A DNA stretch of 64,000 bases from Hahellaceae bacterium (lineage in GTDB: Bacteria; Pseudomonadota; Gammaproteobacteria; Pseudomonadales; Oleiphilaceae), in the NCBI GenBank assembly GCA_016744695.1, contig JADGDV010000006.1, forward strand, positions 62,001-126,000, in the 5' to 3' direction. The notes beneath the pieces are model-generated. The model saw only the letters and a program-made list of their open reading frames with translations. It was not told where the DNA came from and did not search any database. Positions 1 through 64,000 of the stretch are shown here, one piece after another. Position 1 is the stretch's first letter. Each line of letters begins with the position of its first letter. The translations under genes and the position numbers were made by a program.

Positions 1-1235
1 AGGCCAGTAAAGAACATCGCAATACCTAAAGCCTCTCGACTCAATGGAGAGTAACGCAGGTTGTTAAAACCGCGGTAAAAGCGTAAAGGTTTACCCAAGT
101 GCAAGGTCGAAAGTACTAATACACCGGCTTGAATCACAATAAGTGAAATCAACATAGGGAAGTATACTGCACTCTCTTTTACAGCGGTGAATGCATCTAT
201 GCCGAGCAGAGGCCCTAAAAAGGTCATTAGGAAAGCCCCAATTACAGCCTGAGTACACATCGTAAACATAACCAAAGGGTTCTCACGAGAACTTAAGCGC
301 GCTAGGTTCCATGATTTATCCTTACCTGCTTTTTCATCAACCACTGAACGGAATGTTCCGTCTTCTTCTTTGTGATACTTAAGAGGCATTGAGTCGGTAC
401 GAGACATCTCATCAGGCATTGAGCGTGTTTGCTGAAAACGTATATTCGGTTGCGTAATAGAAGGGTCTGGAAAACCGGGAATAGAGGTTTTAGTCTGTTC
501 ACGACTTTCTGGTGTATTTTCAATTACACCAAAATCTAGGGCGTTACCCAAACAAGCTGACACACAGGCCGGTTTAAGACCCTCTTCAAGGCGATCAACA
601 CACATATTACACTTAGATACCTCACCTTTAATCGGGTCAAGTTGTGGCGCGTTGTAGGGGCACACCCAGGTACAATAACCACAGCCAAAACAGGTGTCAG
701 AGTCTTGTAGTACTGCACCATATTCTGCGTGTTTGGTGTAAGCGCGGGTGGGACAACCTTTTAAACAAACAGGGTCGTCACAGTGATTACAGGCCATAGA
801 AATATTAAGGCGTTTGTAGTCTGGATAACTCCCCCCTTCTACATAGCCTACTGAACGAAACGCGATGTGCGCAGGGTTGTCATTCTTCTCAGAGCAAGCC
901 GCTTCACAAGCATGACAACCAATGCAATTATCAGCAGTAAAGTGGAAGCCATGCTGCTTGTTTCGGTTTGGGTTAGAACCGACTTCAGGGTTTTCATTAA
1001 TATGCATAGACCGATCTTTTGGCAATGCTTCGGGTAATGTTTCTTTCGTTAAATCCAGTAAGTCTATCTTCACACCATAACGGTTTTCTTTTTCAGCCGT
1101 AGGGTCATAGAGTTTCGCATAACCTTGTTCACTATCTCTCACTTCAAAATGGGGTCGTGCTTCGGTATTTTTAGGCTTTGTATCCGCGCCAATTTGGTCA
1201 AGACGATCTCGTGCTTTTACTAATAAATCTATCAT
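1..1235 (-). CDS. Fused four-cluster ferredoxin / DmsC-type membrane anchor, 3' end outside window
   Basis: Electron-transfer partner of the molybdoenzyme encoded just upstream. About 411 codons are visible and the frame is open at the left edge. An N-terminal extension of about 95 residues comes first. A DmsB/NrfC-like ferredoxin domain follows, with Cys groups CIGCHAC, CNHCDDPVC, CFGCGYC and CNMCV plus trailing cysteines (16 in all, enough for four [4Fe-4S] clusters). From about residue 330 hydrophobic helices appear, with the DmsC-like motif STLHLGKPLRFYR. In the DMSO reductase family DmsB and DmsC are separate proteins; here they are one chain. No Tat signal is visible, so the Fe-S domain should face the cytoplasm. 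The ATG at 1235 has a strong AAGGAG ribosome site and lies 9 bases after the molybdoenzyme stop, so the two form an operon. Inference: it passes quinol electrons to the reductase. Confidence 0.85.
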   Translation of the reverse strand, partial: MIDLLVKARDRLDQIGADTKPKNTEARPHFEVRDSEQGYAKLYDPTAEKENRYGVKIDLLDLTKETLPEALPKDRSMHINENPEVGSNPNRNKQHGFHFTADNCIGCHACEAACSEKNDNPAHIAFRSVGYVEGGSYPDYKRLNISMACNHCDDPVCLKGCPTRAYTKHAEYGAVLQDSDTCFGCGYCTWVCPYNAPQLDPIKGEVSKCNMCVDRLEEGLKPACVSACLGNALDFGVIENTPESREQTKTSIPGFPDPSITQPNIRFQQTRSMPDEMSRTDSMPLKYHKEEDGTFRSVVDEKAGKDKSWNLARLSSRENPLVMFTMCTQAVIGAFLMTFLGPLLGIDAFTAVKESAVYFPMLISLIVIQAGVLVLSTLHLGKPLRFYRGFNNLRYSPLSREALGIAMFFTG

Positions 1236-1244
1236 CTCAGCTCC

Positions 1245-3434
1245 TTAAAATGTTCTGCGTTCAGCATTAAGCTGACCAGCCAATGCCTGATCAATCGGTT
1301 CAATACGAATCGCGCACTGCTTAAAAGCAGGCTGACGGGAATGCTCATCTAACAAACCCAGCGAGACTCGGTTTACACAGTCATGAAAGTGAAAGGGTAT
1401 AAACACCATGTTTCTGGGTACACGTTGAGTAAGCTGCACCATAACAACCGCATCTCCACGGCGAGAAGTGATGCGCACATAAGATTGATGATCAACCCCT
1501 AGGTCTCTAGCGGCATCGGGGTTCATTTCCATATAAGGGGTTGGGCTAAACTTATTTAAGTTACCTATCTTTCCTGTTTTAGTTCGGCTATGAAAATGTT
1601 CAACCACACGACCGCTGTTCATCCAAAACGGATATTGCTCATCAGGGCATTCGTTGTTGTCTTTGAATATAACGGGTATTAAATTAGCCTTGCCGCTCTT
1701 TGTTTGAAAATGTCCGTCGGTATATAAACGAGGGTTACCTTTTAAGCCTTCATCATCTTCACTGAAAGGCCATTGAATACCTCTCGCTTCTTCAATTTTG
1801 TCATGAGTCATGCCAGAGATATCAAGGGTTCTGCCCTCTCCTTTTGAAAGCTCCGCCATTTCTTGGAATGCTTCTGATGACGTTTCAGGGAAATGGATTT
1901 TTTCACCGTTAGAGAAACGCTTAGCCATTTGGTTAAAAATCCAAAAATCAGTTTTTGAATCTCCTTTTGGCTTAACCACGGCACGAACCAAATTCACTCG
2001 TCGTTCAGTGTTGGTGAAACAACCTTCTTTTTCTGCCCACACAGCGCCCGGTAAATACACATGAGAATATTGATTGGTTTCAACATCACCGTAGGTGTCT
2101 TGAACCACTAAGAACTCAAGTTTCTCAAGTATTTTACGAATACGGGAGGTATTTGGCATTGAAGTCATCGGGTTAGTAGCAACCAGCCATAAGCCTTTGA
2201 TCTCGCCAGTTTCTATAGCAGAAAAAATGTCCGTTTGTTGCAGGCCACGTTTTTCTGGGAAGAATGATTCATCAATCCCCCAATAATCAGCAATTTTGTC
2301 ACGGTCGGCTTGGTTTTCAAGATAACGATAACCCGGTAAACCCGAACATGATGACCATTCACGGGTTCCCATCGCATTACACTGCCCTGTAATAGAAAGG
2401 CTTGTGCTACCAGGCTTACCAATGTTGCCTGTAATCAAGTTCAGGTTATTAATATTCACAACGCCATCTGAACCATGAGTGCTTTGGTTAATGCCCATAG
2501 TCCAAATGCTCATAGCTGCACCGGCTTTAGCATAGATTCTAGCTACCGTGCGAATAGTATCTTCATCAATACCACACACCTTCGCGGCAGAAACAGGGTC
2601 ATAGCCTTTAACGGCTGCTTCCACTGCCTCAATTCCATCAGTATGGGCGTTGATATAGTCTCTATCTTCCAGACCTTCATCCAGAATCACGTACATTAGG
2701 CTATTAATTAAAACAACATCGGTACCAGGGGTAATGGGTAAGTGAATATCAGCAAACTGAGCGAGCATCGTGACACGGGGGTCAACAACAATCAGTGGGA
2801 ACTTTCGTTTTTCTAAGGCTTCTTTTAAACGCCAGTAAATAATAGGGTGTTGTTCTGGCAGATTTGAACCAAAAGCAATTAAGCAATCAGTATGCTCAAA
2901 ATCATCATAACAACCAGGAGGGCCATCTGAACCAAAAGAGCGCTTGTAACCAGACACCGCAGAGGCCATGCATAATGTAGTGTTCCCATCATAGTTATTA
3001 GTGCCAATACAGCCTCTCACCAGCTTGCCTAATGTGTAAAACTCTTCAGTTAGAATCTGGCCAGTAGACACGACGGCAAAAGAATCTCTGCCGTAGGTTT
3101 TCTGAATACGCTTAATTTCTGATGCGGTTTTATCTAATGCACTATCCCAATCTGTTTTTTGGTAAGGATCAAAGGTCTTTTCTCGCATAAGTGGAGCTAG
3201 ACCTCGACCGGCCGAATCAAATAAGTGATGTTCAAAAACTCCCTTTATGCACAACTTACCCCGATTTACGTCCGCATCAGCCGTACCACGTGTTGCAACT
3301 GCCTTACCCTCTGCATCCAAACCTACATCAATGGAGCAACCGGTTGAGCAATAACCACACGTTGTGTACTTCCACTCAACAACCTGTTTATCTGCAATGG
3401 TAATTGCTTTTCGATCTTTGCGGCCAAATAGCAT
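1245..3434 (-). CDS. Molybdopterin oxidoreductase, assimilatory nitrate reductase-like (NarB/NasA/NapA clade)
   Basis: Probable catalytic subunit of a cytoplasmic nitrate reductase (nitrate to nitrite), 729 residues. A [4Fe-4S] site is formed by C26, C29, C33 and C62. The stretch CMASAV...GCYDD around C155 matches the molybdenum-ligand region of NapA/NasA enzymes. WTMGINQS near residue 315 and a C-terminal dinucleotide-binding domain complete the bis-MGD fold. The length fits NarB-type enzymes and is shorter than NasA proteins carrying a C-terminal [2Fe-2S] domain. No Tat signal precedes the first cysteines. The ATG at 3434 has an AGGGGCG ribosome site. The gene is followed after 9 bases by a fused ferredoxin/DmsC anchor, unlike the usual ferredoxin or flavoprotein partners. 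A sigma-54-like promoter and an NtrC-like dyad lie upstream. Nitrate is the best substrate guess from the clade; other oxoanions are not excluded. Confidence 0.82.
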   Translation of the reverse strand: MLFGRKDRKAITIADKQVVEWKYTTCGYCSTGCSIDVGLDAEGKAVATRGTADADVNRGKLCIKGVFEHHLFDSAGRGLAPLMREKTFDPYQKTDWDSALDKTASEIKRIQKTYGRDSFAVVSTGQILTEEFYTLGKLVRGCIGTNNYDGNTTLCMASAVSGYKRSFGSDGPPGCYDDFEHTDCLIAFGSNLPEQHPIIYWRLKEALEKRKFPLIVVDPRVTMLAQFADIHLPITPGTDVVLINSLMYVILDEGLEDRDYINAHTDGIEAVEAAVKGYDPVSAAKVCGIDEDTIRTVARIYAKAGAAMSIWTMGINQSTHGSDGVVNINNLNLITGNIGKPGSTSLSITGQCNAMGTREWSSCSGLPGYRYLENQADRDKIADYWGIDESFFPEKRGLQQTDIFSAIETGEIKGLWLVATNPMTSMPNTSRIRKILEKLEFLVVQDTYGDVETNQYSHVYLPGAVWAEKEGCFTNTERRVNLVRAVVKPKGDSKTDFWIFNQMAKRFSNGEKIHFPETSSEAFQEMAELSKGEGRTLDISGMTHDKIEEARGIQWPFSEDDEGLKGNPRLYTDGHFQTKSGKANLIPVIFKDNNECPDEQYPFWMNSGRVVEHFHSRTKTGKIGNLNKFSPTPYMEMNPDAARDLGVDHQSYVRITSRRGDAVVMVQLTQRVPRNMVFIPFHFHDCVNRVSLGLLDEHSRQPAFKQCAIRIEPIDQALAGQLNAERRTF

Positions 3435-3502
3435 AAAACGCCCCTAATAATAAAACTGAAAGCTTTTCTATAGTGCATCGTCATATTTTTAGATCGAATA
3501 CA

Positions 3503-3519
3503 TGCACCTTAACAGTGCG
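3503..3519. promoter_or_regulatory. NtrC-like dyad (GCAC-N7-GTGC)
   Basis: GCAC at 3504-3507 and GTGC at 3515-3518 are separated by seven bases, the geometry of the NtrC consensus TGCACCA-N3-TGGTGCA. The outer arms match well and the inner bases poorly. It lies between the molybdoenzyme start codon (3434) and the sigma-54-like element (3577-3593), so it would be downstream of that promoter. Similarity only. Confidence 0.4.
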
Positions 3520-3576
3520 CACTTAGAGTAAGATTAAATGATATTTATCAATTTAACCGTTAGTTAACAGGGTTAT

Positions 3577-3593
3577 AGCAATTAGTGAGCCAG
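3577..3593 (-). promoter_or_regulatory. Candidate sigma-54 promoter of the nitrate reductase operon
   Basis: On the minus strand the sequence reads TGGCTC-ACTAA-TTGCT. It matches the -24/-12 consensus TGGCAC-N5-TTGCW with one mismatch and exact spacing. Transcription would begin near 3567, leaving a leader of about 130 bases before the ATG at 3434. Sigma-54 with NtrC control is usual for nitrate assimilation genes. Confidence 0.45.
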
Positions 3594-3700
3594 CTATTTA
3601 AAAACACGTTATTCGAGACAAAACAGCCTAGGAAGCGGTAAACTACAAGGCTACTGCCTTGAATAAACCGAAGCCCCTTAGACAAGAATAGGTAAAGACC

Positions 3701-4639
3701 ATTTCTCAATCGACTAACAACATAACCGCAAGCAATTTAATCGTTGTACTTGGCCCTACAGCCTCAGGAAAGACATCGCTTGGGGTTAAATTAGCGGAAC
3801 AGTTTAATGGTGAAATTATTTCCGCTGATTCCAGGCAGGTATATCGTGGTATGGATATTGGTAGCGGTAAAGATTTAGATGAGTACGGAGATATTCCCTA
3901 CCACTTAATAGACATTGTTAACCCTGGTTATGAATTTAATGTTTTCGAATTCCAAAAACATTTTTGCGATGCATTCTCTACAATACAAAAACACGGCAAG
4001 CTACCACTATTAGTAGGTGGCACAGGGCTTTACCTAGATTCTATTCTCAATCACTATCAATTTACTGAAGTCCCTAAGAATAATGAACTAAGATCATTTC
4101 TTGCTGATAAGAGTCATGACGAATTAGAAAATCATCTAAGAAAACTGAACCCTAAGCTACATAACACCACAGACTTAGTTGATAGAGACCGGCTTATAAG
4201 AGCAATTGAAATTGCAGAGGCAGAGAAGAGCGACAATCAACTTTCCACTGGGCTTCCCAAAATCAAACTCCCCAAAATGAACCCTCTGGTTTTCGGTATA
4301 AGGTGGGACCGGCCATTATTAAAAAAACGAATCACAGCGCGACTTAAACAGAGAATGGAGCAGGGATTAATTGAAGAAGTTGAACGACTTCATACTGAGG
4401 GTGTAAGTTGGGCGTCACTTCATTTTTACGGTTTGGAATACCGTTATGTTGCGGCTCACCTGCAGGGAGAACTCAATAAAAATGACATGTTCCAAAAGCT
4501 AAACTCAGCCATTCATACATTCTCAAAGCAGCAAGAAAAGTGGTTTAGGAAAATGGAACGAAAAGGCACAAGCATTCATTGGTTAGACGGTGAATCAAAC
4601 ACCTTACAACAAGCACTGGATATCATAGAAACATGCTAA
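3701..4639 (+). CDS. miaA: tRNA dimethylallyltransferase MiaA, probable ATT start
   Basis: Transfers dimethylallyl from DMAPP to N6 of A37 in tRNAs reading UNN codons (i6A37). The Walker A motif GPTASGKT, the ADSRQVYRG substrate region and VGGTGLY are all present. The first in-frame ATG, at 3851, lies after the P-loop and cannot be the start. Between the in-frame TAG at 3689 and 3851 there is no ATG, GTG or TTG. ATT at 3701 has AGG eight bases upstream and places 17 residues before GPT, one more than in E. coli MiaA, giving 312 residues against 316. I therefore choose an ATT start. The sequence (ADSRQVYRGMDIGSGKDL, FYGLEYRYVAAHLQGEL, AIHTFSKQQEKWFRKMER) resembles MiaA of Bacteroidota and delta-proteobacteria more than the E. 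coli type, and hfq and hflX do not follow. Transfer or a second miaA copy is possible. Confidence 0.85.
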   Translation: MSQSTNNITASNLIVVLGPTASGKTSLGVKLAEQFNGEIISADSRQVYRGMDIGSGKDLDEYGDIPYHLIDIVNPGYEFNVFEFQKHFCDAFSTIQKHGKLPLLVGGTGLYLDSILNHYQFTEVPKNNELRSFLADKSHDELENHLRKLNPKLHNTTDLVDRDRLIRAIEIAEAEKSDNQLSTGLPKIKLPKMNPLVFGIRWDRPLLKKRITARLKQRMEQGLIEEVERLHTEGVSWASLHFYGLEYRYVAAHLQGELNKNDMFQKLNSAIHTFSKQQEKWFRKMERKGTSIHWLDGESNTLQQALDIIETC

Positions 4640-5019
4640 CCAAAATACTAATTACCCTGCTTATTATTGTGGGTGCAGTGATATTTCTCAGACATAAAAA
4701 ATCACTCAACCCGCCAACACCAAAAATCATCACTGTAATAGAGACTAAACCAGCCAATATTATTCAATCTAACATCAAGTTAATTGCGTTTTCGGTGCTT
4801 TCACTCACCTTACTAATGGGCACTGCCATGCTTTTTCTTAACTGGCAAGATGACCATCGTTTGTATGAGATAAAAGTTGTTAACCCGCAATCAGGTAACA
4901 TTCATACTTTTGAAGCTTATAAAAAAGATCTCCAAGGACGGTCTTTTACAACGGTCACAGGTCAGAGAATTAAAGTTTCAGAGTGGGAAAGACTTGAATT
5001 CCAAGAGCTGGAAGACTAA
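4633..5019 (+). CDS. Small two-helix membrane protein of unknown function
   Basis: A protein of 128 residues that I do not recognise. Residues 1-20 form a hydrophobic helix and a second spans about 52-70. The linker between them is rich in Pro, Lys and Ile, and a soluble tail of about 55 residues follows (VNPQSGNIHTFEAYKKDLQG, ending QELED). The ATG at 4633 overlaps the last seven bases of miaA, so translation is probably coupled. A hairpin with a T-run at 5108-5127 follows and may end the two-gene unit. No catalytic motif is visible. Confidence 0.7.
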   Translation: MLTKILITLLIIVGAVIFLRHKKSLNPPTPKIITVIETKPANIIQSNIKLIAFSVLSLTLLMGTAMLFLNWQDDHRLYEIKVVNPQSGNIHTFEAYKKDLQGRSFTTVTGQRIKVSEWERLEFQELED

Positions 5020-5107
5020 TGTCTATAACAAGTTAAGGACATAAACCTTATTATTAAGTACCAAAAATACAAAACCTATACATTTTTTTACAGTGAACAC
5101 TCACTAC

Positions 5108-5127
5108 AAGCAGTACTCTGCTTTTTT
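5108..5127 (+). terminator. Short rho-independent terminator or attenuator before pilH
   Basis: AAGCAG (5108-5113), loop TACT, CTGCTT (5118-5123), followed by a run of T to 5127. The stem is only 6 bp but has a clean tetraloop and T-tract. It can terminate the miaA unit. It sits about 30 bases before the pilH start, so it may instead lie in the pilH leader. Confidence 0.5.
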
Positions 5128-5156
5128 AAAATTTTAAACTCATATTCAGGAATATC

Positions 5157-5519
5157 ATGGCTCATATTTTAATTGTTGATGACTCTCCCACTGAAGTCAG
5201 AAAAATATCAAAAATTTTAGAAAAATATAATCATGAAATAAGCGTCGCTGAGAATGGCATGGATGGTGTAGAGCTAGCTAAAGCCAAGCTCCCTGATTTG
5301 ATATTAATGGATGTTGTAATGCCAGGAACCAATGGATTTCAAGCAACCAGACAGATTACTCGAGCACCTGAGACCGCTAATATTCCGGTTATTATTGTGA
5401 CTACAAAAGATCAAAAAACAGATCGAGTATGGGCTGAAAGGCAAGGCGCTAAAGGGTATTTAGTTAAGCCGGCTGGAGAGAAAGAACTGATCAACGAGAT
5501 CAATAACTTATTACCATAA
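5157..5519 (+). CDS. pilH: Single-domain response regulator, PilH-like
   Basis: A CheY-type receiver of 120 residues with no output domain. It has the acidic pair in VDDSPTE, the phosphorylation site in LILMDVVMPG (about D52), the conserved Thr in VTTKDQKTD, and Lys in YLVKPAG. The NGFQATRQ and IIVTTKDQ-TD-VW stretches are characteristic of PilH of the Pil-Chp twitching system, which acts with the ChpA kinase on type IV pilus retraction. In Pseudomonas pilH lies with pilG and chpA; here it stands alone. The ATG at 5157 has AGGAA upstream. A GTAGGGTG-family inverted repeat follows the stop. Confidence 0.8.
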   Translation: MAHILIVDDSPTEVRKISKILEKYNHEISVAENGMDGVELAKAKLPDLILMDVVMPGTNGFQATRQITRAPETANIPVIIVTTKDQKTDRVWAERQGAKGYLVKPAGEKELINEINNLLP

Positions 5520-5547
5520 CGTTCTTATACAAAAAAATATGATCAAA

Positions 5548-5604
5548 CGGTGCGCGCAGCACACCCTACAAATATGAATCACGTAGGGTGAGCCGTACGC
5601 ACCG
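5548..5604. repeat. GTAGGGTG-family repeat, inverted pair
   Basis: Two 21-bp arms face each other: GGTGCGCGCAGCACACCCTA(C) at 5549-5569 and its imperfect complement GTAGGGTGAGCCGTACGCAC(C) at 5583-5603, with 13 bases between. The transcript could fold into a long hairpin. Single related copies lie at 22307, 43586 and 48918. The pair sits between the convergent pilH and yehS genes, as REP-like elements often do. Confidence 0.8.
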
Positions 5605-5628
5605 CTTTATTTACCTAGCATAAACAAA

Positions 5629-6120
5629 TCAATGCCATCGATAAGTCGTTTTAGACTCACCATCAGGACGATATTTAAGCTGTAAGCCCATTAAAAAGTT
5701 ACGCAATATCTGGTCCTGACATTCACGATAGTTCTTATGTTCTTCTTTACGGAAAAAAGCACTCAGTTCGTGCTTACTCATTCTTAAGTCAGCCAATGAC
5801 ATCACAGCTAGAATGTCTTCAGCCTGCAAACTTAATGCAATTTTTAGTTTTCTAAAAATAATATTATTGTTTATACGGTGCTCTGCAACAGGCTGCGGCC
5901 CTTCTTTTTTGCCACGCATCTCAACAATTAAACCATTAAGAAACTTCGCCATTTCATTATCACTACAGCGTAAATAACTAGGGTCTTCTTCCTTTTTAAG
6001 CCATGCTGTCACTTGCTCCTTAGTTACCGTAAGCTCAGCTAAACGACATACTTTTATCATTTTCTGATCATTAAAATCGAAGGTGTAACGGAGACGGCGT
6101 AAAATATCATTATTGGTCAC
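5629..6120 (-). CDS. yehS: DUF1456 family protein, YehS-like
   Basis: A protein of 163 residues made of two similar units of about 70 (TNNDILRRLRYTF... and INNNIIFRKLKIAL...). Each has the pattern N-[ND]-I--[RK]-L followed by LTVTKEQVTAWLKKEED or LRMSKHELSAFFRKEEH and a C-terminal F--L---R-like helix. This is the DUF1456 layout of E. coli YehS, whose function is unknown. It is small, soluble and charged, and transcribed alone. The gene is convergent with pilH across a repeat pair and divergent from the yibL-like gene. Confidence 0.8.
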   Translation of the reverse strand: MTNNDILRRLRYTFDFNDQKMIKVCRLAELTVTKEQVTAWLKKEEDPSYLRCSDNEMAKFLNGLIVEMRGKKEGPQPVAEHRINNNIIFRKLKIALSLQAEDILAVMSLADLRMSKHELSAFFRKEEHKNYRECQDQILRNFLMGLQLKYRPDGESKTTYRWH

Positions 6121-6264
6121 AAAGTTGTCCTGATTTGTTAGCTAAAGAACCTACAAAGCAAATTGTACAATGAAAGACCCAAACATGCTGTATAATATCG
6201 CTCAATGTTAATCAAAGAATCCTGATATACCCTGTGTTTTCGGCACATACTTTAAGGTAACACA

Positions 6265-6621
6265 ATGAATTTAAAGCCAGAACTTCAAAAACTAAACAAC
6301 AAGCTAGATAAATGCCGTCGTAAGCTAACGGCCGCAGAAAAACGTTATGATGACGAGGTTGCAGCACAAGCTAAGCGAGAAATTGCAGCCATTTCAGTAC
6401 AAATCCAAAGTATAAAAGGGTCGCAAGCCCGTGAAATAAGCACTAAAGGCGCTGCAATTCAGGCGATGGCATTTAATCGTGCGCTCACTAAAGCTGAACA
6501 GGCTGATATGGGTAAACTTAAAAAAACGGTTAGAGGCATCATTGTAGTTCATCCGCTAACAGCACTGGGGCGAGAACTTGAAGTAACAGAAGTAACCGGG
6601 TTTTCTCGCAAGCCGTTTTAA
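6265..6621 (+). CDS. yibL: YibL-like ribosome-associated protein (DUF2810)
   Basis: A protein of 118 residues with a charged, probably coiled-coil N-terminal half (residues 5-55). The conserved C-terminal half contains KAEQADMGKLKKTVRGI, VVHPLTALGRE and VTGFSRKPF, nearly the same as E. coli YibL, which is reported to associate with ribosomes. The ATG at 6265 has TAAGG upstream. It overlaps the end of the facing gene at 6618-6621 by four bases. Confidence 0.85.
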   Translation: MNLKPELQKLNNKLDKCRRKLTAAEKRYDDEVAAQAKREIAAISVQIQSIKGSQAREISTKGAAIQAMAFNRALTKAEQADMGKLKKTVRGIIVVHPLTALGRELEVTEVTGFSRKPF

Positions 6622-6920
6622 CGCTCAGAAAAAAGAACCTGCCATGACTTTTCAGAACCGACTAACAGGCTTAATCCACCTGATGTCGGTCTCGGGCATG
6701 GCTTTGCACCCAGCTCTTTTGCGATTGAAGCTAAAGCAGGAGGGAAATAAACAAAAACCTCACAATGCAAACTGCCTTCGGAACTATTCCGAGTAAATAC
6801 AGCCATATCTCCCGGGCAATCAGCTTTCTCGATAACAAGTGTTAAAGCATCCTCAATGCGACCTAATGGCACACAAGCCATCATCCCATCACCCAAATTT
6901 TTTGAATACCATCCGTTCAT
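6618..6920 (-). CDS. Small hypothetical protein
   Basis: A protein of 100 residues from the ATG at 6920, which has AGG seven bases upstream. An earlier ATG at 6974 would add 18 residues that look like translated leader. I do not recognise a family. It begins MNGWYSKNLGDGMMACVPLG and contains an acidic-hydrophobic stretch (EDALTLVIEKADCPGDMAVF) and a Pro/Cys-containing segment near residue 75. It looks like a compact alpha/beta cytosolic protein with no signal peptide. It overlaps the tail of yibL by four bases and is divergent from the AraC gene. Confidence 0.6.
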   Translation of the reverse strand: MNGWYSKNLGDGMMACVPLGRIEDALTLVIEKADCPGDMAVFTRNSSEGSLHCEVFVYFPPALASIAKELGAKPCPRPTSGGLSLLVGSEKSWQVLFSER

Positions 6921-7083
6921 AGTTGCGCCTGCAAATAGTTTGAGATTAATTGATGAGCAACACAAAATGCTCATTATTGAACACCCGTCACTTTTTTAGC
7001 CATAGGCTTCGTTGAATGTAGTATTTAGAATGCGTACACTATTTGTACAAATATACTAAAAACAATAAAAGTGTACTCAAGGT

Positions 7084-8148
7084 ATGAAAAGCAGTCATTA
7101 TAATGTCTCATATATCTATATGAACATGATGTCTGGCTACCTGTCTCGAAGAGGCCTTAAAAACCTTCAAGATATAGCATCAGGTCTAGATATCTCAATT
7201 GCCGAACGTGGACGAGTGCCTCTTTCGACCATGCTTACGCTTGTAGAGTCCGTTGCAGAGGCGACTCATAACCCTGCCCTCGGTCTGGATATTGGTATTC
7301 AGATGCACCCCTCTGAGTACGGCATTATTTCCCATGCATTCATGAACTGTAATGATTTACGTGAAGTCATGGAGTTAAGCATTCGTTACACTCATCTTAT
7401 CAATGATGCATTTACACTGTGTATTGAAAAACAAGATAAAAACGACATTACTATTGCTCTAATATCCGCAAATAACATGCGAACAATGATTCCTCTGGTT
7501 GAGCTTGAATTTTCATCAATGCTTACCATTACTCGTTTTCTGGCAGGTAATAAACATTCAAACAATGTAAGAATATTAGAGGTGTGCTTTCAACACCCAC
7601 CTCAAACATTGCCTGAGCGTTATGCTGAACACTTTAATTGCCCGGTAAAGTTTAATCAGCCAACTAATTCAATCAGAGTTGCTAGTACTGTATTAAATAC
7701 TAAAGTTTGCTCTCCAGACCCTTATATTTATCGATACTTACTTAAAAAAATTGAAGAGATTGCCGAGCACTTACAAATCAATATCCCCCTAAGTAAGCGG
7801 GTATTTAATTATGTGATTAAACAGCTCCCTGAAGGTATGCCAAGCGTTGCTCAAGCAGCCAGAAAGTTTAATATGAGCCCTAGCACCCTTAAGAAACACT
7901 TAAATCAAGAAGATGCTAACTTCACAGAGATATGCGATACGGTTAGAAAAAACATCGCAGTGAAGATGATTTTAGTGCAGAAAAAATCCCTTAAAGAGAT
8001 TAGCAACCATTTGGGGTTTTCTAACGCTAGCACCTTCAACCGCGCCTTTAAGCGCTGGACAAACATGTCTCCCACTGAGTATCGCCAGAGAGTGATTAGA
8101 AAAGAACAAACTAAAAATAAGCATCATAAAAAAACGGAAGAAGCGTAA
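7084..8148 (+). CDS. AraC family transcription regulator
   Basis: DNA-binding regulator of 354 residues. Residues 15-200 match the arabinose-binding-like sensory domain of OruR/ArgR-type regulators (SEYGIISHAFMNCNDLREVMEL). Residues 235-335 hold the two helix-turn-helix units of AraC proteins (PSVAQAARKFNMSPSTLKKH and LKEISNHLGFSNASTFNRAF) followed by the usual WTNMSPTEYR. The C-terminus is very basic (KNKHHKK). The ATG at 7084 is preceded by CAAGGT. The neighbours are unrelated and no target operon adjoins, so the ligand and regulon are unknown. A strong bidirectional terminator separates it from icd. Confidence 0.88.
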   Translation: MKSSHYNVSYIYMNMMSGYLSRRGLKNLQDIASGLDISIAERGRVPLSTMLTLVESVAEATHNPALGLDIGIQMHPSEYGIISHAFMNCNDLREVMELSIRYTHLINDAFTLCIEKQDKNDITIALISANNMRTMIPLVELEFSSMLTITRFLAGNKHSNNVRILEVCFQHPPQTLPERYAEHFNCPVKFNQPTNSIRVASTVLNTKVCSPDPYIYRYLLKKIEEIAEHLQINIPLSKRVFNYVIKQLPEGMPSVAQAARKFNMSPSTLKKHLNQEDANFTEICDTVRKNIAVKMILVQKKSLKEISNHLGFSNASTFNRAFKRWTNMSPTEYRQRVIRKEQTKNKHHKKTEEA

Positions 8149-8160
8149 GCAGCACAAAAA

Positions 8161-8193
8161 AAAAGCCCAGATCATAACTGCTCTGGGCTTTTT
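8161..8193. terminator. Bidirectional rho-independent terminator
   Basis: Perfect 11-bp stem AAAAGCCCAGA (8161-8171) / TCTGGGCTTTT (8182-8192) with a 10-base loop, flanked by A-runs and T-runs. It ends both the AraC gene (plus) and icd (minus). Confidence 0.9.
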
Positions 8194-8228
8194 AATTTAA
8201 CTACTAAGTCATATCTGGAACGTGATAT

Positions 8229-10595
<2,367 letters not shown>

Positions 10596-10719
10596 TTAAA
10601 AGGCTTAAAACATATTAGCCATTAGTATAGTCGGTATTTTATTTAAGTCTTATTACAGGTTTAAATACCGAGTACTTCTTTTAGTTTATTCGCTATTTCC
10701 CCCCGAAAATCATCTGTTT

Positions 10720-10733
10720 TTGATAAAGGTCAA
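10720..10733. promoter_or_regulatory. Fnr/Anr-like site upstream of feoA
   Basis: TTGAT-AAAG-GTCAA differs from the Fnr consensus TTGAT-N4-ATCAA at one position. It lies about 30 bases upstream of the Fur-like site. Anaerobic activation of feo by Fnr is known in enterobacteria, and this placement is compatible with it. Confidence 0.55.
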
Positions 10734-10762
10734 AGAGAAACACCTGTATAAAAGTTAATCTT

Positions 10763-10781
10763 AATGATAATATTTCTCATT
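10763..10781. promoter_or_regulatory. Fur box upstream of feoA
   Basis: The 19-base sequence has palindromic arms AATGA/TCATT and contains the GATAAT core of the consensus GATAATGATAATCATTATC. It begins 47 bases before the feoA start and overlaps the likely promoter, so iron-loaded Fur should repress feoAB. Confidence 0.65.
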
Positions 10782-10809
10782 CGTATCAATTTGTGTAGCT
10801 AAACGTCCT

Positions 10810-11061
10810 ATGAAGACAGCAACGAACACTTGTACATTAAACAAACTCACGGCTCAGCAAAAAGCCCATGTTATTAATGTAAACAGCAAGAGCCTTGAAG
10901 TACAAGGACGACTATTAACGCTAGGGCTTTACCCTGGTGTTCAAATTGAGGTACTACGCCGTGCGCCTCTTGGTGATCCTTTACAAGTGAGGTCTGGTTC
11001 AACCTTATTAAGTATCCGCCTGCATGAAGCAGAAGAAATAGACGTCGAGGTGGTCGCTTAA
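10810..11061 (+). CDS. feoA: Ferrous iron transport protein FeoA
   Basis: Small SH3-like cytosolic protein of 83 residues that modulates the FeoB transporter. Family features are the basic L-T-L-G-L-Y-P-G turn (residues 36-43), the PLGDPLQVR segment and the C-terminal LRLHEAE-like IRLHEAEEIDVE. It ends two bases before feoB, so both are co-transcribed. No feoC follows. The start at 10810 has only a weak ribosome site, but the next Met codon is far downstream and upstream in-frame starts are absent. Confidence 0.9.
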   Translation: MKTATNTCTLNKLTAQQKAHVINVNSKSLEVQGRLLTLGLYPGVQIEVLRRAPLGDPLQVRSGSTLLSIRLHEAEEIDVEVVA

Positions 11062-11063
11062 AT

Positions 11064-13223
11064 ATGTCAACACTAAAAACCCCCACTATAGCCCTTATTG
11101 GCAACCCAAATAGCGGTAAAACAACCCTGTTCAATAATCTTACAGGCGCGCACCAGAAGGTAGGAAACTGGCCTGGAGTAACCGTAGAGAAAAAAACAGG
11201 TCGTATTCACCTAGATCACGACACCAGCAATCAAATTGATAACGTTGGTAACTTAGTCGATTTACCTGGCATATATTCACTAGAACAAGACTTTCAAGGA
11301 CTCGATGAGAAAATTGCTCGCTCATTCTTGGAAAATGAGTCCGTCGATTTAATTATCAATATAATCGATACCAGCAACCTTAACCGCAATCTTGTTCTAA
11401 CAGAACAATTGCTAGAGCTTAATAAGCCAATGATCGTTGTGCTGAACATGCAAGACGTTGCAGAGCAGCAAGGCATAAAAGTAGATGCTCAGACTCTAGA
11501 AGCACGCTTAGGTATACCGGTTGTTAATACCACCGCCTCACAAAAAATAGGCATGGAACATTTACAAGTTCACCTACTACAGCAGCTAGACCCAAAATCT
11601 CAACAGGTAGCACCTAGTAAAATAGAAGACTTATCAAACGATACCACCAGCGCCAAAATCATTCAGCGCTACAAGCAAGTTGAAAGACTAACTAATGGTG
11701 TTGTGATAACTGACACCCAATCCGTCCCCATTACGGAGAAGATTGATCGCTGGGCGCTCAATAAGTGGCTGGGGATTCCCATATTCTTATTCCTAATGTA
11801 CTTGCTGTTTACAATAGCGATTAATGTGGGTGCCGTATTTATTGATTTCTTTGATATTTTATTTAATGCCGCATTGGTTGACGGAACCACGTGGGTATTA
11901 CAACAAATACACACACCAGAGCTACTAATTACTTTATTAGCTAATGGCATTGGTGGCGGGATAACCTTGGTCGCGACCTTTATTCCTGTTATTGGGTTTC
12001 TATACCTTGGACTCTCCGTACTTGAAGACTCCGGCTATATGTCTCGTGCGGCCTTCGTGGTTGATCGTCTAATGGCCAAGCTAGGGTTACCGGGTAATGC
12101 CTTTGTCCCCCTCATCGTGGGCTTCGGCTGCAATGTACCTTCGGTAATGGCAGCAAGAAGCTTAGGCCGAGAAAGCGATCGCTTAATGACCATCGCCATG
12201 TCACCCTTTATGTCTTGTGGTGCAAGGCTGACCGTATACGCCCTATTTGCTGCGGCGATGTTTCCAGAGCAAGGTCAAAACGTCGTTTTTGGTTTATATA
12301 TTATGGGTATTGTAATGGCTGTACTCACCGGCTATGTATTCCGAAAGCAGATCTTCCCTCAGGAAATGACACCCTCATTTCAAGAAATGCCAGCCTATCA
12401 CCGTCCATTGTTACGAAACATCCTCATTACGACATGGTTTCGTTTACGCGGTTTCGTTGTTAAAGCGGGCAAGGCTATTGTGACTGTCATTGTTGCTTTA
12501 AGCTTTCTTAACTCCTTTGGTACTGATGGCAGCTTTGGTAATGAAGGGTCAAAAAACTCAGTACTTAGTGTAATAGGAAAAAGCATCACTCCGGCCTTCG
12601 CGCCCATCGGTATTGCAGAAGATAACTGGCCTGCCACGGTTGGTTTGTTTACGGGTATGTTTGCTAAAGAAGCTATCGTGGGTACGCTTGACGCCCTCTA
12701 CACAGAAACACAAGAAGAAGAGAGCGAAGGCGCACCCGATTTAATCGCAGCCACGGTTGATGCATTTAGTTCTATCGGTACTAATGCTGCCGACCTGGGA
12801 TCAGCATTAACGGATCCTTTAGGGATTGTTATAGGAGATGTGAGCGATAAGGCGGCTATTGCAAATGAGCAGGAGGTTGAATTAGCCACCCTAAGCAACA
12901 TGGCCAAATTATTTGTAACACCCTTTGCAGCCTTTACCTATTTGGTATTTATTCTTTTATATGCACCCTGTGTAGCAGTGGTTGGCGCTATGGTTAGAGA
13001 GTCTGGCTGGAAGTGGGCAGGGCTCGTATTTACCTGGTCTACGACCCTTGCCTACTTTGTTTCATCCACTATTTATCAAATAGGCACCTTTAGTGAGCAC
13101 CCACTCTTTTCAATACTATTTATTCTATCTAGTAGTGCTGTAATGGGCTTATTTATTCTTAATTTAAAGAAGGTGGGCAGCAAGGCTATACAAGAAAACC
13201 TTATTCCTGTGGTACAGGTGTAA
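11064..13223 (+). CDS. feoB: Ferrous iron transporter FeoB
   Basis: Inner-membrane Fe2+ uptake protein of 719 residues. The N-terminal G-domain has the P-loop GNPNSGKT (13-20), G3 DLPG in LVDLPGIYSL, and the NMQD motif. A linker leads to a polytopic membrane domain with the two Gate regions (GFGCNVPSVMAARSL and the later FAKEAIVGTL). The protein is somewhat shorter than E. coli FeoB (773). A GAGGTGG ribosome site sits inside the end of feoA. Control should follow the Fur- and Fnr-like sites upstream of feoA. The next gene, a LysR regulator, is convergent. Confidence 0.95.
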   Translation: MSTLKTPTIALIGNPNSGKTTLFNNLTGAHQKVGNWPGVTVEKKTGRIHLDHDTSNQIDNVGNLVDLPGIYSLEQDFQGLDEKIARSFLENESVDLIINIIDTSNLNRNLVLTEQLLELNKPMIVVLNMQDVAEQQGIKVDAQTLEARLGIPVVNTTASQKIGMEHLQVHLLQQLDPKSQQVAPSKIEDLSNDTTSAKIIQRYKQVERLTNGVVITDTQSVPITEKIDRWALNKWLGIPIFLFLMYLLFTIAINVGAVFIDFFDILFNAALVDGTTWVLQQIHTPELLITLLANGIGGGITLVATFIPVIGFLYLGLSVLEDSGYMSRAAFVVDRLMAKLGLPGNAFVPLIVGFGCNVPSVMAARSLGRESDRLMTIAMSPFMSCGARLTVYALFAAAMFPEQGQNVVFGLYIMGIVMAVLTGYVFRKQIFPQEMTPSFQEMPAYHRPLLRNILITTWFRLRGFVVKAGKAIVTVIVALSFLNSFGTDGSFGNEGSKNSVLSVIGKSITPAFAPIGIAEDNWPATVGLFTGMFAKEAIVGTLDALYTETQEEESEGAPDLIAATVDAFSSIGTNAADLGSALTDPLGIVIGDVSDKAAIANEQEVELATLSNMAKLFVTPFAAFTYLVFILLYAPCVAVVGAMVRESGWKWAGLVFTWSTTLAYFVSSTIYQIGTFSEHPLFSILFILSSSAVMGLFILNLKKVGSKAIQENLIPVVQV

Positions 13224-13244
13224 GGTTTACATTTCGTTTTAAAG

Positions 13245-14138
13245 TCACAGCCCTGCACTAAACTGCTGAGTAATTTTTTCTGCCAGCGCTTTACAAGCAG
13301 GGCCGGTATTTTCCATCGCCGATAGAATAAGATAAGTAGGCAGTGTTTTTCTAGCATCCATAATTAAAGGAATTTGCTTTAACTCTCCCGACGTTAACTC
13401 ATCCTTAATCATATGCTTTGGTATGAATGCAAAGCCTAACCCACGCTTCACTATTTTAATGGAAGTAGCACTATTGGTCACCGTCCATCGCTGCTCTGAC
13501 CCTAACCAGCCCGCATCTTGCTGCCGCTTGATGCCCGTATCTTTAAATACCACTTGACGATGCTGACGTAACTCGGGCTCTGTTACCCCCTCTTTTAAAG
13601 CTAAAAGTGGATGATTAGGGTGAGCCACAGGTAGCATTTCAACCAAGCCGATGGGTTTACCTAAAAAACCAGGCGGCACTTTGGGAGAAAGCACAATATC
13701 AGCACGGCGCTCTAATAAGGCCTCATCTGTGCCTGACAATGTGGTTTCAAGAATAACAATGCGAGTAGAAGGCGACTCTTTAGAAAACTCAGCCAAGGCA
13801 CGCAGTAAAGGATCAAGGTCTACCAACAAATCAGCTGCGACCGTCACCTCAGGCTCCCAGCCCCTGGCTAAAAGCTGGGCAGATAGTTCCACATTACCCG
13901 CCTCCCTCAACAGATTACTGGCTTGTCGATAAAGTACTTTTCCTGCATCTGTTAATACCGCCTTTCGACCTTCCTGCTCCAATACAGGGGTCGGCAAGAG
14001 CTCTTCCATTTTACTAATTGTGTAACTAACACTTGATTGACTCTTATTCAGAGCCTCCGCCGCTCTGGCAAAAGAACCTTCATCAACAACGGCCTTAAAA
14101 GCAGCCCACTGTTCAAGGGATATTCTTGGGGTTTTCAT
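13245..14138 (-). CDS. LysR family transcription regulator
   Basis: Regulator of 297 residues. The N-terminal winged helix (FKAVVDEGSFARAAEALNKSQSSVSYTISKME) is typical of LysR proteins, followed by a PBP-like effector domain from about residue 90. It is divergent from azoR across 121 bases that contain a perfect inverted repeat (14193-14212), the usual architecture for a LysR protein controlling its neighbour. The effector is unknown; for azoR a quinone, azo or electrophile signal would be a reasonable guess. Confidence 0.9.
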   Translation of the reverse strand: MKTPRISLEQWAAFKAVVDEGSFARAAEALNKSQSSVSYTISKMEELLPTPVLEQEGRKAVLTDAGKVLYRQASNLLREAGNVELSAQLLARGWEPEVTVAADLLVDLDPLLRALAEFSKESPSTRIVILETTLSGTDEALLERRADIVLSPKVPPGFLGKPIGLVEMLPVAHPNHPLLALKEGVTEPELRQHRQVVFKDTGIKRQQDAGWLGSEQRWTVTNSATSIKIVKRGLGFAFIPKHMIKDELTSGELKQIPLIMDARKTLPTYLILSAMENTGPACKALAEKITQQFSAGL

Positions 14139-14192
14139 AATAGAACCTAATTATATCGAATATACTGATCATATTAACCTATATTTAACATA

Positions 14193-14212
14193 ATTCAATC
14201 TACAAATTGAAT
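14193..14212. promoter_or_regulatory. LysR-type operator between lysR and azoR
   Basis: ATTCAAT (14193-14199) and ATTGAAT (14206-14212) form a perfect 7-bp inverted repeat with six bases between. The element contains the T-N11-A core of LysR boxes and lies centrally between the divergent genes. Confidence 0.6.
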
Positions 14213-14259
14213 ATATAATAATTTCATATTAAGAAAACAGCACTTACAGGAGATTCAAA

Positions 14260-14877
14260 ATGACCACACTACTTCGACTTGATACCAGCCTTTTCTCTGA
14301 AAACGGCGTATCTACCCAGCTTTCAGAAGAGCTAGTATCTAAGCTAAGAGAAGAGAACACTGAATTAAAAGTGATTCATAGAAACTTTGCAGAACAAGCG
14401 GTTCCTCACCTAGATGGCGAATGGTTACAGGCACTAATGACACCCACTGAAAAGCGTAGTGAAAGCCAACATTCAAAAGTAAATTATTCAGACCAGTTAA
14501 TCGCAGAGTTACAAGAAGCAGATACCTTGGTTATTGGTCTACCCATGTATAACTTCAGTATTCCATCTATGCTAAAAGCGTGGTTTGATCATGTTGCCCG
14601 AGCAGGTACTACATTTAAATATACCTCTACGGGTTCTGAAGGTTTGCTTGCTAACAAGAAAGTATTTTTAGTGACGACTCGAGGTGGCATTCATAAAGAT
14701 CAAGCAAGTGATACCCAAATGCCTTTTGTTAAAACATTCCTTGGTTTTCTTGGCCTAAACAACATCGACGTTATTTATGCTGAAGGACTAAACATGGGGG
14801 ATGATATGAGAAGCAAGGCTATCGAATCTGCCAAGGAAACGATCAATACTCTCACTTCAGCAACAGCCACAGCGTAG
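14260..14877 (+). CDS. azoR: FMN-dependent NADH:quinone/azo reductase AzoR
   Basis: Flavodoxin-fold oxidoreductase of 205 residues that reduces quinones and azo compounds by two-electron transfer from NADH, using FMN. Recognisable parts are the N-terminal LLRLDTSLFSENGVSTQL phosphate-binding region, the GLPMYNFSIPSMLKAWFDHVARAG motif and TTRGG in the C-terminal half. The ATG at 14260 is preceded by AGGAG. The last 26 bases overlap the end of the opposite-strand kinase gene. The adjacent LysR gene is the likely regulator. Confidence 0.9.
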   Translation: MTTLLRLDTSLFSENGVSTQLSEELVSKLREENTELKVIHRNFAEQAVPHLDGEWLQALMTPTEKRSESQHSKVNYSDQLIAELQEADTLVIGLPMYNFSIPSMLKAWFDHVARAGTTFKYTSTGSEGLLANKKVFLVTTRGGIHKDQASDTQMPFVKTFLGFLGLNNIDVIYAEGLNMGDDMRSKAIESAKETINTLTSATATA

Positions 14878-16579
14878 TCAATTGCCCTACAAGCATTATG
14901 CCACTAGTTATTTGCCAGAATAGCAATGGATTGCGTTCAAGCAGTGGCTGGCTACCCTGTTGTATCAAGTCTTTATTTGGGTGGCGAAGGTCATAAATAA
15001 ACTCAGACAAGGTGTTATGGCGCAGTTGCGGTGAAATACTTAATGCCTTCTTTAAAGCCCCATCCATCCAAACAGGCACCATAGGGTTATAGTGATATGC
15101 AGGCTTATACTTCAGTCTAGAAAAATCTTGGGCGGTATAACAAGATTCGAACGAATCACCAAACGGTAAATGCCCTGTTAATAGCTCATAAGTAATCATT
15201 GCCACTGAAAATAAATCGGAGGTAACACTACCAGCCTGCTGAATTTTGTACTCCGGCGCAGCATAAGTGGCCGTACCTAAAATAGTTTCTCGATCAAATG
15301 GAACCGCTATTTCATCAACACCTGCCACCAAGCATGAGCCAAAATCAATCAGCTTGACCTTGCCTTCCTTCGTTATGACAATATTATCCGGCTTAAGATC
15401 TTGGTGCAGTGTTTCTTTTCGATGCAAAGCCCTAACACCTTTCGTAACCTGCTCAACGATGTTAAGCACTTGCTCTATATCTCGCTTGTCTTCCTGGCCA
15501 ATCCAGTCTTCCAGTGTTTCACCTTCAACATATTCACAAAGGTAGTAGAGAAACTGTCGTTTACGCCCATCCGCAGGAACTTTCACTACATTAGAGCTAT
15601 CTATCCGACGTCCAATCCACTCCTCCATAATAAAGCGTTCTATATAAGCGGGGTCATCTTCAAAATTGATTGAAGGTGTTTTCATCGCCCATTTTTGGCC
15701 TGTTTCAGCTTCTTCAACCACATACAGCTGACTACGGTTACTGGAATGTATTTCACTTAATACTCGATAACCATCAATAACCATACCTTTCTCAAGAAAA
15801 GGAGGGAAAGGTAAATCATTTAACTTAGTATATACATCAGAGGAACTGGCATCAGGTAGCTGATCAATACGTACAAGCTGACAACTCAAATTGTCATCAC
15901 TGCCTCTCTCTTTTGCTATGTCTATTAATTTTAGGCACGCTGCATCAAAGTCAGATTCTGAGCGTTGTAATACGTCTTTAATCATCTTATCTGGAATAAA
16001 ATCATGTATTCCATCAGTGCTTAAAAAGAATAAGTCGCCCTCCTCTACTGATTCAGTAAGGTAATCAACATCTAGCCTAATATCCATTCCCATCGCACGG
16101 GTGAGGTATGTTTTATCTTTGCTTACATAAGCACTATGATCTTGAGTTAACTGTTCAAAATCCCGCCCCCTCAAACGGTATATGCGGCTATCGCCAATAT
16201 GAAAAAGATGAGCCGTTCGAGACTTAACGATTAAAATAGATAATGTACTAATATACCCACGGTGAGCATCAATGAAGCGCTGCCCTTGTCCATATAACCA
16301 ACGATTAAGTGCCGTTAGTACTTTTTGGGAAGAGGTTTTTACCGTCCATGAATCTGGTGTTGAATAATAATCACTAATGAAGTTCTTTACGCAGGTTTCA
16401 CTTGCTTCTTTACCCGCTTCAGCACTGCTTACACCATCAGCAATAACAGCCACCATGCCTTTAATGGTTAACGCAGGATCTTCTGGCATCATAATACCAA
16501 GACAGTCTTCATTCTGCGCCTTAGGGCCTTTGTCCGTAGACTGCCCTATGGTGGTATTTAATCGGCTGCTCAAGTGCAT
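14852..16579 (-). CDS. PP2C phosphatase - Ser/Thr kinase fusion with C-terminal membrane anchor
   Basis: Bifunctional signalling protein of 575 residues. Residues 1-240 are a PP2C-type phosphatase with its metal aspartates (N-E-D near residue 25, ADG at 47-49, GDSRIY, STDGIHD, DDN). From about 260 to 520 runs a Hanks-type kinase with WAMK for ATP, LHQDLKPDN as catalytic loop, IDFGS, and an APE motif in ATYAAPEY. Residues 550-573 form one membrane helix. I prefer the ATG at 16579; a TTG at 16618 is possible but adds a poor leader. Similar fusions sit beside nitrate transporters in Pseudomonas (PA1782-PA1783 region), and here a nitrate transporter lies upstream on the same strand, so a role in regulating nitrate uptake is likely. 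The 3' end overlaps azoR by 26 bases. Confidence 0.9.
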   Translation of the reverse strand: MHLSSRLNTTIGQSTDKGPKAQNEDCLGIMMPEDPALTIKGMVAVIADGVSSAEAGKEASETCVKNFISDYYSTPDSWTVKTSSQKVLTALNRWLYGQGQRFIDAHRGYISTLSILIVKSRTAHLFHIGDSRIYRLRGRDFEQLTQDHSAYVSKDKTYLTRAMGMDIRLDVDYLTESVEEGDLFFLSTDGIHDFIPDKMIKDVLQRSESDFDAACLKLIDIAKERGSDDNLSCQLVRIDQLPDASSSDVYTKLNDLPFPPFLEKGMVIDGYRVLSEIHSSNRSQLYVVEEAETGQKWAMKTPSINFEDDPAYIERFIMEEWIGRRIDSSNVVKVPADGRKRQFLYYLCEYVEGETLEDWIGQEDKRDIEQVLNIVEQVTKGVRALHRKETLHQDLKPDNIVITKEGKVKLIDFGSCLVAGVDEIAVPFDRETILGTATYAAPEYKIQQAGSVTSDLFSVAMITYELLTGHLPFGDSFESCYTAQDFSRLKYKPAYHYNPMVPVWMDGALKKALSISPQLRHNTLSEFIYDLRHPNKDLIQQGSQPLLERNPLLFWQITSGIMLVGQLTTLWLLLK

Positions 16580-16806
16580 AAAGAAAAACGCCTCGATATT
16601 GTTATGCTTATATTTCAACTATCAATAAGTAAGTAGCAGTTTGCAATAACAAGGTCAGAAATGCACTCATCTATAATAAATAGTTTATGCGACGCTAAAG
16701 CTCTGCAACAAATATTTGCCCCAAAAAGATAGTAATTAACAAACATCATCACTACCTACTTATAGCTAGCATTGATTATTTATAAAAAACATCTAAATCA
16801 CCTACA

Positions 16807-16821
16807 GCACTATACCTGTGC
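16807..16821. promoter_or_regulatory. NtrC-like dyad upstream of kinase/phosphatase gene
   Basis: GCAC (16807-16810), seven bases, GTGC (16818-16821): the same geometry as the dyad at 3503-3519 and as NtrC sites. It lies about 230 bases upstream of the kinase start, between that gene and the transporter terminator. Confidence 0.4.
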
Positions 16822-16856
16822 GCAATAATTTTTTAACAGCACCAAACAAGAGCAAT

Positions 16857-16887
16857 AAAAAAGGCATTGATCATTATGATCAAAGCC
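16857..16887 (-). terminator. Rho-independent terminator of the nitrate transporter gene
   Basis: On the minus strand a hairpin with arms GGC-TTGATCAT and ATGATCAA-GCC (plus coordinates 16863-16887, one internal mismatch) is followed by six T residues (A-run 16857-16862 on plus). It lies 28 bases after the transporter stop. Confidence 0.85.
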
Positions 16888-16915
16888 CCTTCGAATAACT
16901 CAAATCTGTTTCAAT

Positions 16916-18391
16916 CTACTTACCTACCTCAATCAACTCAACCGTCCCATCAGGGAGAATCTCTGCTATCTGTCCTTTTGGCTCATCAAGAAACACGCTA
17001 ATAAGCGCAAAAACAATAGCGCAAGAAACCGCAATAACGGTAAAGAAGGTTAAGGCATCAAAGAGTGAGTAAATTAACAAAAAGCTAGCAGCCCCCACAT
17101 TACCATAAGCGCCTGTCATGCCTGCTATCTGCCCCGTTAAACGACGCTTAATCGTTGGAACCACGCCAAATGTGGCACCTGCGCCTGCCTGAACAAAGAA
17201 AGAACAAAACACCACAATCACCATAGTAAAGCCAATGCTCCAGTCAGAGTTAATGAGTGTCATGCCAGCATAACCCACACAGGAGCCTGCAACGGTAATA
17301 AGTAATGAACGCTTACGCCCAACCTTATCACTAATATAACCACCACCAGGGCGGGCAACGAGGTTCATAGCCATAAAGGTAGAAGCCATAGCCGCAGCCA
17401 TTCCAATTGAGACCGCAAATGTATCGATAAAGTACAGAGGTAACATTGAAACCACCGCAACCTCTGAACCAAAAGTCACCATATAAGCTAAGTTAAGAAT
17501 CGCGACTTGCTTGAATTTGTAGCGATGAAGTTCAGGTATTTCTGTACGCAAATTATCTCGGTTAACACGCTGGATCTGAACAATTTGGTAACAATACCAA
17601 ACTGCAAGCCCAAGCCATATCATCTGAGCAACGCTTTCAGATAGCAGCCCTACGCCTGCCGGAGACAACCTCCACGTAATAACCCCCATAGCTAAAAACA
17701 TAGGCGCGCACATAATAATATACAGGTAGAAATCACCTTTGCTAGTCACTTCCATAGGGCCTAATTTTTTCGGGGAGAAATAAGTAGAGCCCTTGGGTGT
17801 ATTTCGCACTTTTATGTAAAAGAAGACTGCATAGAGAATCGACACAAACCCAGCAGAGCCAGCGGCTGATCTCCAGCCATCTTCACCACCGAAAAAAGCG
17901 GCTAAAGCAGGCAGAATAAAACCAGCGGCGGCCGCGCCAAAGTTGCCCCACCCGCCATAAATACCTTGCGCGGTACCCGCTTGCTTAGCAGGAAACCATT
18001 CCGTGATTAAGCGAATACCAATTACAAACCCTGCACCCGCAAAGCCTAATAAGAACCTAAACGCCGCGAGTTGCTCATAAGATTGAGCCATTGCAAAGCC
18101 AATACAGAAAAGGCCTGAGACAACGAGCAGGACGCTGAACATCAAACGTGGGCCAAACTTATCAACCAGCATACCCACTAAAGTGCGAGAAGGTATCGTT
18201 AATGCCACATTAAGAAACAGCAAGGCCTTGGTTTCAGCGGTAGACAAGCCAAAGGTTGCCTGAATAAGTGGCATTAGCGAAGAATGACTAAACCACATAA
18301 AGAAGGTTATAAAAAACGCCACCCATGAAAGGTGTAACGTTACGGTTTTTTTATCCGAGAAATTAAAAACGTTTAACTTATCAGCAGACAT
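16916..18391 (-). CDS. MFS nitrate/nitrite transporter (NNP family)
   Basis: Inner-membrane carrier of 491 residues with about 12 predicted helices. The nitrate-nitrite porter signature is present: AFFITFFMWFSHSSLMPLI in helix 1, R in AFRFLLGFAGAGFVIGIRL, GWGNFGAAAAGF, and GAYGNVGAA in the second half. It resembles NasA/NarK-type transporters that supply nitrate for assimilation. The ATG at 18391 has AGGAG upstream. A -24/-12 sigma-54 promoter with correct spacing lies about 45 bases before it, pointing to nitrogen control. The downstream kinase/phosphatase is a conserved neighbour in Pseudomonas. No nirBD lies within the window. Confidence 0.92.
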   Translation of the reverse strand: MSADKLNVFNFSDKKTVTLHLSWVAFFITFFMWFSHSSLMPLIQATFGLSTAETKALLFLNVALTIPSRTLVGMLVDKFGPRLMFSVLLVVSGLFCIGFAMAQSYEQLAAFRFLLGFAGAGFVIGIRLITEWFPAKQAGTAQGIYGGWGNFGAAAAGFILPALAAFFGGEDGWRSAAGSAGFVSILYAVFFYIKVRNTPKGSTYFSPKKLGPMEVTSKGDFYLYIIMCAPMFLAMGVITWRLSPAGVGLLSESVAQMIWLGLAVWYCYQIVQIQRVNRDNLRTEIPELHRYKFKQVAILNLAYMVTFGSEVAVVSMLPLYFIDTFAVSIGMAAAMASTFMAMNLVARPGGGYISDKVGRKRSLLITVAGSCVGYAGMTLINSDWSIGFTMVIVVFCSFFVQAGAGATFGVVPTIKRRLTGQIAGMTGAYGNVGAASFLLIYSLFDALTFFTVIAVSCAIVFALISVFLDEPKGQIAEILPDGTVELIEVGK

Positions 18392-18432
18392 GCATTACTC
18401 CTGCACCCAAAAAATTTATGTACAAGGGCTAT

Positions 18433-18449
18433 AGCAAGCAGAATGCCAG
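18433..18449 (-). promoter_or_regulatory. Sigma-54 promoter of the nitrate transporter gene
   Basis: The minus strand reads CTGGCAT-TCTGC-TTGCT, matching YTGGCAC-N5-TTGCW with a single mismatch and exact spacing. Transcription should begin near 18422, leaving a leader of about 30 bases. No clear NtrC dyad was found immediately upstream. Confidence 0.65.
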
Positions 18450-18610
18450 TTATTTCAATTTTTCTATCACTCTATATTAATACCCACTAATAGGTATAAT
18501 TATTTAACCTTTAATCAAGCCCCCCTTTTATCTACAAAATTCAGAATCTACAAAACCTAAATATATTAAGTTAAACTCTACCCCATTACCTTTATCCTAT
18601 AGGCACAATT

Positions 18611-19018
18611 ATGAAACTCCTTCACACCATGTTACGCGTCGGTGATCTCGACCGATCAATCACCTTTTACACAGACGTATTAGGCATGAACCTAATACGC
18701 AAATCTGAAAACTCTGAATATAAATACACATTGGCTTTTGTAGGTTATGGCGATGAAAGCAAGGGCGCAGTGATAGAACTGACGTATAACTGGGGACAAG
18801 ATAATTATGATCATGGCAATGCCTTTGGTCATATTGCTCTGGAAACCGATGACATTTATGCCACTTGTAATGCCATTAAAGCAAAAGGTGGGTCAGTGAC
18901 CCGTGAACCTGGGCCCGTAAAAGGAGGTTCTACTGTCATTGCCTTTGTAAAAGACCCTGATGGTTACAGTATTGAGCTTATTAACAAGAAAGATGCAGGG
19001 AAAGGGTTAGGCATTTAA
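18611..19018 (+). CDS. gloA: Lactoylglutathione lyase (glyoxalase I)
   Basis: Converts the methylglyoxal-glutathione hemithioacetal to S-lactoylglutathione, detoxifying methylglyoxal. The 135-residue protein aligns along its whole length with E. coli GloA. All four nickel ligands occur at the same positions: H5, E56, H74 and E122. The AGPVKGGTTVIAF-like segment is present as [13 protein letters not shown], and the C-terminus KDAGKGLG is conserved. It is a single gene, divergent from the nitrate transporter, ending at a bidirectional terminator shared with the cold-shock gene. Confidence 0.95.
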
Positions 19019-19057
19019 ATCTGAGAGAAACTTAAGCCTGAGATAAACAACAGGCAT

Positions 19058-19094
19058 AAAAAAAGGGCCGGTCCCGAAAGACTTGCCCTTTTTT
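19058..19094. terminator. Bidirectional terminator between gloA and the cold-shock gene
   Basis: AAAAAAGGGC (to 19068) pairs with GCCCTTTTTT (19085-19094) across a 16-base loop. A- and T-runs lie on both sides, so it works for gloA (plus) and csp (minus). Confidence 0.85.
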
Positions 19095-19108
19095 AAAATA
19101 ACTATTTA

Positions 19109-19318
19109 TTAAATAGCTACGATGTTCTCAGCTTGAGGACCTTTCTGACCGTCAGTAACAACGAATTGCACTTTCTGGCCTTCAGCTAAAGTTTTAAAAC
19201 CTTCGCTAGCAATTGCACTAAAGTGAGCAAAAACGTCTGGACCAGACTCTTGCTCGATAAAACCAAAACCTTTAGATTCGTTGAACCACTTAACGGTTCC
19301 TGTAGTTGTATTAGACAT
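19109..19318 (-). CDS. Cold-shock protein, CspA family
   Basis: Single-stranded nucleic-acid-binding OB-fold protein of 69 residues, an RNA chaperone. RNP1 (KGFGFIE) and RNP2 (VFAHFSAI) are intact, as is GTVKWFN at the N-terminus and GPQAENI at the C-terminus. A probable promoter at 19471-19499 would give a leader of about 146 bases, like the long leaders that control cspA-type genes by temperature. AGGA lies seven bases before the ATG. The paralogue cannot be assigned from sequence alone. Confidence 0.95.
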
Positions 19319-19470
19319 AATAATATCCTGTAATTTATATAAAATTGCCTTTAATAGGCTTGAGTTGCTTAAAAATGTAGACTTGAACTTAAAAACTGCA
19401 GGACGGAGAATTACGAATAAAACAACGAAATGTAGGATGTAAATAACAGACTTCTTTCTAGCTGCGGAGC

Positions 19471-19499
19471 ATTATATAGAGTTAGTTGGTATTTATCGA
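19471..19499 (-). promoter_or_regulatory. Sigma-70 promoter of the cold-shock gene
   Basis: On the minus strand TCGATA (19494-19499), a 17-base spacer and a perfect TATAAT (19471-19476). The implied start near 19464 gives a 5' leader of about 146 bases to the ATG at 19318, in the range of cspA leaders. Confidence 0.55.
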
Positions 19500-19533
19500 G
19501 CCTTATTTAGTTTTACATCAAATGGTCTGAATC

Positions 19534-19551
19534 GGCCGCGCTGTTGCGGCC
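19534..19551. other. GC-rich hairpin between SEC-C gene and cold-shock promoter
   Basis: GGCCGC, six-base loop, GCGGCC. No T-run follows on the strand that would need a terminator: the T-run on the minus strand precedes the hairpin. It may stop transcription from the SEC-C gene imperfectly or be a structural element. Confidence 0.4.
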
Positions 19552-19575
19552 ACTAAAAAAAATTATAAAGCGCTA

Positions 19576-19917
19576 TTACCCACAACACTTTTTATATTTT
19601 TTACCACTACCACAAACACAAGGTTCGTTACGCGTAGGCACCTTATCAAGTGTAACTGTACCCTTTTTGTTAAGAAGTGCAGAGAGCTCAGATATAGATT
19701 CAACCGCACCTTTGCTACTGTCAATGCTAACTACCGCATATAACTTAGCTTCAGCTACCAGTGCTTCAACCTCCTGCTTACGAGCCTCACTTGTGACTGT
19801 CAACGCTAGGGGATATTTCTTGCTACCATTTTTAACACTCCCCCTTGTTCCGTAACCACATTTAACATGATTTACACGTACTTCCTCGCGGCCCTTGAAA
19901 AATTCTTTATCTGCCAT
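19576..19917 (-). CDS. SEC-C metal-binding motif protein (PBPRA1643-like)
   Basis: A protein of 113 residues ending in the zinc-binding SEC-C motif [13 protein letters not shown], as at the end of SecA. The start is the ATG at 19917, beginning [26 protein letters not shown]. An earlier in-frame start would add 26 residues outside the family. It resembles a short family of SWIM/SEC-C proteins found in Photobacterium and related marine bacteria, with unknown function. The middle ([20 protein letters not shown]) is an alpha/beta region. Possible link to ribosomes or the translocase by motif only. Confidence 0.75.
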
Positions 19918-20035
19918 GTCATAACCCAAACTGCTGTAAAAAGATAAGTTGCAACCATATATGTTGGTCACAGCCAAAGACGTTAAGTTTAACACGTTTG
20001 AGGCTGTAGTTTGAATTTAGTACAAGACGACAAGG

Positions 20036-20194
20036 CTACTTTGTGACAAGCCATAAAGAGTGAACAACACCCGGAATAAAAAATACTAAACATAAAACTA
20101 TATTAATTATTAAATCTTTTCCAACACCCTTTTTCAAAAAAACAGCGACAGGTGGAAGAAATATTGCGAGTACAATTAAAAGAGTTTTATTCAT
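20036..20194 (-). CDS. Pmp3/YqaE family small membrane proteolipid
   Basis: A protein of 52 residues, too short for most gene finders. From the ATG at 20194 it reads two hydrophobic helices (about 4-20 and 28-50) with the family hallmarks LPPVAVFLKKG and NIVLCL-FFIPGVVHSLW. The length and pattern match E. coli YqaE exactly (52 residues, ILPPLGV, NILLTLLGYIPGLIHAFW). Yeast Pmp3 and plant RCI2 homologues affect membrane potential and salt or cold tolerance. A weak AAGAAA precedes the start. It lies between the SEC-C gene and the YebC-family gene, all on the minus strand. Confidence 0.85.
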   Translation of the reverse strand: MNKTLLIVLAIFLPPVAVFLKKGVGKDLIINIVLCLVFFIPGVVHSLWLVTK

Positions 20195-20281
20195 ATTTTT
20201 CTTAATTTCATTAATAAAAGCTGAGGATAAAATATGTTAGCTTATAACATGCACTGTGCACGCTATAAGCGCACATGCTAA

Positions 20282-20995
20282 TTACTCAACATTATGCCAA
20301 ATGTTCTGCACATCATCTAAGTCGTTTAACATATCTAAAAACTTTTCAAACATTTCGACATCATCACCGGCAAGTGAAGTGTTAGCCTGAGGCAAAAACT
20401 GTATTGCATCAACGTCGAAATCAATGTCAGCGAATGCATCAGTTAATGCTTGCTTAGCTTTGAAGTATTCTGTATTCGGGGCAAAAACAGCCACGCTGCC
20501 ATCTTCACATTCAATATCCGTTACATCGACATCAGCCATCATTAATGCTTCAAGTACGGCGTCTTCATCGTCGCCCTTGAATACCAGAATAGCACTGTGG
20601 TCAAACATATGACTCACACTACCCTGAGTGCCTATCTTACTTTTAGTTTTAGTGAAGCACTGACGCACATCACCAAAGGTACGGTTAGGGTTATCAGTTA
20701 GGCACTCAACAATAACCATGCAGTTGCCAGGACCATAACCTTCATAACGCGCCGGTGAAAAGTCTTCTCCGCCGCCGCCTTTGGCTTTGTTAATGGCTTT
20801 TTCAATAACATGAGACGGTACCTGATCTTTCTTTGCACGATCAATCAACGCACGTAATGACAAGTTGCCATCTGGATCTAAACCGCCAGACTTAGCACAT
20901 ACATATATTTCGCGGCCGTATTTACTATAAACCTTGGCTTTGGCATCAGAGGTTTTAGCCATGGATTCTTTACGGTTTTGGTAGGCTCTGCCCAT
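20282..20995 (-). CDS. YebC/PmpR family protein, YeeN-like subtype
   Basis: A protein of 237 residues of the YebC/TACO1 family, implicated in transcription regulation and in translation of difficult nascent chains. The N-terminus [27 protein letters not shown] matches the YeeN subtype of E. coli rather than canonical YebC (MAGHSKWANIKHRK). Family motifs: [41 protein letters not shown], and the C-terminal acidic [13 protein letters not shown] canonical yebC is normally beside ruvC; this copy stands alone, so a second copy elsewhere is likely. It is preceded by an A-rich leader at 20996-21128. Confidence 0.88.
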
Positions 20996-21128
20996 TAAGC
21001 TGCTGCTCCATAATAAAAATGACGAATATTGAGTCTTTAATTCACTTAAGAATTCAAGGGATGAAATATCTTAACATTTTTCACTCAGTGTTTAACACAG
21101 ACTTATACTAAGACATACAGAAGGCTCA

Positions 21129-21854
21129 CTAGCCAATATAATTCACTTCACTTGGGGTAAGCATTCTACACTGCCCTGGAGACAGCTCGGGGTCTAATAA
21201 TAAATTGCCCACAGCCATTCGGTGTAATTTCAACACAGGGTTTCGAAAACGGCCAAACATTCTTTTTATCTGATGATAACGGCCTTCAACCAAGCTTAAT
21301 TCAGCGACATGATCACTGATAATTTCAAGCTTTACAGGGCGTGTTGTAATACCTTCAAAAGAAAAATACATTCCTTCTGCAAACGCCTGAACATAATCAT
21401 CAGTGATTATGTTCTCAACTGTCACGCGGTATAACTTAGTAATTTTCTTTTCTGGCGAAGTCAGTCGGCGAGACCACCGCCCATCATTCGTCAGTAATAA
21501 TAAACCGGAAGAATTAAGGTCTAAGCGCCCTACAATATGTAAGTTTGCACATTCTTTAAGGCTAAGTAAGGCTATGTTGGCAAGTAGGTCTATGACAGTC
21601 TTATGCTGCTCATCTTTTGTCGCACTCACGACACCAATAGGCTTGTTCATCATGATGTAACGAGGACTGTTCGATTGCAGAACCTTATTGTCGAAGACAA
21701 CATGAGAAAATTCATCAATTAATTGCTGAGTATCACTAGCAATACTTCCATCCACAACAATGCGCTTCTGAGCAAGCATCAGCTTTACGTCTCGAGAGTT
21801 AACCGATAACTGCATACTAATAAATCGATCTAGCCTTGTACGCTTTGATTTCAT
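21129..21854 (-). CDS. Pseudouridine synthase, RsuA/RluB/E/F family
   Basis: RNA-modifying enzyme of 241 residues. An S4 RNA-binding domain (residues 1-60, RLDRFISMQLSVNSRDVKLML) precedes the RsuA-like catalytic domain. The catalytic Asp lies in VGRLDLNSSGLLLLTNDG. The C-terminal segment VEGRYHQIKRMFGRFRNPVLKLHRMAVG is diagnostic of this family. RsuA itself modifies U516 of 16S rRNA, and this is the likeliest role, but RluE/F-type specificity cannot be excluded. The ATG follows the arfB stop directly (TGA-ATG), so the two are co-transcribed. Confidence 0.88.
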   Translation of the reverse strand: MKSKRTRLDRFISMQLSVNSRDVKLMLAQKRIVVDGSIASDTQQLIDEFSHVVFDNKVLQSNSPRYIMMNKPIGVVSATKDEQHKTVIDLLANIALLSLKECANLHIVGRLDLNSSGLLLLTNDGRWSRRLTSPEKKITKLYRVTVENIITDDYVQAFAEGMYFSFEGITTRPVKLEIISDHVAELSLVEGRYHQIKRMFGRFRNPVLKLHRMAVGNLLLDPELSPGQCRMLTPSEVNYIG

Positions 21855-22268
21855 TCAGTCAGTTACTCGGCCTCTAAGCGCTTTTGTTTTACCTCGCTGA
21901 GCTTTTCCATCTAAACGTCGTTTTTTTGAACCTTTAGTTGGCTTAGTCGCTCGTCTTGCTTTTTCGACTACGGCGGCGGCTTTAATTAGAACCTGTAGTC
22001 GCTCAAGCGCGTCTGCACGGTTTTTTTCTTGAGTACGATATTGCTGAGCTTTTATTACAATAACGCCTTCCTTACTAATACGTCGGTCTTTTAGACCTAA
22101 CAAACGTTGCTTGTAGAATTCAGGTAGAGACGAGGCGTTGATATCAAAACGCAAATGAATAGCTGAAGAGACTTTATTGACGTTTTGACCACCGGCGCCC
22201 TGCGAGCGAATAGCAGAAAGCTCAATTTCATCATCAGGGATAGAAACATTAAGCGATATTATCAACAT
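21855..22268 (-). CDS. arfB: Alternative ribosome rescue factor ArfB
   Basis: Peptidyl-tRNA hydrolase of 137 residues that frees ribosomes stalled on non-stop mRNA. The release-factor motif GGQ lies in [21 protein letters not shown]. The C-terminal tail is Lys/Arg-rich ([21 protein letters not shown]), as needed to enter the empty mRNA channel. The ATG at 22268 has AAGGG upstream. The pseudouridine synthase follows without a gap. A GTAGGGTG-family repeat lies just upstream. Confidence 0.95.
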
Positions 22269-22306
22269 TCTAGCCCTTCACTTGATATTTGTAGTAATTA
22301 TTACTT

Positions 22307-22327
22307 GTAGGGTGTGCCGTGCGCACC
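22307..22327. repeat. GTAGGGTG-family repeat, single copy
   Basis: GTAGGGTGTGCCGTGCGCAC(C), identical to the copy at 48919-48939. It contains an internal dyad (GGTGTGCC...GTGCGCACC) and lies between the divergent arfB and yqaA genes. Confidence 0.8.
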
Positions 22328-22428
22328 ACATAACAAACATTATACCAGTGCAGAACCTCTAATAGTTGATACTTATAAGCCAGAGTGTGTATCCTTCATT
22401 GAATTATTTAAGGTACCCGTCCAATCAA

Positions 22429-22854
22429 ATGATCTACGCGTCTTTATTCATCTCATCTTTTATCGCTGCCACCCTGCTCCCATTCTACTCCGAAGTTATA
22501 CTTGGCGTGATGTTAAGCAATGGACATAACCCTCTTTGGTTATGGCTTGCTGCTACCTGTGGCAATACTCTGGGAGCCTGGGTCAACTGGATTTTAGGCC
22601 GTTATCTTTTGCATTTTCAAGACCGAAGGTGGTTTCCCTTTAAACCCAACACCCTTAATAAAGCTCAGCGGGGTTTTAACAAATACGGTTTATGGAGCTT
22701 ACTTTTTGCCTGGCTCCCAGTGGTAGGTGACCCAATCACATTCGTAGCAGGTATGATGAAAGTACGCATACTCCCCTTTCTTATATTGGTGTTTCTAGGA
22801 AAAGGCTTACGCTATGCCGTGGTTATTGTAATAGCTACTTATTACACCCAATAA
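22429..22854 (+). CDS. yqaA: YqaA-like DedA/SNARE-associated membrane protein
   Basis: Inner-membrane protein of 141 residues, close to E. coli YqaA (142). It has the family core: SEVILGVMLSNGHNP, then ATCGNTLGAWVNWILGRY, a short loop and LFAWLPVVGDPITFVAGMMKV. DedA-family members are involved in membrane homeostasis, lipid flipping or ion balance; this member's job is unknown. The ATG at 22429 is chosen by family length; upstream frames begin at a TTG and add 21 non-family residues. The last 20 bases overlap the convergent AstE-like gene. Confidence 0.85.
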   Translation: MIYASLFISSFIAATLLPFYSEVILGVMLSNGHNPLWLWLAATCGNTLGAWVNWILGRYLLHFQDRRWFPFKPNTLNKAQRGFNKYGLWSLLFAWLPVVGDPITFVAGMMKVRILPFLILVFLGKGLRYAVVIVIATYYTQ

Positions 22855-23866
22855 AATAAAACAAACAATCACTCGCGGCTATTTCTGAGCTGGTTGTAAC
22901 CATAAATAATTTAATAGGGTGCTTAGAAAACAACTGTCCATCAGACACTTCAAAGAATTCACCCAGCCTCTCTGTGCCCTTATAATCTTTAGCGGTGAGC
23001 ACAGCTAAACCTTTATCTCCAAGAAAAGCTAAAGGCTCTTCATGTGGAACCATACCATAATTTAAGCGTTCAGCATTTTCTGCCAAGGTAATATCTGCAT
23101 CACTCTGCTTATCATTAGAATAAGCAGCAATACCTCCCTGTTTTAGCTCTAGGCGAATAGGGTTTTTGAAGATATTAACGCGATAATCCAAACCCATTTC
23201 GGCCCTGATATTGTCTGCCCCTAAATACCGTAATATACCTTCTTGGGCAACAAATTTGGCCGACGTATCATTAGCGCCGCCACATTCTATCGTTACGGTA
23301 GGCACATCACTTTCACTGATTTCCATAATCGCACCTAAACGTAAATCGGTTACGATCAAGTCATTAGTAAATAAAGAGGTCAGCGCAAGATGATCAGCGT
23401 CCTCTTTTATAGATACACCAAACGCAGGACCTGAGCCTGATGTATTATGTAGGTCAATCAGTGCTTCAGGTTTAACAGAATGAATTAGCTGAAGTATCGC
23501 ATCCGCTATTGCACCCTGCTCATCATCAAAAGGGGGTTTAAAACAACGATTAAGGTCTCGTTTCCCCTTCAAAAAACGATGGCTAAAGGCAGGTTTACTC
23601 AATGCAGCCTGAACCGAGGCCACAATAAATAAAGTATTGACTGCTGGCTCTATACCCAAGGCTAAATAATTATGAATGGCATAAACGCCCGAGGGCTCAT
23701 TGCCATGAAGAAGCGTGCAAATAGCCCTTGTTCGAGAGGTATCTTTGCCCTTTAAAAATATTGCCGTAGGGCCAGAAAGATTCTGTAAAAAAACCTCTAC
23801 TGAATCACCAACAATCGATTGTTCAGGGTCATGTATTACCTTTAAAATAGTTCGCTCATTACTCAT
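22835..23866 (-). CDS. Succinylglutamate desuccinylase/aspartoacylase family hydrolase
   Basis: Zinc-dependent amide hydrolase of the AstE/ASPA (M14-like) family, 343 residues. The first zinc site is in TLLHGNEPSGVYA (His and Glu), the third ligand in IDLHNTSGSGPAFG, and R-D-L-N-R in GKRDLNRCF is the substrate-binding pattern. A catalytic Glu is probably in VTIECGG. The true astE lies in the arginine succinyltransferase operon; here the neighbour is a GCS2-type ligase 16 bases upstream, so a different N-acyl or gamma-linked substrate is likely. The C-terminal 100 residues form the usual beta domain. Confidence 0.82.
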   Translation of the reverse strand: MSNERTILKVIHDPEQSIVGDSVEVFLQNLSGPTAIFLKGKDTSRTRAICTLLHGNEPSGVYAIHNYLALGIEPAVNTLFIVASVQAALSKPAFSHRFLKGKRDLNRCFKPPFDDEQGAIADAILQLIHSVKPEALIDLHNTSGSGPAFGVSIKEDADHLALTSLFTNDLIVTDLRLGAIMEISESDVPTVTIECGGANDTSAKFVAQEGILRYLGADNIRAEMGLDYRVNIFKNPIRLELKQGGIAAYSNDKQSDADITLAENAERLNYGMVPHEEPLAFLGDKGLAVLTAKDYKGTERLGEFFEVSDGQLFSKHPIKLFMVTTSSEIAASDCLFYFIGCNK

Positions 23867-23882
23867 ACTTTACCCTTCATAG

Positions 23883-25370
23883 TTAAATCGACTCACTCCA
23901 TTCATGAACAGGCTTATTACTCACACTGTTAAAATAATACCGATCAACCAATTCCTTTAACGCATCTTTTTTATCGCACTGTTTAGATAACTTTTCAAAC
24001 ATGTTTAACTGCCATCGAGCACCATTCATGCGTGCATCAAGGCCGTTCTTCACAATATTCAGATAGTATTTAATTTCGTTGTCTGCGATATTAATTCTGC
24101 TCAAACCTTCTTCTGCCAATACTAAAATAGAACGTAAAATATCAACCACAGGCAACTCTTTTAAAGTACCCTCTGAAGGTTCGGGCCAAAATAGTTTTGC
24201 ATCAAGGCCATGCTTTGCTGCTCGGTAAAAATTGTGTTCGGCATAACGAAAAGGCAAACCTGGGAGAATTTTATCAATGTGAGGTTTTAATCCTTCAATC
24301 AACCCGGTCATTAACGCGGCATTAACCAGCATATTATCAACACTTGGACCGGCAGGCAGCGCACGCATTTCGATACGTAAATGACCATTATCCGCGGCAT
24401 CATAAATAGGACGATTCCAGCTCCAAATACTGCCTTGGTGTAAGCGCAGTTCATCAAGAGAAGGTGCTTCTCCTCTCATCACTTTTTGATGATTATTCTC
24501 TGAACTACAAATAGGCAATAAAGGCTCAAATAAATAGACATTTTCAGCAAAAAGTTCATAAACATCTTTTCTAACCCAGCCATGCCCAAAATAGACTCTG
24601 GCAGGCAGGCGCTGAGAAAGAGGGTCTTCCATTCGACAATCAACAGACTGTTTAAATAACGCAATACGCGTTTCATGCCATAAACGCTGACCAAAAAACA
24701 GAGGGGAGTTGGCCCCTAAAGCCAGCACTAAAGGCGTAACCAGTTGGGCCGTATTGAAGGCAGATGCAAAGTCATTAGGGTTAACGCGATAATGATACTG
24801 AAACGAAGTATTTGCCCCTTCAAGGGTGACGTCTTTCCAATTAATATCCAGTTCATCCTGACCTTTAATATTAATATGGAAGTCACCACCTCGCTTCTCT
24901 CGAAGCGCCTGTGCTAAAACATGGTATCTAGGTGCATCAGTAATAGCATCCATTCCCACATGGCATTGCTCTAGGGTCGGAAGTATTCCTATAGGTATAA
25001 TTCGCGCATTATGATTATTAGCAGCCTGAGACAAGGTCGCAATGGCCTGCTTCATTTGAGCCCCTAGTCGAGAAAAAGGGTCAGCACAAGAAAATACAGG
25101 GTCTAGGTTATATTCAAGATTAAACTGATTAAGTTCTAGTGTCAGTCGGTGGTCTTGCTGTTCTTGCTGTAAAACCTGATTTAGCGGTAATGGCTGACCA
25201 TATTTATCAACAATATAAAGCTCAAGCTCTGCCCCATAAGAAACAGAACCTACACCAAAATCTTTCTGGTCAAGGAGGTGACGAAAAGCTGAAAGGTTAT
25301 CAGCTAAGCGCTCATTAAAACGACGATATTCTTTTTTACTAAAATCACTACGATCAATCAGTTGTCCCAT
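23883..25370 (-). CDS. Glutamate-cysteine ligase family protein (GCS2 type)
   Basis: ATP-dependent carboxylate-amine ligase of 495 residues in the GCS2 (PF04107-like) family used by plant-type GshA, EgtA and YbdK. Features visible: SYGAELELYIVD (metal-binding Glu pair), HINIKG, TSFQYHYRV, GANSPLFFG, R-I-E-M-R-ALPAG. It is not the E. coli GshA type. It could make gamma-glutamylcysteine or another gamma-glutamyl or amino-acid amide. The AstE-like hydrolase follows after 16 bases, and the SDR and ABC1-kinase genes precede it after 89 bases. The ATG at 25370 has GAG just upstream. Confidence 0.8.
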   Translation of the reverse strand: MGQLIDRSDFSKKEYRRFNERLADNLSAFRHLLDQKDFGVGSVSYGAELELYIVDKYGQPLPLNQVLQQEQQDHRLTLELNQFNLEYNLDPVFSCADPFSRLGAQMKQAIATLSQAANNHNARIIPIGILPTLEQCHVGMDAITDAPRYHVLAQALREKRGGDFHINIKGQDELDINWKDVTLEGANTSFQYHYRVNPNDFASAFNTAQLVTPLVLALGANSPLFFGQRLWHETRIALFKQSVDCRMEDPLSQRLPARVYFGHGWVRKDVYELFAENVYLFEPLLPICSSENNHQKVMRGEAPSLDELRLHQGSIWSWNRPIYDAADNGHLRIEMRALPAGPSVDNMLVNAALMTGLIEGLKPHIDKILPGLPFRYAEHNFYRAAKHGLDAKLFWPEPSEGTLKELPVVDILRSILVLAEEGLSRINIADNEIKYYLNIVKNGLDARMNGARWQLNMFEKLSKQCDKKDALKELVDRYYFNSVSNKPVHEWSESI

Positions 25371-25459
25371 ACTGAGAGCCCTTTTATTGCTTAACTCAGT
25401 TTAGGCCCATTTTTCTACGTTCGACAAGGGATTACATCAATTTTACGCATAGTTTTCGT

Positions 25460-26515
25460 CTATTTACTATTTGTTTTAAGCAATTCATTAAGTTGCTTAA
25501 TCGCATCCATTTGCGTGATCTCATGCCCCAACAATTGCTCAAGGGCACTCACATCACAACAATGGTTAAGCCCAACAGACTGCAACTGAGTTGCAAAGGT
25601 TTCTGCCATTGAGTGTGGAATCCATTTTAAAAGGCCCGGCAGCCAAACAGGAATAGGGATGAGCTTTATACGATTAGTGATTTGATGCTCAGCTCTTATT
25701 TCAGAGAAGAGCTGATTAAACGAAACAGGGGTTTGATACGCGACATTAAGTGCACATTGCTTCGCTTCACATTCTAAAAAATTAGCTCTGTTTGGGAATA
25801 CTTTCTGGCTTAACTGAACAACAATGCGCGCATAATCTACCACGGTAATAACGGAGTACTGTTGTTTTCCATTTCCGACCCGAACACCTAACTTCGATAA
25901 TGCGACTAAACCTTTCATTAAAAATGAATCAGTGGGGCCAAGAACAAAGCGAGGCCTCAGACAAAACGCCCATTTTTTATCACGAGACATCGTCTCAATA
26001 ATGAGTTGCTCAGCTTGTGCGCGTGAACGCTCAAGTTCAGTTTCAGGTTGAACCAAATCAGATTCAACAATAAGCGTATTAGATGTTCTGCCCTGTATAG
26101 ACAGCGTGCTGCCGTATATTATCCCCAGCGTATTCTTATTGCATTTAGAAAGAAGATTATGTGTGCCTAAAACATTAGTTTCATAAAAACCCGTTTTAAG
26201 AAAATCGACTTGTTTAATACCAAAGTGGATAAGAAGGTGAGGCTCTTCAAAAAATAGATTGTCAGGGATCTCGGGTAAATTACCTTCAATCACCTCAACA
26301 AAATCGCGAGCAGGAAACGGTTTATCTTTCTTAACTAACGCCCGAACCAAAACCGTTCCGGCTGGCAACAGCGCCAGCTGATCTAGAATAGACTGACCAA
26401 CATAACCTGTGGCTCCGGTTAGAACCACTCTTAATATTTTTGGCATTTTATTATTCGTATTATTTTGTCTGTTTTTTATAGAAAGGGGGAGCATCTCAAA
26501 AGTAGAGTTACTCAA
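25460..26515 (-). CDS. NAD-dependent epimerase/dehydratase (extended SDR)
   Basis: Rossmann-fold oxidoreductase. The NAD motif TGATGYVGQS lies near residue 34, followed by IHFGIKQVDF and YGSTLSIQG in place of the strict YxxxK site, so the catalytic chemistry is uncertain. A C-terminal region fits UDP-sugar or sterol-type SDRs. The longest frame begins at a TTG (26515) with GAGG upstream and overlaps the ABC1-kinase stop by eight bases. An ATG at 26446 begins at MPKILRVVLTGATG, immediately before the domain, and may be the real start. The partner substrate is not evident. Confidence 0.72.
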   Translation of the reverse strand: MSNSTFEMLPLSIKNRQNNTNNKMPKILRVVLTGATGYVGQSILDQLALLPAGTVLVRALVKKDKPFPARDFVEVIEGNLPEIPDNLFFEEPHLLIHFGIKQVDFLKTGFYETNVLGTHNLLSKCNKNTLGIIYGSTLSIQGRTSNTLIVESDLVQPETELERSRAQAEQLIIETMSRDKKWAFCLRPRFVLGPTDSFLMKGLVALSKLGVRVGNGKQQYSVITVVDYARIVVQLSQKVFPNRANFLECEAKQCALNVAYQTPVSFNQLFSEIRAEHQITNRIKLIPIPVWLPGLLKWIPHSMAETFATQLQSVGLNHCCDVSALEQLLGHEITQMDAIKQLNELLKTNSK

Positions 26516-27899
26516 ACCGCCTCAAATAAGGTGCAAGAAGATCACGGCCGTTAAACTCCGCATCTAGCACGGATATAAAAGTATAGACGCCAACTAGCTT
26601 TCGGTTAAGAAAAACAAATTCTTTTGGCGGTATTTTAAAATAGCGATTAATCGCAGAGAGGGCTGCTCGTTTGGCAATTCTTGTAGGTAAGTCACTACGC
26701 CTCCAGCAATACTCACCTTGGTCATTTAATGCTTCAGCGGGTACGTCAATCTCATTTTTCGCAAGCGGTTCTAACACTGCCATACAAACTCCACCAAACT
26801 CATTCAGCACTTTTTCTGGCCAACTTGCTTGCATGAAGTTTAATTTTATTCCTCCTGCAATAACCCTTTCAAGATCACGAATATAAGATGAGTAAATCAT
26901 GTCGCAAACAGGGTCGATAAAAGAGTCTGGGTATTTTTGAACCGCGCCAAAATCCAGTAAAACCATTCGGTCAGCCGGATGGCTATCATCCGCTAACCTA
27001 ATTCTATAATTACCAAAATTAGGATCGGTTTGAATCTCTTTCCAAATAAATAGCTCTTTTAAAAACAGATCTAAAGACGATTTCGCCAAATCATTTCGGC
27101 GATTCTGGGGTAAGGATAATACTTGCTCACTTGAGACTGAAGTGCCAGGCTCATATGACGTAGCCATCACATGCGGCGTGGAATATTCAATCAAGACTTC
27201 TGGCACAATAAAGCGATCATCATCTTGCAGCATTTGTCCGAATCGGCGAGTAGTTTCTGCTTCGAGCCTATAATCAACCTCTCGATGCATCATCACCCTG
27301 ACTTCTTCTAACCACTCATCAAAGTCTTTATTAAATGAAACAAATTTTGCCACTCTTAGTAATTGAGCCACAGCATCAAGGTCAGAATCAACTGCATCAG
27401 CTACGCCTGGATATTGAATTTTCAGGCAGATTTCTTTACCGTCTGATTTACACTTTGCACGATGAACCTGACCTAAAGAAGCAGCACCAATAGGCTCTTG
27501 GTCAATAACAAGTGCATTAAACTTCTCTTCACCTAGTTCAAAGCGAAGTGTTTTCTCAATAGTAGCCCACTCTAAAGCCGTCGTTTTATCTTCTAACGTA
27601 TGTAGCGCTTCGGTTACTTCAACGGGTAAAAAATGCTCGCCATACAATGCCATCACCTGGCCAATTTTAACCACGCTACCCTTAAGTTTTCCAAGCTCTT
27701 CAACCAAATACTCAGCTTGCTTAGAGAGCATCTTTTTACGTTTTTCTACACGTTTTTCTTTACTGGTAAAAACATTCGCGGCAACATGCGTAGCCATGCG
27801 TGTACCAACAAACAGCCCTGTTTTAGTAAGACTTAAGCGGCGTTCAAAACTGCCTGTTTTTATACGAGAAACAGTGCCCTTACTTTTGTCATTTTCCAT
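26508..27899 (-). CDS. ABC1/UbiB-family atypical kinase (COQ8-like)
   Basis: Membrane-associated or soluble UbiB-like kinase of 463 residues. The family KxGQ motif is in GSVVKIGQVMALYG, the Ala-rich nucleotide loop in PIGAASLGQVHRA, and the catalytic core in QTDPNFGNYRI with metal-binding LLDFGAV. UbiB itself lies with ubiE and ubiJ and has C-terminal membrane helices; this protein has none, and resembles the additional AarF-type proteins common in marine gammaproteobacteria. Lipid or quinone biosynthesis is a guess. It is 29 bases after lipA on the same strand and overlaps the SDR gene, so it belongs to the same transcription unit. Confidence 0.85.
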   Translation of the reverse strand: MENDKSKGTVSRIKTGSFERRLSLTKTGLFVGTRMATHVAANVFTSKEKRVEKRKKMLSKQAEYLVEELGKLKGSVVKIGQVMALYGEHFLPVEVTEALHTLEDKTTALEWATIEKTLRFELGEEKFNALVIDQEPIGAASLGQVHRAKCKSDGKEICLKIQYPGVADAVDSDLDAVAQLLRVAKFVSFNKDFDEWLEEVRVMMHREVDYRLEAETTRRFGQMLQDDDRFIVPEVLIEYSTPHVMATSYEPGTSVSSEQVLSLPQNRRNDLAKSSLDLFLKELFIWKEIQTDPNFGNYRIRLADDSHPADRMVLLDFGAVQKYPDSFIDPVCDMIYSSYIRDLERVIAGGIKLNFMQASWPEKVLNEFGGVCMAVLEPLAKNEIDVPAEALNDQGEYCWRRSDLPTRIAKRAALSAINRYFKIPPKEFVFLNRKLVGVYTFISVLDAEFNGRDLLAPYLRRFE

Positions 27900-27928
27900 T
27901 ATGTTAGAGTAACTTCTTTTAAATACAT

Positions 27929-28912
27929 TTAGCTTACTTTATGTCCATGAGCCTGTTTATCAGCATGATATGACGAGCGCACCATAGGCCCACTTGCTAC
28001 ATGTTTAAAGCCCATAGCACGTGCTTTTTCAGCTAGAGCATCAAACTCTTCGGGTCTTACAAATCTTTCTAGCTTTAAATGCTCGCGACTAGGTTGTAGG
28101 TACTGTCCAATAGTGAGCATGTCTACATCGTGTCGACGTAGGTCTTCCATCACTTGTTCAACTTCTGAAATCTCTTCACCTAAACCCAGCATCAAACCTG
28201 ATTTGGTTAGAACCTCTGGAGCTCTCGCTTTATACTCTTTAAGCAAAGTGAGCGACCATTGATAATCTGAGCCAGGACGTACTTTTCGATACAAGCTCGG
28301 TACGGTCTCAAGATTATGGTTAAACACATCAGGCGGTGTCTGCTGCAATATATCTAGCGCAACATCCATGCGGCCACGAAAATCAGGCACTAATATCTCA
28401 ACCTCAATATTAGGGCTAAGGGCTCTGGTCTCTCGAATACAGTCAACAAAATGGCCCGCACCGCCATCACGAAGGTCATCACGATCAACGGAGGTCACTA
28501 CAACGTAACGTAAGCCCATATCAGCAATGGCTTCGGCCATGTGCCTAGGTTCATTCTCGTCAAGTGGGTTAGGTCGGCCATGGGCAACGTCACAGAAAGG
28601 GCAACGTCGCGTACAGATGTCTCCCATAATCATGAAGGTTGCCGTTCCACCGCTAAAACACTCACCCAAATTAGGGCAAGAAGCCTCTTCACACACTGTG
28701 TGTAGTTTATGACCTCTTAACTTTTTCTTGATTTCATCAATTTTAGGTGATGCAGGTACACGCACTCGTATCCAGTCTGGCTTTCGAGGCATTTTGTCTG
28801 TTGCAATCACTTTAATCGGAATACGGGCAACCTTTTCGGCACCGCGTTTTTTTACGCCCTGCTCTACTTTCCGCTTATCTGTAATTTTGTTTTTACTTTC
28901 CGACTCTGTCAT
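27929..28912 (-). CDS. lipA: Lipoyl synthase LipA
   Basis: Radical-SAM enzyme of 327 residues that inserts two sulfurs into octanoyl groups of E2 and GcvH proteins. The auxiliary cluster cysteines are in [12 protein letters not shown] and the radical-SAM CxxxCxxC in [24 protein letters not shown] and the C-terminal MVRSSYHAD are conserved. The N-terminal 55 residues are Lys-rich and variable. It follows lipB by 17 bases, the normal lipB-lipA order. Confidence 0.98.
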
Positions 28913-28929
28913 CGATCAAACTCATCTGG

Positions 28930-29604
28930 TCATTTATTAAATGGTTCATGGCAGAGACTTACCGTCTCATAACCAAAAGCGGTGGTTAATTGAGTGATTA
29001 ATTTATCAGCTACATCATCAATTAACAAAGCATCATTGTTAGCTTTTTTGTAGGCGCCATCAAACTGCGATAGCTGGACAATTTCCATACCCTGATACCC
29101 ACAGGGGTTAATACGGGAAAACGGTTCCATATCCATATCAACATTAATACTTAGACCGTGAAACGAACGGCCTTTTCTGATTCTTAAACCCAGAGAGGCA
29201 ATCTTCGCATCACCTACATAAACACCTGGCGCATCTTTTCGCGCTCGAGCGCTTACGTCATAAAAAGATAAGGTATCAATAATGGACGTTTCTATAAGAG
29301 AAACCAACGCTCTTGGCCCTATGCCTAGACGTTTAATATCAATCATCACATAAGCAACAAGTTGACCCGGACCATGATAAGTAACCTGCCCCCCCCTATC
29401 AACCTGTACTACCGGTATATCACCTGGAAATAAAAGATGCTCTGGTTTACCTGCTTGCCCCTGTGTGAACACGGGAGGGTGCTGCAGCAACCAGATTTCA
29501 TCAGGGCATTCTTCATTTCGGGTATCGGTGAATGTCTTCATGGCGCCCCACGTGGGCGTGTAGTCAACGGTACCTAAACTTCGAACAACAAGCTGTTTCT
29601 TCAC
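28930..29604 (-). CDS. lipB: Octanoyl-[ACP]:protein octanoyltransferase LipB
   Basis: Moves octanoate from acyl carrier protein to lipoate-dependent enzymes, the first lipoate-assembly step. The protein has 224 residues. [16 protein letters not shown], the catalytic Lys in [19 protein letters not shown] and the catalytic Cys in INPCGYQGM are all present. It starts at 29604, directly after the YbeD stop, and precedes lipA by 17 bases, as in Pseudomonas and E. coli. Confidence 0.98.
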
Positions 29605-29877
29605 CTAAATAACCATCGTGACACGGCCACTAGCCTTAAGGTCTTCAAAAAGGTTTTCTAGCTGGTCTTTTCCCGTCGCAATAATCCACAACCTAACAGA
29701 GACAAATTTATCATTCTTACTCATATTTATATCCACTCGCTCTAAATCAAGGCCAGGCGCATGAATGGAAATTGTTTCTATAACAAATTGTTTAAACCCA
29801 GGACTCGCCTTACCGATTACTTTAATAGGATAATCACAGGGAAATTCAATTTTAGGAGGTTCTGGCTGATTCATCAT
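29605..29877 (-). CDS. ybeD: DUF493 family protein, YbeD-like
   Basis: ACT-like small protein of 90 residues with the family pattern EFPCDYPIKVIGKA, VSVRLWIIATGKDQLENLFEDLKA and VTMVI at the end. E. coli YbeD lies next to lipB as here and has no firm function; a regulatory ACT-like role is assumed. The stop abuts the lipB start, so the genes are coupled. The start is an ATG with a second Met following (MMNQPEPP). Confidence 0.92.
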   Translation of the reverse strand: MMNQPEPPKIEFPCDYPIKVIGKASPGFKQFVIETISIHAPGLDLERVDINMSKNDKFVSVRLWIIATGKDQLENLFEDLKASGRVTMVI

Positions 29878-29912
29878 TTTTCACCTTAAATACAGGGTTT
29901 AAATACAAACAA

Positions 29913-30770
29913 TTATGTAAAAATACGTTTTTTGTTGGCTTGATAATAACTCGCCATCTGCTTCCATACTGGACCAGGGAAGATGCTTCCAACAGCATGT
30001 CCATTCAACGTAATAACAGGGACAAGTTCTCGAGTAGAACTAGAGATCCATATTTCATCCGCTTGTGTAATCAATGACACATCCATGGATATTTCTTCTA
30101 ATGGCATATCATGTTCCAGAGCCAACGCAATAATAACTTCTCGCGTAATCCCCCCTAAAATATGCTCACCTTTCGCGGGGGTATAGATTGTACCATTTTT
30201 AACAACAAAGACATTCGCGGCCGCACATTCTGTGATTAGATTATCACGAACTAATATGGCTTCTTGAGCCCCCTCTGCCGCAGCTTGTTGCTTCAGAAGA
30301 ATATTAGGCAGCAATGCTATCGACTTTATATCACACCGGTCCCAACGAATATCAGGAACAGTTATAGCTGAAATACCTTCTGCCTTGGTTACGTCAGCGG
30401 CAAGCGGTGATGCAATAGGGCTTACCATTAAAAAAATCGTTGGGTTTGTCTTCTCTGGAAAAGCATGATCTCGCTTAGTGTATGCGCCTCGTGTAACTTG
30501 AAGATATACAGACAAATCCCCACCTTCATTTTTTGACACTAAAGAGTCAATTAAACGCTCCCAGCCTTCAACCGAGATATCTACAGGCAATTTAATTTCA
30601 TGAAGGCTTCGTTGCAAGCGTTTTAAATGACCTTTAAGGCCAAACGACTTACCATCATAATAAGGTATAACTTCATATACACCATCCGCGAACAGGAAAC
30701 CACGATCCATAGGCGATATGCGTGCTTCTTCGAGAGGAAGAAAAGAACCATTTAGATATGCAATGCTCAT
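29913..30770 (-). CDS. dat: D-amino acid aminotransferase (class IV, PLP)
   Basis: PLP fold-type IV enzyme of 285 residues that interconverts D-alanine and D-glutamate with their keto acids. Key signs are the N-terminal MSIAYLNGSFLPLEEARISP, DGVYEVIPYYDGK, CDIKSIALLPNILLKQ (PLP Lys), NVFVVKNGTIYTP and GGITREVII. Branched-chain aminotransferases and 4-amino-4-deoxychorismate lyase share the fold, but the CDIKSIALLPN pattern favours D-amino acid transaminase. It sits between dacA and ybeD. It is followed by ybeD after 35 bases and separated from dacA by a terminator. Confidence 0.88.
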   Translation of the reverse strand: MSIAYLNGSFLPLEEARISPMDRGFLFADGVYEVIPYYDGKSFGLKGHLKRLQRSLHEIKLPVDISVEGWERLIDSLVSKNEGGDLSVYLQVTRGAYTKRDHAFPEKTNPTIFLMVSPIASPLAADVTKAEGISAITVPDIRWDRCDIKSIALLPNILLKQQAAAEGAQEAILVRDNLITECAAANVFVVKNGTIYTPAKGEHILGGITREVIIALALEHDMPLEEISMDVSLITQADEIWISSSTRELVPVITLNGHAVGSIFPGPVWKQMASYYQANKKRIFT

Positions 30771-30860
30771 AGTAAAGCACTCTTGAGTTATGAATAAACT
30801 AGTTTAATGGTTATTGTGCCGAATGGCATTTTTTGTTGTTAGTCGTATTTGTACTAATAT

Positions 30861-30885
30861 AAAAAAAGAGGCTCTATGGCCTCTT
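30861..30885 (-). terminator. Rho-independent terminator after dacA
   Basis: On the minus strand AAGAGGC...GCCTCTT with a 6-base loop is followed by seven T residues (A-run 30861-30867 on plus). It lies 27 bases after the dacA stop and closes the peptidoglycan cluster. Confidence 0.88.
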
Positions 30886-30911
30886 CTTTACTTAGGGCGT
30901 TCAAGCACTCA

Positions 30912-32087
30912 TTATGAGAATAACCCAATAAAGAACAACTTAATCGAGTCCCATATTCGCTTGAAAAAACCACCCTCTTCTACAGGCTGTAATGCAATCA
31001 ATGGCTCATCAACAACCGTTTCACCATTAAGCTCTACCTTAACGCGACCAAACTCCTGACCAGTATTCACTGGCGCTTTAATAATACTATCAACATCAAG
31101 CGAAGCGACTAGCTTACCTTTCTGGCCTCGGGGTATAGTCACAACAACATCTTTAGCAACGCCCAGCGTTAATGTATCTGTTTTTCCCGCCCATACTTTA
31201 CTATCAAGCAAGACCTGACCTGCCTTATACAGCTCGTGTGTCTCATAGTAGCGGAAGCCATAATTCAATAATTTCTGTGTTTCTCGGGCTCGTGCCTCTT
31301 CGCTGGTCGTTCCCATTACTACACTAATAAGACGCATACCGTCACGCTTAGCTGAAGACACCAAGCAATAACCAGCGGCATCGGTATGGCCAGTTTTCAA
31401 ACCATCAACTGACTTATCTCTCCATAACAAACGGTTACGGTTAGGCTGACGTATATTGTTATAGGTGAAGTACTTTTCAGAGTAAATACTGTACTGCTCA
31501 GGAAAATCTTGAATAATTGCACGAGCCAATAGCGCCAAATCAAAAGCAGAAGAGTAATGATCATCAGAAGGAAGACCCGTAGCATTAACAAAATGACTGT
31601 CATTCATACCTAGGATTTGCGCATGCTGATTCATTATATCGGCGAAAGCACCTTCACTGCCTGCAATATGCTCTGCAACGGCAATACTGGCGTCATTGCC
31701 TGACTGAATAATAATACCTTTAAGTATCTCATCTAAAGGAATTCGCGTTCCTTCTTTGATGAACATTTTTGATCCACCGGTTCTCCAAGCTTTCACGCTG
31801 ACCAACACATCATCACTTGCGGATACATTCCCTTCCGCCATTTCATATTCAACAATATAGGCCGTCATCATTTTTGTGAGGCTAGCAGGAGATAACTGCT
31901 CCTTGGCATTTTCTTGAACAATAATTTCGCCGCTGGTCGCATCCATTAAAATATAAGACTTAGCTGCAATCTGTGGTGGAGCAGGAATTAAAGCAGGCAA
32001 AGCAAAAGATTGGCCACTAAAAGAAACTAAAGTAGTAAAAGCGAAGAATACGGACCAACATAAACGCTGAACTTTCCGGGTTAACAT
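30912..32087 (-). CDS. dacA: D-alanyl-D-alanine carboxypeptidase (PBP5/6 family)
   Basis: Penicillin-binding protein of 391 residues that removes the terminal D-Ala from peptidoglycan stem peptides in the periplasm. An N-terminal signal peptide is followed by SxxK at S69-K72 (SPASLTK), the SGND motif and KTG (LKTGHTD). A C-terminal all-beta domain ends in an amphipathic tail (FKRIWDSIKLFFIGLFS) that anchors it to the membrane. The ATG at 32087 gives a normal signal peptide; the longer frame to 32162 adds 25 atypical residues. It lies 120 bases after rlpA in the cluster order of Pseudomonas. Confidence 0.95.
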   Translation of the reverse strand: MLTRKVQRLCWSVFFAFTTLVSFSGQSFALPALIPAPPQIAAKSYILMDATSGEIIVQENAKEQLSPASLTKMMTAYIVEYEMAEGNVSASDDVLVSVKAWRTGGSKMFIKEGTRIPLDEILKGIIIQSGNDASIAVAEHIAGSEGAFADIMNQHAQILGMNDSHFVNATGLPSDDHYSSAFDLALLARAIIQDFPEQYSIYSEKYFTYNNIRQPNRNRLLWRDKSVDGLKTGHTDAAGYCLVSSAKRDGMRLISVVMGTTSEEARARETQKLLNYGFRYYETHELYKAGQVLLDSKVWAGKTDTLTLGVAKDVVVTIPRGQKGKLVASLDVDSIIKAPVNTGQEFGRVKVELNGETVVDEPLIALQPVEEGGFFKRIWDSIKLFFIGLFS

Positions 32088-32207
32088 AGAAAAAACTCTA
32101 ATTGATGATAGTTGAAATGAAAACTCGCCTCCCATCCTGAAAGACGCTGAATATATGAACAAAAGTAACGCGAACGAATACTACCTTATCCTAAAGCATG
32201 AATCACC

Positions 32208-33023
32208 TTAAGATGATACTGGACGGGTAATTATCATTGGAGATCCTAATTTCGATTCTTTTAACTGCTTTAATAATTGCTCGGTTTGCTGCAGATCATA
32301 ATAGGGACCCATGCGAACTCGGTGAAATATTTTTGCCGTATCTTTTGAACTTGTCACAAAAGCCCCATCAACACGGTTTTTTAATTGCACTGCCGCTTGC
32401 TCTGTCGAAAAAGCACCGACTTGAATAAAGTATGCATACCCCTTAACTAGAGCCTCTTGATTACTTTTTGCTACGGGTGCAGCATTCGTAGATTCTGAGT
32501 TTTGAGCAACAACAATCGCCTCAACCTCTACTCTAGCTGTACCTTTTGAATAATACCCCAGTTTTTTTGCTGCGGCATAAGACAAATCGATTATGCGCCC
32601 TTCATGAAAAGGCCCACGATCATTCACCCTTACAATGACACTTCGACCATTATCTAGGTTAGTTACTTTAGCGTAGCTTGGTAATGGCAACGACTTATGA
32701 GCCGCTGACATTTCATACATATTATAGGTTTCGCCATTGGAGGTACGGTGACCATGAAACTTTGCACCATACCATGAAGCTCGCCCTTGCTCTTGGTAGC
32801 CTTCAGCCGTAGGCAATACGTGATAGGTCTTCCCCCATACTTCGTAAGAAGGCTTATTCCCCCCTCTGCTTTTTGGCTCATATATCGGCACAGGATCTGG
32901 AAGCTGGCTGACGTCCAGCTCAACATCAGGGGCTATATCTTGATCAATACTGTAACGTGAAGGCGTAGAACAACCCACTAGCATTATTGTTAACGTTAAT
33001 ATGGTTAAATATTTTAAGCTCAC
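32208..33023 (-). CDS. rlpA: Septal ring lytic transglycosylase RlpA with SPOR domain
   Basis: Outer-membrane lipoprotein of 271 residues. The lipobox is LVGC with Cys18. A double-psi beta-barrel domain (GRASWYGAKFHGHRTSNGE...RVNDRGPFHEGRIIDLS) carries the transglycosylase residues. A C-terminal SPOR domain (YFIQVGAFSTEQAA) binds denuded glycans at the septum. Such proteins cleave naked glycan strands during division. The start overlaps the mltB stop by four bases (ATGA), so translation is coupled. Confidence 0.95.
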   Translation of the reverse strand: MSLKYLTILTLTIMLVGCSTPSRYSIDQDIAPDVELDVSQLPDPVPIYEPKSRGGNKPSYEVWGKTYHVLPTAEGYQEQGRASWYGAKFHGHRTSNGETYNMYEMSAAHKSLPLPSYAKVTNLDNGRSVIVRVNDRGPFHEGRIIDLSYAAAKKLGYYSKGTARVEVEAIVVAQNSESTNAAPVAKSNQEALVKGYAYFIQVGAFSTEQAAVQLKNRVDGAFVTSSKDTAKIFHRVRMGPYYDLQQTEQLLKQLKESKLGSPMIITRPVSS

Positions 33024-34024
33024 TTACTTTTAAGCTCTTCTGATAACTGGTAAACCGCCATAGCGTATAGATGACTATGGTTATAACGAGTGATCACATA
33101 AAAGTTATGCATTCCCAACCAAAACTCTGTACCTTTCTTGCCTTCAAGCTTTATTAGCTTTCCTTTTTCTTTAAGATCAAAACCGTCAACGGAACTTATA
33201 CCCCATGACTTCATATCTTCAAGCGTATACTTAGGCTTAAGATTTGGGTAAATAGCTTTCTCATATTTATTTCCATCAATGTTAGCTTTACCAGTTACAG
33301 GCTGGCCTTCTACCCACTTATGCTTTTTAAAATAATTGGCCACACTACCAATGGCATCAACGGGGTTATTCAATATATCCGCAACGCCATCACCATCAAA
33401 ATCAACAGCAAAATTACGGTAGCTACTAGGTATAAATTGCCCATAGCCCATGGCCCCAGCATAAGAGCCTTTTAAGTCTTGAGGATTAAAGTTCTGCTCA
33501 CGAGAAAGCAGTAACACTTGCTCTAGCTCACTTCTAAAAAATTTGCTGCGTGGTGGGTAATCAAAGGCGAGTGTCGATAAGGCATCGATAACACGATAAC
33601 TACCGCGGTTTTTCCCGTAACGTGTTTCAACACCAATGATGGCCGCTATAATTTCTTTTGGAACACCAAATTCTTTTTCTGCACGATCAAAATCATCAGC
33701 ATACTTCTCAAGAAAAACCTTACCTCGCTTTACCCTGTCATCAGTCAGAAATATTTTACGATAGCCTTTCCACTCAAGTCGCTTTTCAGCAGGCCTTGAA
33801 ATTGCATCTAAAATGCTTTGCTTTTTTTCTGCACCCGCCAGTAAGGTTTCAACTTCACTCTTGTTAAAACCATGCTTTTCAACCATTTCGTTTACAAACT
33901 TTTTTACATCCTCTTGATCACTGTAATTGGCATTTACAGTGCTACTAAAACCAACAAACGTAATCAAGGACAGTGCGGCAGTTTTTCTGGCTGCACTGAG
34001 TAATTGGGCTAAAGAGTATTTCAA
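33020..34024 (-). CDS. mltB: Lytic murein transglycosylase B (MltB/SltB1)
   Basis: Glycan-cleaving enzyme of 334 residues, GH103 family. The catalytic Glu is in IAAIIGVETRYGKNRG, followed by DALSTLAFDYPPR and GAMGYGQFIPSSYRNFAVDFD. The N-terminus has a signal peptide (to about residue 33) without a lipobox, so it is a soluble periplasmic form as in Pseudomonas SltB1 and unlike lipoprotein MltB of E. coli. It overlaps rlpA by four bases and lies 107 bases after rodA. Confidence 0.93.
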   Translation of the reverse strand: MKYSLAQLLSAARKTAALSLITFVGFSSTVNANYSDQEDVKKFVNEMVEKHGFNKSEVETLLAGAEKKQSILDAISRPAEKRLEWKGYRKIFLTDDRVKRGKVFLEKYADDFDRAEKEFGVPKEIIAAIIGVETRYGKNRGSYRVIDALSTLAFDYPPRSKFFRSELEQVLLLSREQNFNPQDLKGSYAGAMGYGQFIPSSYRNFAVDFDGDGVADILNNPVDAIGSVANYFKKHKWVEGQPVTGKANIDGNKYEKAIYPNLKPKYTLEDMKSWGISSVDGFDLKEKGKLIKLEGKKGTEFWLGMHNFYVITRYNHSHLYAMAVYQLSEELKSK

Positions 34025-34131
34025 TGTATTAATTCCTTTTTATTGTTCTTTAATTCAAAGTTTAATGATTGTACTAAACCGTTTTACTTAATAGTGTTAC
34101 CAATTCATTACAAATAATCTATATTTCTCTG

Positions 34132-35280
34132 TTACTTACCCAGCATCTTTTTATGCGTGTGAATAGACATTAAAACACCAAAAGCGGCCATTAAGGTAAC
34201 AATGGATGTTCCACCGTAACTCACTAATGGAAGGGGTACACCTACTACCGGTAAAAGGCCACTCACCATGCCAATGTTAACGAACACATAAACAAAAAAT
34301 GTAAGCGTGAGACTACCAGCCAGCATTCGCCCATAAGAGTCCTGTGCCTTTATTGCAATATACAAGCCCCGCGCCACAATTAGAACGTAGAGCATCATCA
34401 GCAATGCAACCCCAATGAACCCAAACTCTTCTGCCAACACAGCAATAATAAAATCCGTATGGCTCTCAGGAAGAAAATCAAGTTGTGACTGAGTGCCTTC
34501 CAACCAGCCTTTTCCTGTCATACCGCCAGAACCTATCGCTGTTTTCGATTGAATAATATTCCAACCTGAACCTAAGGGGTCTTGCTCAGGATTAAACAGA
34601 GTCAGCACACGCTGCTTCTGATAGTCCCGCATAACAAACATCCACATAACGGGTATTGCGGCTCCGACCACGGCAATAAATCCAGTGACCAGTTTTCCAC
34701 TTATTCCTGCCAACAACAAGACAAAAATACCTGAAGCGGCAATCAATAACGAAGTCCCTAAGTCAGGCTGCTTAATAACCAAAACAACAGGCATAAAAAT
34801 AAGTACCAATACGCCTAATACATGCTTAAAACGGGGGGGTAAATACCGATCAGATAAGTACCATGCTGCCATCATAGGTACAGCAAGTTTCATAAACTCG
34901 GAGGGTTGAAAACGAGGCAAACCAGGTAGCTGCAGCCAACGTTGAGCGCCTTTAGCGCCGGTACCAACGACTAACACAGCAACTAACGCGAGGAGCCCTA
35001 ATAGAAAAAGCCAAGGAGACCAACGACGATAAACACTGGGGTCAAGTTGAGCAAAGACAATCATAACAACAAAAGCTAAAACAAAACGCATTGCTTGTTT
35101 TTGAACATGAACGACACTTTCACCGCTGCCACTATACAGAACAAACAAGCCAACACAGGACAAGATTAACAGTAATATCAGCAACACAGGGTCAAGGTGG
35201 AGCTTAAATAGCAAGCCTCTACGATTTTGGAAATGATGCGCCCCCCCTTCAAGTTGGCGAACAAATTCTTGATGAGCCAT
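34132..35280 (-). CDS. rodA: Peptidoglycan glycosyltransferase RodA
   Basis: SEDS-family membrane glycan polymerase of 382 residues with about ten helices, the elongasome partner of PBP2. It has the SEDS signatures PSEFMKLAVP, QPDLGTSLL, QSKTAIGSGG, LPESHTDFI and VPLPLVSYGGTS. The ATG at 35280 follows the PBP2 gene by three bases, giving an obligatory pair in one operon. Confidence 0.97.
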   Translation of the reverse strand: MAHQEFVRQLEGGAHHFQNRRGLLFKLHLDPVLLILLLILSCVGLFVLYSGSGESVVHVQKQAMRFVLAFVVMIVFAQLDPSVYRRWSPWLFLLGLLALVAVLVVGTGAKGAQRWLQLPGLPRFQPSEFMKLAVPMMAAWYLSDRYLPPRFKHVLGVLVLIFMPVVLVIKQPDLGTSLLIAASGIFVLLLAGISGKLVTGFIAVVGAAIPVMWMFVMRDYQKQRVLTLFNPEQDPLGSGWNIIQSKTAIGSGGMTGKGWLEGTQSQLDFLPESHTDFIIAVLAEEFGFIGVALLMMLYVLIVARGLYIAIKAQDSYGRMLAGSLTLTFFVYVFVNIGMVSGLLPVVGVPLPLVSYGGTSIVTLMAAFGVLMSIHTHKKMLGK

Positions 35281-35283
35281 ACG

Positions 35284-37164
35284 CTATTTTTCCTCCAGTG
35301 GCTCAGGGAAGTCTAAAACCCAGGCATCAAATATTTTTCGTGCAACAGGTGCTGCGGCTGTACTTCCTCCACCGCCATTTTCAACAATCACCGCGACGGC
35401 AATTTCAGGTGACTCATACGGAGCAAAACCGATAAATAAGGCATGATCACGATGCCTTTCTGCAAGAGCTTCTGCATCGTACTCCTCTCCCTGCTTTATA
35501 CCTACTACTTGAGCGGTTCCGGTTTTGCCTGCCATTTTATAAGTCGCTTTTCTACCACTGCCTCTAGCGGTTCCTTTCTTACCGTGCATTACCGCTTTCA
35601 TTGACCCTAAAATGTAATTCCAATCATCAGGGTTATTAATAAGGACATCATCAGGTGTATCATCATGCATGGTAGGTATTTCAACAATATCATCAGCGCT
35701 CACACCAGGGTAGATTTCTTGCGCTAAACGAGGTCGTTGCCACCCCCCTCTGTTAGCCAGCACAGCAGTTGCCGTCGCAAGCTGAAGCGGAGTTGCGAGC
35801 ATAAACCCCTGCCCTATTCCCATGTTCAAAGAATCGCCAGGATACCAAGCAAGCCCTTTTGCACCGCGTTTCCATGCTCGACCTGGAAGTAAGCCTTGAC
35901 GGTCTTCGGAAATATCCACAGCGGTTCTACTCCCTAGGCCAAAGCGGTCTAGGTATGACTCCATATTATCAACCCCTAACTTAAAAGCCATATCATAAAA
36001 GAACGTGTCACATGACTGCATAATAGCGTCAAAAAGATCGACGACCCCATGTCCATATTTCTTCCAGTCCCGATAAAATCGTTCATCATTTTTCAATTGG
36101 TACCAGCCTTGGTCACGAATCTTAGTCTGACGATTAACAACACCCGTATCGAGACCTGCAAGCCCAATAATCGGTTTAATGGTCGACCCAGGGGGGTACT
36201 GCCCTTTCAAGGCTCGGTTAAATAAGGGGATATCTAAAGAGTCACGCAATGCTGAATAGGATTCATGATCAATACCTGTAACAAATAAATTAGGGTCAAA
36301 GCTGGGGGTGCTCACTAAGGCAAGAATCCCTCCGGTTGAAGGCTCAATAGCAACAACCGCGCCTCTGCGACCAGCCATTGCATCTATGGCAATTTGTTGC
36401 AGTCGTACATCAATATTCAGCTTTATGTCTCGTCCAGGAATTGATGGTTCCTGATCAAGCACTCTTAATACTCGTCCGCGTGCATTAGTTTCAACGGTTT
36501 GATGTCCCACTTTACCGTGCAGTACCTCTTCATAAAATTTTTCAACACCCAGTTTTCCAATATAGTTAGTGCCAGAATAATTGGTAGGGTCAACCCGCTT
36601 AAGTTCCTTGATATTTATTCTACCCACATAGCCCAACATATGCGCCATGGACTCTCCTAAAGGGTAATGCCTAACCAATTCGGCCTCAACTCCTACTCCA
36701 GGTAAAACATGACGTTTTACCGAAAGTCGAGCAATTTCAACTTCAGTAAGTTTTGATTTAAGCGGAACAGACTCATAAGGTTTTCTACGATTTTTTAATC
36801 GTTTTTTGAAGCGTTTAATCTGCTCATCGGTAAGCTCAACAATAGCTCCGATCTGCGCAATGGTTTGCTCTAGGTCAGGGCTACGCTCTTTGACTATAGA
36901 TACGCTAAAGATAGGTTGATTATCTGCGAGCAAAACATTGTTACGATCATAGATAAGCCCTCTTGTAGGCACAACTGACTGCAACTGCATACGGTTTTTA
37001 TCTGAAAGGGTGGTGTAATGTTCGAAATCAACAGCCTGAAGATAGTAAATTCGAGTCAGTAACCCTGCAGCAATGATAAGAATACAAAACATGGCTAGCA
37101 CAGCACGAAAGGTGAAAATTTGCTTTTCCCTGATAGGGTCTTTTAACATCCTTCCGGCGTTCAA
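35284..37164 (-). CDS. mrdA: Penicillin-binding protein 2, transpeptidase of the elongasome
   Basis: Class B PBP of 626 residues needed for rod shape, crosslinking glycans with RodA. One membrane helix (about 22-44) precedes the dimerisation domain and the transpeptidase domain, which contains SxxK in PPGSTIKP (about residue 327), SCD as second motif and KTGTAQ as third. The longest frame starts with TTG at 37164, with AGG seven bases upstream. The first ATG (37149) directly abuts GGAAGG, too close for use, so the TTG start is favoured. It precedes rodA by three bases. Confidence 0.95.
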   Translation of the reverse strand: MNAGRMLKDPIREKQIFTFRAVLAMFCILIIAAGLLTRIYYLQAVDFEHYTTLSDKNRMQLQSVVPTRGLIYDRNNVLLADNQPIFSVSIVKERSPDLEQTIAQIGAIVELTDEQIKRFKKRLKNRRKPYESVPLKSKLTEVEIARLSVKRHVLPGVGVEAELVRHYPLGESMAHMLGYVGRINIKELKRVDPTNYSGTNYIGKLGVEKFYEEVLHGKVGHQTVETNARGRVLRVLDQEPSIPGRDIKLNIDVRLQQIAIDAMAGRRGAVVAIEPSTGGILALVSTPSFDPNLFVTGIDHESYSALRDSLDIPLFNRALKGQYPPGSTIKPIIGLAGLDTGVVNRQTKIRDQGWYQLKNDERFYRDWKKYGHGVVDLFDAIMQSCDTFFYDMAFKLGVDNMESYLDRFGLGSRTAVDISEDRQGLLPGRAWKRGAKGLAWYPGDSLNMGIGQGFMLATPLQLATATAVLANRGGWQRPRLAQEIYPGVSADDIVEIPTMHDDTPDDVLINNPDDWNYILGSMKAVMHGKKGTARGSGRKATYKMAGKTGTAQVVGIKQGEEYDAEALAERHRDHALFIGFAPYESPEIAVAVIVENGGGGSTAAAPVARKIFDAWVLDFPEPLEEK

Positions 37165-37176
37165 ACGTTCAACCTA

Positions 37177-37647
37177 CTACGATCGGTGATAAGGGTGGTT
37201 TCGTGTAATACTCCAGGCTCGATACAATTGTTCAGCCAGCAATACACGAACTAGGGGGTGAGGCAATGTTAAGGGGGATAACGACCACTGTTGATCAGCT
37301 CTGGCACGACACGAATCGGATAGACCATCAGGCCCACCAATCAATAAAGCAACGTTGCGGCCACCCATTTGCCATTCTTCAGCCTGTTTAGCCAGTTTTT
37401 CAGTACTCCAGTTCCGGCCATTAACTTCTAGCGCGATAACATAATCTGAAGAATCAACGGAGGCTAGCATCTGCTCACCTTCACGTTTGATAATTCTCTG
37501 AATATCTGCGTTTTTCCCCCGCTGCCCCAGAGGGATTTCGACAAGCTCAAGTGAAAATTCAACGGGTAGTCGACGAGCATATTCAGCATAGCCTTCATTG
37601 ACCCATGAAGGCATTTTTGTTCCAACAGCGATTAGTTTTATTTTCAT
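37177..37647 (-). CDS. rlmH: 23S rRNA pseudouridine(1915) N3-methyltransferase RlmH
   Basis: SPOUT-fold methyltransferase of 156 residues that methylates pseudouridine 1915 in helix 69 of 23S rRNA using SAM. Recognised by [31 protein letters not shown] and the C-terminal [23 protein letters not shown] with HPYHR. It lies 12 bases before mrdA and 72 bases after rsfS, the standard position. Confidence 0.97.
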
Positions 37648-37719
37648 GATTTCATTCTATGCTATAAGAGCTGCGCCATATAAAACAATCTAAAACAGAC
37701 CGTATAAATCAAGCTGATT

Positions 37720-38067
37720 TTAATCTATCGAGCCATCATCATTCGGTGTTTCTGTCCAAAAACGCTCAAGGTCATAAAATTCACGTGCAGAACTCTTCAT
37801 TACATGAACTATGATATCACCCAAATCTACCAGTACCCAGTCACTACCCGCTCCACCTTCGACACCTAAAGGTAAAACACCATTCTCTTTAACATCTTCT
37901 ACCACGTTATCAGCAATAGACTTTACATGCCGACTAGAAGTACCCGATGCAACAACCATATACTCCGTCATACTGGTTCGTTCTTTTACATCCAGAACAT
38001 TAATATCCTGAGCTTTCATATCGTCCAGTGACTTTAATACGATCTCTTTTAGCTTTTCACTCTTCAT
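37720..38067 (-). CDS. rsfS: Ribosome silencing factor RsfS
   Basis: Small protein of 115 residues that binds uL14 on the 50S subunit and blocks subunit joining during starvation. Family core: LKSLDDMKAQDINVLDV, TEYMVVASGTSSRHVKSIADNV and GSDWVLVDLGDIIVHVM. The ATG at 38067, with GAG eight bases upstream, begins MKSEKLKEIV; the longer frame to 38151 would add residues overlapping nadD and is not family-like. It starts 10 bases after the nadD stop. Confidence 0.95.
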   Translation of the reverse strand: MKSEKLKEIVLKSLDDMKAQDINVLDVKERTSMTEYMVVASGTSSRHVKSIADNVVEDVKENGVLPLGVEGGAGSDWVLVDLGDIIVHVMKSSAREFYDLERFWTETPNDDGSID

Positions 38068-38077
38068 AGTTTTCTCA

Positions 38078-38731
38078 TTAAAAATACAATTTCTTATCAC
38101 AAATATAGCGCCAAACTGAGTCTGGAACCAAATACCGAGCAGAACATCCACTCAATATTATTTCTCTAATCTTGGAACTTGAAACATCAAGCTCACTCAG
38201 CGCCAGCGGCACTATATAGCCTGAAGGCTGATCAAACAAGCCGTCAAAACCGTTAGTACCATCAAAACGACGAGTACGGTCAAAGCAGCAAGACTTAATT
38301 AAACCCCCAAGCTCTCCAGAAGTCGTTAATTCAAAGCCCGGTCGGGTTAAAACAACAATATGGGCCAGTTTAGTTATTTCAAGCCACTGATGCCAATTAG
38401 GCAAGCCATTGAATGCATCTGTTCCCAAAACCAACACAACAGATTCATCAGGGCCATACTGCGCTCTTATACTTCTTAGGGAATCAACGGTGTAAGAAGG
38501 TCCTTTTCTAAGAATCTCCCGCGGATCAACAACTAATGTAGGCTCACCCTCTGCAGCCAAGTCAAGCATTTCGAGCCGCTGAGCCGAAGTAGCTCTTGGC
38601 TCCCCTCGGTGAACAGGTTCGAAACAGGGTAATAAATGCACATTGGCCTGTAACAACTCACTCAGTTCAAGAGCCATTCTCAGGTGCCCTATATGCACTG
38701 GGTCATAAGTACCTCCCATGAAAACTTTCAT
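38078..38731 (-). CDS. nadD: Nicotinate-nucleotide adenylyltransferase NadD
   Basis: Transfers AMP to nicotinate mononucleotide to give deamido-NAD, in NAD synthesis. The nucleotidyltransferase motif GGTYDPVHIGHL begins at residue 6, and the second SSSKIRE motif is near the end. LVLGTDAFNGLPNWHQW is conserved. The length of 217 residues is normal. It lies 22 bases after proA and 10 before rsfS. Confidence 0.96.
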   Translation of the reverse strand: MKVFMGGTYDPVHIGHLRMALELSELLQANVHLLPCFEPVHRGEPRATSAQRLEMLDLAAEGEPTLVVDPREILRKGPSYTVDSLRSIRAQYGPDESVVLVLGTDAFNGLPNWHQWLEITKLAHIVVLTRPGFELTTSGELGGLIKSCCFDRTRRFDGTNGFDGLFDQPSGYIVPLALSELDVSSSKIREIILSGCSARYLVPDSVWRYICDKKLYF

Positions 38732-38753
38732 GAAAGGCTTCTACTTAACCCGC

Positions 38754-40010
38754 TCACTGGCGAATATGACCATCACCAAATACAACGTACTTTTGTGAGG
38801 TAAGGCCATCTAAACCAACCGGTCCACGGGCATGAATTTTATCAGTTGAAATACCAATCTCAGCACCTAAACCATATTCAAACCCATCAGCAAAGCGCGT
38901 AGAGGCATTAATCATTACAGAGCTTGAATCTACCTCTGTAATAAACTGGCGACCACGTGTGTAATTCTCGGTAACAATGGCGTCAGTGTGATGAGAGCCA
39001 TATTGATTTATATGTACAATCGCTTCATCCATATCAGTTACTATTTTTATAGAAAGCACTGGAGCCAAGTACTCGGTAGACCAATCTTCTTCCGTTGCGC
39101 TCACTACATCACTCAATATACGCTGAGTCGCTGGACAGCCACGTAGCTCTACACCTTCCTGCTTATACTTCGCAGCTAAAACAGGCAATACAAACTCGGC
39201 TATTGGCTCGTCAACCAACAAGGTTTCCATCGTATTACAGGTGCCATAGCGATGTGTTTTAGCATTAAACGCAATATTTAAGGCTTTTTCACGATCCGCA
39301 TCACGATCAATAAAAACATGACAAATACCATCAAGATGCTTTATTACCGCCACCTTGGCATCACGGCTAACACGTTCGATTAAGCCCTTTCCGCCACGAG
39401 GTACAATAACATCAACATATTCCGGCATGGTTATCATCTCACCTACTGCCGCACGGTCAGTGGTTTTTATCACTTGCACCGCATCTTCAGGTAAACCCAC
39501 TTTAACCAAACCTGAATTAATACATGCAGCGATTGCTTGATTTGAGTGAATAGCTTCTGAGCCACCCCGCAAAATAGTCGCATTACCAGACTTTAGACAA
39601 AGGCTGGCCGCTTCAACCGTTACATTAGGTCTGGACTCATAAATAATGCCAATAACACCTAAAGGAACACGCATTTTACCCACTTGAATACCCGATGGCA
39701 TATATTTCATATCATCGATAATACCAACGGGGTCTGCCAGCGCAGCAACTTGCCGTAAACCTTCAATCATGGCATCAATTCGAGCAGGCGTTAATTCCAG
39801 ACGATCAAGCATAGCCGGCTCAAGGCCGTTATCCCGACCGTTATCCATATCTTTACGATTGGCTTCTGCCAGTAAATCACGCGCACTGTCTAACGCCTCA
39901 GCCGTAGCATTGAGTGCATTATTTTTTGTTTCAGTGCTGGCCTTAGCCATTTGTGATGATGCTTTGCGGGCTTTCTCACCCACCTCTACCATGTATGCTT
40001 TTACATCCAT
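38754..40010 (-). CDS. proA: Glutamate-5-semialdehyde dehydrogenase ProA
   Basis: NADPH-dependent reduction of gamma-glutamyl phosphate to glutamate-5-semialdehyde for proline synthesis, 418 residues. Aldehyde dehydrogenase-like fold with [27 protein letters not shown], the catalytic Cys in [14 protein letters not shown], and the C-terminal [10 protein letters not shown]. It is the first gene of the proA-nadD-rsfS-rlmH-mrdA-rodA-mltB-rlpA-dacA series; the promoter should lie in 40011-40159, shared with the divergent GGDEF gene. Confidence 0.97.
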
Positions 40011-40159
40011 CGTCTGTTCTCAATCTATAATCAATAAAGCTGCTACATTAAATGGTATCGAATAAAAATCACGAGATCGAAGTAACAATTATTTATACGA
40101 TACGCCAAAAGAGGTTATTATAACCGCCATGGCCGATGACACCAACAATAAAGGTTAAT

Positions 40160-41128
40160 ATGTCTCAGACTGAACTCAGCACTATAATTCGCACACGCCT
40201 GTACTACAGCGGTGCCATCATCACAGCTCTACTTGGGCTAACAGGACTACTAACAGGTCATTTTGAAGGAGCGATTATTGCGCTACTTTTCTCGACATTA
40301 TTAGTCGTTAATAATTTATTGAACAAAAACAACTTATTAACACATATCACAACGCTTTTCCTTGCGGCATCAACATTACTAAGCATCATTAGCAGCGACC
40401 ACTCTATCGCACCTTGGAGCTACATTTTCCCTTTGCTGTTGTTTTTTTTCTATCCGTTAAAAATTGCGTGCATATCAGTGACACTTTACAGCCTGAGCCT
40501 CATCATTATTTTGAACTACCTGAGTTCAGGCCCATTAAAAGTTGAACTTCTTATTAATTATTTACTTTGCCTAACCCTAACGGGTGGGTTTGTTTATCTT
40601 CGCGAAGTAAAAAACAAACAACTTAAACCTTTAAGGCGCACAGATAACCTCACCCTTGCATCAACCAAAGAGCACCTGAATGACGATCTTGAAAAAGAGA
40701 TTCAACGCAGCGAACGAGAAGGTACAGAGTTAAGCATAATGGCTCTGGCAGTCGATGATCGCGGTTTCGATCAGGTAGATACGGCAGACCATGACACGCT
40801 ACTCAATAAATTAGGCCAAGTTTTACATGAAAACCTAAGGGCATTTGACAGCTACTACCGCTGGAAAGATCATGAGTTTCTTATTATATCACCCTACACC
40901 AACACCAAAGATGCAATGAAAACAGCAGAAAAACTACGAATGCGCATCAAGGAATCATTAAGCAATGATCAGCAATCAATCACGGTGAGTGTAGGAACCG
41001 CCAGTTTAAATGTTGGGGACAACGCATCATCAATGTTGGACATGTCTTTAACAGCGTTACATCAGGCTCAGGAAAGCGGTAACAACCGGACCCAATCTTA
41101 TGTCTACGTTGACACCTCCCCCCTATAA
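40160..41128 (+). CDS. Membrane protein with degenerate GGDEF domain (first of pair)
   Basis: A protein of 322 residues. Five or six hydrophobic helices fill residues 10-150, then a GGDEF-like domain from about 165 to 315. The active-site loop reads RWKDHEF where RYGGDEF is expected, so the two glycines and the metal Asp-Glu context are altered. Diguanylate cyclase activity is unlikely; the fold may serve binding or scaffold roles. The ATG at 40160 has AAGG five bases upstream and is preferred over 40136. A palindrome GGTTA-TTA-TAACC at 40113-40125 lies in the leader. A related gene follows 32 bases after the stop. Confidence 0.75.
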   Translation: MSQTELSTIIRTRLYYSGAIITALLGLTGLLTGHFEGAIIALLFSTLLVVNNLLNKNNLLTHITTLFLAASTLLSIISSDHSIAPWSYIFPLLLFFFYPLKIACISVTLYSLSLIIILNYLSSGPLKVELLINYLLCLTLTGGFVYLREVKNKQLKPLRRTDNLTLASTKEHLNDDLEKEIQRSEREGTELSIMALAVDDRGFDQVDTADHDTLLNKLGQVLHENLRAFDSYYRWKDHEFLIISPYTNTKDAMKTAEKLRMRIKESLSNDQQSITVSVGTASLNVGDNASSMLDMSLTALHQAQESGNNRTQSYVYVDTSPL

Positions 41129-41160
41129 ACACTATTTATTTAAACAAAGGCCTGCGCCCA

Positions 41161-42141
41161 ATGACTGAATTCAAACTTAAAAATAATGTAAGAATAGTGA
41201 CCTACGGGATGGCAGCACTATTTATGTTTTTTCTTGCTATTCAAAATTATCGTTATGGTTTTTATGAATTGGTTTACACCGCATCGCTACTTATCCCTCT
41301 GCTTAGTTTCGGTATCATTTTCACGTATGCTCAGCGCTACATTGAAATAAAAGACTACACCCACCAGATATTACTAGCACTTATGGTTATGTTAATTGCC
41401 ATCAATATTAACGATGAGTCAACTAATGCCATACACTGGATTTACCCCATCGGTCTTTTAAGTTATTTAATTCTACCGTTCAAAGCAGCTAATAACTTTA
41501 ACGGCATCGCGTTATCTCTCATCACCCTGATTATTTTCTACATCCAGGGTGTTTATAGCGGCTTATTATTTTTCACAAGCTATTTACTAATCAGTGGTAT
41601 AGCTGGGGTTTTTGCCTACTTACACCATCATAAAAGTCGCTCTCTTATTGAGTTATCTCTTCATGATGCACTCACTGGCGCTTATAACATGAAACATCTC
41701 GACGACACCTTAACCAAAGAAATCAGTCGATCAGACGTAACAGGGAACGCACTATCACTCATCGCATTAAAGATTGATTATTTTGAGCAGTTTACAGAGC
41801 TAAATGGTAATAAGGCGAACAAGGAAGTGGTTATCGAACTTTCAAAAATGCTTGGAGGCATCATTCGCGCCGGTGACAGCCACTACTTCAGTGAAGGTAG
41901 CCCTTTTTATCTATTTCTACCTAACACCCCCCAAGAAGGCGTGTTGATAATGGCAGAGCGAGTACGTCGTACCATTGAAGAAAGTAATTGGTCCAGCCTT
42001 GACAGCATGACCGTCAGCATAGGTTGCACAACTTCTTTAAATAATATGGCCACAGCAAAAAGCCTGCGCGATGAAGTGCATAACGCGCTTCAAGATGCAG
42101 AAACCAATGGCCACAATCGAGTTAATCACCATACTCAGTAA
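41161..42141 (+). CDS. Membrane protein with degenerate GGDEF domain (second of pair)
   Basis: A protein of 326 residues with the same plan as its upstream neighbour: a multi-helix membrane region (about 10-155) and a GGDEF-like domain from about 165 to 320. HDALTGAYNMKHL matches the normal domain entry, but the signature position reads SEGSPF, so catalytic residues are lost. C-terminal VSIGCTTS and AETNGHNRV match the fold. It is probably a tandem duplicate that diverged. The ribosome site is weak. It lies 32 bases after the first copy and 23 before the DedA-PAP2 fusion. Confidence 0.75.
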   Translation: MTEFKLKNNVRIVTYGMAALFMFFLAIQNYRYGFYELVYTASLLIPLLSFGIIFTYAQRYIEIKDYTHQILLALMVMLIAININDESTNAIHWIYPIGLLSYLILPFKAANNFNGIALSLITLIIFYIQGVYSGLLFFTSYLLISGIAGVFAYLHHHKSRSLIELSLHDALTGAYNMKHLDDTLTKEISRSDVTGNALSLIALKIDYFEQFTELNGNKANKEVVIELSKMLGGIIRAGDSHYFSEGSPFYLFLPNTPQEGVLIMAERVRRTIEESNWSSLDSMTVSIGCTTSLNNMATAKSLRDEVHNALQDAETNGHNRVNHHTQ

Positions 42142-42164
42142 CAACTGACGCTGACATTAAATCT

Positions 42165-43589
42165 ATGATGAATGAACTACAAAACCATCAGGAGTGGATT
42201 GCATTTGCAATATTCCTGATTTCATTTATTGAATCACTGGCTATCGCAGGGGTTATTGTACCCGGCGTTACTTTGCTATTTATGGCCGCCATAATCGCAG
42301 GAGGTGGTGCGTTATCCCTAGAAGCCTCTCTTTTCTGGGCCTTTTTGGGCGCCGTTGCAGGAGACGGCTTAAGCTTTGCTATTGGCCGCCACTTCAGCAC
42401 GTCAATCACATCGGTATGGCCTGTCAGCCGCTACCCTCGCTTACTCGACTCAGGGAAACAGTTTTTCGATAAACATGGAGGGAAAAGCATATTAATAGGC
42501 CGATTTGTAGGCCCACTTCGCCCGATTCTCCCCCTTATTGCGGGTATGCTTCATATGCCGCCCAAGCGCTTTTTATTCTTTAATATCGTATCGGCTTTTG
42601 GCTGGGCACCGCTTTATATATTGCCAGGCTATCTGGTGGGTGCATCAATATCATTAGACATTGAGTTACCCCCTCATTTTTACCCTGTATTGTTGAGTGC
42701 TCTGGGTTTACTTGCCTGTATCTACCTTTTATTCGTAAGACTGCAGTGGGGCTTACAATACCAAGGAGGGCTGTATGATCGTCTTAAGCATTCGATGCTA
42801 CGCTACGATAGCACCCACCGTTTTTGGCAAGCTCTATCTAGTGAGCGTACACATGCAGGTGAATTCCCTCTCCCCTCGCTTATCCTCACTCTGTTCTCAC
42901 TGGCTTTATTTAGCCTTTTAGCCCTTATTGTGACTCACACACACTGGCTACTCAGCATTAATGATCAAACATCTCAGTTTTTTGAATTACTCAGAAACCC
43001 GCTTTATGACCCCGTTTTTATTGTATTAACGATGCTGGGCGACCCTAAATTTTTGTATATTTCCTTCCCTATTTTTGTTGCTCTTTTATTTTTCAGGGGC
43101 TACTACGCAGCGGCTATTCATGTCACATTAGCGGGTATAGCTACATCATTAGTCACTCACGGGCTGAAAAACTATTTTGCGATCCCAAGGCCTGAGCTCG
43201 TTGTAAACGGCCCTATTTCATACGCATTCCCCAGTGGTCACACCAGTGGAATGGTTGTATTTTTAGGACTTTTTGCAGCATTTATTGCTCAGGAGTTACC
43301 GCAACGAAAACGCTGGGTGACTTATAGTTTATTTAGCATGCCGATGCTATTAACGGGGCTTAGTCGGTTATATCTTGGCGTTCACTGGCTGAGCGATGTG
43401 ATAGGTGGTCTACTGCTTGGTTTAATTATTTGCGGGATAACACGGGTAAGTTATAGCCGTTTTGACAAGCAAGCGCTGAGTGTGGATGTATTTACCGTAA
43501 TGGCATTTTTGGTGTGGGCAATGGCTTTATTTACTTACGTTTGGCAAGGCTTTCCTGAGGCTTTGAGTAATTATCAACGCCTCACGTAG
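42165..43589 (+). CDS. DedA - PAP2 phosphatase fusion membrane protein
   Basis: Inner-membrane protein of 474 residues. Residues 1-200 are a DedA/SNARE-associated domain (ESLAIAGVIVPGVTLLFMAA, GDGLSFAIGRHF, GRFVGPLRPILPLIAGML). Residues 240-450 are a PAP2 lipid phosphatase with motif 1 KNYFAIPRP, motif 2 FPSGHTSG and motif 3 SRLYLGVHWLSD, all catalytic residues present. Such fusions probably dephosphorylate undecaprenyl or phospholipid phosphates in the periplasm. It lies 23 bases after the second GGDEF gene. The TAG stop falls inside a GTAGGGTG-family repeat. Confidence 0.92.
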   Translation: MMNELQNHQEWIAFAIFLISFIESLAIAGVIVPGVTLLFMAAIIAGGGALSLEASLFWAFLGAVAGDGLSFAIGRHFSTSITSVWPVSRYPRLLDSGKQFFDKHGGKSILIGRFVGPLRPILPLIAGMLHMPPKRFLFFNIVSAFGWAPLYILPGYLVGASISLDIELPPHFYPVLLSALGLLACIYLLFVRLQWGLQYQGGLYDRLKHSMLRYDSTHRFWQALSSERTHAGEFPLPSLILTLFSLALFSLLALIVTHTHWLLSINDQTSQFFELLRNPLYDPVFIVLTMLGDPKFLYISFPIFVALLFFRGYYAAAIHVTLAGIATSLVTHGLKNYFAIPRPELVVNGPISYAFPSGHTSGMVVFLGLFAAFIAQELPQRKRWVTYSLFSMPMLLTGLSRLYLGVHWLSDVIGGLLLGLIICGITRVSYSRFDKQALSVDVFTVMAFLVWAMALFTYVWQGFPEALSNYQRLT

Positions 43590-43606
43590 GGTGCGCCGTG
43601 CGCACC
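43586..43606. repeat. GTAGGGTG-family repeat overlapping a stop codon
   Basis: GTAGGGTGCGCCGTGCGCAC(C). Bases 43587-43589 are the TAG stop codon of the DedA-PAP2 gene, so the repeat supplies the end of the frame. The unit lies between convergent genes. Confidence 0.8.
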
Positions 43607-43614
43607 GGTATTTT

Positions 43615-44190
43615 TCAAGACTCCATCAACGATAACAGAATATCTATTTGCTTTAATCGCTCCATAGGATCAGTAAGCGCTAATAAAAACTGTTTTTCTT
43701 TTTTATCAAAAGGCAGCAACTCAGTTAAGCGCCAACCAACATGCCTCCCATCAAGATAATCAATATCCATATTTAAAGCTTTAACCACTGGATGCCTTAC
43801 AAGCTGCTCTAATAGTGTTGCTAATTCTTGACACTCATCAGGCAATACCATGTACTCTTCATGCATCAGATGCTCAATATCACCACAATACAAGCCATCA
43901 AGCCCTTTAAAGTAGCTGGTTACCAATACCTTTGTTTTACCTTCTACAGTAATGCCCAACAAGCCATTTTCTAATTTTTGAAAATCAATCAGATTCACAT
44001 ACGTGCCAATATTGTAAAAATCACATTCTCCACCAACCTCTTCTCCCTCTTTAATGAGTACCACAACAAAACCTCGATCAGCTTTCATACACTCAGTAAG
44101 CATATCCAAGTATCGAGGTTCAAATATTTGCAACGGGATTCGCCCACTCGGGCATAGCACCGAATTCAAGGGAAAAAGTGGTGTTTTCAT
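43615..44190 (-). CDS. LON substrate-binding domain protein
   Basis: A protein of 191 residues equivalent to the N-terminal domain of Lon protease without ATPase or protease parts. Signature: FPLNSVLCPSGRIPLQIFEPRYLDML, and GTYVNLIDFQKLENGLLGITVEGKTK. Such stand-alone domains occur in many Gammaproteobacteria and may bind or deliver substrates; the role is unknown. The ATG at 44190 follows a poor ribosome site. It is convergent with the DedA-PAP2 gene. Confidence 0.88.
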   Translation of the reverse strand: MKTPLFPLNSVLCPSGRIPLQIFEPRYLDMLTECMKADRGFVVVLIKEGEEVGGECDFYNIGTYVNLIDFQKLENGLLGITVEGKTKVLVTSYFKGLDGLYCGDIEHLMHEEYMVLPDECQELATLLEQLVRHPVVKALNMDIDYLDGRHVGWRLTELLPFDKKEKQFLLALTDPMERLKQIDILLSLMES

Positions 44191-44242
44191 TTAATTATCA
44201 TTTTCACAGATACCATTATTTCCATCAGACTAATTATTGAGA

Positions 44243-44692
44243 TTAGGCCGACACTTTATCTAGTTGAGCTATAAATCCAGCGGGAACTGTCGCGCTTTTT
44301 CGTTCAGCATAGTCAAAAAATACTACACTCGTTTTTGCCAGTGCAATTAGGTCACCCTTTTCATCACCGCTCTGATCTAAGCGAACAATTCTATAGTAAA
44401 ACTGACAACTTTTACGGGAAATATCCTGCACAGCAATATCAAACCTCAATAAATCTCCATAAAATGTTTCATTTCTATAACTTACCGCTAGGTCAGCAAT
44501 AACCGTCCCTACACCATCTACATCTATTTCAGAATAACCGATAGATCTAAAAAACAAGATCCTTGCCTCATGAATCATAGTCACCATACGATCATGACCA
44601 AGGTGATTACCATAGTTTATATCACCAATTCGAACCGCAAGTTCAGTTGAAAAATGAGCCTTTTCAGGAAAAACAACTTCAACACGTGACAT
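44243..44692 (-). CDS. Acyl-CoA thioesterase, hot-dog fold (4HBT)
   Basis: A protein of 149 residues from the ATG at 44692, which has AGGAAAG six bases upstream. The longer frame to 44743 is not supported. The 4HBT pattern is visible: VRIGDINYGNHLGHDRMVTMIHEARILFFRSIG, with the Asp/Asn catalytic region near residue 25, and VADLAVSYRNETFYGDLLRFDIAV. It resembles YbgC/FadM-type thioesterases. The acyl substrate is unknown. It is divergent from the potassium channel gene. Confidence 0.85.
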   Translation of the reverse strand: MSRVEVVFPEKAHFSTELAVRIGDINYGNHLGHDRMVTMIHEARILFFRSIGYSEIDVDGVGTVIADLAVSYRNETFYGDLLRFDIAVQDISRKSCQFYYRIVRLDQSGDEKGDLIALAKTSVVFFDYAERKSATVPAGFIAQLDKVSA

Positions 44693-44769
44693 AGATTCTT
44701 TCCTAACCTTGAGCAATAATCTGCTAACATAATAAGATAACAACTAATAATCGAGATCTAAGTTTATCA

Positions 44770-45585
44770 ATGAATGAGAAAAATATCCCTAGAGTAATTG
44801 GTTTAGCCGGTGTAGACAGCGGCGAAACAGCCGTAGCCCTTAAGAATGCACGAAGATTAGAGTGGCCAATGCTTTTAATGGCTATTTGGATCATCATAGA
44901 GTGGTATTTACAAGCAAAAGGCGCCGTCTCTGCCGAGATGGTATTAATAACCGACTGGTTTATTTGGGGCTTTTTCTTATTTGAAACAACACTACTCACG
45001 GCTTTAGTAAGGAACAAATCATATTACCTGATTAGTAACTGGGTCAATCTGGTGATTATTGTTCTTGGCTTCCCATTATTATGGGAAGCATTCCCTGCAG
45101 CTGGCGTACTACGAGCACTTCGCCTTATCGTGATGGCAGGCATCCTTATCCATATTTCCGGGACTGCCAGACGTATTCTTTCGCGGAATCACCTAGGCAC
45201 AACACTCCTTGTTGGCTTTATCATAACCGTAATGTCAGGCTTTTTAATTGCAGGCCTTGACCCCGCAATAGAAAGCCCATGGGATGGTATTTGGTGGGCA
45301 TGGGTTACTGTAACGACGGTTGGCTACGGTGATGTAGTACCTGCAAGTACAGAAGGTAGATTATTCGGTTCATTTTTGATTTTGATGGGTATCGGTATTT
45401 TCTCTATGCTCACCGCCAGTTTCTCTGCCTTTTTTGTCTCTCGGGATGAAAAAACCGCCGTACAACGAGAACAGCAAATTCTAGCAAAGCTAGAGTTAAT
45501 GGAAATGAAAATGCACCATATGGAAAAAGGGATCAACTACCTGACTAAAGTTCAGCAAGAGGCAAAGAAAAATCAACCTAATTGA
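44770..45585 (+). CDS. Voltage-gated-like potassium channel
   Basis: Ion channel of 271 residues. Residues 20-165 contain several helices of a VIC-type sensor region, including LRALRLIVMAGILIH with repeated Arg as in S4. The pore helix and selectivity filter TTVGYGD lie near 190, followed by the last helix (LFGSFLILMGIGIFSMLTASFSAFF). A charged, probable coiled-coil tail (EQQILAKLELMEMKMHHMEKG) follows. It conducts K+ by the filter. The end overlaps the convergent HDOD gene by 13 bases. Confidence 0.88.
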   Translation: MNEKNIPRVIGLAGVDSGETAVALKNARRLEWPMLLMAIWIIIEWYLQAKGAVSAEMVLITDWFIWGFFLFETTLLTALVRNKSYYLISNWVNLVIIVLGFPLLWEAFPAAGVLRALRLIVMAGILIHISGTARRILSRNHLGTTLLVGFIITVMSGFLIAGLDPAIESPWDGIWWAWVTVTTVGYGDVVPASTEGRLFGSFLILMGIGIFSMLTASFSAFFVSRDEKTAVQREQQILAKLELMEMKMHHMEKGINYLTKVQQEAKKNQPN

Positions 45586-46853
45586 AAATCAGGCCCTAAC
45601 ACTTGTTGAATTTCTTCAATTTTATGACGAGCTTCAACCATTACTTTTAAACTTCTCTCAGGTGTTAAACCACCGTTAGCCAGTTTTCTAAAAGCAGGCA
45701 CCTGATTGAACGGAGGCAAATCATTACGCTTTGGACAACCAATAAGTGCATGCATTTGAGCGACAATAATAATGTCCGTATAGCCTGCGACATCACTCCC
45801 GGAATCAAAGGTCCACTCTTCTGCTTTTGATACCACTTCTATCAAGTCTTGAGGAAAGCCCCAATGCTCTAAAATGGTACAACCGATCTCCCCTCTCAGT
45901 TCATCTATTGCTTCTTTAAGCGCCGTTTCATCTGCATATAAGTCAGGGAAGTTTTCAGCGTAGGTAATCACAGGAATAGCACCTACATCATGAATCAGGC
46001 CAGCTAGCATCGCATGGTCTTTATTCAGACCTGGCGTCAGCTCTGCCAACACATAAGCAATAGACGCGACTTCACGAGAGTGACTCCACAACTCAGCCAT
46101 CGCTTTTTTCAATTCTGGTTTTTTGCTTCTAAAAAGCTCTCGCATTGCAAAAACAGTGACCAATTGTTGGGTCGTCTGAATCCCTAGACGAATAACCGAG
46201 TCACGACACGATGTCACGTCATTAAAGCCTCTATAAAGAGGGCTATTACAAGATTTAATTAACTTAACAGCCATCGCAGGGTCTGCATTCACGACCTTTG
46301 CAATATCTTCAGCGGATGTTTCTTCTTTTTCGGCTATTTGTCGAATACGGTAAGCAACATCAGGCAAACTTGGCAAAGTAAAGTTATTAGTTTTGAGGTC
46401 ATGATAAAAGTTCATTAACACGTTATACGTGCCCTCTGAACTATCAGTACTTCCGTCATCAACCTCAAAAGCAACATCAATCTCTTCGTTGACCACTGGC
46501 GCTTCTTTCAACAAGCTATTAAGAACGTCTTGTTCAATAACTAAAAATTCAACATCAGTTAGTGCTCTAACGTTATATTGTCTCGGCTGCAGGTGAGCAA
46601 TCGCGGCACTCGCATTTTCAGTGCCAGCCTCAATCTCTCTTGTGCGGCCATCGGGCGCTTCAAGCTCTACCTTGCCATTTAAGAGAAAATATTCATGATG
46701 ATCGCTGGTGCCACGCTCAAGTACCGATTTTCGTTTTTTGAACGATGAGAAATGCGCCTTATGCGATAACAGAATTCTCTGATTTTCAGATAAACGGTCA
46801 AGAGGGCGAAATTTTTTAAGCATTTCTGCATTGAGCTGAATCATGACGGGCAT
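45573..46853 (-). CDS. cNMP-binding domain plus HDOD domain signalling protein
   Basis: A protein of 426 residues. Residues 15-120 are a cyclic-nucleotide-binding-like beta-barrel (FSSFKKRKSVLERGTSDHHEYFLLNGKVEL). Residues 155-345 are an HDOD domain (LPSLPDVAYRIRQIAEKEETSAEDIAKVVNADPAM, GLIHDVGAI), which usually lacks phosphohydrolase activity but assembles signalling complexes. The cNMP barrel lacks the clear RxA phosphate-binding motif, so it may not bind cAMP. The ATG at 46853 has AGG eight bases upstream. It overlaps the K+ channel end by 13 bases. The role may be in stress or motility signalling. Confidence 0.82.
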   Translation of the reverse strand: MPVMIQLNAEMLKKFRPLDRLSENQRILLSHKAHFSSFKKRKSVLERGTSDHHEYFLLNGKVELEAPDGRTREIEAGTENASAAIAHLQPRQYNVRALTDVEFLVIEQDVLNSLLKEAPVVNEEIDVAFEVDDGSTDSSEGTYNVLMNFYHDLKTNNFTLPSLPDVAYRIRQIAEKEETSAEDIAKVVNADPAMAVKLIKSCNSPLYRGFNDVTSCRDSVIRLGIQTTQQLVTVFAMRELFRSKKPELKKAMAELWSHSREVASIAYVLAELTPGLNKDHAMLAGLIHDVGAIPVITYAENFPDLYADETALKEAIDELRGEIGCTILEHWGFPQDLIEVVSKAEEWTFDSGSDVAGYTDIIIVAQMHALIGCPKRNDLPPFNQVPAFRKLANGGLTPERSLKVMVEARHKIEEIQQVLGPDFQLG

Positions 46854-47064
46854 TAACAGAACCTATTCCTTGATGATATTTAGGCCATTCTCAATAAAAG
46901 TCTAACAGGTATTACTTTGATTGTACGATAGAATTCAAAGAACTCCTCATGAGAGTATTAATTCCATCCATCATCTCTGGTATGCTTGCAATATTGCGTA
47001 CCTAAACATATTGCGACTAATTGTCACTATTACTTTTTACTACGACGTTCAGGAATAAGACCTC

Positions 47065-48909
47065 ATGCCAATATACCGCTCCAAAACATCTACAGCCGGC
47101 CGCAACATGGCTGGAGCTCGTGCTTTATGGCGCGCTACAGGAATGAAAGATGACGATTTCAAAAAACCGATCATTGCGGTTGCCAATTCGTTTACACAGT
47201 TTGTTCCCGGCCACGTTCATTTAAAAGATTTAGGGCAGCTAGTCTGTAGAGAAATTGAAAAAGCAGGCGGTGTTGCGAAAGAGTTTGATACCATAGCCAT
47301 TGATGATGGTATCGCAATGGGCCATGACGGCATGTTATATAGCCTGCCTTCTCGTGACTTAATTGCAGACTCTGTAGAGTATATGGTTAATGGTCACTGT
47401 GCCGATGCCTTGGTCTGCATATCTAATTGCGACAAAATCACACCAGGCATGGTGAATGCGGCATTACGCCTAAACATTCCTACTATTTTTGTATCTGGCG
47501 GCCCAATGGAGGCAGGCAAGACTAAACTGTCTGAACATAAGCTTGACCTTGTAGATGCTATGGTGATTGCGGCTGACCCAGACGCTGACGATGAGTTAGT
47601 TGAAGAATACGAGCGTAGTGCCTGCCCTACCTGTGGTTCATGCTCAGGGATGTTCACAGCAAACTCAATGAACTGTCTCACCGAAGCCATCGGCTTGTCT
47701 TTACCCGGAAACGGCACTGTACTGGCCACTCACGCCGATCGTGAACAACTATTCCTTGATGCAGGCAGAACGATCGTCGATATTACCCGTCGCTATTATG
47801 AGCAAGATGATGAATCAGTACTACCCCGTTCAATAGCTAGTCGAAAAGCATTCGAAAATGCCATGACCCTTGATATTGCAATGGGCGGCTCAACCAATAC
47901 CATTTTACACCTATTGGCTGCGGCTCAGGAAGCAGGTGTAGATTTCGATTTAAAACAAATGAATGCGCTTTCTCATAAAGTACCTCAGCTTTGTAAAGTG
48001 GCACCTAACTCTCCCGACTACCATATGGAAGACGTGCACCGAGCAGGTGGCATCATGGCTATTTTAGGTGAACTGGATCGTGCTGGCTTACTGCATACAG
48101 ACCTACCAACTGTTCACTCCAAAACCATGGCTGAAGCATTAGATAAATGGGACATTATGCGAAATAATGACCCTGCTGTTGCAGAGTTTTATAAGGCAGG
48201 CCCTGGAGGCGTTCCAACACAAACGGCCTTCAGCCAAAGTACACGCTGGCCTAGCTTGGACGGAGATAGAGAAACCGGTTGTATTCGCTCAAAAGAAAAC
48301 GCTTATTCTCAAGAAGGTGGCTTAGCCGTACTTTATGGCAATATTGCAGAAGATGGCTGTGTTGTAAAAACGGCTGGGGTCGATGAATCTATTCTATTGT
48401 TCAATGGCACAGCAAAGATATTTGAAAGCCAAGATGATTCAGTTGCAGCCATACTCGCTGACCAGGTAAAAGAAGGCGATGTTGTTATTATTCGCTACGA
48501 AGGCCCTAAAGGTGGACCGGGCATGCAGGAAATGCTCTATCCAACCAGCTACCTTAAATCTAAGGGTTTAGGTAAAGCATGCGCCCTACTGACTGATGGT
48601 CGTTTTTCTGGTGGTACTTCTGGTCTTTCAATTGGTCACGCATCACCTGAAGCTGCATCAGGTGGCGCTATTGGTCTGATAGAAGAAGGTGACGGCATAA
48701 CTATTGATATTCCAAACCGAACAATCAATGTTAATGTGAGTGATGAAGAACTAGCCACTCGAAGAGCCGCAATGGATGCTAAAGGTAAAGATGGCTGGAA
48801 GCCTGCTTTACCACGCAAGCGTAAGGTATCTGCTGCGCTTAAAGCGTATGCTATGTTGGCAACGAGTGCGGATAAAGGTGCCGTTAGAAACTTAGATATG
48901 TTGGATTAA
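47065..48909 (+). CDS. ilvD: Dihydroxy-acid dehydratase IlvD
   Basis: Iron-sulfur enzyme of 614 residues in valine, leucine and isoleucine synthesis that dehydrates 2,3-dihydroxy-isovalerate or -methylvalerate. Cluster cysteines are in [10 protein letters not shown] and [19 protein letters not shown]. The C-terminal [17 protein letters not shown] region is conserved. The ATG at 47065 follows a CAGGAATAAG leader. It is monocistronic, ending in a palindromic GTAGGGTG repeat before folA. Confidence 0.97.
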
Positions 48910-48917
48910 TTATTCGT

Positions 48918-48944
48918 CGTAGGGTGTGCCGTGCGCACCCTACG
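48918..48944. repeat. GTAGGGTG-family repeat, palindromic copy
   Basis: GTAGGGTGTGCCGTGCGCAC(C) at 48919-48939 is extended by CTACG so that CGTAGGGTG and CACCCTACG form a 9-bp hairpin. It lies between the convergent ilvD and folA genes and could act as a bidirectional terminator-like hairpin. Confidence 0.8.
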
Positions 48945-48954
48945 TACTATTACC

Positions 48955-49458
48955 TTACTTACGATCATAGGCAATAAAACTGTAATCATAAGGGTTAGGG
49001 TCTTCGGCCTTATAATCTTCTCGTGCCACTTCACTCCACTGCCCCCAGTCAACCTCAGTAAACCAAGCATCGCCTTCAACGTCAGCATGAACTTGCGTCA
49101 AATAAATACGGTCAACACTATTCAATGAAGTCTGATAAATTTGATCACCACCAATAATCATCACTTCATCCACACCATCAATTAATGCGGTGGCTTCTGC
49201 TTTAGCAAATGCCTCATCTAAGCTATGCACAACCGTTACGCCTGAGTGCTGCCAATCAGTATTGCGTGTAATAACAAGATTCAAACGGCCAGGTAACGGT
49301 TTTCCAATAGACTCGAATGTCTTACGCCCCATAATTATGGGTTTCCCCATGGTCACCGACTTAAAATACTTAAGATCATTAGGCAAATACCAAGGCAGTT
49401 TATTATTCCTACCTATCACTCGATTTTCAGCCATCGCAACAATAATTGACTTTTTCAT
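48955..49458 (-). CDS. folA: Dihydrofolate reductase FolA
   Basis: Reduces dihydrofolate to tetrahydrofolate with NADPH. The protein has 167 residues and family landmarks: AMAENRVIGRNNKLPWYLPNDL (active site with the acidic residue), TMGKPIIMGRKTFESIGKPLPGRLN and GGDQIYQTSLNSVDRIYLT. thyA, which produces dihydrofolate, lies 4 kb away. The ATG at 49458 is at the start of MKKSIIVAMAENR. It shares the repeat-containing intergenic region with ilvD. Confidence 0.96.
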   Translation of the reverse strand: MKKSIIVAMAENRVIGRNNKLPWYLPNDLKYFKSVTMGKPIIMGRKTFESIGKPLPGRLNLVITRNTDWQHSGVTVVHSLDEAFAKAEATALIDGVDEVMIIGGDQIYQTSLNSVDRIYLTQVHADVEGDAWFTEVDWGQWSEVAREDYKAEDPNPYDYSFIAYDRK

Positions 49459-49678
49459 ACCTCAAACAACCCTCATAGTCGGCAATTTTAATATCTAAAT
49501 CTATTTTACGTTATCAACACGTTTAAGAAACCTCGCATAACCGAAAATCATGTCTATTCTTAAAGAAAATAAAACTTAAACGATTATAACAAAGGGAATT
49601 GGGCTAATTTCATCGCCTCACCCACTTTAATCGTACCTAATTTAGATATTACTAAGTGATGCTCGGGAGCCAAGATAC

Positions 49679-52600
49679 ATGAAGATCAACATGCCGGTCA
49701 CGGATAACGAGATTAATTTTGCAGAAGAAGACACTCTCGTTTCAATAACAGACCTCAAAGGAACAATCACCTACGTTAACCAAGAATTCATTGATGTCAG
49801 TGGTTTCACTGAAGCTGAACTTATTGGTAAGAACCACAACATGGTTCGCCACCCCGACATGCCTCCCGAAGCATTTCAAGATTTATGGGATACCCTAAAA
49901 GCAGGAAAACCCTGGGTTCAAATGGTAAAAAACCGTTGTAAAAATGGTGATTATTACTGGGTTAAAGCAAATGTTACACCGGTATGGAAAGACGGTAATA
50001 TTGTTGAATACATGTCAGTAAGGGCAAAACCGACCCGTGAAGAAATTACGGCAGCGATAGGTGCACTCCAACTTGTTAAAGATGGCAAACTAAAGCTTGT
50101 TAATGGTAACCCTGTTAAAACAGGATTATCAGCATTAATGAACAAATTTGGCAATATCAAATTAAAGCATCAGTTCATAACGATTGGCGTTATTTTCGCC
50201 TTTTTGATCATATCCATTGCAGCTCAACTAAAAATTCAGAACGATAACGTAAATTTTTCAAAAAAAGAGTTACTAGGTAGCGAGTATGTTCGACCTATTC
50301 GCCAATTACTTGAACTAGTACCTCAGCACAGAGGTATGACTAACGCATTCCTCAAAGGTAATAAAGATTTTGAAAGCAAGATACTTCAGCGTCGTAATGA
50401 CATTGAAGATGCCTTCAGATTCGCCTTCGAGATTGACGAACAAATAGGCACTCAACTCAAGACAACTGATGACCTTAATAAAATATATAATGACTGGAAA
50501 TCACTTAAATCACTCGCATTTTCACTTACCTCAGCTCAGAGTTTCACTCGCCACACAGAGCTGATTAATGAAATTTTAGAGCTCATTATTCATGTAGGGG
50601 ATACATCTAACTTAGTACTTGATCCGGAGCTAGACAGCTACTACCTCATGGATCTTATCATCCATCAAATACCCCAACTGGTAGAGTATATGGGGCAGGC
50701 GCGGGGAATTGGGGCAGGCATTATAGCTATTAATAGCGAAATTCCTGAATATCAGAAAGAAAAGTTAGTCCACCTTATTGTTGCACTAGAAATTACTCAT
50801 AAAGGAATTAGTGCCGCATATAATAATGGGGCAAACGCAAATAAAGAAATATCTAAAATATTGGGCACTCAGGACACTAAAGCCGAAGCCGCTATTGTTA
50901 GTTTTATTAATTTAGTCACAGAAGTGAAAAATGGAGAGTACTCAGGTGACGCACAAAACTTCTTCAACACTGGTTCTGCAGCCATCAATGAGTCATTTAA
51001 ACTATATGATCAGTCTGATGACTTGCTACACCTCCTGCTTGAAAGGCGTATTAGCCATTTAAATTTAACCCTATATTCTATTATTTCAATCACTATTATA
51101 TCGATAATTCTCGTCTTTTTTACAGGCTTAACAGTAAGCCGCAATATTCTTCGAACAATTAAAGAAAGCCTAACTAATTTCGCTGCGATAAGCGGTGGGG
51201 ATTACAGTCAAACTCTTGAAACTAGAGGTAATAATGAGCTCTCTGACCTGACCCGAGCCATCACCACAATGAGAATTAAGATTGGCTTTGATGTTGAAGA
51301 TGCAACCAAGAAAGCGGCGGCATCCACTCGAATTAAGGAAGCATTAGATAATGTAAGCGCCAACGTTATGGTAGCTGACAGAGACCGTAATATTATTTAT
51401 ATGAACGAAGCGGTCATCAAAACACTTCAAAATGCAGAATCTGACATTCAAAAAGATCTTCCCGACTTTAATGTTTCTACATTAATGGGCACATCGATCG
51501 ACACTTTCCATAAAAACCCAGCACATCAAGAAAAATTGCTTGAAAATCTCACAACCACTTTTGATGCTGAATTACTGATAGGAGGTCGTAGCATGGACCT
51601 TTCCGTCAACCCCATCAGAAATGAGCAAGGCAACAGGCTAGGAACAGTCGTAGAGTGGACAGATCGTACGATTGAAGTGGGCATTGAAAGAGAAATTGAT
51701 GAAATTGTTGATGCGGCCTCTAAAGGAGACTTATCAAAACGTGTCTCACTCGAAGGAAAAGAAGGCTTCTTTGAAAAACTTAGCTTAGGCCTCAACCAGT
51801 TGCTTGAAAGCTCTTCATCATTCGTCTCTGATATAGGTCAGCTATTCTCTTCTCTATCTGAAGGTGACTTAACTCAACCCATAAACCAAGACTACCAAGG
51901 TGATTTCGAAACAATAAAAGTTGATGCGAATAACACACTTAATAAACTAACAGAAATATTAACCCAAATTAGGGAAGCCGCAAATACCGTTCATACGGCG
52001 GCTAATGAAATCGCTCAGGGCAATACGGATCTCAGCCAGAGAACCGAAGAACAAGCTAGCTCTCTGGAAGAAACCGCATCCAGTATGGAGGAGATTACGG
52101 CGACAGTTAAACAAAGTTCAGATAACTCCAACGAAGCTAACCAACTTGCAACGGAAGCAAAAGGTAAGGCCGAGCAAGGAGGAAGCACCGTTCAGGAAGC
52201 GGTTGGTGCAATGAAAGAAATACTCACGTCGAGCAACCGAATTAATGACATTATCGGTGTAATTGATGAAATTGCCTTCCAAACCAACCTTCTGGCGTTA
52301 AACGCAGCCGTTGAAGCAGCAAGAGCCGGTGAGCAAGGTCGAGGTTTTGCGGTAGTTGCTGGCGAGGTACGTAACCTATCTAAGCGCTCTGCTGACGCAG
52401 CGAAAGAAATTAAAGATTTAATCAGGGATAGTGTCGTTAAAGTAGAGACAGGTTCTACTTTAGTGAATGAATCAGGTGATACATTAAGCTCGATTGTTCA
52501 TGCAGTAGACCGCGTTGCTGGCATGATAGCTGAAGTTAATAATGCTGCAGCAGAACAAACCTCAGGTATAGAACAAATAAACCAAGCCGTTGCACAAATG

Positions 52601-52855
52601 GACGAGATGACGCAACAAAACGCCGCTCTAGTTGAAGAGGCTTCTGCAGCCAGTGAAGCGATGTCGGAACAAGCATCAAGTATGAACAGGCTGATAGGGT
52701 TCTTCAAAATAGGAGATTTCACAGCGGAGGCTACTCCGCCAGAACAAGCACCTGAGACTATTCAGACGTATAAACCTCAAACGACTGGAACAGCTAACTC
52801 AGGCGGAGGAAATGCAGCATCGTTCTCAAATAATGATGACTGGGAGGATTTTTAG
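49679..52855 (+). CDS. Methyl-accepting chemotaxis protein with PAS - periplasmic sensor - HAMP - PAS
   Basis: Chemoreceptor of 1058 residues. Residues 12-120 are an Aer-like PAS domain ([25 protein letters not shown]). A membrane helix (167-186), a periplasmic region of about 275 residues (predicted helical) and a second helix near 463-485 follow. A HAMP domain leads to a second PAS (570-660) and HAMP-like segments. The signalling hairpin contains [35 protein letters not shown]. The tail ends DDWEDF, a CheR/CheB-tether-like pentapeptide (xWExF). Redox or energy sensing is likely from the N-terminal PAS; the periplasmic ligand is unknown. The ATG at 49679 has GGGAG upstream. A second Met at residue 5 is possible. 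Confidence 0.9.
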
Positions 52856-52870
52856 AAAAATATAGACCCC

Positions 52871-52996
52871 GTAGCCGTGATGTAGGGAGGCACGACCGGA
52901 ATCAAGGGATTCACCATTGAGCTCTAAATATGCTCAATGGTGGTTTTAACTTTTTAGACAAATCCCCTTGATTCCGTTTTACTCCATCACGGCTAC
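52871..52996. repeat. Triple-nested inverted repeat between chemoreceptor and thyA
   Basis: Three stems are nested in 126 bases. Outer: GTAGCCGTGATG (52871-52882) with CATCACGGCTAC (52985-52996), 12 bp. Middle: CGGAATCAAGGG (52897-52908) with CCCTTGATTCCG (52965-52976), 12 bp. Inner: CACCATTGAGC (52912-52922) with GCTCAATGGTG (52932-52942), 11 bp, followed by a T-rich stretch. The inner hairpin can terminate the chemoreceptor gene. The full structure looks like a MITE-like or structured intergenic element with no coding content. Confidence 0.8.
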
Positions 52997-53016
52997 AGCT
53001 AATTTATAACCATGAT

Positions 53017-53868
53017 TTAAACAGAAAAAGGGTAAGCAATTGGCTCATGGTATTGATATCCACTTACCTCAAAATCATCTAACGTCACCCATGTTTCCAA
53101 ATCTTCAAGTGTCTTTATATCAGGGTTAATATGCAACTTAGGGGCAGCATAAGGCTCGCGCTTTAATTGCACATCTCGCATCAACGCTAACTGATCTTCA
53201 TATATGTGTGCATTTACAATCTTATGATATGCCCTACCCGCTTTATTCCCTGTAATCTGAGCCATTAATGCAAGAAAGGTAAATACCTGTATTTGATTAA
53301 AGTTCTGACCAAGCGGCACGTCACAAGAACGCTGTGATGATGTTAAGTACAGTATGCCGTCTAGCAATGAAAATGTATGTGTATGCATGCAAGGGCGCAA
53401 ACAACCCAAGTGAAACTCTCCAGGATTGTAAAAAGAAAGAATCTCCCCTCTATCATCTATCCCGTTCGATAAATCATCAACAATCTTTCGAAGTTGATCA
53501 ACCGTGCCGCCATCAGGCTTTTGCCATGCACGCCCTTGAACGCCGTACACGCGCCCCATATCATTCTCACCTGTACGATGAGGATTATTCAACCATGCTT
53601 CATTGTCATTGGCATTAGCCATCCATGTAGGTGTACCTAATGCTTTAAATTCAGCCGCATTATTAATACCCCTAATATACCCAAGCAACTCAGCTATCGC
53701 CGCCTTCCAGAAACTCTTACGTGTGGTTACCAAGGGGAATTCATTGGCAGCGACATTGTATTCCAAATCAGCATTAATAATGGTTAAGCAACGCTTCCCT
53801 GTTCGATCATTCTCAACCCACGTGCCTTCATCAACAATTCGCTGACATAAATCTAAATATGCTTTCAT
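53017..53868 (-). CDS. thyA: Thymidylate synthase ThyA
   Basis: Methylates dUMP to dTMP using methylenetetrahydrofolate. The protein has 283 residues, the Vibrio-type length rather than the 264 of E. coli. The catalytic Cys is in LRPCMHTH, and the dUMP-binding [12 protein letters not shown] is conserved, as are [12 protein letters not shown] and the C-terminal PIAYPFSV. The lgt stop and thyA start overlap in TAATG. folA is nearby but not co-transcribed. Confidence 0.97.
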
Positions 53869-54665
53869 TACTGGCTACCTGCTAAGCGATTCATTTTATA
53901 TGCCCACACCATCATAACGATGCCAATTAAGACCATAGGCACCGATAGTAACTGCCCCATGGTTAACCAGTCCCAGGCAAGAAAGCCCAAATGCGCATCC
54001 GGCTGGCGAAAGAACTCAACAATAATACGGAAACAACCATAACAAAGAAGAAACAAGCCTGTCACAGCCATTCGAGGGCGCTGTTTAGACGAGAACCACC
54101 AAAGAATAGCAAATAAAGCAACACCTTCTAAAGCAAACTGATATAGCTGCGAAGGATGTCTTGGCAAATCTCCTCCCGTAGGAAAGACCATTGCCCATGA
54201 CACATCTGATACTCGCCCCCAGAGCTCTCCACCAATAAAATTACCTATGCGGCCCATACCTAAACCGATAGGTACTAAAGGTGCCACAAAGTCGGATATT
54301 TCAAAGAAAGTGCGACCTAATTGACGCCCAAACCAGATCATCGCGAGAACAACGCCAATCAAGCCTCCATGAAAAGACATTCCGCCTTCCCACACTTTGA
54401 ATAACCATAAGGGGTTATCTATAAAACGATCAAAATTGTAAAAGAATACATAACCAAACCGACCACCTAATACGACACCCATTGCGCAATAAAAAATAAG
54501 ATCGCCCATCTGCTCAGGCTTAATCGGTGACCATGATTTAGCCGCTCGTTTAGTGCCAAGAAACCAGGCTCCTGCAAAACCTATAAGGTAAGTAAGACCA
54601 TACCAGTGAATTTTTAAGGGGCCTAAAGATATGGCCACAGGGTCAATCTGAGGGTACTTCAACAT
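53868..54665 (-). CDS. lgt: Prolipoprotein diacylglyceryl transferase Lgt
   Basis: Inner-membrane enzyme of 265 residues that adds diacylglycerol from phosphatidylglycerol to the lipobox Cys of prolipoproteins. It has seven predicted helices and the Lgt signature [14 protein letters not shown] with the essential Arg, plus the N-terminal [11 protein letters not shown] with its His and [11 protein letters not shown]. The lgt-thyA order is common in Gammaproteobacteria. It begins 12 bases after the TauE-like gene on the same strand. Confidence 0.97.
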
Positions 54666-54677
54666 TAAAACTTTCCT

Positions 54678-55463
54678 TTAAGCCAACAAGAATTTTAAAC
54701 CTACAACAACCAGTAACACCGCAAAAATACGTTTTAACATAATAGGTGGCAATTTATGAGCTAACTTAGCACCGATACGGGCAAAATAAACACTGGTTAT
54801 GATAATACCAATAAAGGCAGGTAAATAGATAAAACCTGCACTCCACTCAGGTAAGGCTGGTTCGCCCCACCCTTTATATATGTTTGTAAGGGCTGCAGTA
54901 ATTGCAATCGGTAAACCACACGCAGCAGATGTACCCACCGCTTGCTGCATACGCACATTACACCAAGACAAAAAAGGCACCGATAATGAGCCGCCACCAA
55001 TACCGAATATTGCAGAAGCCCAACCAATACCAGTGCCTACACCGACTAAACCTGAATTACCTGGAATATCACGACCCGGTTTTGGTTTTAAACCAAGACC
55101 CATTTGAACGGCCATTAACAAAGCAAAAACACCGATAATTTTTTGTAACACTGGCCCACTTAATTCTGCGGCCGTATAAACACCTAATACCGCACCAAGT
55201 ACAATACCGACAGCCATCGGTTTAAATATATCCCAGCGCACGCCCTTTTTTTCCTGATGTGCTTTCACGGAACTCATTGAAGTGAAAACAATCGTGGCTA
55301 GGGATGTGCCTATTGCCATGTGCGTCAGTACATCGGGGGAAATACCCTGATAAGCAAAGCTAATCACTAAAACAGGCACGATGATCAAACCACCACCAAT
55401 ACCAAATAAACCTGCCAGTAATCCGGCTACTGCGCCAAGCGCCAAGTAAAGCAACAGAATCAT
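54678..55463 (-). CDS. TauE/SafE family sulfite exporter-like membrane protein
   Basis: A protein of 261 residues with about eight helices arranged as two internal repeats. The repeats share GLLAGLFGIGGGLIIVPVL and GIGWASAIFGIGGGSLSVPFL, the glycine-rich family pattern. Members export sulfite, sulfoacetate or other organosulfonates, but substrates vary. The ATG at 55463 is preferred because AGGGGG lies about seven bases upstream; the ATG at 55499 would add 12 residues. It is co-directional with lgt and divergent from the NRDE gene. Confidence 0.9.
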   Translation of the reverse strand: MILLLYLALGAVAGLLAGLFGIGGGLIIVPVLVISFAYQGISPDVLTHMAIGTSLATIVFTSMSSVKAHQEKKGVRWDIFKPMAVGIVLGAVLGVYTAAELSGPVLQKIIGVFALLMAVQMGLGLKPKPGRDIPGNSGLVGVGTGIGWASAIFGIGGGSLSVPFLSWCNVRMQQAVGTSAACGLPIAITAALTNIYKGWGEPALPEWSAGFIYLPAFIGIIITSVYFARIGAKLAHKLPPIMLKRIFAVLLVVVGLKFLLA

Positions 55464-55540
55464 CAACAATCCCCCTTCTAAAAGAATGGTATAATACACA
55501 AGTATTGGACGTAATTTTTGTATTTTTTTGAGTACTTGCT

Positions 55541-56314
55541 ATGTGTTTGATTTTATTTTCCTGGAACCCTAAATCAGTCAATAGACTGACCGTGGCAGCT
55601 AACAGAGATGAGTTTTACCTTCGTCCCAGTAAATCAGCCCATTTCTGGGATGATAACGAGCAACTATTAGCAGGTAAAGATTTGCAATTAAACGGCACCT
55701 GGCTAGGTATTACTCGCTCAGGAAAATTTGCTGCCGTTACAAACTTTAGAAAACCAGACGACAACCAATACCCGCTTTCCCGAGGAAAGCTCTGTAGTGA
55801 TTTTCTCAAAGGTGATGAACCACCCGCCACGTATCTACAAGCACTACAAAGTAGCAGTGAACAATATGCAGGCTTTAATTTAATCGTGGGAGATCAAACC
55901 ACCCTATGCTACTACTCTAATCGAAACGAAGAACCACCAAAACAACTTGAAGCGGGTGTTTATGGTTTGAGTAACCACCTACTCAACACCGAGTGGCCTA
56001 AAGTAAAGACCGGCGTTAACGCCTTCAAAAACGTAATATCCAGAGATTTTGAACAGCACTCAACAAAAGAACAAGCACTGCTTGAGGTACTTCAAAATAA
56101 CCTTCAGGCAGACGACGCATTACTACCCAAAACGGGCGTAAGTGCAGCGAATGAAAAAATGCTATCGTCTTTATTTATAAAAAGCCCAGCCTATGGCACA
56201 AGAGCAAGCACGGTGATACAAATGAAACACAACGGAGAGATTAGCTTTCTAGAACAAAACTACAGTAGTGGCGGCGTACCTGCTGAAAAAATCCAGCATC
56301 AGCTATTCTGCTGA
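55541..56314 (+). CDS. NRDE (TANGO2-like) family protein
   Basis: A protein of 257 residues with the N-terminal MCLILFSWN and the signature NRDEFYLRPS at 22-31. The Ntn-hydrolase-like fold is inferred from Cys2 and the NRDE block; LAGKDLQLNGTWLGITRSGKFAAVTNFR is also typical. Eukaryotic TANGO2 is linked to haem and lipid metabolism; the bacterial function is unclear. The end overlaps the convergent PilZ gene by 16 bases. Confidence 0.88.
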   Translation: MCLILFSWNPKSVNRLTVAANRDEFYLRPSKSAHFWDDNEQLLAGKDLQLNGTWLGITRSGKFAAVTNFRKPDDNQYPLSRGKLCSDFLKGDEPPATYLQALQSSSEQYAGFNLIVGDQTTLCYYSNRNEEPPKQLEAGVYGLSNHLLNTEWPKVKTGVNAFKNVISRDFEQHSTKEQALLEVLQNNLQADDALLPKTGVSAANEKMLSSLFIKSPAYGTRASTVIQMKHNGEISFLEQNYSSGGVPAEKIQHQLFC

Positions 56315-56883
56315 GCCTCTCGACGCTCTTTTAATTGAAGGGTCTGTCGCTTAATCACATGCTGAACCAATACCTCTTGCTCATTATTTGTGATATCAAC
56401 GAAATCAGCACGAGCAATGTAACAATCTTCACCAATAGGCTCATCAAGTAAATGAGATCCAATCACCACAGCCGCCAATTTAAGAGAGATATTGGAAGGA
56501 AAGAGCGTTAAATCCATTAATAATTTCTGATTAGGTTTTAACTGTTCGTTTGAAGGAAATGCAATCCCACAAGCACTTATATTAACCTGTTGCGAACGTT
56601 TAATCTGGTCTGACACTGGCTCAGATAAGCTTTCATCTAACGATAATACAAGATTTATTTTGCGATTATAAAGTTCTAATAACTGATGAACTTGGGGCTG
56701 CACCGAACGAAGAATCTCAAGGCTCGCCGTTATTTCATTTTCAAGCTGCGCAACCATTGCTGATGGCGCATTCATATTAACACCTGTTTCAGCGTCATCT
56801 GTATCATCTAACAAACGATAACTAATCGCTACCTGATCAGTAATACGAAAGTATCGTCGTCGCTCTTGCTGGTCATTCAACAT
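56299..56883 (-). CDS. PilZ-domain protein with a helical insertion, motor operon
   Basis: A protein of 194 residues with both c-di-GMP-binding motifs: RxxxR in RRYFR (9-13) and NxSxxG in NISACG (101-106). They are separated by about 85 residues containing a helical, probably coiled stretch (45-75), longer than in a simple PilZ domain, where the motifs are about 25-35 apart. The gene starts directly after the pomB stop with no gap, so it belongs to the pomA-pomB unit. Inference: a c-di-GMP effector acting on the stator or flagellar brake, in the way YcgR and FlrD act on motors. It overlaps the NRDE gene by 16 bases. Confidence 0.82.
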   Translation of the reverse strand: MLNDQQERRRYFRITDQVAISYRLLDDTDDAETGVNMNAPSAMVAQLENEITASLEILRSVQPQVHQLLELYNRKINLVLSLDESLSEPVSDQIKRSQQVNISACGIAFPSNEQLKPNQKLLMDLTLFPSNISLKLAAVVIGSHLLDEPIGEDCYIARADFVDITNNEQEVLVQHVIKRQTLQLKERREAQQNS

Positions 56884-57876
56884 TTAAAAAATCTCATCTG
56901 GGTCTAATTCATTAAAGCCTTCAAACTGATCTGTATTAAATACACCAGGGCCTGATTCCCGCGCCTTTTTGATATCTTCTTTAAGCTTCGGGTCGGTCGC
57001 TTCCTGAAGAATTATTTCAACACGCCGATTTCTAGCTCTATCTTCTGCTGTGTCGTTAGGTACAAGCGGCTTTGTATCGGCCATGCCTGTTACTGTAAAA
57101 CGCTCCGCATCAAGACGACCATCATCAAACAAGCCATGAGCTACTTCCAATGCCCTTGCAACGGATAGATCCCAGTTTGAAGGGAACTTCGCGGTATGAA
57201 TAGGTATGTTATCCGTGTGCCCTTCTACAGCAATACTGCCATCTATTTCAGCCAGAATATCAATTACTTTATCTAAAACAGGGAAAAACTCTGTTTGCAG
57301 TTGTGCAGATCCCGATGAGAACGAGCCTTTTTCTTGTACTCGAATAACAATTTTTCGCCCGCGGGTTTCTATTTCTACCATATTACTGCGAATTTCACTT
57401 TCAAGCTTCGCAGCCATATCCATTGCATTGCCTTCAGTTTCTTCTACCAACGCCTTAATCTTTTGTATAACCACCTTATTAAGCGCTTGCTGCTCACCAT
57501 CTTGCTCTGAACACTGGTCTTCAATGGCTTTTTCAACTTCAGCCTCACACAGAACCTCTAGCGTCGCCTGATCAGGGTCAGTAGTATGCTGCATAACAAC
57601 CTGCAATGGAGAAGGGTCTGGACGACCTGGAGAAAACTCTTGAGCAATAATACTTGTGCCTTTGGGGATATCACTGGCTTTAATTTGGTTTTGAACACCA
57701 AACGCCTCTCTCATAGAACCAGCAAGGCGCTTAAACTTAAGAGCATCCATTTCTGAAAAAGAAAGTAGCAATACAAAAAAGCACATTAACAGAGACATTA
57801 AGTCTGCAAATGTTGCTAACCAAGCCGGTAAACCAGTAGGACACTCGGGACAGTCCTGTTCATCTTCATCACTCAT
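56884..57876 (-). CDS. pomB: Flagellar motor stator protein PomB
   Basis: Peptidoglycan-anchored stator subunit of 330 residues, the Na+-type as in Vibrio. One N-terminal helix (20-42) carries the ion-binding Asp at D25 in FADLMSLLMCFFVLLLSFSEMD. A periplasmic linker precedes the OmpA-like domain with SVARALEVAHGLF, VEGHTDNIPIHTAKFPSNWDLS and VTGMADTKPLVPNDT. The sequence matches Vibrio PomB far better than E. coli MotB. It follows pomA by 86 bases and is followed directly by the PilZ gene. Confidence 0.93.
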   Translation of the reverse strand: MSDEDEQDCPECPTGLPAWLATFADLMSLLMCFFVLLLSFSEMDALKFKRLAGSMREAFGVQNQIKASDIPKGTSIIAQEFSPGRPDPSPLQVVMQHTTDPDQATLEVLCEAEVEKAIEDQCSEQDGEQQALNKVVIQKIKALVEETEGNAMDMAAKLESEIRSNMVEIETRGRKIVIRVQEKGSFSSGSAQLQTEFFPVLDKVIDILAEIDGSIAVEGHTDNIPIHTAKFPSNWDLSVARALEVAHGLFDDGRLDAERFTVTGMADTKPLVPNDTAEDRARNRRVEIILQEATDPKLKEDIKKARESGPGVFNTDQFEGFNELDPDEIF

Positions 57877-57962
57877 TCAAACTGCCACTCTCACATTCTT
57901 AACTAACTTGTTACTCAATAACTCTGAGAACTTTACAGTACTTTTATTTTCTAGTACGACGG

Positions 57963-58724
57963 TTAATCCTCTTCTGCTTTTCCACGTTTACCTTCTGGTA
58001 AATATGTTTGCAGCGTTTGTTCAATTACACGAGGATTTTGACCCGCCTGAATAGCTAACAAAGCATCAATAATCATGGACTTAAGAAGCTGCTCCTCACC
58101 CATCCTTATTTTAACTTTATCGGCAATGGGAATAGCAATCATATTTCCGACCATTGCACCATAAAGCGTTGTTAATAGAGCCACAGCCATTGAAGGTCCA
58201 ATTGACTTTGGATCATCCATATTTGATAGCATGGCAACCAGCCCTACTAACGTGCCTATCATTCCCATGGCCGGGGCGACATCACCTATTGCCATAAAAA
58301 TACTACTGCCCGTACTATGACGCTCTACGGCAAGGTCTTTATCTTTGGTTAGCATGGTCTTCACCACATCAGCATCATGCCCATCTATTAGTAACTGAAT
58401 GCCTTTGGATAAGAAATCATTACTAATTTCTTTGCCTTCTAATGAAAGTAGGCCACCTTTACGTGCTGCATCAGCCATTCCAACGATTTCTTCAATCAGC
58501 TCTTCAGGCTTATCCATTTTGAACATAAAGGCTTTAACGGCCACTTTCCCTGCGCCTAGAAACTGACCCAAGGTATATTTCATCATGGTGACAAAAATAG
58601 TGCCAATTATAACAATCAGAAAGGATGGCGCATCGCCAAACATTCCAATGCCGCCACCAAGAACCATCGCCATTGCAACGATAGCAAAACCACCAATTAA
58701 GCCTATCAGGCTTGCTAAATCCAC
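57963..58724 (-). CDS. pomA: Flagellar motor stator protein PomA
   Basis: Four-helix stator subunit of 253 residues that couples Na+ flow to flagellar rotation. It matches Vibrio PomA throughout: MDLASLIGLIGGFAIVAMAMVLGG, DEPEDLI-like DKPEELIEEIVGMADAARKGG, and the DVAPAMGMIGTLVGLVAMLSNMDDPKSIGP block in the ion pathway. The start is a GTG at 58724 with AAGGAG six bases upstream. It is divergent from xseB, whose promoter region lies in 58725-59016. Confidence 0.94.
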   Translation of the reverse strand: MDLASLIGLIGGFAIVAMAMVLGGGIGMFGDAPSFLIVIIGTIFVTMMKYTLGQFLGAGKVAVKAFMFKMDKPEELIEEIVGMADAARKGGLLSLEGKEISNDFLSKGIQLLIDGHDADVVKTMLTKDKDLAVERHSTGSSIFMAIGDVAPAMGMIGTLVGLVAMLSNMDDPKSIGPSMAVALLTTLYGAMVGNMIAIPIADKVKIRMGEEQLLKSMIIDALLAIQAGQNPRVIEQTLQTYLPEGKRGKAEED

Positions 58725-58848
58725 TCTTTACTCCTTACCTGACAAAAACTTTTTAATCTTTACATAATATAAAGGAGGGGCAACCATCAATCACTGTAGA
58801 AAAATAGTTTTATCAGCTAAATAAAAACAAAATCGATTGTTCTTGGTC

Positions 58849-58857
58849 TGGTATAAT
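58849..58857 (+). promoter_or_regulatory. Extended -10 promoter for xseB-ispA-dxs
   Basis: TGGTATAAT at 58849-58857 is a TGn-extended perfect -10 box. No good -35 hexamer lies at the right distance, which is acceptable for extended -10 promoters. Transcription would start near 58864, 153 bases before xseB. Confidence 0.5.
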
Positions 58858-59016
58858 GTACTCCCCTTTATTATTGTAGCTACAATTTTTTAAAAATCAT
58901 GGTTAATTTGAATAATTTATGATTAAGCTAAAACGAACAGTGGTAGAGACAAAACAACAACTTACCTATGCTTGTACAACAGTCATACAACAATCACACA
59001 ATAGGATTAAGGCACT

Positions 59017-59283
59017 ATGGCCACTATAAAAAAAGCAGAGTCTAATCTTAATGAAACCATTAACTTCGAACAGTCTCTTAAAGAACTTGAAGATATCGTT
59101 CGAAAAATGGAGCAAGGCGAACTTAGCCTCGAACATTCATTAGAAGCCTTCGAAGAAGGCGTGAAATTAACTCGTAACTGTCAAACAGCCCTACAAAAAG
59201 CCGAGCAAAAAGTCGCCATTTTAGTTAAGGATAGCGACGGAGAGCTTACAACAACAGACTTCAATACGAGCCAGCCCTCCTAA
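59017..59283 (+). CDS. xseB: Exodeoxyribonuclease VII small subunit XseB
   Basis: An 88-residue helical protein that binds XseA to form the exonuclease VII complex on single-stranded DNA. Family core: FEQSLKELEDIVRKMEQGELSLEHSLEAFEEGVKL with CQTALQKAEQKV. It ends two bases before ispA and is the first gene of xseB-ispA-dxs, a common order. Confidence 0.95.
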   Translation: MATIKKAESNLNETINFEQSLKELEDIVRKMEQGELSLEHSLEAFEEGVKLTRNCQTALQKAEQKVAILVKDSDGELTTTDFNTSQPS

Positions 59284-59285
59284 TA

Positions 59286-60200
59286 ATGAACAGCATAGCA
59301 ATGAACAACAAAGATAGTATTAACCAGTATTTCTCAGATTGTCAGGCAATAGTCGACAGCACTCTTGATAGCTGGCTTCCCTCAGAGTTAATACAACCTG
59401 AGCGCTTAAATTCAGCTATTAGATACAGCACCCTCTCGGGTGGAAAGAGAATAAGGCCAGTACTTGTTTTTGCGACAGCTGAAGCATTTGGCTTAAAAAA
59501 AGAGCAAGCTCTCGCTGCCGCCTGCTCAATAGAACTCATTCACGCTTATTCTCTTATTCATGATGACTTGCCTGCAATGGATGATGATGACTTACGTCGA
59601 GGTCAACCCACCTGCCATATCAAATATGATGAAGCGACGGCTATTCTTGCAGGCGACGCACTTCAAACTCTGGCCTTTGAAATACTGTGTATGAAAGGTG
59701 ATCACAGCGCTCAGTCTCGAATAGATATGATAAGAACCTTAAGTGTTGCTAGCGGCACTCAGGGGATGGTTGGTGGTCAAGCCATTGATTTGGACGCAGT
59801 AGGCCAGCAACTATCTATCGAAGCACTAGAAAAAATGCACAACCATAAAACCGGTGCACTCATTGAAGCCAGCATCATTCTTGGGGCTCAAAGTGCTATT
59901 TCGCCAGACGCCAACACACTAAAGAACTTACAATGCTATGCTCAAAGTATTGGACTCGCCTTTCAAGTTCAAGATGACATACTTGATATTACAAGTAACA
60001 CAGAAACATTAGGTAAAACTCAAGGCTCAGACATTGCCCGAAACAAACCGACCTACCCAGCATTACTGGGTATTGATGGTGCGAAGAAAAAAGCACAAGA
60101 ACTGCACGAAACAGCACTAAACGCACTAGGTGGGCTACCCGATATAGATACAGCTCGACTGGCCCAAATTAGTGAGTTCATTATTAGTCGAAGTAATTAA
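59286..60200 (+). CDS. ispA: Farnesyl diphosphate synthase IspA
   Basis: Prenyltransferase of 304 residues that condenses IPP with DMAPP and GPP to farnesyl diphosphate. Both Asp-rich motifs are present: DDLPAMDDDD (first) and DDILD (second), with GGKRIRP near residue 57. A second ATG at 59304 would give 298 residues; the first is used because the gap to xseB is two bases. Terminal isoprenoid steps follow from dxs downstream. Confidence 0.95.
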   Translation: MNSIAMNNKDSINQYFSDCQAIVDSTLDSWLPSELIQPERLNSAIRYSTLSGGKRIRPVLVFATAEAFGLKKEQALAAACSIELIHAYSLIHDDLPAMDDDDLRRGQPTCHIKYDEATAILAGDALQTLAFEILCMKGDHSAQSRIDMIRTLSVASGTQGMVGGQAIDLDAVGQQLSIEALEKMHNHKTGALIEASIILGAQSAISPDANTLKNLQCYAQSIGLAFQVQDDILDITSNTETLGKTQGSDIARNKPTYPALLGIDGAKKKAQELHETALNALGGLPDIDTARLAQISEFIISRSN

Positions 60201-60277
60201 TAAATAGCATTATGTTCTTTCATGGGGCATCTAGGTTATAATGCCCATTTTCTGCCTCAACGGATTAACTTCGCCGT

Positions 60278-62233
60278 ATGCATCACGCTCACGTTTTTCA
60301 AGAAATACCAACACACAGACCTAATACACCTCTGTTGGACAAGCTAGACTCTCCAGCCCAGCTGCGTTTATTGGGGGAAGACCAGTTGCCTCAGCTAGCC
60401 CGTGAACTACGTTCATTTTTACTTTATAGCGTAGGACAATCTGGTGGTCACTTTGGTGCTGGCTTAGGCGTAGTAGAGCTTACGATAGCTCTCCATTATG
60501 TTTTCAATACTCCTGAAGATCGCCTGGTTTGGGATGTAGGCCATCAAGCTTACCCTCACAAAATTCTAACCGGTCGTCGTGAGCAGATGACAAAAATCAG
60601 ACATAAAGATGGCCTGGCCGCATTTCCTCGCCGGTCTGAAAGCGAATACGACACGTTTGGCGTTGGTCATTCCAGTACATCTATCAGTGCAGCACTAGGC
60701 ATGTCGATTGCTGCAAAAATACAAGGTATCCAGCGCCAGTCCATTGCCATTATTGGTGATGGAGCGCTCACCGCGGGCATGGCATTTGAAGCACTGAGCC
60801 ATGCTGGTGACGCAAAACCAAACATGCTTGTTATTCTCAATGATAACGACATGGCTATATCAAACAGCGTAGGTGGCCTCGGTAACCACTTGGCAAGAAT
60901 ACTATCGGGAAAAACCTACAACCACATGAGAGACAGTGGTAAAAACTTACTCAGTCATAACCCAAACCTCATGGAGTTAGTTAAAAAAACCGAAGAACAT
61001 TTTAAAGGCATGGTTGCGCCCGGCACTCTATTCGAAGAACTTGGTTTTAACTATATAGGCCCTATTGATGGCCATGACCTACCGACTATTGTAACCACGC
61101 TCGAAAACATGAAAGAATTGAGCGGCCCTCAATTTCTTCATGTTGTCACAAAAAAAGGTAAGGGTTTTGAGCCTGCTGAAAAAGACCCCATTGGATACCA
61201 TGCAATTAATAAAATTGCCCCTAAAACAAAGGTCAGCATCACAACAGAAGAAACGCCCCCACCCGCTAAACCAAAATTCTCTAATGTTTTTGGGCAGTGG
61301 CTATGTGATGTAGCAGAAAAAGATTCACGAATAACAGGTATTACCCCGGCAATGAAAGAAGGCTCCGACCTTATCGAATTTGCAGAACGTTTTCCTGATC
61401 GTTATTTTGATGTCGCTATTGCTGAACAGCATGCGGTAACCTTAGCTGCAGGAATGGCTTGCGATGGACTAAAGCCTGTTGTAGCTATCTACTCCACATT
61501 CCTTCAACGTGCCTATGATCAGTTAATTCATGACGTGACAGTACAAAATCTTGATGTACTCTTCGCTATCGATAGAGCAGGATTAGTTGGCGAAGACGGC
61601 CCTACGCATGCGGGAAGCTTTGATATCTCTTTCCTAAGATGCATACCAGAAATGGTTATTATGGCTCCCTCTGATGAAAATGAACTTCGACAAACGCTTA
61701 ACACAGGCTACCACTATAAAGGCCCTGCTGCCGTTCGCTATCCAAGAGGCACAGGGATTGGCGCTAAAATAGAGCCGTCTTTAGAATGCCTACCCATTGG
61801 TAAAGGCAGAATCATTCGCGAAGGAAATGATGTAGCTATTCTCGCCTTTGGAACATTACTTCACACAGCCCTTAGTGCCGCAGAAGAAATAAATGCCACC
61901 GTCATTGATATGCGTTTTGTAAAACCGCTGGATACTGATCTAATTTCACGCATGAGCAGTTCCCACGCTTTACTCGTAAGTCTAGAAGAAAACGTCATTG
62001 CTGGCGGAGCAGGCAGTGGAATTAATGAGTTCATTAATCAGGCATCAATCGAAACAACAATCATCAACTTAGGCCTACCGGATTATTATGTTGAGCATGG
62101 CAAGCCTGCTGAGCTACTAAAGGAATGCGGTCTTGATAGGCAGGGAATTCTAAGCTCAATTAATACGAAACTGAAAGATATGAGGAAGCCCTCAGAAGGA
62201 AGTGAAGGTAGCATCAACCGCAAACTTGGGTAA
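60278..62233 (+). CDS. dxs: 1-deoxy-D-xylulose-5-phosphate synthase Dxs
   Basis: Thiamine-dependent first enzyme of the MEP isoprenoid pathway (pyruvate plus glyceraldehyde-3-phosphate to DXP), 651 residues. The TPP motif is [14 protein letters not shown], with the transketolase-like central domain ([36 protein letters not shown]) and C-terminal domain. It is in one unit with ispA and xseB, supplying DMAPP and IPP to IspA. A weak hairpin at 62237-62263 follows. Confidence 0.97.
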
Positions 62234-62236
62234 CCT

Positions 62237-62263
62237 GCGTAGGTGTAAACCTTCAACCTACGC
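62237..62263. terminator. Hairpin between dxs and ribA
   Basis: GCGTAGGT (62237-62244) pairs with ACCTACGC (62256-62263) over an 11-base loop. Only three T residues follow on the plus strand, so termination may be weak. It lies between the convergent dxs and ribA genes. Confidence 0.6.
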
Positions 62264-62277
62264 TTTAACTAAATAAG

Positions 62278-62892
62278 CTACTCAGTTGACCCATCATCTT
62301 GGTGAGTCTTCAACCAATGACCTAGCTTATCAGCCTTAGTTGCCAAATAACCTGCGTTATGCGGATTTTCGCCCACCTGAAGCGGTACACGCTCTGTAAT
62401 ATCAACGCCAAACTCTGTTAACGCTTTTACCTTTCGAGGGTTGTTAGTCATAAGCTTCAATTTCGAAATACTCAAATGACTCAAAATCCCTTGACACATA
62501 CTGTAATCTCTAAGGTCAGCAGCAAAACCTAAGCGTTCATTGGCTTCAACCGTATCAGCACCCTGATCTTGCAGATGATAAGCTCTAATTTTATTCAACA
62601 GGCCTATTCCACGACCTTCCTGCCTAAGGTAAAGCAAAATACCACGACCTTCTTCTGCAATACTCTTCATCGCCTCGTTAAGCTGATAACCACAATCACA
62701 GCGCATACTAAATAGCGCATCACCGGTGAGGCACTCTGAATGAGTTCTCGCTAAAACAGGCTCGCCATCAGAAACATCACCCAGCGTTAAAGCAACATGC
62801 TCTTGTCCGGTCTCAGTGTCTTCAAAGCCATGCATTTCAAAAATAGCGAATGGAGTCGGTAAACGACAGGTTTCAATAAAACGAACAGGCAT
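62278..62892 (-). CDS. ribA: GTP cyclohydrolase II RibA
   Basis: First enzyme of riboflavin synthesis, 204 residues, opening the GTP ring. Zinc cysteines are in [18 protein letters not shown]. Further family parts are [20 protein letters not shown], the catalytic region with ANERLGF, and [11 protein letters not shown] near the end. It has no DHBP-synthase domain. It lies 45 bases from dxs and 110 from moaA. Confidence 0.96.
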
Positions 62893-63002
62893 ACTTCCTC
62901 GATACGATTGTACTTAAGTGTTTACTGATGATGATCAATTAAGGCAGGCATTGTAGCATACTCAATATTCATGTGTGACACAGATCACCGAATGATTAAG
63001 CA

Positions 63003-64000
63003 TTACCCTCCCGTGGTATTCATAAACCTTAATATCTGGGGGTCTGCATTATTATCAAAATAGTGTCTTTCTGGCTTCAGGTCCATCGCATCAACAATCA
63101 CTTTCTTAAGCTTTGTTAAGTCACCTGGGTATTCTCTTAACACGCCCTTAAGGTCAACTGAGTGCTCATTCCCTAAACAAAGCAATAATCGTCCTTCAAC
63201 CGTCACCCTTACTCGATTACAGTCTCCACAAAAATTATGACTATGTGGCGAAATAAAACCTATGCGGCTATTCGAGTCAGCCATAGTGTAGTATTTGGAG
63301 GGGCCGCCCGTTGATTCTGAACTTGAGGTTAACGTATAAGTCTGGGAAATTATTTCAAGTATTTCATCACTTGAACAATACGACTCAGCACGATCATGAG
63401 AAGAAATATTACCTAAAGGCATCTCTTCGATAAAACTAATATCAATCTCTTTCTCTCGCGCATAATTAACAAGGTCAATAATTTCATCATCATTACGGCC
63501 TTTAAGTATCACTGCATTCAGCTTGATTCGCTTAAAGCCTGCCGCTACAGCGGAATCAACCCCTTTTAATACCGTATCCAAATTACCCGTTCGTGTAAGC
63601 TGTAAAAAACGATCAGCTTTAAGGCTATCGAGACTAATATTTATTCGCTTAACCCCTGCAGAAACCAAGCCACTAGACAATTTAGTTAATTGAGAGCCAT
63701 TCGTTGTAAGTACTAATTCATCCAAATTTGGTAAGGCACCTACTTCATCAACTAAAGACATTACACCTTTACGAATAAGAGGCTCGCCACCTGTCAGTCT
63801 TATCTTCCCAACGCCCAACTCACTAAAGGCCCTTGCCACCGCGCTAATTTCTTCTAACGACAAAATTTCAGCCCGAGGAAGAAAAGTCATCTCTTCATCC
63901 ATGCAATAGACACAACGGAAATCGCAACGATCAGTGATAGAAATTCTAACGTAAGTCACCCTGCGACCAAACTTATCGACTAAAATTGATGTTGACTGAT
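63003..64000 (-). CDS. moaA: GTP 3',8-cyclase MoaA, 5' end outside window
   Basis: Radical-SAM enzyme of molybdopterin synthesis. CxxxCxxC is in CDFRCVYC, the second cluster in [18 protein letters not shown], and the C-terminus ends in the essential GG (NTTGG). A GTG at 63959 is an internal codon, not the start: the frame reads on as [25 protein letters not shown], the normal MoaA N-terminus, to the right edge. Thus the gene is cut at 64000. The pathway fits the molybdoenzyme at the left end of the window, although not adjacent. Confidence 0.95.

Follow-up and report, generated by a model that had tools for sequence, protein, structure and literature searches.

The window, which is the whole 64,000-nucleotide stretch of DNA analysed, carries a gene for a tRNA dimethylallyltransferase paralog, here called miaA2, on the plus strand at 3701..4639 (312 residues when counted from an ATT codon). 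The end of miaA2 is overlapped by an ORF of 128 codons (4633..5019, plus strand), which directly follows miaA2 both in the window and in the four congeners that we compared (G001-G004), where its product is 57-60% identical. The ORF gave no Pfam or NCBIfam match; its product has a hydrophobic N-terminus. As this downstream gene is shared, the miaA2 genes of the window and the congeners are taken to be orthologs. A divergent gene at 1245..3434 (minus strand) encodes a molybdopterin oxidoreductase that resembles the formate dehydrogenase alpha subunit, its best NCBIfam match (571 bits, below the cut-off of 666), and is in place in G002 with 87% identity. The gene of its Fe-S partner lies at 3-1235, also on the minus strand, and the pair is 86-87% identical and syntenic in G002. 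By tblastn (E 1e-4) the pair was not found in 20-kb stretches read from G001 and G004, and the 300 kb of G003 gave only a 33% match.

From its sequence miaA2 is a member of the MiaA family of tRNA dimethylallyltransferases and a predicted i6A37 enzyme. In profile searches it scored 204.3 bits against TIGR00174 (cut-off 148.65) and 204.6 bits against PF01715, and its best matches among solved structures (PDB) are tRNA isopentenyl transferase chains. Both the P-loop GPTASGKT and ADSRQVYRGMDIG of the DS..V/IY region, to which we attribute catalytic roles, are intact and conserved across eight aligned sequences, the latter region varying only by R/K and M/L changes. A second, canonical miaA is present in the same genome on another contig (G000:C76). 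It belongs to the same family (345 bits against TIGR00174) but differs from miaA2 in having several ATG codons at its start and is only 35% and 33% identical to it in two matched pieces. Comparison of the window gene with those of the four congeners from the P-loop onward gave pN values of 0.15-0.19 and pS values of 0.78-0.86, the synonymous sites being near saturation. The frame is full length without internal stops, and of the 33 residues that begin with the P-loop and end immediately ahead of the first in-frame ATG, 31 are identical to those of G003 in the alignment. The miaA2 gene is intact and constrained.

Following an in-frame TAG stop (3689..3691, plus strand), the miaA2 frame (3692-4639, plus strand) reads GTA AAG ACC ATT TCT CAA. 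The original prediction was that this frame has no canonical start although the P-loop lies inside the start-less stretch, and this was borne out on reading the sequence: no in-frame ATG, GTG or TTG is found between the TAG and the ATG at 3851..3853, and the P-loop (3752..3775) is upstream of that first ATG. A product begun at ATG 3851 would have 262 residues and lack the P-loop. The proposed start codon was the ATT at 3701..3703, said to have AGG eight bases upstream and to leave 17 residues before GPT. Both measurements are correct: the AGG at 3690-3692 ends 8 nt before the ATT, which is 17 codons before the first glycine of GPTASGKT (3752). When the non-canonical candidates before the P-loop were scanned for duplexes with the anti-Shine-Dalgarno core, ATT 3701 was the best, with -3.8 kcal/mol at a spacing of 6. 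The putative Shine-Dalgarno sequence, AGGTAA (3690..3695), is weak, and about 25% of the internal ATT/ATC codons sampled in the window genome (G000) and G003 match its -3.8 kcal/mol. The GTA at 3692..3694 scored -0.2 kcal/mol, and no upstream duplex was found in the window for ATA 3722 or ATC 3740.

The length of the start-less stretch was put in context by measuring, in codons, the distance from the upstream stop to the first ATG, GTG or TTG in 245 coding frames, each 150 codons or longer, kept from a sample of 319,554 of the 4,067,888 bases of the genome. The longest was that of miaA2 (53 codons) and the second longest that of infC (51 codons); a gap of at least 30 codons was seen in nine of the 245 frames, miaA2 included. 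The start-less stretch of miaA2 thus exceeds what chance would give. Six of the eight other late-start frames were inspected, the remaining two being those with negative coding scores, and the six comprised infC and five in which an ordinary protein start was seen by eye at the first ATG. Two of these five (C76:123431-124730 on the minus strand and C44:38077-39334) are not fully cleared by this judgement by eye, because the first ATG has no Shine-Dalgarno sequence of -3 or better and the 38-40 codons before it are coding-like, with coding scores of 0.25 and 0.30 versus 0.33 for miaA2. All three late-start frames of G003 were inspected; one has an ATG, one a TTG, and the third was taken for the second reading frame of an IS3-type transposase. 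The infC gene of the window's genome (G000:C44:47812-47814; L087:1474-1476, outside the window) has the start region GCGGAGTAATAACA ATT AAG CGT AAT, which gives the N-terminus IKRNSQGSR from the ATT with CGGAG upstream, and hence infC appears to start at ATT as does the E. coli gene.

The miaA2 genes of the four congeners are 72-76% identical to that of the window. Their start regions are CAGGTGAGCACCATCTCT (G003), TAGGTGAGCAGTATCCCT (G004), TAGGTGAGTACTATTTCT (G002) and CAGGTGAGCACTATCCCT (G001), to be compared with TAGGTAAAGACCATTTCT in the window, which has five extra codons downstream of the ATT and before the P-loop. The column of the window ATT holds ATC in G001, G003 and G004 and ATT in G002. 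A match in this column had been named as the check on the prediction and came out in its favour (ATT in one congener, ATC in three), and ATG, which would have spoken against it, occurs there in none of the four. Thus ATT or ATC is conserved in five of five genus members, and ATT also in G674 of a sister group, but not in G506 or G623 of that group. As the genus members are related, their agreement does not amount to five independent events. Nine bases ahead of the ATT column each of the four congeners carries a GTG in frame, which a gene caller might take for the start; it is at the position of the window GTA and aligned to it without a gap. This GTG sits inside an AGGTGA that ends 5 nt before the ATC (three congeners) or ATT (one congener). 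At that spacing of 5 the AGGTGA gives the ATT or ATC codon a duplex of -6.7 or -6.8 kcal/mol in all four genomes. A value of -6.5 is reached by 27% of 63 unambiguous ATG starts in G000 and 29% of 55 in G003, and by 5.8% (G000) and 7.0% (G003) of internal ATT/ATC codons, 1500 codons having been taken from each. Although synonymous sites are near saturation between these species, within the 45 bases that precede the ATT/ATC column the four congeners share an invariant AGGTGAG, the only run of such length, and it recurs in G674; when the window is added to these (six sequences) the sole longer invariant run is AGGT. A second block of the leader that is well conserved is a putative -10-like element, TAAACT (3639..3644, plus strand), within a TAAACTA that is invariant in the five genus members. 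It was not picked up by a promoter consensus scan, which gave only one site, on the minus strand, where 1.2 were expected. RNA folds of the leader were not notable (z 0.79 and -0.41).

Given these alignments, we consider AUU initiation to be the best reading of the window sequence, and it is likely that the MiaA2 protein of the window begins at ATT 3701 rather than elsewhere. That an AUU/AUC start is used genus-wide, judging from the five members compared, is a broader claim that we hold to be fairly probable. The part of the original prediction that singled out the ATT is upheld by its duplex, the best among the non-canonical candidates, but the congeners' GTG three codons earlier leaves a rival that the window sequence by itself would not reveal.

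This rival is that the genus starts miaA2 at the GTG of the 3692 column and that the window species, by a natural GTG to GTA change, has lost that start and now uses either a weak GTA start or the ATT nine bases farther on. The GTG is found in four of four congeners, is gaplessly aligned with the window GTA, and is followed in the congeners by Ser and by Thr or Ser as codons 2 and 3. If GTG is the start codon followed by Ser, conservation of GTGAG is also expected, and the ATT/ATC column may be kept merely as Ile. What speaks against a GTG start is the sequence upstream of it. Two congeners (G003 and G001) have no Shine-Dalgarno sequence there (duplex 0) and the other two only weak ones (G004, -2.2; G002, -2.4), and the GTA start postulated for the window has a duplex of only -0.2. 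Lack of a Shine-Dalgarno sequence is not decisive, as five of 21 sampled frames that begin with GTG also scored 0 or -0.2. However, all six sequences keep an AG directly ahead of the GTG column, which just two of the 21 GTG-first frames have. One of these two was read as lipB (TTTAG|GTG) and indicates that a likely real GTG start can follow TAG. If GTG were the start, there would be no evident reason to conserve this AG; its conservation is explained if AGGTGA is the Shine-Dalgarno sequence. A GTG start in the genus would also require a separate explanation for the distant ATT genes described below. We regard the GTG as the less likely start, although it is the strongest of the rivals. G003 additionally has an ATG in frame at -19 codons, but no Shine-Dalgarno sequence precedes it.

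A sequencing or assembly error at a position where the true base gives GTG at 3692 would restore the congeners' codon by a single base, and the genome is known from one draft assembly of 77 contigs. However, the stretch also differs from those of the congeners at other bases (GTAAAGACC versus GTGAGCACC in G003), as natural divergence would have it, and the 245 sampled frames showed no other clear loss of a start, with seven of the nine late-start frames (miaA2 included) inspected and two of these not fully cleared. We judge such an error to be improbable. Still less probable is that miaA2 is a pseudogene, or that ATG 3851 is its only start and the product is truncated. That ATG has a good upstream match (-7.4), but the match is coding sequence (SRQVYRG) largely common to the aligned relatives, and conservation at the protein level covers both the P-loop and the residues between it and ATG 3851. 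A pseudogene would not be expected to retain a full-length frame without internal stops and a pN far below pS; the canonical miaA should make loss of miaA2 tolerable, yet the constraint persists. The weakest proposal, entry from upstream through the TTG at 3659, which opens a 10-codon frame (TTG AAT AAA and onward) running into the TAG at 3689, by read-through of the TAG or by a leader peptide with coupled re-initiation, is very improbable. None of the congeners has a comparable in-frame leader: the TAG is present in G004 and G002, but the frame has no start codon between the preceding stop and the TAG, and G001 and G003 have no stop at that position. Nothing tested points to stop suppression.

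More distant miaA2 genes were also compared. The sister group, which belongs to another family (f28), has three full miaA2 genes whose start regions differ. G506 has an ATG at -12 codons after AAGGGG, and G623 a GTG at -10 codons after GAGGG, two codons past the ATT/ATC column. In G674 (L113), where the start region is AGAGGTGAGTATTATTTTG, an ATT at -12 scores -10.1 kcal/mol; a very strong Shine-Dalgarno sequence is followed by ATT ATT TTG, and the TTG at -11 is a canonical alternative served by the same Shine-Dalgarno sequence. As the G674 and G623 proteins are 91% identical and their starts differ, starts can move fast in this group.

A survey of N-termini covered 80 distinct miaA2 loci drawn from 92 rows, 10 second copies and the partial L115 and L122 having been left out. 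Between the last stop and the P-loop, and within 40 codons, only two of the 80 (the window and L043) offer no canonical start in frame. An ATT, ATC, ATA or CTG with a Shine-Dalgarno duplex of -6 or better at a spacing of 3-8 was found at nine of the 80 loci: the four congeners, L043, L045, L113, L019 and L121. L113, L019 and L121 each have, in addition, a canonical codon that is preceded by a Shine-Dalgarno sequence. L043 and L045, both from 'Deltaproteobacteria' and 73% identical to one another, have an ATT after CAGGGAGG. The first reads CCC CAG GGA GGC GTT ATT CCA and the second CCT CAG GGA GGC CCT ATT TCC. In both the ATT is preceded by CAGGGAGGC, is 10 codons ahead of the P-loop and has a duplex of -10.6 kcal/mol. 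The sole canonical alternative in this stretch of L045 is a GTG at -23 without a Shine-Dalgarno sequence; L043 has an upstream GTGCCA like that of L045, but out of frame. The L043 and L045 draft contigs both begin 393 bases ahead of the miaA2 match, and a repeat common to the two may be what ends them there.

In a protein tree of 58 rows (12 duplicate or partial rows having been removed) L043 and L045 fall outside an eight-row group composed of the window, the congeners and G506, G623 and G674, with support of 99/99; the tree does not resolve the branching order among the window, L034, L033/L113 and the four congeners. Because L043 and L045 lie outside the group of the window, two origins of the ATT/ATC start are the simplest reading. 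We would only tentatively suggest, as a possibility that we do not favour over its contrary, that a miaA paralog in several phyla took AUU/AUC starts more than once, in the genus of the window (perhaps with G674) and in the 'Deltaproteobacteria' of L043 and L045. The ATG at -12 codons in L008, L118 and L034 was considered as strong evidence for the start column and dropped, since start distances vary (L117 has a GTG at -15). The canonical start candidates of other miaA2 genes are spread from about -8 to -26 codons, and with such a spread little weight can be given to a column shared with other families. L097, which seemed start-less within 26 codons, was also dropped; it has a GTG at -36/-37 in a low-complexity N-terminus.

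Genes with rare start codons provide the precedents for this reading. infC, which encodes IF3, starts at AUU in E. coli and at AUC in Streptomyces, as described in PMC5472188. It has a non-canonical AUU/AUC start with an upstream Shine-Dalgarno sequence, as is proposed for miaA2; unlike MiaA2, its product is the discriminating factor itself, hence its autoregulation. What marks infC, that no canonical codon is able to serve the conserved protein, is also found in the window and in L043 but not in the four congeners, in which the GTG is available. The pcnB gene encodes poly(A) polymerase, which is also an RNA-acting enzyme. PMC9410913 gives it as the second gene of E. coli for which an AUU start is known, and by the title of a paper cited there this start limits its translation. 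The pcnB protein is unrelated to MiaA2, and its start was proven by experiment whereas that of miaA2 is read from sequence. The Streptomyces sigR gene has an IF3-repressed GTC start that is genus-wide and had been misannotated to an upstream canonical codon (PMC5472188). The parallel is that of a rare start, probably genus-wide in miaA2, hidden by a nearby upstream canonical codon. The codon and the protein are different, and the GTG that would hide the miaA2 start lies inside the Shine-Dalgarno sequence. In Staphylococcus aureus cvfC1 (AUU) and ccpN (AUA) have conserved rare starts with extended Shine-Dalgarno motifs, and the reporter output is reported as about 10% of that of AUG in poor medium (PMC13009471). 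These genes are from another phylum, and the window has a weak Shine-Dalgarno sequence instead of an extended one, although the congeners, L043 and L045 have stronger ones. No published miaA gene with an AUU or AUC start was found in the open-licence literature searched. The prediction had stated that just a few genes, notably infC, are known to use AUU starts. This is fair, but the AUU list also has pcnB and cvfC1, and other rare codons are used by sigR (GTC) and ccpN (AUA). On the best reading miaA2 would be a further case beside infC, pcnB, sigR and cvfC1.

The mechanism that we propose is that the 30S subunit binds AGGU(GA), of which AGGU is at 3690-3693 in the window, and that the initiator tRNA starts at AUU or AUC (AUU 3701 in the window). 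In the relatives the AGGUGA Shine-Dalgarno sequence would happen to spell an in-frame GUG and so mask the real start. In the window species the GUG would have changed to GUA, leaving the AUU alone and removing the misleading codon. Rare starts are described as giving low output and as being discriminated against by IF3 (PMC5472188, PMC9410913, PMC13009471), and from the precedents of infC, sigR, cvfC1 and ccpN we infer low output and IF3 discrimination at miaA2. Initiation at AUU/AUC would be weak and IF3-sensitive, so that the extra MiaA would be kept low and tied to the stringency of initiation, with MiaA2 levels rising when start-codon discrimination relaxes.

Few genes with AUU or AUC starts are documented, and gene callers limited to ATG, GTG and TTG miss such starts. 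The congeners illustrate how a GTG formed by the Shine-Dalgarno sequence itself could disguise one. If our reading is true, a tRNA-modification gene has kept such a start genus-wide, with a counterpart in a distant lineage, and start-codon discrimination would appear to regulate more than infC. An enzyme that modifies A37 of tRNA might then be under IF3-type discrimination, which would link modification that acts at the decoding stage to the fidelity of initiation.
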